25,634 nucleotides of DNA from a virus. The notes under the pieces were generated by a model. It saw only the letters and a program-made list of their open reading frames with translations, was not told where the DNA came from and did no database searches. Shown here one piece after another: positions 1 through 25,634 of this stretch (position 1 is the stretch's first letter; each line of letters begins with the position of its first letter). The stretch spans positions 1 to 25,634 of the IMG/VR virus record IMGVR_UViG_3300043446_003888. The stretch is one strand, 5' to 3'. Both the position numbers and the translations under genes were made by a program.

Positions 1-149
1 ACACCTCACATCCGCTATCAGAAATCTTAAAGCGGAGTTGCTAAAGCGGACAGCTAAGCCTCCAGGCATGTGACACCTCACATCCGCTATCAGAAATCTT
101 AAAGCGGAGTTGCTAAAGCGGACAGCTAAGCCTCCAGGCATGTGACACC
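1..149. repeat. 72-bp tandem repeat, two copies plus 5 bp
   Basis: Positions 1-72 and 73-144 are identical, and 145-149 begin a third copy. Each unit holds two direct AAAGCGGA motifs and an inverted CCGCT, so it carries short direct and inverted sub-repeats. Each copy junction contains GTGACACC. The array sits about 75 bp upstream of the tRNA-derived att core and upstream of int, the usual place for integrase arm-type or accessory-factor sites. That role is inferred. An assembly artefact at a contig end is the main alternative, because the array starts at base 1. Confidence 0.85.
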
Positions 150-221
150 GCCGTGGCATGAGGGCTTTTAATAAACTGTTTTTCCTTGATTATGAAAGGA
201 TTCCAAAAGTTTTACCAAGTG

Positions 222-278
222 CCTTAAAATCTGCTACAAGGAAACTTGTTTGCCGGTTCGAGTCCGGCCATCGGCACC
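222..278 (+). other. att core: 3' half of tRNA-Leu(UAA)
   Basis: The sequence matches the 3' half of a tRNA-Leu. It has an anticodon loop CTTAAAA (223-229, anticodon TAA), a 3' anticodon stem TCTGC, a variable arm ACAAG-GAAA-CTTGT (236-249), a T arm GCCGG-TTCGAGT-CCGGC (252-268), a 3' acceptor strand CATCGGC (269-275), then ACC. The 5' half is missing: the bases before the anticodon loop do not pair with the 3' anticodon stem, and no GCCGATG acceptor strand occurs upstream. Tyrosine integrases commonly use the anticodon-loop-to-3'-end part of tRNA genes as attachment sites, and the int gene follows 150 bp later. It is therefore best read as attP, or as the junction that keeps only the tRNA fragment. 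Confidence 0.8.
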
Positions 279-349
279 TCTCTCAAGTTGGTTTTTGACT
301 GGTTATCAAGGGAAAAAGCAGTGTTGCTAGGGTTGTGTGGGGACTTTGA

Positions 350-371
350 TCTTGCTCTAATCTTGCTCTAA
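350..371. repeat. 11-bp direct repeat, two copies, upstream of int
   Basis: TCTTGCTCTAA occurs at 350-360 and again at 361-371 without spacing. The 11-bp period and the position between the att core and int make an integrase arm site or a regulator site plausible. No function can be shown. Confidence 0.6.
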
Positions 372-382
372 AGAATGCAAAT

Positions 383-399
383 AAGCGCAAATTGCGCTT
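383..399. promoter_or_regulatory. palindrome upstream of int (possible operator)
   Basis: AAGCGCAA, one A, then TTGCGCTT is a perfect 8-bp inverted repeat 33 bp before the int start. It is followed by three TGTGAC motifs (TGTGACAT, TGTGACGC, TGTGACAT) at about 406-433 that run into the start codon. Such symmetry fits a dimeric regulator site controlling int. This is an inference from position and symmetry only. Confidence 0.45.
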
Positions 400-431
400 G
401 CGGAGTGTGACATGGCGTGTGACGCTGTGAC

Positions 432-1649
432 ATGAGCACGACGCTTCCCCCTGCCCCTGCTGTTCTCCCTGCTGCCTCGACTGATAAGGCTGGCCGTAAG
501 ACGGTTTCTAAACGCATCGCTGGTGTGGCGGTGCGGTTTTACAAACGCACGGCGGCGGCTAGCTGGACGATGGATTTTATGGTGCCGGGCTCTTCCGAGC
601 GGGTGCAGGAATCGACGCGCTGGACGACTCTTGCGGAGGCGGAGCGGGTGGCGGCGGGGAGGATCGAGGAGGTGAAGCGGCTGATTCTCAACCTGGGCTC
701 TAAGGCGCTGGTGCGGGGGGCGTGGGCGACGGTGGGTGAGGTGCTGGCGGTGCTGGATCAGGGGGATAAGGTGGTAGATTCTGGCACGCTGCGGACCTAC
801 AAGAGCGCGCTGCTGAGGCTGGCGCGGACGGTGGATGAGGTGGCTCCTTTTGAGGTGGGGATGGATAAGGCTCTGGCAAGGGTGACGGTGGAGCGGTTGT
901 TTTCGCTGGGGCAGGGTCGCGAGGGTAGGGGCGTGAATTGGGTGGACCCGCTGCCGGTGAACTCGGGCCTGAATGGGACGGTGCGTAATGCGCTGGCGCT
1001 GATGTCTCATCGTGAGCGGCTGATGCCGGGCTTGAAGGTGCCGGATGTGGTGGATCTGCGGAAGCTGCCGAAGCTGCGGGAGGCGCGCCATGGTTTTGTG
1101 CCGTGGCCTGCTGGGGTGTTTGAGCGGATGAAGACGGAGGTGGAAGGGCTGCGGGAGTCGCAGCCGGAGCTGTGGCTGATTAACGTGTGCTTGCGTCGCC
1201 TTGGGCTGCGGGCGGAGGAGCTGCTGGCGGCTCGGCGCGAGTGGATCGAGCAGGATGCGCAGGGGCGCTGGTGCCTGGTGGTGAAGGATCGGGCGGATTG
1301 GCAGGTGCTGAAGCATGGGAAGCCGCGGCGGCTGCTGCTGGATGCGGAGCTGGCGGGGGTGCTGGCGGGCAAGGCGGGCTTTTTAATTGCGGATGGGCTG
1401 GGGGAGACGACGCGTTATGATCTGATTTACCGTCGCCATTCGGAGTTTTTGCGGCGCTTTATTCCTGACCGGACGAAATCCAATCATGAGCTGCGGATGC
1501 ATGCGGCCTCACAGGTGTATATGCAGCAGGGGCTGGGGGCGGCGGCGTATTTCCTGGGCGACTCGGCGAGCACGACGGAGCGGTTTTATGCGAGCTGGCT
1601 GGGCGGTGCGGTGGGCCTGGGTGAGGATGCGGTGGGGGCGATGGGCTGA
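432..1649 (+). CDS. int: tyrosine recombinase / phage integrase
   Basis: This 405-residue protein is a phage-type tyrosine recombinase that would join attP to the host tRNA-Leu gene. The C-terminal catalytic domain shows the first Arg in LGLRAEE (R260), a basic beta-hairpin with KHGKPRR (about 296-302), the HELR box (H352-R355) and the nucleophile in RFY (Y386). The second histidine box, normally LGH, reads LGDS, so Asp replaces His. This position varies in the family, and activity is still plausible. The N-terminal 60 residues resemble an arm-binding region and about 110-220 a SAM-like core-binding domain. Codons are very G-rich. The start at 432 is the only ATG near the frame's beginning, and the Shine-Dalgarno sequence is weak. 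The gene is transcribed away from the att core and converges on the leftward block. Confidence 0.93.
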   Translation: MSTTLPPAPAVLPAASTDKAGRKTVSKRIAGVAVRFYKRTAAASWTMDFMVPGSSERVQESTRWTTLAEAERVAAGRIEEVKRLILNLGSKALVRGAWATVGEVLAVLDQGDKVVDSGTLRTYKSALLRLARTVDEVAPFEVGMDKALARVTVERLFSLGQGREGRGVNWVDPLPVNSGLNGTVRNALALMSHRERLMPGLKVPDVVDLRKLPKLREARHGFVPWPAGVFERMKTEVEGLRESQPELWLINVCLRRLGLRAEELLAARREWIEQDAQGRWCLVVKDRADWQVLKHGKPRRLLLDAELAGVLAGKAGFLIADGLGETTRYDLIYRRHSEFLRRFIPDRTKSNHELRMHAASQVYMQQGLGAAAYFLGDSASTTERFYASWLGGAVGLGEDAVGAMG

Positions 1650-1673
1650 GGTTTGCTTGGTCCGTAAATTGTG

Positions 1674-1690
1674 ATGTCGATTTTCGACAT
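1674..1690. promoter_or_regulatory. 17-bp palindrome after int
   Basis: ATGTCGA-TTT-TCGACAT is a perfect 7-bp inverted repeat just downstream of the int stop. It has operator-like symmetry, but it lies between two convergent genes and no promoter is evident. It could equally be the upper part of a terminator region. Confidence 0.35.
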
Positions 1691-1710
1691 GGTGTTTTAC
1701 GGGCATGAAG

Positions 1711-1737
1711 AAGCCGCGCTGGTGTGGCGCGGCTTTT
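1711..1737. terminator. terminator-like hairpin between convergent genes
   Basis: AAGCCGCGC (1711-1719) pairs with GCGCGGCTT (1727-1735) around a 7-base loop, followed by TT. The hairpin lies after int (plus strand) and after the 57-residue minus-strand gene, so it could end transcription in both directions. The T-tract is short. Confidence 0.6.
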
Positions 1738-1782
1738 GGGGTGAGTGGGGTGCTGCTGGGCTGGGTTTTGGGGCGCGGGGTT

Positions 1783-1956
1783 TTACCGTAGCTTGGCAAT
1801 GGCGGCTTCGAGGGCCTCGGCGAGGCTGAGCTGGTGGCGCTGCTGGTAGGCGCGCAGTTTCAAATCGGATTGCGCGTTGATTCTGGCGTTGATGCGGGCG
1901 GGACGCTCGGCGCATGGGCGGCCGCGTGGGCGCTTGACGGAGGCTGGGGTTGGCAT
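1783..1956 (-). CDS. small AT-hook / ribbon-helix-helix-like DNA-binding protein
   Basis: This 57-residue protein has a basic N terminus with the AT-hook-like core RPRGRP (9-14), then an ARINARINA strand, and two helices (SDLKLRAYQQRH and SLAEALEAAIAKLR). A short strand plus two helices is the pattern of ribbon-helix-helix regulators, which bind DNA as dimers. I chose the ATG at 1956 because the conserved-looking part begins just after it. Upstream extension of the same frame gives low-complexity sequence. No Shine-Dalgarno sequence is visible. The gene is the last on the leftward strand and faces int. A role as an accessory regulator of the block is inferred only. Confidence 0.6.
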   Translation of the reverse strand: MPTPASVKRPRGRPCAERPARINARINAQSDLKLRAYQQRHQLSLAEALEAAIAKLR

Positions 1957-2000
1957 AAATTGCTTTTGATGCTGCGGCCGTGGTGGCTGCGGTGTTGTGG

Positions 2001-2035
2001 AGCCGGTGCGCCTTTGCGGGGTGCACCGGCTTTTT
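2001..2035 (+). terminator. rho-independent-type terminator
   Basis: AGCCGGTGC (2001-2009) pairs with GCACCGGCT (2023-2031), with a 13-base loop and then a T-run on the plus strand. It sits just beyond the stop of the minus-strand zinc-ribbon gene. The T-run suggests it stops rightward read-through, while the stem may also mark the 3' end of the leftward transcript. Confidence 0.6.
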
Positions 2036-2050
2036 GTTTGGGTGGAGGGT

Positions 2051-2425
2051 TTACAAATCCCAATGCAAACCGCGTTCGCCATAATACGAGCGGGAGGCGG
2101 TTTCTCCTTCTTTGGAAGCGGTAGCGTTGCCGCAATCGGTGCAAACGCCGTAACCTGTATCACGATTCCACCATTGGCGGCCTTTGGTAGGTTGCCCACA
2201 AGTGCAGCAGATCAGAGTGCGGGCTGGTTTAACGAAGCGTTGACGGAAAAGGGTGGCGAGATCCGGTAAAATGTAATCCCCGCTGGGCTGCCGTTGTGGG
2301 CGATGGGCAAGGCCGCGGCTGCGGGCCGCGCGTAGCAGATACGCAACGCGAGCGCGTGGCACATGATAAGATTTTTGTTCGGTGTGATAGATGAGAGTGA
2401 AGGCGGTTTTGGTGGTGGTGCTCAT
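2051..2425 (-). CDS. zinc-ribbon protein of unknown function
   Basis: The protein is 124 residues long. A zinc ribbon is visible as CCTC (C73/C74, C76) and CTDC (C95, C98), separated by GRQWWNRDTGYG. The N-terminal 65 residues contain several basic and hydrophobic stretches and could form a small DNA- or RNA-binding fold. Similar proteins with a Gly-Arg-Gln-Trp-Trp core occur, from memory, in verrucomicrobial mobile elements. No function is established. The start MSTTTK and the 75 bp before it are shared with the ArdC-like gene upstream in the same block, so its translation start is probably correct and its leader is a duplicate. It may be a moron-type accessory gene. Confidence 0.75.
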   Translation of the reverse strand: MSTTTKTAFTLIYHTEQKSYHVPRARVAYLLRAARSRGLAHRPQRQPSGDYILPDLATLFRQRFVKPARTLICCTCGQPTKGRQWWNRDTGYGVCTDCGNATASKEGETASRSYYGERGLHWDL

Positions 2426-2483
2426 GGCGTGGTGCTGTTTGGGTGTTATGGTTTGGTTTGCGGTGCCCGTTTGCGGCGGGCTG
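2407..2483 (-). repeat. duplicated gene leader, copy A
   Basis: The start codon region and upstream leader of the zinc-ribbon gene are closely similar to the leader of the ArdC-like gene (about 3920-3990). Both carry the plus-strand words GTGGTGCTCATGGCGTG, GGTTTGGTTTGCGG and TGCCCGTTTGCGGCGGGCTG. They differ by a few substitutions and a short indel. The leader probably contains the promoter or ribosome entry sequence for both genes. Confidence 0.75.
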
Positions 2484-2504
2484 GGGGCCGTGTGGCCCTC
2501 CCTG

Positions 2505-2530
2505 CTGCGCCCTGGCGGACCAGGGCGCAG
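2505..2530 (-). terminator. repeated 11-bp-stem hairpin, copy 1
   Basis: CTGCGCCCTGG (2505-2515), a four-base loop, and CCAGGGCGCAG (2520-2530) form a perfect 11-bp stem 20 bp after the ABA-sandwich gene stop. The same stem, with flanking GGGGGCCGTGTGGCC, follows the ArdC-like gene at 2977-3002. It acts either as an mRNA 3'-end stabiliser or as a terminator. There is no T-tract, so a classical intrinsic terminator is not assured. Confidence 0.65.
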
Positions 2531-2550
2531 GGTGATTGGTCGTCGTCATA

Positions 2551-2910
2551 TCAGATTTGATGTCCAAGGGTTAGCAGCAAAGCATCAGCCATTTGAGCGG
2601 GTGTTGCCAAGGCAATCTTTATGGCTTCGGCTGCCGTCCATTCTTCGCAACAAAGCGGCTCTCCTTCGCGGAACGAGGGTTTTTCAGGCCAGCTCTCGAG
2701 CTTGGAAAGCAGGGTGTAAGCAAACACTTTTTTGTGCCAATCATCCAGCTTTCCCACCACTTCACAAATGGCGTCACGGGAGGTAAGGTAGGGTGGGGGA
2801 AATCTTTTTACGATGCCTGTTTCGGCAATCTTCCATCTACCATCTCGCAGTTCTCTCCACCCCTCAAACTCAGCGATAGCAATTTGTTTTTGTTCAGGTG
2901 TCATGTTCAT
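2551..2910 (-). CDS. phage ABA-sandwich-type small protein
   Basis: This 119-residue protein starts MNMTPEQKQIAIAEFEGWRE and ends in ATPAQMADALLLTLGH. The opening helix (IAIAE..GW) and closing helix (AT..Q..AL..TLG) match what I know of the Pfam 'phage ABA sandwich' family, whose function is unknown. A middle segment, YLTSRDAICEVVGKLDD, corresponds to the family's 'YL.sldAmhe.e' region. The start at 2910 or the second Met at 2904 are both possible, and no Shine-Dalgarno sequence is visible. The gene lies between the ArdC-like and zinc-ribbon genes with hairpins before and after it, consistent with an independent cassette. Confidence 0.8.
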   Translation of the reverse strand: MNMTPEQKQIAIAEFEGWRELRDGRWKIAETGIVKRFPPPYLTSRDAICEVVGKLDDWHKKVFAYTLLSKLESWPEKPSFREGEPLCCEEWTAAEAIKIALATPAQMADALLLTLGHQI

Positions 2911-2976
2911 AATAAAATAGGAGAAACATTTTCAATTTTTTGTTGTGGTTTGCTGGGGGCCGTGTGGCCTTCCCTG

Positions 2977-3002
2977 CTGCGCCCTGGGGGACCAGGGCGC
3001 AG
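2977..3002 (-). terminator. repeated 11-bp-stem hairpin, copy 2
   Basis: CTGCGCCCTGG (2977-2987), loop GGGA, and CCAGGGCGCAG (2992-3002) lie just past the ArdC-like stop at 3013. The stem and about 20 bp on its left are almost identical to the hairpin at 2505-2530. The shared placement behind two unrelated genes suggests a 3'-end element that travels with the cassettes. Confidence 0.65.
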
Positions 3003-3012
3003 GGTGGGAGGG

Positions 3013-3930
3013 TCAGGCGGCGGCGGCTTCTTCGGTGGTGGCGTCGTCGTCGTGGGTGATGCCGAGGATGTAATCTGCGGCGCGGGCGGCTTTGCCTGCG
3101 GCCCACACAAGGGCCTTGGCGTCTTCCTGGAGGGCGGAGAGCCAGCCTTGAATGTATGAGGCCTGATTCTCAATGACTGGGGCGCTGATGCCGGTGTGGG
3201 CGCAAAGGTTGGCGGCGGTGAGCTCGGCCACGAGTTCCTCGCGGCTGTAGGTCTCGCTGCCAAAATTGGCGCATTGGGTGAGGGTGGCGCGATCCAGGCG
3301 GGAGGCGTGGCCGGTGGCGTGGGCGAGCTCGTGGAAAAGGGTGGAATAGAAACCCTCGGTGCTTTTGAAGGCGGTGCGCTCGGTCATGTGAACGCTGTCG
3401 GTGCTGGGGCGGTAGAAGCAGCGGCCGCGGCCGTCTTCGCGGATGGTGGGTGCGTTTGGCATGCTGGCCACGATGCGCTCGCACTCCTCGACGGGCTGGA
3501 AGGGGCGTGCGGCTGGGGCGGGGAGCTCGGGCAGGCCTTCGCACTGGGCAATGTTGAACACGTAGTAATGACGCAGCATGGGAACGACTTTGTGCTTGCC
3601 GGTGGTGGGGTCAATGTCTTTGCCTTTGAAGAACTTCCAGAACGTGACGAGGTGACCTTTTTCACCTTTGCGGACCTGGCCGCCGAGCTCGCGAGCTTTG
3701 TTGAAGGTGACGAAGACGGGGCGCTGGTAGGCGAGGGAGCCAAGAAGGAGCCAGTTGAGGCCGCGATAGGGGCGGCCGTCCCAGTTGCGCGGGGTGTCGT
3801 TGGTGGCGGTCCAGTCTTTCTTCCAAGGGCAGACGCCTGCGCGGAGGCTGGCAACGATGCGCTGAGTGACTTCTTCGTAAATGTCACGTTTGGCGGCGGT
3901 GGTGATGGCGGGCTTTGTGGTGGTGCTCAT
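3013..3930 (-). CDS. ardC: ArdC-like antirestriction protein with zincin metallopeptidase domain
   Basis: This 305-residue protein has the two domains of the ArdC family. The N-terminal ssDNA-binding domain is at about 14-130 (IYEEVTQRIVASLRAG.CPWKKDW, then YRGLNWLLL). A C-terminal zincin-like protease domain at about 145-290 carries HELAHATGH (H200, E201, H204), with a downstream SREELVAELTAA helix that can supply the third zinc ligand. Members protect incoming plasmid or phage DNA from host restriction, and the archetype ArdC of plasmid pSA binds ssDNA. Length and order are normal for the family. The acidic-alanine C-terminal tail (DDDATTEEAAAA) is a likely disordered end. It is the largest gene of the leftward block, next to the repressor, so it may be expressed from the prophage. 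Confidence 0.9.
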   Translation of the reverse strand: MSTTTKPAITTAAKRDIYEEVTQRIVASLRAGVCPWKKDWTATNDTPRNWDGRPYRGLNWLLLGSLAYQRPVFVTFNKARELGGQVRKGEKGHLVTFWKFFKGKDIDPTTGKHKVVPMLRHYYVFNIAQCEGLPELPAPAARPFQPVEECERIVASMPNAPTIREDGRGRCFYRPSTDSVHMTERTAFKSTEGFYSTLFHELAHATGHASRLDRATLTQCANFGSETYSREELVAELTAANLCAHTGISAPVIENQASYIQGWLSALQEDAKALVWAAGKAARAADYILGITHDDDATTEEAAAA

Positions 3931-3990
3931 GGCGTGTGGTGGTGTGTGGGTGTTGTGGTTTGGTTTGCGGTGCCCGTTTGCGGCGGGCTG
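3920..3990 (-). repeat. duplicated gene leader, copy C
   Basis: The leader of the ArdC-like gene shares its start codon context and upstream words (GGTTTGGTTTGCGG and TGCCCGTTTGCGGCGGGCTG on the plus strand) with the zinc-ribbon gene leader at 2407-2483. A remnant, TGTTGTGGTTTGCTGGGGG, survives at 2940-2958 between the ArdC-like and ABA-sandwich genes. Confidence 0.75.
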
Positions 3991-4012
3991 TCGTTTGCGG
4001 CGACGTTTGACC

Positions 4013-4045
4013 TTTAAATGCTGTATTTGTTGGCGTCAACAAATA
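4013..4045 (-). promoter_or_regulatory. candidate leftward promoter overlapping a 22-bp palindromic operator
   Basis: TATTTGTTG (4024-4032), GCGT, and CAACAAATA (4037-4045) form a perfect 9-bp inverted repeat. On the minus strand its centre reads TTGACG, a good -35 box, and TTTAAA (4013-4018) lies 15 bp further on as a possible -10 box. The site is about 85 bp before the ArdC-like start and just past the repressor stop. It could let a repressor dimer control the ArdC block. The spacer is shorter than the ideal 17 bp. Confidence 0.5.
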
Positions 4046-4083
4046 ATTTTCACAAGGGTGTTTTTTGTGTGTTTTGCCTGGTG

Positions 4084-4509
4084 TTAGGCTGGACCCAGGA
4101 TGAGTGTAACCGTTTTGACAAACCAGCGCGCTAGGCTGGTGTCGGACTGTATGGCGGTTTGTAGGCGTTGCCAGGCAGCTAAGACAGCCGTTGGGCCGTG
4201 ATCCGTGCATTGTGGAGCTGTGGCGGTTGTTTCATTGAGCGTGCTACCGTCAAGATCGCGCACTATAATTTCCAGCCGTGACAAATATTCGGCTGGGCAG
4301 TCGTCGCGCAAATACGCTGTGAGCCAGCGTCGTGCAGTGTTGTCATCGACCGCGCGCAGCAGCTGACCGAAGCGTTCGGGGCGTGGGTGTGTCTCGTTGA
4401 GTATGTTTCCGATAGTCATTCGCGGCAAACAGGCCAGCTCTTCAAGCTGACGCGCGCTGACGTCTGAGGTTTCGAGATACTCGGCAAGCTGTACTGCTAG
4501 ATGGCTCAT
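4084..4509 (-). CDS. HTH repressor-like regulator
   Basis: This 141-residue protein has a helix-turn-helix in its first 55 residues: VQLAEYLETSDVSARQLEELACLPRMTIGNILN, then a helix PERFGQLLRAV. The Ser-Ala-Arg-Gln-Leu-Glu ... Thr-Ile-Gly-Asn-Ile-Leu spacing fits the XRE/Cro-CI type. The remainder includes a second helical segment (ARRWLTAYLRDDCPAEY) and a C-terminal helix that may dimerise. It is transcribed opposite to the early rightward operon, the position of a lysogeny repressor. Its start codon lies within a few bases of the first possible start of the rightward gene, so both promoters must overlap coding sequence. Repressor function is inferred from the HTH and from position. Confidence 0.75.
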   Translation of the reverse strand: MSHLAVQLAEYLETSDVSARQLEELACLPRMTIGNILNETHPRPERFGQLLRAVDDNTARRWLTAYLRDDCPAEYLSRLEIIVRDLDGSTLNETTATAPQCTDHGPTAVLAAWQRLQTAIQSDTSLARWFVKTVTLILGPA

Positions 4510-4527
4510 GCGGCTTCATTGCATAAA

Positions 4528-4542
4528 TTGCATGATTTCACA
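4528..4542 (+). promoter_or_regulatory. possible operator-like repeats at the divergent start region
   Basis: Around 4523-4536 the word TTGCAT occurs twice, separated by AAA, and overlaps the proposed start at 4532. The region is between the divergent repressor and early gene, where control sites are expected. This evidence is weak and rests on a short repeat. Confidence 0.25.
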
Positions 4543-4789
4543 AGATTTATTTGACGCTATTGCTGATTTGATGCATATCCTCTGTGATTTCATGCTGAAT
4601 ATGCCACAAGAAGCCACACCACCTGAGCTCATGGTGCTCGATGCACTGAAGGAAACCTGCGAACTAGTGCGCAAGAACAACCGTTGCCCGGAGATTGCTA
4701 AAGCGGCTCTCGATTGGGAAACTCGTTTTGTTTCACGCATGGCCAAAATCCAACCGGAGGCGCAGGCGGACGCTGCGGAAGCGGCTTAA
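4532..4789 (+). CDS. small early protein of unknown function
   Basis: Read from the ATG at 4532, this is 85 residues beginning MISQDLFDAIADLMH. A longer form from 4508 is possible, but it would overlap the divergent repressor start. The protein is mostly helical, with an amphipathic N-terminal half and an Ala/Glu-rich end (QPEAQADAAEAA). I recognise no family. Its stop codon overlaps the start of the next gene (TAATG at 4787-4791), so the two are translationally coupled. It is the first gene of the rightward operon, where lambda-like phages place cro or kil-type genes, but no HTH is evident. Confidence 0.6.
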   Translation: MISQDLFDAIADLMHILCDFMLNMPQEATPPELMVLDALKETCELVRKNNRCPEIAKAALDWETRFVSRMAKIQPEAQADAAEAA

Positions 4790-4950
4790 TGTCCGAGCTG
4801 TTTTTTTTGGTATTCATGCTGGGCGTGATTGGCTTTTGTGGCTTGGTAGCCTGGTGGTGTGTCTGCCCGATCCGGCGAGACTGGAGGGCGGATGATTTTG
4901 AGCTTGTCAACCTGGAGGGCCGCGACGGTGACGACGCGGGCCAGCGTTGA
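4789..4950 (+). CDS. small single-pass membrane protein
   Basis: This 53-residue protein starts MSELFFLVFMLGVIGFCGLV. Residues 3-25 form one hydrophobic segment followed by a positively charged stretch (PIRRDWR), so the C terminus probably lies in the cytoplasm. The ATG shares a base with the preceding stop (TAATG), which favours this start. The C-terminal end is acidic (EGRDGDDAGQR). I know no family match. In an early phage operon such peptides can be superinfection-exclusion or membrane-toxicity factors, but nothing here shows that. Confidence 0.6.
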   Translation: MSELFFLVFMLGVIGFCGLVAWWCVCPIRRDWRADDFELVNLEGRDGDDAGQR

Positions 4951-4957
4951 CGCTGGC
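4940..4957 (+). terminator. hairpin at the stop codon of the membrane protein gene
   Basis: GCCAGCG (4940-4946), TTGA, and CGCTGGC (4951-4957) form a perfect 7-bp stem that spans the TGA stop. There is no T-tract. It may mark the end of a two-gene transcript or reduce read-through. From 4951 to 5166 I see no convincing gene. That gap also has a second hairpin at 5058-5074 (CGCACCT-TCG-AGGTGCG). Confidence 0.4.
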
Positions 4958-5114
4958 TCAACGTAAAATTTCCGGGCTGTTGACGAGAGCAGCCGCGGAC
5001 GTGGAAGACGGTCGGCGCGGGCACGGGAAGCCTGCGCCGACCTACTCGGCCAAGATCCGCACCTTCGAGGTGCGCGAGACAGTCGGCGGTGTGTGCCGTC
5101 GATCAACGATTTTT

Positions 5115-5158
5115 CGGCGCTGCGCCTAAGCGCTGCCGCGCCGCCCCCTTTTTTTTGA
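5115..5158 (+). terminator. possible terminator before the excisionase-like gene
   Basis: A G+C-rich segment able to form an imperfect stem (CGGCGCT against AGCG..CCG) is followed by C5 and T8 (5144-5156). It directly precedes the gene at 5167, and its position fits a terminator or attenuator. The stem is weak, so confidence is low. Confidence 0.3.
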
Positions 5159-5166
5159 GCACTACC

Positions 5167-5565
5167 ATGCCAAGACGACCTAAAACCGAGACGACCGACG
5201 CAGCCGAGCTGCTGCGCGCGCAGTCGTGGACGGCAACCGAGGTTGCCGGGCTGCTCGATGTGCCGACGGCGCTGGTTGAGCGCTGGGCGCGCCTGGGCGT
5301 GGTGCGTGACTGCTGCCACCGAGGCGGGCAGTGGCATCTCCCGGGCCGCTCTCTTTTTTTGTTTTTGAGCGGTCGACTTGAGCCTCATTACAGGATCAAG
5401 AGCGCGGCGGCACTGCTCGACGTGTCCGAAAGGACGATTGAAGGCTGGATCAAGGCAGGCAGGCTGGCGGTCCGCAAGATGGGCCTAGCGAGTGCCTCAA
5501 CAGTGCTGGTGCCTGAGTCTGCGCTGCTCGACCTGCTGGACCCGACAAGGAGGGCCACGGCATGA
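5167..5565 (+). CDS. double helix-turn-helix (excisionase/MerR-like) protein
   Basis: This 132-residue protein has two similar HTH units. The first is WTATEVAGLLDVPTALVERWARLGVV (about 19-44). The second is YRIKSAAALLDVSERTIEGWIKAGRL (about 78-103), followed by the strand STVLVPESALLDLL. The second unit matches the HTH_17/excisionase pattern (helix, turn, helix, short wing ending in a Pro-Glu-Ser-Ala-Leu helix). Excisionases and MerR-like accessory regulators of this type bind DNA repeats and help recombination or control early genes. I chose the ATG at 5167; the frame continues upstream only through low-quality sequence. Its stop overlaps the next start (ATGA), so it is coupled to the following gene. 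Confidence 0.8.
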   Translation: MPRRPKTETTDAAELLRAQSWTATEVAGLLDVPTALVERWARLGVVRDCCHRGGQWHLPGRSLFLFLSGRLEPHYRIKSAAALLDVSERTIEGWIKAGRLAVRKMGLASASTVLVPESALLDLLDPTRRATA

Positions 5566-6299
5566 GCGCGGGAAATGTGGTGCAACTCGGGGTGTGCAAT
5601 GTGGCATGCCTGCCGGTGGCTGAGGCCGCTCAGGTGGCCGGGATGGATTGTGCCGGGGGCGAAGTTTCGCCAATGGCGGCCGCCGATCCGGCGGCGCTCG
5701 CCGGGATCGCCCAGGGCGGTGCCGGTGACCAGGTGCGCGGGGCTGCTGGGGCTGCGTGTCACGGTCCGTCAGACGTGCAATCTGCTGTTTTCGTGTTGTC
5801 ATACGAGGGAGGTGCGCGCCCGTGTCACACTCCACGCCACGAGCGGGCCGATCTGGATGCCGGTCAGGCTGGGCTGGGCCGCGTGGCCGGCGCTGAAACC
5901 GATCGGGGGGGAGGGGGGTCGGGCGCGCGCGCGCGTGCATGCTGTACAATCGGATTGGGTGCCGCAGAAAATTTCCGCAATGGCTCGAGCTCACGCCGGA
6001 CCCCTGCCCCAAAAAAAGAAGGGGGCGCGGTGGAGGCGGTGCGTCCGTATGGCCGGAAGGCGGTGTTTGCGCGCGTGGTGCGCACCGGGCAGATCGTGCT
6101 GGTGAAGCTGGGGCGTGGTCTGCATGCTGAGCGTTTCCCATTTCCCTGCTGGTTGCAGGCGCAACAGGTGGATGGTGCGTGGATCTACGCGGGTCCCGTG
6201 CCGGAGCCACGCTGCCCGCAGTGCCTATCCCGACACAACACGGATTGCTATGAGCAACCTTGTGGGTGGTCCGAAAAAAAGAAGGGGGGCGCGGCATGA
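5562..6299 (+). CDS. hypothetical protein carrying two KKEGGA-type repeats
   Basis: The start at 5562 has a strong Shine-Dalgarno AAGGAGG 6 bases before it and overlaps the preceding stop. The codons of this frame show the G-rich first position of coding DNA. The protein is 245 residues. The first 150 are Ala/Gly-rich and low complexity, with no recognisable fold. The last 90 (from VEAVRPYGRKAV) look like an ordinary small globular domain with a PRCPQCLSRHNTDCYEQPC cysteine group that could bind zinc. The A/G-tract element occurs between these parts (6011-6030) and again at the very C terminus (6274-6294). A second frame is open from 5575 to 6105, so a frameshifted gene structure cannot be excluded. 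Confidence 0.6.
   Translation: MSAGNVVQLGVCNVACLPVAEAAQVAGMDCAGGEVSPMAAADPAALAGIAQGGAGDQVRGAAGAACHGPSDVQSAVFVLSYEGGARPCHTPRHERADLDAGQAGLGRVAGAETDRGGGGSGARARACCTIGLGAAENFRNGSSSRRTPAPKKEGGAVEAVRPYGRKAVFARVVRTGQIVLVKLGRGLHAERFPFPCWLQAQQVDGAWIYAGPVPEPRCPQCLSRHNTDCYEQPCGWSEKKKGGAA
5905..5942 (+). other. G-tract followed by alternating CG tract
   Basis: G7-A-G6-TC-G3 (5905-5923) is followed by an unbroken 20-base alternating purine-pyrimidine run (5923-5942, mostly CG). G-runs of this kind can form a quadruplex, and alternating CG runs favour Z-DNA. The tract lies inside the low-complexity part of the gene at 5562, so both coding and structural explanations apply. Confidence 0.5.
6011..6030 (+). 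repeat. A7-GAA-G5 micro-repeat, copy 1
   Basis: The copy reads A7, GAA, G5, CGCGG. In the 5562 frame it encodes Lys-Lys-Glu-Gly-Gly-Ala. It separates the low-complexity N-terminal part of that protein from its globular C-terminal part. Confidence 0.8.
6274..6294 (+). repeat. A7-GAA-G6 micro-repeat, copy 2
   Basis: The copy reads A7, GAA, G6, CGCGG. It encodes the C-terminal Lys-Lys-Lys-Gly-Gly-Ala of the gene at 5562 and also supplies the G-rich Shine-Dalgarno sequence for the next start at 6296. In the upstream frame it contains the heptamer A-AAA-AAG (6275-6281). Confidence 0.8.
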
Positions 6300-6577
6300 G
6301 TGTTTACGCGCCAGCCACAAAGGCCATTGCGCAGCGGCCGCTGCATGAGCTGCTGCACGCTCGGCGGCGCATCGATGAGTGCGCCGCTATCCTGCGCGAT
6401 ATTGATGAGCTGCTGGCGCGCGAGGATGTGAGCTCAGCAGACAAGCTGGCTCTACTCAATGAGCGTGCCACGACACGGATCAATTTGCTCGCCTGCCAGA
6501 ACATCGTGGCGGCATGCGAGGAACGCATGCGCATCGAGGCGCAGCTGATGCAGCGCCGACATGGCTGGCTGCTTTGA
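6296..6577 (+). CDS. small helical protein of unknown function
   Basis: This 93-residue protein starts MSVYAPATKAIAQRPLHELL. It is rich in Glu, Arg, Leu and Ala and probably forms a helical hairpin or coiled coil (LHARRRIDECAAILRDIDELL, then DKLALLNERATTRINLLA, then a cysteine-containing helix). I recognise no family. The start overlaps the preceding stop (ATGA) and is preceded by a G-rich ribosome-binding stretch. The same frame stays open upstream through the A/G-tract, so a -1 slip in the previous gene would fuse the two proteins. Confidence 0.65.
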   Translation: MSVYAPATKAIAQRPLHELLHARRRIDECAAILRDIDELLAREDVSSADKLALLNERATTRINLLACQNIVAACEERMRIEAQLMQRRHGWLL

Positions 6578-6594
6578 CACACTTTTCTCTCCAC

Positions 6595-6864
6595 ATGTCA
6601 CTTGAATCCAAACCCATCCCTCTCGTCGCGGCTGTGCAAGTGCTGCGATACCGTCCCAACCCTGACACCGGCGTGCTTGAGCCATGGCCAGTGGCCACCT
6701 GTGAGATTGATCAAGCTGGTCGCATTGCCTTTTGGGGTGATGCTGGCAAAGCGTATGAGCCCCTTTTGCGGGCGACAAAAAAAAGCGCGGTCGTACTAGC
6801 GGCGCAAAGCATCCACGATGCGCTGAATGAGGCGCGCGAATTGAAGGAGGAGTCCGGCCTATGA
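6595..6864 (+). CDS. small early protein of unknown function
   Basis: This 89-residue protein reads MSLESKPIPLVAAVQVLRYR at its start. It has two or three beta-like stretches (VAAVQVLRYRP, VATCEIDQ, AGRIAFW) and a C-terminal helix (AAQSIHDALNEARELKEE). No family is recognised. I chose the ATG at 6595 because the upstream extension reads through the preceding gene. The region contains A8-GCGCGG (6777-6790), a degenerate relative of the A/G micro-repeat. The stop overlaps the next start. Confidence 0.6.
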   Translation: MSLESKPIPLVAAVQVLRYRPNPDTGVLEPWPVATCEIDQAGRIAFWGDAGKAYEPLLRATKKSAVVLAAQSIHDALNEARELKEESGL

Positions 6865-7064
6865 GTCAATCTTCTGCTCGTTCGATGCGACCTGTGGTCG
6901 TGGGATCTGTGTGGCGTCACCGCCATGACTCCACACGTTTGAAGCTGACTTATGTCACGCGTGGCACGGTCGATTTTCTAAACCTTACCACCGACGGCCA
7001 CGGCGTGATGAGCCGCTCCTGGCTGGAGAAACATTTCACCGAGGAGGAGTCTGCCCGTGCATAA
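6861..7064 (+). CDS. small basic protein of unknown function
   Basis: This 67-residue protein overlaps the previous stop (ATGA) and has a GGAGG-type ribosome site just before it. The central VVVGSVWRHRHDSTRLKLTYV segment looks like a small beta-barrel entry, and WLEKHF like a helix end, but no family is recognised. It overlaps the start of the replication gene by a few bases, so it is part of the replication operon. Confidence 0.6.
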   Translation: MSQSSARSMRPVVVGSVWRHRHDSTRLKLTYVTRGTVDFLNLTTDGHGVMSRSWLEKHFTEEESARA

Positions 7065-8055
7065 ATACTGGAGACACATTGGCGACTACGCCAAAGACAC
7101 GAAGCATTTAACCATGCTGGAGCACGGGGCACTCACCCTCATGCTTGATTGGGCCTACGCCAGCGAGCGCCCACTGCCCGAGGATGAGCGCACTCTTTTC
7201 CGCCTGTGCTCCGCCTTTGACAAGGCCGAGCGCGAGGCTGTGATCACCGTGCGTGATGAGTTCTTTGAGCTCGGTGAGGAGGGCTACACCCAGCGCCGCG
7301 TGTTGCGTGAGATCGCCGAGTTCCGTTCCAAAGCGGAGAAAGCCTCTGCCTCAGCTGCCATGCGATGGCAGAAGGATCGCCATGCGAACGCAATGCCAAC
7401 GGAAAGCGAACGCAATGCGAACGCAATGCGAACGCATTGCGATGGCAATGCGAACGGTATGCTACGCGCGCGCGTTCCAACAACCAACAACCAACAACCA
7501 GCAACCACCTTCTTGTCCGCACCTGACGGTGCTGGACCCTCCGACGACTCAGCCCAAGGTTTGCCTGCGGCTGTTCCGACAGATTCTGGCCAGAAAAAAA
7601 AGAAGGGGGGCGCGGACCAAGATGCTCTGGCATGGACGCTGGAGGGCGGGTGGACCGGGTTCACTGGCGACCTGTGGGATGAGTTCTCGCAGGCCTATCC
7701 CGCCTGCGACATCCGACGGCAGATGCTGGCGATGGAGCAATGGCTGAAGGCCAATCCTGCGAAGGCGCGCAAGAGCAACTGGCGCAAGTTCGTCACCAAC
7801 TGGCTGGCCAAAGAGCAGGATCGTGGTGGGGATCTGCGCGGCATGCCGCAGCCTGCATGGTCGGGTTTGGGAGCAAAAAAAGAAGGGGGCGCGTTGCTGA
7901 CGATTGAGCATCCGCCGGTGGGTTATGAGCAAGCTATGGCCGCTTTGTTCGGCGAGGAGTGGCAGCAGATCTGCCCCGCTTGGCCGCAGATGACTGCCAG
8001 CGACAAATCGCAAGTGCGCGCCTGGCTGCGTGAGCATGGAAAGGAGGCCGCATGA
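7057..8055 (+). CDS. phage replication protein, DUF1376 (YdaU-like)
   Basis: The start is GTG at 7057, with GAGGAGGAG placed before it. The 332-residue protein has an N-terminal DUF1376 domain (about 1-108: KYWRHIGDYAKDTKHLTMLE, GALTLMLDWAY). A low-complexity linker follows at about 109-195. A second helical domain comes next (WDEFSQAYPACDIRRQMLAM, then NWRKFVTNWLAKEQDR) and a final 45-residue tail. DUF1376 proteins are found next to phage helicases and are treated as replication initiators or organisers. The linker is encoded by the 11-bp iteron array and a CAA-rich repeat, a layout like lambda O with its internal origin. Two copies of the A/G micro-repeat lie at 7594 and 7875. It overlaps the helicase gene (ATGA). 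Confidence 0.85.
   Translation: MHKYWRHIGDYAKDTKHLTMLEHGALTLMLDWAYASERPLPEDERTLFRLCSAFDKAEREAVITVRDEFFELGEEGYTQRRVLREIAEFRSKAEKASASAAMRWQKDRHANAMPTESERNANAMRTHCDGNANGMLRARVPTTNNQQPATTFLSAPDGAGPSDDSAQGLPAAVPTDSGQKKKKGGADQDALAWTLEGGWTGFTGDLWDEFSQAYPACDIRRQMLAMEQWLKANPAKARKSNWRKFVTNWLAKEQDRGGDLRGMPQPAWSGLGAKKEGGALLTIEHPPVGYEQAMAALFGEEWQQICPAWPQMTASDKSQVRAWLREHGKEAA
7382..7458 (+). repeat. seven 11-bp iterons inside the replication gene (candidate origin)
   Basis: Seven contiguous 11-bp units run without a gap. Units 1, 4 and 5 are identical (ATGCGAACGCA); units 2, 3, 6 and 7 differ by one to three bases. Eleven is not a multiple of three, so the DNA rather than a peptide repeat is conserved. 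One unit is about one helical turn, so bound proteins would line up on one face. A CAACCAA-type simple repeat (about 7476-7506) follows and could melt or bind ssDNA-binding proteins. By analogy with lambda ori in the O gene this is a likely replication origin. Confidence 0.75.
7594..7615 (+). repeat. A8-GAA-G6 micro-repeat, copy 3
   Basis: The copy reads A8, GAA, G6, CGCGG. In the replication-protein frame it encodes Lys-Lys-Lys-Lys-Gly-Gly-Ala, just before the second domain. It contains the heptamer A-AAA-AAG in the correct phase. A -1 slip would end at a TGA at 7680-7682 and give a product lacking the second domain. Confidence 0.8.
7875..7893 (+). repeat. A7-GAA-G5 micro-repeat, copy 4
   Basis: The copy reads A7, GAA, G5, CGCG. 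It encodes Lys-Lys-Glu-Gly-Gly-Ala between the second domain and the tail of the replication protein. The flanks of the four copies are unrelated, so only the core is repeated. Confidence 0.8.
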
Positions 8056-9728
8056 GCGATGCCCTGACCATCGAGCACCGGCCAGACAGTCCCGAGGCGC
8101 GGCTGGCGCGGATCAATCGTGCGATGCCGGAGGCGCGCGATGCGGAGAAGGGCTTGCTGTCCTGCCTCCTGCAAGACCCGGAGCGCCTCACCGAGGTGCG
8201 CGGCCGGCTCAAGCCGGAGGCGTTTTACCATCCCGGGCATCAAGTCGTTTACGAGACCATGCTGACCCTGCTGGATGCCAACAAGCCCGTGGAGGTCATC
8301 GCTCTCACGCATGCGCTGCGGGAGCGGGAGCGGCTCGATTTCGTCGGCGGTGCGGCGGAGATTGCTGAACTCGGCTGTCATGCTCCTGTGCCAGCGCATT
8401 ACCCGCACTACCTGCAAGTCGTGCGTGAGAAGTGGATGTTGCGCTGCACCATCCATGCCTGCGCGGAAAGCATTGAGGAGTGCTTTGATCATGGCAAGGA
8501 CGAACAGGATGCCGATGCCGTGGCCGTCATCGGCCGTGCTGAGAGCCGCGTGTTTGACTGCGTGCAGGCCATGCAGGCCAGCGGCGAGTATTCGACCGGG
8601 CCGGTGCCTGCTTCACAAGGAGTCACGGATTGGGTGGACCGCCTAGAGGCGACCATTGCGAATCGCGGCAAGATCATGGGCCTCGAGACCGGCCTGCTGG
8701 AGCTGGACCAGACCGTGCATGGGCTTGATGATTCGCAGGGCGAGATCGTCGTCATCGCAGGCCGCCCAGGGCAGGGGAAGACGGCCATGGCCACCACGCT
8801 CATCCACAATCTGGCGGTGCAGCGTCATGCGCCTGGGTTGGTGTTTAGCGCGGAGATGAGTGCTGTGCAGCTGTATGATCGCGTCATTCTCGGCGGCGCA
8901 GGCATCGACACGAGCAAAGCTATCACCGGCATGTTCAGTCGGTCGGATCAAGAAGCCTTGAGCCTAAAAGCGCGCGAGGTGCAGCGTGCGCCGCTGCTTA
9001 TCTCGGATGGTGGCGCTATTAGCACGGCGGACATTCGTAGCCAGGTGCAGGTGGCCAAGCGCAAGCACGGCATCCGCTGGATTGTGGTGGATCACTTGCA
9101 CCTCATCAAGGCTGTGTCCAAGCGCGGCATGAAGGATGAGCGTGAGGCGCTCGTCGAGGTCATGGAGACACTGCAATTCGTGAAGAAGCATTACAAGGTG
9201 GTGGTGCTCCTCATGGTGCAGCTCAACCGCGAGACGGACCGCAACGCAGGCAAGCCGCCCGTGCTGGCCGATCTGAGCGGCAGCGCCGCCATCGAGTGGT
9301 ATGCGGACCACGTTTGGATGCTGCATCGAGATCCGTATTTCGTCGGCTGGCACACGCTCAGCGAGGAAAAGAAGCGCGGCTGGACCGATGCCGTGCAGCC
9401 TCGGCGCGAGCGCAACCCGCAGTGCTGGAGCGGCGGCGAGAAATACGGCGAGGAAGACGGCGGCTGGGCGCGTGAGGACTACGAGCAGGACGCCAAAGTC
9501 TTCGTGCGCAAGAATCGCCGCGGCCCCACGCCCGAGCTGCATGTGCGCTTCGAGGACTGGCGCACCTGGTATAGCAGCCGCATGCCCAAGCTGAACAGCA
9601 CCGACTGGCGCGACTGGCAGTTTGGCAGCTACGCCACACCCAAGAAAGACAAAGCTCCCAAGACCGCCCGCGAGATCGGCCGCAAGCGCGGCGGCTCCGA
9701 GGACTGGAAGGAAGGATTCGATGACTGA
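8052..9728 (+). CDS. dnaB: replicative DNA helicase, DnaB type
   Basis: This 558-residue protein has the N-terminal DnaB domain (about 28-130: DAEKGLLSCLLQDPERL, YHPGHQVVYETM). A RecA-fold helicase domain starts at about 200. Walker A is GRPGQGKT (237-244), Walker B is IVVDHLHLI (344-352), and VVVLLMVQLNRETD (about 383-396) carries the sensor region. It would unwind the phage origin as a hexamer, loaded by the DUF1376 protein encoded just before it. The gene is longer than the usual 450-470 residues because of a C-terminal extension after about 440 (EEKKRGWTDAVQPRRERN and onward), rich in charged and Trp residues. The ATG overlaps the previous stop. Confidence 0.92.
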   Translation: MSDALTIEHRPDSPEARLARINRAMPEARDAEKGLLSCLLQDPERLTEVRGRLKPEAFYHPGHQVVYETMLTLLDANKPVEVIALTHALRERERLDFVGGAAEIAELGCHAPVPAHYPHYLQVVREKWMLRCTIHACAESIEECFDHGKDEQDADAVAVIGRAESRVFDCVQAMQASGEYSTGPVPASQGVTDWVDRLEATIANRGKIMGLETGLLELDQTVHGLDDSQGEIVVIAGRPGQGKTAMATTLIHNLAVQRHAPGLVFSAEMSAVQLYDRVILGGAGIDTSKAITGMFSRSDQEALSLKAREVQRAPLLISDGGAISTADIRSQVQVAKRKHGIRWIVVDHLHLIKAVSKRGMKDEREALVEVMETLQFVKKHYKVVVLLMVQLNRETDRNAGKPPVLADLSGSAAIEWYADHVWMLHRDPYFVGWHTLSEEKKRGWTDAVQPRRERNPQCWSGGEKYGEEDGGWAREDYEQDAKVFVRKNRRGPTPELHVRFEDWRTWYSSRMPKLNSTDWRDWQFGSYATPKKDKAPKTAREIGRKRGGSEDWKEGFDD

Positions 9729-9764
9729 TTTCACCTACAACGCACACCCACCACCCACACCCAC

Positions 9765-10676
9765 ATGACATCCTCGTTATCAACAATATCCTTGAAAGAA
9801 GCGCATGCCCGTTTTGCCGATGCGCTGCGGAAAGATTTGAGCCTGATGGTGCAGCCGCATCCGATCACGGTGCAGTTGCTCACATGGCCTGAGCTGATCG
9901 ATTATCTCGTCGAGCACAACACGCGGAACCGGACCATCAAAGACAGACAGCTCGGGCATCTGGTTGATCTCATGCAATCGGGACGTTGGTATTGCACGGG
10001 CCAGGGCTTAAGCGTGGACACTCAAGGGGAGACCATTGATGGTGGACACCGCATCACGGCCATCAAGAAGGCCGGTTATCCAACGCTTCGGATCAATCTC
10101 ACTTTGGGCGTGGACCGTGAAGCGCTTGCGGTGATTGACTCGCATGCGAAACGCACTTCCTCCGATGTGCTTGGTCTGATGTTGGATCAGAAGGTGTCAA
10201 ACTGGGTGGCTGCCACCGCGCGCCTGCTGGTCCTTTTCGCGTATAACTCCCTTCAAAACTGCGCCTTCAAGCCAAGCGCGCATCAGATGGCGTTGGTCAT
10301 TAGTTTGCTGCGAGAAGAAATCGAGTTGTTTCAACCGCTGCTGTCCGTGGATCACCGCAAATGGTCGGCTGCGCGCATTGCGGCCTGGCTCGTCTATGCC
10401 AAGGTAAATACCGCCTTTGCTGCCGATTTTGCCAAGCAAGTGCATACAGGCGCAGCCTTGGAGAAAGGCTCACCGGCCCTTAGATTGCGCACGGATATTT
10501 TCAAACCGCAATCTGGAGGCGGTGCGATGCAAACCGAAGGGTTTTACGCCACGCTGAACATTCTCCGGGCAGCCTACGAGGGCAGATCTGTGACGAAGCT
10601 CTACGTTTCGACTGAACTGACGCCTAACGAAAGCGCCTTTGCCACATGGCTTAGACAAGAATTGGAGAACCAATAA
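9765..10676 (+). CDS. ParB/DGQHR-fold phage protein
   Basis: This 303-residue protein contains a ParB-like core at about 38-145. The pattern is NRTIKDRQLGHLVDLMQSGR, then a strand, then TIDGGHRITAIKKAG (D92-R96), then a helix with VIDSHAKRTSSDVL. This 'IDGxHRlxAi' signature is the active-site loop of the ParB/sulfiredoxin fold, which binds or hydrolyses nucleotides. Phage members of unknown function have this form. The C-terminal half is helical and does not resemble partition ParB. The start at 9765 is preceded by an A/C-rich leader instead of a Shine-Dalgarno sequence. The product may act in replication or host takeover. Confidence 0.65.
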   Translation: MTSSLSTISLKEAHARFADALRKDLSLMVQPHPITVQLLTWPELIDYLVEHNTRNRTIKDRQLGHLVDLMQSGRWYCTGQGLSVDTQGETIDGGHRITAIKKAGYPTLRINLTLGVDREALAVIDSHAKRTSSDVLGLMLDQKVSNWVAATARLLVLFAYNSLQNCAFKPSAHQMALVISLLREEIELFQPLLSVDHRKWSAARIAAWLVYAKVNTAFAADFAKQVHTGAALEKGSPALRLRTDIFKPQSGGGAMQTEGFYATLNILRAAYEGRSVTKLYVSTELTPNESAFATWLRQELENQ

Positions 10677-10695
10677 CACCCACCACCACACCTAG

Positions 10696-11097
10696 ATGCC
10701 CAATAAACTGAATGCCTACATTGACCCCGCGAAGCTCCAAGGAGCGTTTCGCATGAAGCTGAAATCCAAGACCGGCGAGGCGGAGGACTGCCTCGTGATT
10801 GTGTTGTCTAAGTCGCGCATCCGCGTCAATGAGCGGAACCCGGAGCGGCTGGGGCTGGCGCTGGACTTTGTGCCGAACAAGGACGGCAAGGACGAGTATG
10901 GCAACACGCACTGGTGCAAGGAGAGCGTGAGCAAGGCCGAGCGGGAAGGGCCGAATCCGCCGCAGATGCCGTTCCTCGGCAATGCGCGCGAGTATGAGCC
11001 CGGCGGCCAGCGCAGCGCCCGGCCAGCTAGCGCCGAGAGCCGTGAATCCGCCCAGGTGATGACCGAGGGCTTCGAGGACGATGACATCCCGTTTTGA
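10696..11097 (+). CDS. small protein with SSB-type acidic C-terminal tip
   Basis: This 133-residue protein has a globular N-terminal part (about 1-85: LQGAFRMKLKSKTGEAEDCL, IRVNERNPERLG), a Pro/Ser-rich linker, and the C-terminus MTEGFEDDDIPF. An acidic tail ending Asp-Asp-Asp-Ile-Pro-Phe is the hallmark of bacterial SSB proteins, where it recruits replication and repair partners. The N-terminal part does not show an obvious OB-fold motif, so it may be a divergent phage ssDNA-binding protein or another protein that borrows the SSB tail. Its place right after helicase and ParB-like genes supports a replication role. Confidence 0.6.
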   Translation: MPNKLNAYIDPAKLQGAFRMKLKSKTGEAEDCLVIVLSKSRIRVNERNPERLGLALDFVPNKDGKDEYGNTHWCKESVSKAEREGPNPPQMPFLGNAREYEPGGQRSARPASAESRESAQVMTEGFEDDDIPF

Positions 11098-11109
11098 AGC
11101 CACCCCTGC

Positions 11110-11682
11110 ATGGACCTCACCCCGCCGCTGCCTTTGGATCTGCCACCCTCGCCTGTCGAGGAGTGGCGGAAGCACAGTGCCAAGAACTGGCGCAGCACCG
11201 ATCCGGCCAGCTACGCGCTGTGCGTGGAGATGGTGCGGGAGCATGGCATTGCCAACATCTCCGAGCTGCAACGGCAGCTCAAGGAACTGGGCGTGGACAA
11301 GAGCCGCCAGACGATCACGGCGCTGATCCGCACCGAGTTCAGCACGGAGGAGCTGGCGCAGATCAATGCGGTGAGCGCGCAGATCGCGGTGATGCAGGGC
11401 ACGGCGAAGCTGGTGGAAGTGCTGCCCGATGCGAAGAAGTCGGACCTCATGGCGGTGGCGATGAGCACGAAGATGGCGCATGACATCGAGCGCAGCCTGC
11501 ATGGCATGCCGACGGAGATCCGCGAGGTGCGGGAGGTGAGCGCGGTGGAGAAGCTGAACCAACTGCGTGAGCAGGCCCGCGCGAAACTCGCCGAACGCAG
11601 CGATTTGGTGGTCGAGGCGGAAGTAATGCCCGCCGGAGGTGGGAATGAAGAAATCCGAATGACGAAGGAGGAGAACGCATGA
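11110..11682 (+). CDS. terS: putative small terminase subunit
   Basis: This 190-residue protein stands immediately before the large terminase, overlapping it by 4 bp. Residues 30-80 hold a helix-turn-helix (YALCVEMVREHGIANISELQ, then LGVDKSRQTITALI), and 85-150 form long helices (VSAQIAVMQGTAKLVEVL). HTH plus helical oligomerisation is the usual build of small terminases, which bind the pac or cos site. The last part (GGGNEEIRMTKEENA) is derived from a short dispersed repeat and looks like a recent C-terminal addition. Assignment rests on position and fold pattern. Confidence 0.65.
   Translation: MDLTPPLPLDLPPSPVEEWRKHSAKNWRSTDPASYALCVEMVREHGIANISELQRQLKELGVDKSRQTITALIRTEFSTEELAQINAVSAQIAVMQGTAKLVEVLPDAKKSDLMAVAMSTKMAHDIERSLHGMPTEIREVREVSAVEKLNQLREQARAKLAERSDLVVEAEVMPAGGGNEEIRMTKEENA
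11641..11678. repeat. verrucomicrobial-type dispersed repeat at the end of terS
   Basis: The stretch reads GNEEIRMTKEENA on the plus strand and SFVIRISSF on the minus strand. This matches, from memory, a family of short repeats scattered through verrucomicrobial genomes that produce spurious 'SFVIRHSSF'-type peptides. Here it has become part of the terS coding sequence. Recognition is from memory and needs a search. Confidence 0.45.
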
Positions 11683-13589
11683 ACGTGATTGAGCAACTGC
11701 ATGCCATGCAAGAGGCGCATCCGGTGATTGAGCGGGTTACGATCGAGGAGCTGGGGGCGCTGGGCGAGGAGGGCGCGGCGCTGGCGGTGGACGCGCGACA
11801 CCAGGCGATCGCGGAGATGCGGGAGCGGCCGCTGGATTGCGGCTGGGTGCCGTGGGAGTGGTGGGTGTTCCTGCTCGAGCTGTGCGAGAAGAGGCTGGCG
11901 CATCCTGGGCGCGTGCTGGAGCTGCTGGTGAGCGGCGGCATCCGTGCCGGCAAGACGCATGTGGCGGCGATGCTGACCGTGCAGGCTTGGAAGTATGCGC
12001 GGAAAGCCACGATCTTCTGCATGGCCCGGCGTGAAGAGGACTCGCAGAATCTTCAGCAGAAGCCGATCGAGAGCTTTCTGCCGCCGGAGGTGCTGGGCGG
12101 CGCGGCGGGGAAGATCAAGCAGACGAAGCATGAGAAGGCCAAGTTCAGCGGCGGCAAGTTTACCGACAACCAACTCCAGCGCTTTCTGTATGTCGAGGAT
12201 GCCGGTGGCGAGCGCTACCAGGGCGGCGGCATGATCCAGTTCCGGTTCTTCACGCAGGAGCTGGAAAGCTTTCGCGGCTACGCGTTGACGAGTGTGTGGA
12301 GCGATGAGGGTATCCCGGTCGATCATGTGAAGGCGCTGAAGGATCGCTTGGCGTCACGCGCGATTGAGACGGATACTGAGGAGCACCGGAAGAAGATGCT
12401 GGCGCTGCATGACAAGCTGCGTGCCCTGATCGAGCGCAGGCCCGGAGCACGGCGGCCGCATGGCTCCCTGCTGGCGGCGTTGATGCACGGCGTGCATCTC
12501 ATCACCTACACGCCCGAGGAGGGCTGGACGCCGACGGTGCGCTATTTCATGCAAGGCGCGGTCAAGCCGGACAAGTGGAAGATCATCGCCCCCGAGCTGG
12601 ACGGCAAGCCCGGTGTCAAAGATCCACGGGTGCCACTCATCGCCTATCCGGCGGAGGAGACGCGGCTGGTGGCCTACCTGCACACGGCGGCCAACAAGTA
12701 TGTGCATGTGTATCCGCAGCTCTCCAAGGACTACGCTGCCAGCCCGGAGAAGGTGATCCGCATCAAGTTGTATGGCGATGCCGAGGCGGCGAGCCGCAGT
12801 GAGTTTGAAGCCGTGTGGCAGCCGGAGGCGCACCTGTGCGATTGGGCCGATCTGCCGCGAGAAGGCACGCTGTATGAGGTGATCGACGGAGCCGAGGCCA
12901 AGCCTTTCTTCATTGGCTGGTGGATTGTGGATGCCATGGGCCGCTGGTGGCAGGCCATGGAGTGGCCATGTGAGAGTGTGCCGATTGACGACGTGCTGCC
13001 GGGACCGTGGGCAGTGCTGAGTGAGAAGGACCGGGCAAATGGCGATGAAGGTCCAGCGCAGCGACTGCGTTTGAAGTGGAGCTTCGGGCAGTATGCCGAG
13101 ATGATTCATCGGATGCGTGCGCGGTTGCTGGAGAAGCTGGCGGAAACGGGAGAGCCCTGGCGCGGCAGCATCGAGCAACATCCGCTCGCCGATGGTAGCA
13201 CGATGGAAGAAGCGCAGCCGTATGAGACTTATGGAGATCCGCGCTGGGCGCAGTGGCGCGGCAATGGTGGCGCGACGATTCAACAGGAGTTTTATGATCT
13301 TGGCATCACGATCCTGCTGCCGGAAGGCGTGCGCGTGGCGGAGGGGAATGCGCTGATACGAGATGCGCTAGCTACGACCATCCTTGAGCAACCGAAGGTG
13401 CGCGTGAACCGCGAATGCACGAACACGCGCTTCATGTTTGCGAACTACACCGTGCCTGACTACGCCGAGACGACGAAGAAGAAGGACGAGGCATGCAGCG
13501 ATGCAAACGCGGTGTGGCGTTATTTCTGCCTCGCCGGTCCCCGGCATGTGGACATGCGGAACTGGGACTTTGGGGGGGGCAGTTACTGA
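11679..13589 (+). CDS. terL: terminase large subunit
   Basis: The 636-residue ATPase/nuclease would package DNA into proheads. The Walker A motif is SGGIRAGKT (85-93), preceded by the adenine-binding region WVPWEWWVFLLELCEKR. Walker B is VWSDE (206-210), preceded by the strand YALTS. The nuclease half is at about 390-600 (GWWIVDAMGRWW, then LPEGVRVAEGNALIRDAL). Its first acid candidate is the Asp in IVDAMG. Length is in the upper range for the family. The last codons run through a G8 tract (13572-13579), so the final residues GGGSY are encoded by slippery DNA. It overlaps terS by 4 bp. Confidence 0.9.
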   Translation: MNVIEQLHAMQEAHPVIERVTIEELGALGEEGAALAVDARHQAIAEMRERPLDCGWVPWEWWVFLLELCEKRLAHPGRVLELLVSGGIRAGKTHVAAMLTVQAWKYARKATIFCMARREEDSQNLQQKPIESFLPPEVLGGAAGKIKQTKHEKAKFSGGKFTDNQLQRFLYVEDAGGERYQGGGMIQFRFFTQELESFRGYALTSVWSDEGIPVDHVKALKDRLASRAIETDTEEHRKKMLALHDKLRALIERRPGARRPHGSLLAALMHGVHLITYTPEEGWTPTVRYFMQGAVKPDKWKIIAPELDGKPGVKDPRVPLIAYPAEETRLVAYLHTAANKYVHVYPQLSKDYAASPEKVIRIKLYGDAEAASRSEFEAVWQPEAHLCDWADLPREGTLYEVIDGAEAKPFFIGWWIVDAMGRWWQAMEWPCESVPIDDVLPGPWAVLSEKDRANGDEGPAQRLRLKWSFGQYAEMIHRMRARLLEKLAETGEPWRGSIEQHPLADGSTMEEAQPYETYGDPRWAQWRGNGGATIQQEFYDLGITILLPEGVRVAEGNALIRDALATTILEQPKVRVNRECTNTRFMFANYTVPDYAETTKKKDEACSDANAVWRYFCLAGPRHVDMRNWDFGGGSY

Positions 13590-13600
13590 CATGAGGAAAC

Positions 13601-13648
13601 CACGAACACGATCAACACCATGAACACGAACACGATCAACACCATGAA
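13601..13648 (+). repeat. 24-bp tandem repeat duplicating a translation start
   Basis: Two exact 24-bp copies (13601-13624, 13625-13648) each end in ACACCATGAA, so the ATG at 13620 and the ATG at 13644 both start the same frame. A third, degenerate copy follows. Just upstream a 10-codon ORF (13590-13622) ends in a TGA overlapping the first of these ATGs. Confidence 0.75.
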
Positions 13649-14207
13649 AACGAACATAAACACCACCAGACCCACACCGGAGACGGACGCTGAAAGCATC
13701 AACGGGGCGCACCACCCGCAATTTGGTTTGTCCGACCTCACTCGCAAACTCGAACGCAAGCGCGACGAGGCACGTGAGTGGCAGAACGTAAAAGTCACCA
13801 AAAATGGTGAGACGCATTGTTTAGGGACTCTGATTGATCTGTTAGAACGCGAGCGCGACGAGGCTTTTGCCAAAGCCTCGACCGTCTATCGTTGGATTGA
13901 GCGCAACCACCCGGACGGATTCATTGACTCGCAATCGCACCTCGAAAATCTCGACCGCGTTGCCGATGCGTGGCATGACAAGCTAGAGGACATGCAACGC
14001 GAGCTTGGCAAGACCCGTGACCAACTCAAAGCCATGCGCGAAGCCATCAGGGAGGCGGGGCATATTCTTGGCTACTACCGTAAATTTACGCCTGCGCTTG
14101 TAGATTTGCCAGAAGACATCTGGCTTGAGACTGTTGAGGGCAAGCAAGTCCTTTCCGCCCTCGCCAAACTCAAACCTTTCATCGCGCCTTTAACCTTTCC
14201 CGAATAA
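13620..14207 (+). CDS. TPETDA/coiled-coil protein 1
   Basis: This protein is up to 195 residues (187 from the second start at 13644). It begins with TTRPTPETDAES, then has long charged helices (LSDLTRKLERKRDEAREW, LLERERDEAFAKAS, DKLEDMQRELGKTRDQLKAM), clearly a coiled coil. The motif PTPETDA followed by LERERDEA recurs in the gene at 14461, and from memory in many verrucomicrobial and aquatic phage proteins with no known function. Its stop overlaps the next start (TAATG). Nothing in the sequence indicates a catalytic role. Confidence 0.7.
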   Translation: MNTNTINTMKTNINTTRPTPETDAESINGAHHPQFGLSDLTRKLERKRDEAREWQNVKVTKNGETHCLGTLIDLLERERDEAFAKASTVYRWIERNHPDGFIDSQSHLENLDRVADAWHDKLEDMQRELGKTRDQLKAMREAIREAGHILGYYRKFTPALVDLPEDIWLETVEGKQVLSALAKLKPFIAPLTFPE

Positions 14208-14440
14208 TGAAACTCACCCAACTCGACCAATTCAAACTTGCAGCTATGTTACTGCCTCCGTCTCCGATGTCATTGGCAATAGCTTTCGGTAAAGGAAGCC
14301 ATAGTGCATATCGCGTGCGCCATGACCCCAATCGGGAAAAAACACAAGCCGATCTGGACGCCATCGCTGCTGCGGAGGCCAAACGGCAACGCCGCGCTGC
14401 AAAACGTGCGGCCAACAATCACCCCCCCCCGCAACCATGA
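14207..14440 (+). CDS. small basic protein of unknown function
   Basis: This 77-residue protein reads MKLTQLDQFKLAAMLLPPSP at its start and ends in a strongly basic helix (EAKRQRRAAKRAANNH) and a proline tail. It resembles a nucleic-acid-binding small protein, but no family is recognised. A C8 tract (about 14421-14428) encodes the Pro run and could slip. It is coupled to both neighbours by overlapping stop-start codons. Confidence 0.5.
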   Translation: MKLTQLDQFKLAAMLLPPSPMSLAIAFGKGSHSAYRVRHDPNREKTQADLDAIAAAEAKRQRRAAKRAANNHPPPQP

Positions 14441-14460
14441 ATGAACCACAAATAACCAGC

Positions 14461-15006
14461 ATGAGCACACCACGACCCACGCCTAAGCAACAACTCTGGA
14501 CGATCCAACGCGCTGCCGCCCGCTGGCAGTGCCACGAATTAACGGTAAGACGAAAAATAAAGCGTGGTGAATTGAAGGTGCTGCGCTTCTCGCGGCAGCA
14601 TGTGCGAATCCCCTTCGCTGAAATTCTACGTCATGAGCAGGAGGCACGGGCATGGACTGACAACGCCATCACACCCGAGTCCGCCGGAAATTCAACCCAC
14701 CACCCCATGACACCCACCACACCACGACCTACACCGGAGACTGACGCTGTTGCTTGGGTTGTAGCGTTTGGGTATCAGCACCTGAACGAGGATGTCGATG
14801 TAGTTGATGCTGAGTTTGCGCGACAACGCGAACGCGAGCGCGACGAGGCCCGCGCTCTCAACGGCGACATGCTGAAGCTCATGCGCAGGCTGCATCTTGC
14901 CATCACGGCGAGGATGTCCGCAGACAATCCCACCGATGAGCAGCGCTTGGAATTGCGCCTTGCTTGGGAGGAGGCGGCAAGTTTTTGGAAGGCTTCATGC
15001 CTTTGA
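14461..15006 (+). CDS. HTH (excisionase-like) domain fused to TPETDA protein 2
   Basis: From the ATG at 14461 this is 181 residues; an ATG at 14437 in the same frame is less likely. Residues 12-62 form an HTH_17-like domain (LWTIQRAAARWQCHELTVRR, then GELKVLRFSRQHVRIPFAEILRHE). After a short linker, at about residue 83, comes MTPTTPRPTPETDAVAW and then a coiled-coil of the RERERDEAR type. The second part has its own ATG at 14707 with a CACCACCCC leader, the typical gene start of this phage. Two genes therefore seem to be joined in one frame without a stop. The whole product may be a fusion, or the second part may also be made separately. Confidence 0.65.
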   Translation: MSTPRPTPKQQLWTIQRAAARWQCHELTVRRKIKRGELKVLRFSRQHVRIPFAEILRHEQEARAWTDNAITPESAGNSTHHPMTPTTPRPTPETDAVAWVVAFGYQHLNEDVDVVDAEFARQRERERDEARALNGDMLKLMRRLHLAITARMSADNPTDEQRLELRLAWEEAASFWKASCL

Positions 15007-15037
15007 CTCAACCCATGAACACAATCACCGAGACACC

Positions 15038-15667
15038 ATGAGAAACATCAACACCCCGAAGACCAAAGTGTATGTGCGCGGCGATGCGTTTGGCGAGGAC
15101 GCGAGTGAATTTGAGCCGGCGTGGCTGGTGAGTGTGCGGGCGCTGAGGCACCGGCCGCTGTGCTGGCAGGTGTGGGTGCCGAGGTATGCGGCTTGCTTTG
15201 ACAAGGTGCCGCCGCATTGCCTGTATTGGTATGAGCCGGAGGAGGGGCACACGCCGCTGGATCTGCACCAGGTGCAGATGTGGGAATGCCTCAGCGGCAG
15301 CATCGAGCTGTGGCGGAAAGACCAGCTCACCGATGTGCCGGTGCTGGTGAACCTGGGCAAGGGCCGCACGATCGGCGGGCACTACCTGTGGACCATCGAC
15401 TACATTCCCGAGAACCAGCACCTGGGTGCCATCGACACCGCCGATGCGGACCTGCTCGATGAGCACAAAGAGGGGAATGTGGTGCGCCTCAGCAACGGGC
15501 AGATCGCCATTTACCCGAACAACCGGCTCAAGTGGCTGCCCGTGAGCCTCACGCCCGAAGGTGCCGCCGCACGCATCCCGCAGTGGGAGGCCGCCAGCAA
15601 TGAGCGCTGGGACGAGTGGTGGCACGATTCCGACGAAATCCTTGGAGACGCTAAATGGGCGTATTGA
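15038..15667 (+). CDS. hypothetical protein
   Basis: The 209-residue protein starts MRNINTPKTKVYVRGDAFGE. It is rich in Trp and Tyr (LCWQVWVPRYAACF, LYWYEPEEG), with a C-terminal W-rich end (ERWDEWWHDSDE). It has no recognised family and no membrane segment, and looks globular. An 8-codon ORF at 15015-15041 (MNTITETP) ends in a TGA overlapping this ATG and may act as a leader. Its place between packaging and portal genes gives no clear clue to function. Confidence 0.75.
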   Translation: MRNINTPKTKVYVRGDAFGEDASEFEPAWLVSVRALRHRPLCWQVWVPRYAACFDKVPPHCLYWYEPEEGHTPLDLHQVQMWECLSGSIELWRKDQLTDVPVLVNLGKGRTIGGHYLWTIDYIPENQHLGAIDTADADLLDEHKEGNVVRLSNGQIAIYPNNRLKWLPVSLTPEGAAARIPQWEAASNERWDEWWHDSDEILGDAKWAY

Positions 15668-15688
15668 AAATTCAAACCCAACAACACC

Positions 15689-15919
15689 ATGAGCCAGATA
15701 CCCACTATTCCGATGCCGCCGCTGAAGCGCAGCGCTTTGCAGCGCAACCCGCAAAAACTGCTCACGCGCAAACAGGTCGATGAGATCGCCGAGGAGATCG
15801 GTGTGCCGCGTCGGCTGCTGAATAAACTGCTGCAAGCGGATGGGGTGCGGAAATACTACACGGGCCGCGTGCGGCCACTCTATGTGCGAGTGCGGCTGCT
15901 GGAGTTGCTTGAAGGTTGA
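15689..15919 (+). CDS. small HTH-like protein
   Basis: The 76-residue protein reads LLTRKQVDEIAEEIGVPRRLLNKLLQADGV over residues 24-53, which looks like a short helix-turn-helix, followed by basic stretches (GRVRPLYVRVRLLELL). It could be a regulator of late genes, because it directly precedes the late promoter. The start follows an ACAACACC leader, as for neighbouring genes. Confidence 0.55.
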   Translation: MSQIPTIPMPPLKRSALQRNPQKLLTRKQVDEIAEEIGVPRRLLNKLLQADGVRKYYTGRVRPLYVRVRLLELLEG

Positions 15920-15923
15920 TGGA

Positions 15924-15952
15924 TTGACAAAGCCTGCTGGATGTCGCATAAC
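15924..15952 (+). promoter_or_regulatory. sigma-70-type promoter before the portal gene
   Basis: TTGACA (15924-15929) and CATAAC (15947-15952) are 17 bp apart. The -35 box is a perfect consensus and the -10 box matches at four of six bases. The site lies right after the small HTH gene stop and about 55 bp before the portal start, in the only non-coding gap nearby. It would drive the capsid genes. Confidence 0.65.
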
Positions 15953-16005
15953 TGCGGTGTGTGTGTGCCGTTCCATGGCACCGGCGGGCTACCCAATGAC
16001 CCGCT

Positions 16006-18312
16006 ATGAATGAAGATCCTACCCTCCACGAGCTGGCCCGCGACACGGTGCAGCCTGACAATGCCACACTCACCCCCAGCCTGCCGGTTAATCGAGTAAT
16101 TGATGAGCTCAATCAAGAGCTGACCGACATCGGCTCATGGCTTGCCCAGGCTCGCAACAACGAGGAGGCCATGCTGGCCATGTGGAGCGGGCAGAGCGAC
16201 GATGGACGCAAGTGGGAGAAGAACTACAACGAGCGCATTTTTCCGTGGGATGGCGCGGCGGATTCGAGGGCGCGTCTTATTGACGCGGCGGTAGATGAAG
16301 TGGCCTGCCTGCAAGTGAGCAGCTTCTTCAGCAGTGATTTGCGAGTCATGGCGATGGAAGCCAACGATGTGGATGCGGCCGGTCGTGTGCAGACGCTGTT
16401 GAACTATGAGGTGAAGCAACGACTGCGTGCGGAGCTGTGGCGTGAGCTGAACTTTGCGGCACAATGGACACGGATTTTTGGTCACGCGGTCATGCACGTT
16501 GGCTGGAAACAGGAATGGACCACGGGACGCGAGAGCTTGACCGAAGAACAACTGGCCTCCATGCTGGCCGAGGAAGGCCTGATGGCGCTGCAAGCCATCA
16601 CGGGGCAGCCTGCGGATGAGCAGCAGGCCGTGCTCATCCAGGAGAGCAGCTTGGCGACGGTGCTGGATGCACTCGATGCCGAAGGGCGAAGCATTGAGAT
16701 CGAGGCGCTGCTGCGGCGTCAATACCCGACGCTGAGTGAGCGGCGTGCGAAACAAATCGTGAAGGACATCCGCGCCGAGGGCGTGGCAGAGTTTCGCTTG
16801 CCCGTGGTCAAGCCGGGCCGTCCAACCGTGCGGGCTCTCACGCCTGGAGTGGATGTGGTTTACCCGCGTTGGATTGACGACGTGACGGATTCGCCGTGGG
16901 TGGCTATGGTGGTAAGACTTAGTGAGCCCGATTTGCGAGCCAAGGTGAACGAAGGCTGGAGTCAAGAATTCATCGATGCCATGATCGCGGCGCAGCCCAG
17001 CCCCGTGCTGGAAAGCGGGCAACTGGAGCGCAACTTGAGCAACCTGGTGAACCGCATTCCCAATGGCCGCACCCATGAGAGCCTGAACCGCAGGCTGGAG
17101 CGCGAGGGCGAGGCCTACGAGTGCTTTCACCTTTACGTCAAAGCGGTGGACGAAGACGGCATTCCCGGTCTGCAAGAAATCGTGTTGCGACCTGACCTCA
17201 GAGATGATGCCGGGCACACGCTCATCGGACTGGACCGGCTGGTGGATTACTGGCACGAGGGCGGCTGCTTTGTCGATTTTCGACGCGAGTGGAAGACCCG
17301 GGCCATCTGGCAGACACGCGGTGAGCCCGAGTTGCTGGCCAGCACGCAGCAGCAAATCAAAAATCTGCAAGACAGCAATCTGGACCGCACGGCGCTGGCT
17401 ACCCTGCCACCGGCCCGCGTGAATCCGCGCCGCGTGGCCGGCAATCAAGGGCGCTGGGATTTGAAACCTGGCACCAAGATCCCTGCAAGCAGTGGAGATG
17501 ACACCGAGTTCTTGCGCGTGCCTGCGTTGGATCAAGCCAGCTTGGTGATGGAGTCCAATTTGCGCCGCGATGCGGCCAACCTCATCGGCTTGGAGCATCG
17601 TGAGCTGCCGCCCGGCAAAGTGCAACTGCAACGCCAATGGATGGTGAACTGTTTTCTCACCTCTTGCCGTGAGGTGTTGCTGCGTGTGCTAAGTTTGGAT
17701 CAGCAATATATGAGCCCGATCCAAGTCAGCCGTGTCATCGGCAGCGGCCCCATGCCCTACCGCGTCACGCGAGAGGAAATCGCCGGTCAATACGATCTGC
17801 ACCTTACCTTTGATGTGAGGAGCTTGGATACAGAGTATGTGAGCAAACGCTGGGAGGCGATCAATCAGGCGTTCCAGACCGACCGCAGCGGTGTGCTCAA
17901 TGATGTGGCGCTGACGCGCTGGAAGCTCAGCGCGATTGATCCGAACCTAGCGGACATCGCCATGCTTGATGTGCAGGCCAAGAGCCAGCAGGAGGTGGAG
18001 GAGGAGCGCACGGCGCTGGGTAAACTCATGCTCGGCATCGAGACGGTGCCGCCGGAGGGTGCGAATGCGCGCGTGCGGCTTGAGGCTTTGCAAGCGGAGC
18101 TGCAACGCAATCAAAAAGCCGCCATGCAATACCAGGCTGATCCGGCCTTTGCCGAGGCGATCAATGCGCGCCTGGCCAAATGGGAGTTTGATCTCACCCA
18201 GCAGGATAATGCCCGCATCGGTGCGACTGGCTGGGAGCCGACGGTGACGACACCGACGGCGACGGAGCAGATGCAGCAGCAGATGAGCGCGAATGAAGGA
18301 GGTATGTCATGA
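16006..18312 (+). CDS. portal protein (head-tail connector)
   Basis: The 768-residue protein lies directly after terminase and accessory genes and before scaffold and capsid. Its size fits large portals of podoviruses and related phages. Sequence features include the N-terminal WEKNYNERIFPWDGAADSRARLIDAAVDE, a helical crown region near 560-620 (LVMESNLRRDAANLIGLEHR) and a C-terminal helical barrel (QQEVEEERTALGKLMLG). Portals form the dodecameric DNA entry ring at one capsid vertex. The start ATG is right for the promoter at 15924, and its end overlaps the next gene by 4 bp. No enzymatic motif is expected or seen. Confidence 0.8.
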   Translation: MNEDPTLHELARDTVQPDNATLTPSLPVNRVIDELNQELTDIGSWLAQARNNEEAMLAMWSGQSDDGRKWEKNYNERIFPWDGAADSRARLIDAAVDEVACLQVSSFFSSDLRVMAMEANDVDAAGRVQTLLNYEVKQRLRAELWRELNFAAQWTRIFGHAVMHVGWKQEWTTGRESLTEEQLASMLAEEGLMALQAITGQPADEQQAVLIQESSLATVLDALDAEGRSIEIEALLRRQYPTLSERRAKQIVKDIRAEGVAEFRLPVVKPGRPTVRALTPGVDVVYPRWIDDVTDSPWVAMVVRLSEPDLRAKVNEGWSQEFIDAMIAAQPSPVLESGQLERNLSNLVNRIPNGRTHESLNRRLEREGEAYECFHLYVKAVDEDGIPGLQEIVLRPDLRDDAGHTLIGLDRLVDYWHEGGCFVDFRREWKTRAIWQTRGEPELLASTQQQIKNLQDSNLDRTALATLPPARVNPRRVAGNQGRWDLKPGTKIPASSGDDTEFLRVPALDQASLVMESNLRRDAANLIGLEHRELPPGKVQLQRQWMVNCFLTSCREVLLRVLSLDQQYMSPIQVSRVIGSGPMPYRVTREEIAGQYDLHLTFDVRSLDTEYVSKRWEAINQAFQTDRSGVLNDVALTRWKLSAIDPNLADIAMLDVQAKSQQEVEEERTALGKLMLGIETVPPEGANARVRLEALQAELQRNQKAAMQYQADPAFAEAINARLAKWEFDLTQQDNARIGATGWEPTVTTPTATEQMQQQMSANEGGMS

Positions 18313-18560
18313 TCATTGAAACGATTGTGGAGGGTGGTAGCCTGACGGAGGAGGAGTGCCGGAAGGTGCTGGCGGGCAAGGCCGGTATGCCAGAGGCGCG
18401 GGCGGTGATCTCGTGGATCGAGTATCACATCGGCCTAGCGCACCAGGATGCCGAAGATAGGAGGGGCACTGAGCGGGATGAGGCTTGCGGTGCGGCGCGT
18501 GCGCTGCGCAAACTGCGCGAGGATGTGAAGGATATGCTGGTGAGTGAGCGGCGTGAGTGA
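18309..18560 (+). CDS. small protein after portal, unknown function
   Basis: The 83-residue protein reads MIIETIVEGGSLTEEECRKV and has several Glu/Arg-rich helices (AVISWIEYHIGLAHQDAEDR, ARALRKLREDVKDML). Its start overlaps the portal stop (ATGA). No family is recognised. The adjacency to portal suggests a virion assembly or minor structural role, with no direct evidence. Confidence 0.6.
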   Translation: MIIETIVEGGSLTEEECRKVLAGKAGMPEARAVISWIEYHIGLAHQDAEDRRGTERDEACGAARALRKLREDVKDMLVSERRE

Positions 18561-18570
18561 TGGCGTGCTG

Positions 18571-18630
18571 ATGCGCACCAATGGACACAAACGCGCACAA
18601 ACACGCACGGATTGGCACCGATGCGCACAC
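18571..18630. repeat. six 10-bp phased units before the scaffold gene
   Basis: Six consecutive 10-bp units each place CAC at the same position: ATGCGCACCA, ATGGACACAA, ACGCGCACAA, ACACGCACGG, ATTGGCACCG, ATGCGCACAC. The period is near one helical turn. The array fills most of the non-coding gap between the 83-residue gene and the scaffold start at 18706. It may be a protein-binding array, or a member of the verrucomicrobial 'CACGAATGGACACGAATG' dispersed repeat type. Confidence 0.7.
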
Positions 18631-18705
18631 TCAGAGTGCGGATGATTGCTGAAGCTGAAAGGGTGTGAGTTGGTGGTGGTGGCTGCGCAGGGCGTGGCCA
18701 TTGTT

Positions 18706-19881
18706 ATGGCGAAGAAATCCGCACCATCCGCCGCTTCTGCGGCTCCCGTTACATCCAGCCAAGCCGCTGATGCGGCAGGGCGTGCGCCGTCGGGACGGCG
18801 TGCCGAGCCAAGTGTTGAGCTCGTTGAATCAACACGCGCCGACATGCAAGCGGCGGAACAACTGGCTGCTGAACTGGCAGGCATCGACATGGACGAGCCT
18901 GACACGGAAAAGCAAACCGCGAAGTCCGCGCCCGATGAAGGCACCCAAGCCAAACCCGAAGCTACCTCGACACAAGCTGATGAGGCTTTCAACGACGACG
19001 CCCCTGTTTTGGGCGATGACGATGAAGCCGCAGGCGCAGGTGAGGCGGACGGCGCGGCCGAGACAGACGACGATGACACTCCTTCCGAAGATGATGCTCC
19101 CGAAGTGGCTGCGTTGAAGAAGGAAAACTTCAAGCAACGCGAGAAGAAGCGTGAGCTTGAGGCCCAGCTTAAAGCGCTAGCCGATGAAAAGGCGGAGCTG
19201 CAACGCAAGCTTTCCACGCTGGAGACGACGCCCACGGTGATGCCGGATCTCGGCATTTATGCGGAGGCGAAATCTGCCGATGAGGTGGCAAAGCTTGAAG
19301 ATCAGCAGCAGCAGTTTGCCGATTATGTGGAGTCCTTACTGGATGAAGTGCAGGAGGTTTACACCCTCGCTACGCACGACGGCCAGGAGCGTGATTTCAC
19401 GAGGCAGCAACTGCGTGACTACCTGCGTGGAGCACGAGCCAATGTGAAGCTGGCAGACAAAGCACGAAACGCGCTGAAGATCAGCGCGGAAACTGAGGCA
19501 CGGGCTAAGGTGAAATACCCTTTTGTCTTCGATGCCAAGGCCCGCCACAACGGCATTGTGCTCGATCTGGTGAAGGAGACCCCTGCCCTGAATGCGCTGC
19601 CAAACAAGGCACTGCTGCTGGGTAGGCTGGCCATCGGTAAGCTGGTGGAGACAGGCGAATACTTCCTGACCAAGCGCGGAGCCAAGCCCGCTGCTGCTGC
19701 TGAGAAGGCTAAGCCTGCTGCTAGCGCACGTCCTACTGTCTCGACCGCACCGCCCGCACCCCGGCGCAGTGCTACACGCAGCTCTGGAGGAGAAAGCTAT
19801 TTGGATCGGCTGAACCGGGGAGACAGCAACGCTGCGGTGGATGCCGCATTGGCGATGCTGGAAGACCACCCTGGCATGTAA
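18706..19881 (+). CDS. capsid scaffold-like protein
   Basis: From the ATG at 18706 this is 391 residues; an earlier in-frame start at 18646 is possible but lies beside the repeat array. Residues 1-135 are disordered and increasingly acidic (DDAPVLGDDDEAAG, TDDDDTPSEDDAPE). Residues about 134-172 form a coiled coil (EVAALKKENFKQREKKRE, LEAQLKALADEKAELQRKL). A helical domain follows (about 190-320), then a Pro/Ala tail and a last helix. Low complexity, an acidic stretch, a coiled coil and a location between portal and major capsid are the signs of a scaffold, which organises the procapsid and is then lost. Confidence 0.75.
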   Translation: MAKKSAPSAASAAPVTSSQAADAAGRAPSGRRAEPSVELVESTRADMQAAEQLAAELAGIDMDEPDTEKQTAKSAPDEGTQAKPEATSTQADEAFNDDAPVLGDDDEAAGAGEADGAAETDDDDTPSEDDAPEVAALKKENFKQREKKRELEAQLKALADEKAELQRKLSTLETTPTVMPDLGIYAEAKSADEVAKLEDQQQQFADYVESLLDEVQEVYTLATHDGQERDFTRQQLRDYLRGARANVKLADKARNALKISAETEARAKVKYPFVFDAKARHNGIVLDLVKETPALNALPNKALLLGRLAIGKLVETGEYFLTKRGAKPAAAAEKAKPAASARPTVSTAPPAPRRSATRSSGGESYLDRLNRGDSNAAVDAALAMLEDHPGM

Positions 19882-19913
19882 ACTCAATCCCAAACTTTTG
19901 AAAGGACACCCTT

Positions 19914-20912
19914 ATGCCTCAAACCTTTGAACGCAATCAAGTCGGCAAGCGCGAATCGCTCTCCGATGTGATCGCCGTCGTGGATGCTAAATCCACCCCC
20001 CTTATCACCTCCATCAAAAAGGGCTCTGACCCTGCCAACAGTCTCTTTAGTTGGCAGGCGGATGCCTATGCTGCCCCGCAAGCGGGCGGTGTGCCGGATG
20101 GTAGCGATGTCTCCACCACCGAAGACGCCGCCGAAAACCGTCGCCTGCTAAGCAACTACACCGAGGAGTTTCGCCGCACCCCCAAGGTTAGCAAGCGTAG
20201 TGAACTCTCCGACGTAGCAGGCATTGGTCTGAAGAAAGAGATGGCTAAGGCCATCGTCAAAAAGCAGATCGAGCTGAAGCGTGACATGGAAGCCGCTTTC
20301 AGCAGCGACAACGTGGCACGCGCCGATGACGGCACGGTGGGCTATCGCACCCACGGCCTTGGCTCGTGGATCGCCAGCTCCGCGCAGGCGGTGCTGCCGG
20401 TGGACACGCTTTTCCGCACGCCCTCCGCCAGCCTCAACAACACGGCCATGGCTAGCCTCACGACGGCGCTCGTCAATGGCGTCATGGAATCGCAATATGG
20501 GCAAGTGGGAAAAGAAACCACCTACATGCTCATCTGCGGCACGGCGCTGAAGAAACAGTTCACGAACATGGTAGGCTATCAGCCGGATGTGGCCAGCAAC
20601 ACTGCCATCAAGCGCACCCAGCGCGGCGACGAAGGCAAATGGATGGACAATATCCAGATCTTTAGCGGCGACTTCGGCACCTATGAGCTGATGCTTTCCA
20701 GTTTCCTCGGCTGGAATTACAGCACTGGCACCAACAGCACCCAGCGCGGCTACGCTCTGGACATGGACATGCTGGAGCTTCGCTACCAGCAGCCTGTGAA
20801 GTATGACCCACTACCGGACCTTGGCGGTGGCCCTCGCGGTGTGCTCAGCGCCATCGTTGGCTTGTGCGTCAAAAACCCGCGCGGCCTGGCCAAGTTCCAC
20901 GCCACCTCGTAA
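19914..20912 (+). CDS. major capsid protein, SU10/DUF5309-like
   Basis: The 332-residue protein starts MPQTFERNQVGKRESLSDVI and continues DAKSTPLITSIKKGSDPANS. This start and the FSWQADAYAAPQAGG segment match my memory of the SU10-type major capsid family (DUF5309), an HK97-fold coat protein. Further features are a helix with LKKEMAKAIVKKQIELKRDM and a late beta-rich part (NIQIFSGDFGTYELML). The start has a very good ribosome site, GAAAGGA with a short spacing, as expected for an abundant protein. A strong terminator follows the gene. Confidence 0.85.
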   Translation: MPQTFERNQVGKRESLSDVIAVVDAKSTPLITSIKKGSDPANSLFSWQADAYAAPQAGGVPDGSDVSTTEDAAENRRLLSNYTEEFRRTPKVSKRSELSDVAGIGLKKEMAKAIVKKQIELKRDMEAAFSSDNVARADDGTVGYRTHGLGSWIASSAQAVLPVDTLFRTPSASLNNTAMASLTTALVNGVMESQYGQVGKETTYMLICGTALKKQFTNMVGYQPDVASNTAIKRTQRGDEGKWMDNIQIFSGDFGTYELMLSSFLGWNYSTGTNSTQRGYALDMDMLELRYQQPVKYDPLPDLGGGPRGVLSAIVGLCVKNPRGLAKFHATS

Positions 20913-20923
20913 ACCCCTCACCC

Positions 20924-20961
20924 GCCGGGGTAAGACATCCGATGTTCTACCCCGGCTTTTT
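20924..20961 (+). terminator. strong intrinsic terminator after the capsid gene
   Basis: GCCGGGGTA (20924-20932) pairs with TACCCCGGC (20948-20956), with further inner pairing and then TTTTT. It is the best intrinsic terminator in the window. It would limit transcription of the genes after the capsid protein and so set a high capsid-to-minor-protein ratio. Confidence 0.9.
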
Positions 20962-20999
20962 CACTTCACTTTTACCCTACTTTTTGAAAGGACTTCCTT

Positions 21000-21491
21000 A
21001 TGGCTGACCAAGCAGTTACCCTCGCCACGGCCTCTAGTGCCACGCGCAACATCAAAATCGAGCAACTCTCTGCGGAGCAGATGGCCCACACGGGATACAC
21101 CCATTACTTCCGCATCCCGCATGACATCCTCAACAACGCCTCCTGGACTGGCCAGGGCGACACCGTGACGGTGACGCTCGGCAGCACCCCGGCCCGCTAC
21201 ATTGTGGATCGTGCAGCCATCGACATTAGCACCGTCTTTGCCAATACCGGCACCCTTACCGTGAGTCTCGGCACAAGCGCCAATACTGCGCTGCTCATTG
21301 CCGCCACCACGGCCAAGACGGCCGGGCTTATCAATTCGAGCGGAACGCCAGCTAATGCCTGCAACGGCACCAGTGCGGCCACGCTCCAGGCGCGCTTCAC
21401 CACGCAATCTGCGACGGGCGCACCTGCCGACATCACTGGCGGCGTGTGCGATGTCTTCATCCGCATCATTGACGTGACGGACCTCAGCTAA
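21000..21491 (+). CDS. structural protein, probable head decoration or minor capsid
   Basis: The 163-residue protein is beta- and Thr/Ser-rich (TVTVTLGSTPARYIVDRAAI, GTLTVSLGTSANTALL). It starts after GAAAGGA with the same leader wording as the capsid gene (TTTTTGAAAGGACTTCCTTATG versus TTTTGAAAGGACACCCTTATG). A head decoration or minor structural protein is likely from its place right after the capsid gene. No family is named. The following gap (21492-21629) holds a 6-bp-stem hairpin at 21522-21543 and otherwise nothing I can support. Confidence 0.65.
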   Translation: MADQAVTLATASSATRNIKIEQLSAEQMAHTGYTHYFRIPHDILNNASWTGQGDTVTVTLGSTPARYIVDRAAIDISTVFANTGTLTVSLGTSANTALLIAATTAKTAGLINSSGTPANACNGTSAATLQARFTTQSATGAPADITGGVCDVFIRIIDVTDLS

Positions 21492-21629
21492 GGCTGGTCC
21501 TGCGCGTCACATACCCCGCTTCCGCCCGGCTTGTCATGGGCGGCACACACACCTCGGGCGGTCTCGGTTCTTTAGGTTCGCCGGGGCCGTTCGAGGGTGA
21601 GGCGGGATTTTTCATTTTTTATCATCACG

Positions 21630-22058
21630 ATGACTGAGGCCCACACAGAGACGTTTTTGGATTCGATTGCCGCTGTCGGCGGGCATGAGCTCGTGCAAGC
21701 GGTGGAAGACGAATTTCGGCTAGGCTGGGAGCGGGAGAAGGTCATGGTGCAGATGCAGCAGAACCGGATGGCTGAGGCCTGCACGCGGCTGGAAAGCGCG
21801 GCGGTGGATGGCATGGGGCGTGTGATGGCGGATGTGCCTGCGGCCTCGTATTTCTACTGGCTGCATAAAGGCCGGGCGATGGGGGAGAGCAACCTCTGGC
21901 GGCATCAAGAGTTTGTGAGCGATTTTCTGCGAGACAATCCGCAGTTTGCAGTTCGGTATCGCAGCGCGAAACCGCGCAGCGGCTGGACGCCAGAGATGCA
22001 GAGCGAACGCCAGGGCATCGTGCTTGGCAGTAAGTATGGACTGGGGGTGGCCGCATGA
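21630..22058 (+). CDS. hypothetical virion-associated protein
   Basis: From the ATG at 21630 this is 142 residues, starting MTEAHTETFLDSIAAVGGHE. It is helical and acidic to mixed (LVQAVEDEFRLGWEREKVMV, FYWLHKGRAMGESNLW). No family is recognised. Its stop overlaps the next gene start. A head-completion or connector role is possible from position only. Confidence 0.6.
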   Translation: MTEAHTETFLDSIAAVGGHELVQAVEDEFRLGWEREKVMVQMQQNRMAEACTRLESAAVDGMGRVMADVPAASYFYWLHKGRAMGESNLWRHQEFVSDFLRDNPQFAVRYRSAKPRSGWTPEMQSERQGIVLGSKYGLGVAA

Positions 22059-22747
22059 GGACCATCGCCTTCAAAACGCTGCGGGATGGGATCATGGTGG
22101 ACATCGCGGAAGGGACCGTGACCGATGTTGTGCGCTTGGCGCAGGTGACAGCGGGGATCAATCTGGCACTTGATTTAGCCTATCCCTGGCTGGCCCACGG
22201 TTGGCCCGAGCTAACCCGCGTGAGCAGCGAAACGATCACCAATCAAGTCATCAACTTAGATGCCATTGGCACGGGTTATTTTGGCACCACACGGGTGCTG
22301 CGCGTGACACGGAACCATCCGCATACTAGCGATCAACCGAGACCACTGGAGTATCAGATCACCGCTGCCGGAATCGTCGTGCGCGGGGATGACCTGCCTG
22401 CCACCGCGTATGTGGAGCACATTGACGCGCCGCCCGTGTTTGACAACACGGCTTGGGTGACGAGCACAAGCTATGCCGTAGGCGATGTGCGGCTGCAAGG
22501 CAATGACGGCTACTATTGCCTCACGGCGCACACCAGCGGCACGTTTGCCACTGATCTAGCCGCTGACAAATGGGCAGTGCTGAAGGTGCCCGCTTTTCTG
22601 AACATTCCGATTCGCACCGCTGTGGCTGCCAGCCTGCGCGGTGGGGCCGGGCAAGATCAAAGCCGAGTCGGCCTCATCCAGCTCATGGAGCGCCAACTCG
22701 AACAAGTGGCGCTGCGCTACGAAAACACTTCACTCAACACCTACTAA
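22055..22747 (+). CDS. connector/neck-like protein with carbohydrate-binding-like module
   Basis: The 230-residue protein has an outer domain split by an insert. Residues about 134-175 read WVTSTSYAVGDVRLQGNDGY, then YCLTAHTSGTF, then DLAADKWAVL. The 'YavGD.V..nG..Y.c...HtSg' pattern is that of chitin-binding/CBM5-12-type modules often carried by phage tail and head proteins. The flanking parts (IAFKTLRDGIMVDIAEG, and QSRVGLIQLMERQLEQVALR) are likely a connector or neck fold. The gene overlaps its upstream neighbour and is probably part of the virion surface. Confidence 0.65.
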   Translation: MRTIAFKTLRDGIMVDIAEGTVTDVVRLAQVTAGINLALDLAYPWLAHGWPELTRVSSETITNQVINLDAIGTGYFGTTRVLRVTRNHPHTSDQPRPLEYQITAAGIVVRGDDLPATAYVEHIDAPPVFDNTAWVTSTSYAVGDVRLQGNDGYYCLTAHTSGTFATDLAADKWAVLKVPAFLNIPIRTAVAASLRGGAGQDQSRVGLIQLMERQLEQVALRYENTSLNTY

Positions 22748-22756
22748 CCTCCTCTT

Positions 22757-23023
22757 ATGACTGGACCCACCGACCTCGCAGGCAACGTCGCCGCCATGAA
22801 TGGCATTACCACGGAGACCGGCACCACCGCCGTCACAGGTGATTTCTTCGCCATCCAGGTGCTGGAAGCTGCCACCTTCACCACCTTCACGGAGAATGCC
22901 GGGGATGGCGATGCCATGACCGGTTTCAGCATTCCGGCCGGCACGATTCTCTACAATGGCAAGGGCATCACCGCCTTTACCATGAGCAGCGGCAAGGTCC
23001 GCGCCTACAAACGCCGCATCTGA
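22757..23023 (+). CDS. small structural-looking protein
   Basis: The 88-residue protein is rich in Thr, Ala and Gly with beta-like repeats (TTETGTTAVTGDFFAIQVLE, AATFTTFTENAG). It begins after a short CCTCCTCTTATG leader. A short virion protein next to the connector is plausible, but no family is recognised. Confidence 0.6.
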   Translation: MTGPTDLAGNVAAMNGITTETGTTAVTGDFFAIQVLEAATFTTFTENAGDGDAMTGFSIPAGTILYNGKGITAFTMSSGKVRAYKRRI

Positions 23024-23032
23024 TTCCTGCGC

Positions 23033-23758
23033 ATGTTTCTCGCCCTCAGCCAAGCCCTGCCTGTGTATCGTGTGACCGGCGCTCCAGCGCCGCAGCCGCC
23101 GGTCTCGGGTCCGCTGATCTGGTTGGATGCGAATCAGGAAAGTTTCGCGGATGGAGATCCGGTGGGGCAGTTCACCGATCGCAGCGGGAATGGCAACCAC
23201 TTCACCAGCAGCGGCACGGCGCGGCCCACGTTCAAGACAAACCGCATCAACAGCCGGCCCGCCGTGCAGGCCGATGGCGTGGACGATGACATGCTGCTGA
23301 GCAGCCTGGTATCCTGCTCAGCCTGGAGCTTCTTCATGGTCGGCAAGCTGGTGTCCGACACCGGGGCCAAGAACGTCGTCGGCATCGATGATTACAACCC
23401 TGATGGCACTTACATCCTGCTGCAATATAATGGCAGCAGCGTGTGCAACATCAACGCGAATGCCGGCGGCATCAACCAAGCCACGATGAGCGTGGGAAAC
23501 AACTTTGCCTACTGCATCACGGGGAACAGCACCACGGGCACGCTGCGCGCCAGCAACAACACCAATGGCAGCACCAGTGCAAACTACAGCAAGGCTGCGG
23601 CGCCGATGCGCCTGTTCCGCCGGGGGGATGGCTTGTTTGTGAATTACGAGATCGCCGAGCTGCTGTTTTACAACAGCGTGCTCTCCAGCACGGACCGCAC
23701 CACGGTGTGGACCTACTTTAACACGCGCTACGGCACCGCCATCCCTGCCACGCCATGA
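23033..23758 (+). CDS. LamG/concanavalin-like adhesion protein
   Basis: The 241-residue protein has the sequence features of a LamG-type beta-jellyroll: LIWLDANQESFADGDPVGQF, then DRSGNGNHF, then RPAVQADGVDDDMLL. The closing part EIAELLFYNSVLSSTDRTTV and WTYFNTRYG matches, from memory, LamG-like domains in verrucomicrobial and planctomycetal proteins. It would serve as a tail-fibre or host-surface binding protein, probably sugar-binding. There is no clear signal peptide, although the N-terminus FLALSQALPVYRV is hydrophobic. It overlaps the next gene by 4 bp. Confidence 0.7.
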   Translation: MFLALSQALPVYRVTGAPAPQPPVSGPLIWLDANQESFADGDPVGQFTDRSGNGNHFTSSGTARPTFKTNRINSRPAVQADGVDDDMLLSSLVSCSAWSFFMVGKLVSDTGAKNVVGIDDYNPDGTYILLQYNGSSVCNINANAGGINQATMSVGNNFAYCITGNSTTGTLRASNNTNGSTSANYSKAAAPMRLFRRGDGLFVNYEIAELLFYNSVLSSTDRTTVWTYFNTRYGTAIPATP

Positions 23759-24078
23759 TCCGCGCCCTCCTCATCATCACGGCCGAGCATCTGGCCAGTG
23801 CCCGCGCGCTGGCCACCGTGCCGCCCTTCAGCCTCAGCGAGGCCGAGGCGCAGCAGATGTTTGTGCCGGCGGGCAGCCCCACCGGGGATGCGCCTGCCAC
23901 GCATTTCTGGGCCAGCGGCGCATTTGATGACGCCACCTGGCAGGCCCTGCAAGACCTGGCCGCCGCGCTGCCCTGGGCCGAGGCGCATCAATACGACCTC
24001 GAGACGCAACCTGCGTATCCCTACAACCTGCTGGCCACGCTGGGCCTGCAACCCATGAAACCACCCCCCATGCCCTGA
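23755..24078 (+). CDS. hypothetical protein after the adhesin
   Basis: The 107-residue protein starts MIRALLIITAEHLASARALA and has a mixed alpha/beta pattern. The ends (KPPPMP) are proline-rich. It overlaps the preceding stop (ATGA). I recognise no family. It could be a tail-fibre chaperone, which often follows fibre genes, but there is no direct sign. Confidence 0.55.
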   Translation: MIRALLIITAEHLASARALATVPPFSLSEAEAQQMFVPAGSPTGDAPATHFWASGAFDDATWQALQDLAAALPWAEAHQYDLETQPAYPYNLLATLGLQPMKPPPMP

Positions 24079-24082
24079 CGCC

Positions 24083-24319
24083 ATGCCCCCGCCTGACCTC
24101 TGGAACGAACTCGCCTCCGCCGGACTGCCGGCCCTGCTCATGGCCATGGCCGTGTGGTGGCTGCAAAAATCCAACCGGGAACTGCTCACCGAACTGAACC
24201 GCGAGCGCACCGACCGGCTCGATCTCATGCAGGAGCAGATCGCCAAGTGCGAGGACGACCGCGCGAAGCTCTGGCAGGCGCTCATGCGCCACATCGGCGA
24301 TGCCAATTTGAACCCATGA
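24083..24319 (+). CDS. holin-like membrane protein 1
   Basis: The 78-residue protein has one hydrophobic segment (LASAGLPALLMAMAVWWLQK, residues 10-29) and a charged helical tail (NRELLTELNRERTDRLDLM, QEQIAKCEDDRAKLW). One N-terminal membrane segment followed by a coiled coil resembles BhlA/UviB-type holins and some spanin partners. It precedes a second membrane gene and the amidase, the layout of a lysis cassette. The start and stop overlap or closely follow the neighbours. Confidence 0.55.
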   Translation: MPPPDLWNELASAGLPALLMAMAVWWLQKSNRELLTELNRERTDRLDLMQEQIAKCEDDRAKLWQALMRHIGDANLNP

Positions 24320-24693
24320 AAACCCTCCTCACCTACCTCGTGGCCCGCCTTGGCGAGCCCTCCACCTGGCGCGGCACCTTTGCCCTGCTGACCGCGCTCG
24401 GCATCAGCCTCCAGCCTGACCAGGCGGCGGCCATCACCTCTTTTGGCCTGGCGGCCATCGGCCTGATCAATGTCTTCCGCCGGGAGCAGGCGCTCAAGGC
24501 GCTGGCGCTGCTGCTGGCGGTGCTGCCGCTGGCCTCGTGCTCCACCACGGCAGGTGGTGACAAGACCTTCCTCGGCATCACCGCCTCCGGCTGGCTGGCA
24601 GGTGGGAAGGCCGCGCTGGTGAGCGCCGGGCCCATCCTGCTGCAAGAGCGGGCCCGCACCGCCGCCAAGAATCCCCGCGCCGTGCAGCCCTGA
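24316..24693 (+). CDS. holin-like protein ending in a lipobox segment
   Basis: The 125-residue protein has two hydrophobic segments in its first half (STWRGTFALLTALGISL, about 16-32, and AAAITSFGLAAIGLINVF, about 37-54), like small phage holins with the phrase 'STWRG...ALLTALG'. Then KALALLLAVLPLASC (61-75) looks like a lipoprotein signal with LASC as the lipobox, followed by a soluble tail (STTAGGDKTFLGITASGWLA). This joins a holin-type unit to an Rz1-type outer-membrane lipoprotein in one frame. An internal start for the lipoprotein part is not obvious (no ATG). It overlaps its upstream neighbour by 4 bp. Confidence 0.55.
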   Translation: MKTLLTYLVARLGEPSTWRGTFALLTALGISLQPDQAAAITSFGLAAIGLINVFRREQALKALALLLAVLPLASCSTTAGGDKTFLGITASGWLAGGKAALVSAGPILLQERARTAAKNPRAVQP

Positions 24694-24709
24694 CCTCACT
24701 CACCCTCCC

Positions 24710-24937
24710 ATGGAAAAGCGCTTCAGCAAAACGATCACAGGCAAGAGCGGCCGCAAGAAGACCGTGAAATACGGGCAGAAGGGCAGCACCATCGGCCCCA
24801 TTGGCAGCGCCCGTGCGGATGCCTACTGCGCCCGCAGCAATGCCATCAAGGGAGACTGGCGCAAGGATGCCAACAGCCCGAACAACCTCAGCCGCCGGAA
24901 GTGGGGCTGCGTGGGCAGCCGCAGCGTGAAGAAGTAA
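24710..24937 (+). CDS. small basic phage protein (AYCARS..GDW..NSPNNLSRRKW type)
   Basis: The 75-residue protein is strongly basic at both ends (KTITGKSGRKKTVKYGQKG, SRRKWGCVGSRSVKK), with a centre DAYCARSNAIKGDWRKDANS and NSPNNLSRRKW. This centre is, from memory, a recurrent phage motif with no assigned function. Two Cys residues may form a link or bind metal. It sits inside the lysis cassette and may have a structural or DNA-binding role. Confidence 0.6.
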   Translation: MEKRFSKTITGKSGRKKTVKYGQKGSTIGPIGSARADAYCARSNAIKGDWRKDANSPNNLSRRKWGCVGSRSVKK

Positions 24938-24957
24938 CCCATGCCCCCACCACCGCC

Positions 24958-25065
24958 ATGCTCTCCGCGCTCCACACCCTCAGCCAGGCCGCCGTGATCG
25001 TGCTGGTGCCCACCGCGCTGGTCCTCTTCGTCTTTGCCGTCTTCTACCTCGTCCGCCCCAAATGA
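24958..25065 (+). CDS. 35-residue single-pass membrane peptide
   Basis: A 35-codon ORF starts at 24958 and ends in a TGA that overlaps the amidase start (ATGA at 25062-25065). The peptide has a hydrophobic core (AAVIVLVPTALVLFVFAVFY, residues 11-30) and a charged end (LVRPK). The tight coupling to the endolysin gene makes it credible as a lysis-related membrane peptide, possibly a holin or antiholin. It is too short for most gene finders. An ATG at 24941 in another frame is not used. Confidence 0.6.
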   Translation: MLSALHTLSQAAVIVLVPTALVLFVFAVFYLVRPK

Positions 25066-25634
25066 AACTCACCTTGTGCATTGATCCTGGTCACGGCATG
25101 AGCAATCGCCGTGCCGGTGTGTATGATCCGGGGGCGACGGTGCGTGTGGGCAACACGGAGATCACCGAGGCGGGCATCGTGATGGACTGGGCGAACGAGC
25201 TGAAAATCCAACTGGAGATGCTGGGGGCTAAAGTGATCCGCACGCGCATCAATTCGAGTGATGTGGCACCGGTGGGTGAGCGGGCCTCCATCGCGCACCA
25301 GTATGGCTGCGCGGCTTTGATCAGCCTGCATTGCAATGCGGCCAATGGCAAGGCGAGCGGGACGGAGACGTTTTACCGTAACGCCTCCAACGCCAAGCTG
25401 GCGCAAGCCTGCAATGACGCCGTGCGGCTGGCGCTGGGCACGAAGGATCGCGGCATCAAGACGGAGACCGCCAGCCAGCACAGCCGGCTGGCCGTGCTGA
25501 ACTTTCCCACCGCCTGCCTCATCGAGCTGGGGTTCATCGACCACGAGGGCGACCGCGCGCGCATGATGGACCAGCAGCTCATGCTGCTGGCCTGCCAGCG
25601 CCTGGCCGAGACCATCCTCACCCTGTCAAACCAT
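25062..25634 (+). CDS. N-acetylmuramoyl-L-alanine amidase (endolysin), 3' end beyond window
   Basis: The first 191 codons are open to the window edge and no stop is seen. The sequence is an Amidase_3 domain: LCIDPGHGMSNRRAG (zinc ligand H11), NTEITEAG (E36), ALISLHCNAANGKASGTETF (H90) and TACLIELGFIDHEGD (catalytic E155). These four residues are the known zinc and catalytic set of the family, which cleaves the amide bond between MurNAc and L-Ala. There is no N-terminal signal, so export would need a holin, as provided by the adjacent genes. The domain is nearly complete here, so little should be missing. Confidence 0.9.
   Translation, partial: MKLTLCIDPGHGMSNRRAGVYDPGATVRVGNTEITEAGIVMDWANELKIQLEMLGAKVIRTRINSSDVAPVGERASIAHQYGCAALISLHCNAANGKASGTETFYRNASNAKLAQACNDAVRLALGTKDRGIKTETASQHSRLAVLNFPTACLIELGFIDHEGDRARMMDQQLMLLACQRLAETILTLSNH

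Follow-up and report, generated by a model that had tools for sequence, protein, structure and literature searches.

Do the small genes beside the integrase of this phage stand between common borders at which one gene can be exchanged for another? The question is raised by the window, which is the whole stretch of 25 634 nucleotides of an IMG/VR virus record that was analysed here. A leftward operon adjoins the tyrosine recombinase gene (432-1649; PHROG integrase match, E = 0.0017), and a first-pass annotation had claimed that genes of unrelated families in this operon share flanks, as in modular accessory regions, and had suggested a search for the same flanks around different genes elsewhere. 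The features concerned are given here from right to left.

4026-4043, minus strand: inverted repeat TTTGTTG-ACGC-CAACAAA, judged from the sequence to be a probable operator over a weak promoter (TTGACG)
3990-4004, minus strand: leader hairpin GTCG-CCGCAAA-CGAC, from sequence and folding
3972-3988, minus strand: hairpin GCCCG-CCGCAAA-CGGGC of leader L1, followed by an A/C-rich stretch
3936-3990, minus strand: leader L1 before the ArdC-like gene, 95% identical to L2 and homologous to the leaders of contigs L066, L070 and L073
3013-3930, minus strand: ArdC-like anti-restriction gene, 305 amino acids (PF08401, E = 2.7e-29; PF18818, E = 8e-35; PHROG 7245, E = 2e-76)
2943-3006, minus strand: hairpin unit H1 behind the ArdC-like gene, a 91% copy of H2, with a stem at 2977-3002 and a second hairpin at 2958-2969
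2941-2951, minus strand: putative leader stub AAACCACAACA behind H1, from sequence
2551-2910, minus strand: small A+T-richer gene, 119 amino acids, no family assigned, between the direct repeats H1 and H2
2471-2534, minus strand: hairpin unit H2, with a stem at 2505-2530, running into leader L2
2429-2483, minus strand: leader L2 before the zinc-ribbon-like gene, a 95% copy of L1
2051-2425, minus strand: zinc-ribbon-like gene, 124 amino acids, with 75% identical homologues in L066, L070, L073 and L075-L077
2002-2030, minus strand: leader hairpin before the ribbon-helix-helix (RHH)-like gene, with loop CCGCAAA and a different stem, from sequence
1783-1956, minus strand: RHH-like small gene, the last before the integrase, with homologues in L066, L070, L073 and L075-L077

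Both domains of the ArdC-like protein score above the curated cut-offs (102 bits for PF08401 and 120 bits for PF18818), and together with the PHROG match they bear out its initial label; the gene is an ordinary member of the ArdC anti-restriction proteins and only its setting is noteworthy. The product of the 119-residue gene gave no match in Pfam, PHROGs or NCBIfam, and the name 'ABA-sandwich' under which it had been introduced was rejected, as the HMM of the phage ABA sandwich family (PF18066) gave no match even at E = 10. The structure model of this protein is poor (pLDDT 59) and does not allow its fold to be judged. The G+C fraction of the gene is about 0.39-0.57, compared with 0.6-0.7 in its surroundings. 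The zinc-ribbon-like gene is a constant member of the operon across the relatives described below. The same regulator-like gene is found at 4084-4509 of the window, before the ArdC leader, and downstream of the RHH-like gene in the relatives (L066:3177-3608), and the order of the operon is thus permuted between them. Elsewhere in the window, a 72-bp unit repeated twice with 100% identity occupies 1-144, at the contig end, where it could be an assembly artefact; next to it, at about 245-278, a stretch resembling the 3' end of a tRNA has the look of the attachment site, and an SSB-like protein with an acidic ...DDDIPF tail is encoded at 10696-11097, directly before the terminase region. Queries with the ArdC and capsid proteins against bacterial genomes found no relative.

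The leaders before the ArdC-like and zinc-ribbon-like genes had been described as near copies down to their first codons, and they prove to be so: the identity extends over 55 nt (blastn E = 2e-20) and the match continues through the start codon (ATGAGCACCACCACCAAA versus ATGAGCACCACCACAAAG, both encoding MSTTTK). Of a partial leader thought to survive at 2940-2958, just 11 nt are real; they lie in the expected place behind H1, and as a probable leader remnant they are convincing by position but not by length. The leaders of the window and its relatives align over their promoter-side and leader parts, comprising the inverted repeat, the CCGCAAA-loop hairpin, an A/C-rich run and the ATG. The inverted repeat (TTGTTG-N4-CAACAA) is complete in the window and in the second leader of the relatives and partial in their first. 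A consensus scan returned no promoter match at 4026-4043, so the leader promoter is a predicted one, and L2 of the window lacks it. The loop CCGCAAA occurs on four closing stems (GTCG, CCCG, CGCG and GCGA) and ranks first among about 850 different 7-nt loops of these genomes when ordered by number of distinct stems, a ranking that rests on genomes other than L066; it is also kept, on another stem, in the RHH leader hairpins of L066, L070 and L073. A constant loop on changing stems points to a folded strand, most simply RNA.

The hairpins behind the ArdC-like gene and gene 2551-2910, likewise noted at first pass as near copies, agree over 64 nt (blastn E = 9e-22), and the 119-residue gene is accordingly flanked by two 64-bp direct repeats. 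Each unit folds as two successive hairpins, with z-scores of -4.7 (H1) and -4.0 (H2) relative to shuffled sequences, the folded stretches having taken in some leader sequence. Neither H1 nor H2 has a T-tail on the transcribed strand, and blastn found no further copy of the repeat unit in the window. Exact patterns of the hairpin, of the hairpin-leader joint and of the leader had no match in IMG/VR, and BLAST searches with the unit gave nothing credible in phages (50 697 phage records) or plasmids; the exact unit of the window is private within the collections searched.

About 50 related contigs were gathered with capsid and helicase queries, and their operons were compared by protein mapping and at the DNA level. 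L066 and L073 carry ArdC (83% identical) and the zinc-ribbon gene; in L070, L075, L076 and L077 protein mapping places the zinc-ribbon gene but no ArdC. A homologous leader (outline ...CCGCGCCGCAAACGCGAACCTCAAACCACATCACAAACAGC-ATG) precedes ArdC in L066 and L073 and a DUF932 gene in L070 and L075-L077 (PF06067, E = 1.5e-44 in L070), and two copies of the leader stand before different genes in these relatives. Behind each gene lies a hairpin, CACGGGGGCCGCGCATCCTTCACGCGGGCAA or a close form of it, which in L066 occupies the junctions of ArdC with a gene X and of X with the zinc-ribbon gene, in L073 the corresponding junctions of a gene Y, and in L070 the junction between the DUF932 and zinc-ribbon genes.

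Alignment of these contigs locates the exchanges. L066 and L070 are 91% identical down to L066:6271, 7 nt before the ArdC start, and their alignment resumes at 98% from L066:4947, 7 nt before the stop of gene X, the block of ArdC, hairpin and X being replaced by DUF932. L066 and L073 align through ArdC and the first hairpin to 5311, beyond which X is exchanged for Y; they are aligned again from 4860, inside the N-terminus of the zinc-ribbon gene, to 4333, in the second leader, and once more from 4040, in the RHH leader hairpin, with an 84-residue versus a 68-residue gene between the last two points. There are thus three slots and three gene swaps, at which flanks of 91-98% identity stop at a leader or a hairpin, with the exception of the one right-hand L066/L073 break inside the zinc-ribbon N-terminus. 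By blastp, the proteins that replace one another are unrelated. The border units are repeated and constant in placement, and different genes stand between the same borders in the relatives; the suggested search is positive in related phages, where ArdC and DUF932 follow one leader, and the three swaps support the earlier view that unrelated genes share flanks as in modular accessory regions. Since the genes found between the same stretches vary from phage to phage, the borders appear to be interchangeable plug-in sites. The hairpin of the window differs in sequence from that of the relatives, and the borders therefore correspond in type and placement but not in exact sequence.

In a sister phage, G011, whose integrase is about 96% identical in its main pieces and whose capsid is 88% identical, the body of the ArdC gene is gone. 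What is left (L032:13160-13250) is a leader with 13 codons of ArdC and then a stop codon (MSSTTTKPAITTA and stop), directly linked to the sequence that lies behind the zinc-ribbon gene, and ArdC has no match in the G011 record. Frame breaks are scattered through this record, so the stop codon is less certain than the loss of ArdC. For the G011 integrase (L032:10001-11199) and several other genes, the match is broken into segments that lie in different frames, which points to indel errors in the record.

The hairpin of the relatives has the form GGGGG-(5-bp stem)-CATCC-N-A-(stem), which is that of a widespread phage intergenic element. A pattern scan of IMG/VR found at least 120 stretches, and 82 copies were examined among the matches listed; the pattern required the exact core, so that the invariance of the core among these copies is by construction, and the evidence comes from position, flanks and independently found variants. 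All but two of the 82 copies are preceded, at no more than 40 nt, by a stop codon on the same strand (median distance 10 nt, mostly 6-17), whereas 40% of random places on the same strands have such a stop within 120 nt. A same-strand start lies downstream of 78 copies (median about 20 nt), which is not telling by itself because such a start also follows 85% of random places. Clustering of the flanking proteins gave 61 groups upstream and 57 downstream; one of the upstream families ends in ...DEIPF, the tail of single-strand binding proteins, and has four unrelated families behind it, and the element also stands behind the capsid gene in L010-L012. Compensatory stems that lay outside the pattern selection were found as CTGCG/CGCAG (L112, L122 and phage Silvanus), GCGCG/CGCGC (L094) and GTGCG/CGCAC (L146), all of which keep GGGGG and CATCC. 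Scrambled loop words gave 0-1 matches each.

Among cultured phages, Methanosarcina virus MetMV, Rhodococcus phage Shagrat and Stenotrophomonas phage Silvanus carry it, always between genes, and most records hold one to three strict copies. Neither plasmids nor E. coli genomes yielded any at the sensitivity of the scan, and the window has no copy, its H units occupying the same places. Rfam searches at an E-value threshold gave best matches far below the gathering cut-off for window positions 1600-4700, nothing in L066, L070, L073 and L011, and nothing above the cut-off in L096; a literature text search found no description of the element sequence. Element loci include L088-L167, L066, L073 and L208-L210. 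On the minus strand of L096, four copies or near copies follow in a row within 3.7 kb. Between at least three of them and the small gene that comes next lie a second hairpin (GGCGCGAGAGCGCC) and a Shine-Dalgarno site, so that the array closely resembles the H plus L units of the window. We tentatively suggest that GGGGG-(5-bp stem)-CAUCC-N-A-(stem), usually 6-17 nt past a stop codon, may be an undescribed RNA element of gene junctions in unrelated tailed bacteriophages and at least one archaeal virus, which might have its effect in mRNA processing, ribosome release or re-initiation, with a secondary role as a common border for gene exchange.

Taken together, the locus is likely to be the leftward early accessory operon of a temperate phage, assembled from exchangeable cassettes whose leaders and stop-associated hairpins would serve in addition as homology borders. 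One kind of border would be a 5' leader (operator/promoter, CCGCAAA-loop hairpin, A/C-rich unstructured stretch and ATG) and the other a hairpin a few nucleotides behind the stop codon. Such units would serve the expression of whichever gene precedes or follows, with the leader controlling and starting expression and the stop-associated RNA hairpin presumably acting on the mRNA where two genes meet. Present as near-identical copies from junction to junction, the units would also supply homology by which genes could be gained, lost or replaced with their reading frames intact, and homologous recombination is the route of exchange that we infer. The 119-residue gene, with its foreign composition, lies between the 64-bp repeats as would be expected if a junction unit had been duplicated and had either come in with the gene or come to bound it.

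The main rival, which we hold to be rather unlikely, is that the repeats are expression signals only, with genes joined at random and non-homologously and with selection keeping those gene-edge joints that have working leaders and hairpins. Random joining followed by selection fits the general view of phage mosaicism, and since it too predicts breaks at gene edges, such breaks weigh against exchange by cassettes. The leader hairpins, with their fixed loop and changing stems, look functional in any case, and the widespread element is anchored to stop codons whatever the gene. What this account leaves aside is that the junctions of one genome have sequence in common (91-95% identity) and not function alone, which offers ready homology, and that break points fall at the repeats in several slots. 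The absence of the window's exact units from all collections searched would suit a local tandem duplication in one lineage, the H and L units being copied when the 119-residue gene arrived and no wider cassettes existing; this is improbable, and is weakened by the homologous leaders and equivalent hairpins that bound different genes in the relatives.

Other readings concern the hairpins themselves. Their stable G+C-rich stems could be those of intrinsic terminators or attenuators between genes, yet no T-run follows the stem of H1 or H2, terminator-like sites are as frequent as in shuffled sequences and a T-run is likewise missing after most copies of the relatives' element; the intrinsic terminator reading of the window hairpins was rejected for want of the G+C stem followed by a T-run, and we regard this alternative as very unlikely. 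A compact hairpin some 10 nt downstream of the stop codon, in which GGG may pair with UCC as a pseudoknot, might stimulate readthrough or frameshifting, but the start codon that follows keeps no fixed frame with respect to the stop (35/22/17) and each of the three stop codons is used, on which grounds this extremely unlikely reading was rejected. The least probable is a set of integron-type cassettes with a site-specific recombinase acting at the hairpins. The gene-hairpin-gene-hairpin order in one direction, with a hairpin-forming repeat behind each gene as in attC cassettes, and the nearby tyrosine recombinase gene speak for it; however, the H and L units contain, as judged by eye, neither GTTRRRY nor a fitting RYYYAAC, there is no sign of IntI action, and G011 keeps its integrase with no H repeat seen. 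It was rejected because the attC core sites are absent from the units.

For the exchangeable cassettes that we favour, the nearest model appears to be the PeSL (promoter early stem-loop) cassette of T-even phages, which Arbiol et al. (2010, Genome Biol Evol 2:140; cited in PMC4177764) are said to have described. These cassettes are reportedly repeated intergenic units of a promoter and a stem-loop between small early accessory genes, and related phages are said to carry different genes between the units, a likeness to the three swaps among L066, L070 and L073. A stem-loop leader is repeated here as well (L1 and L2 in the window and two copies in the relatives), with a promoter that is only predicted and that L2 does not have. 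Unlike the T-even case, there are two kinds of border, a leader and a stop-associated hairpin, and recombination at the units is here a deduction. The units seem to work like PeSL without being one, since the phage bears an integrase and is not T4-type and the unit sequences are unrelated, with no match in the 50 697 phage records.

Among repeated elements, the nearest precedent seems to be the SAS/ESAS of cluster K mycobacteriophages, short repeated intergenic sequences in one orientation near genes of many families, which lie in the non-structural half of the genome and have no assigned function, although one in translation is suspected (PMC3203893). SAS is a 13-bp sequence, GGGATAGGAGCCC, located 3-7 nt before the start codon with a Shine-Dalgarno core inside it, and RNA hairpins find no support in the ESAS repeats (PMC3203893). 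The present units share the repetition near genes of many families, but no 13-bp GGGATAGGAGCCC occurs in them within 3-7 nt of a start codon, and they are not members; the hairpin of the relatives differs further in being tied to the stop codon, in its compensatory stem changes and in its spread across unrelated phages.

The borders, and the genes that swap between them, an anti-restriction gene included, would show in concrete sequence terms how uncultivated temperate phages exchange genes as modules, together with the testable prediction that the repeats set the break points. The conserved junction hairpin occurs in very different phages, cultured ones among them, in which its role is directly testable.
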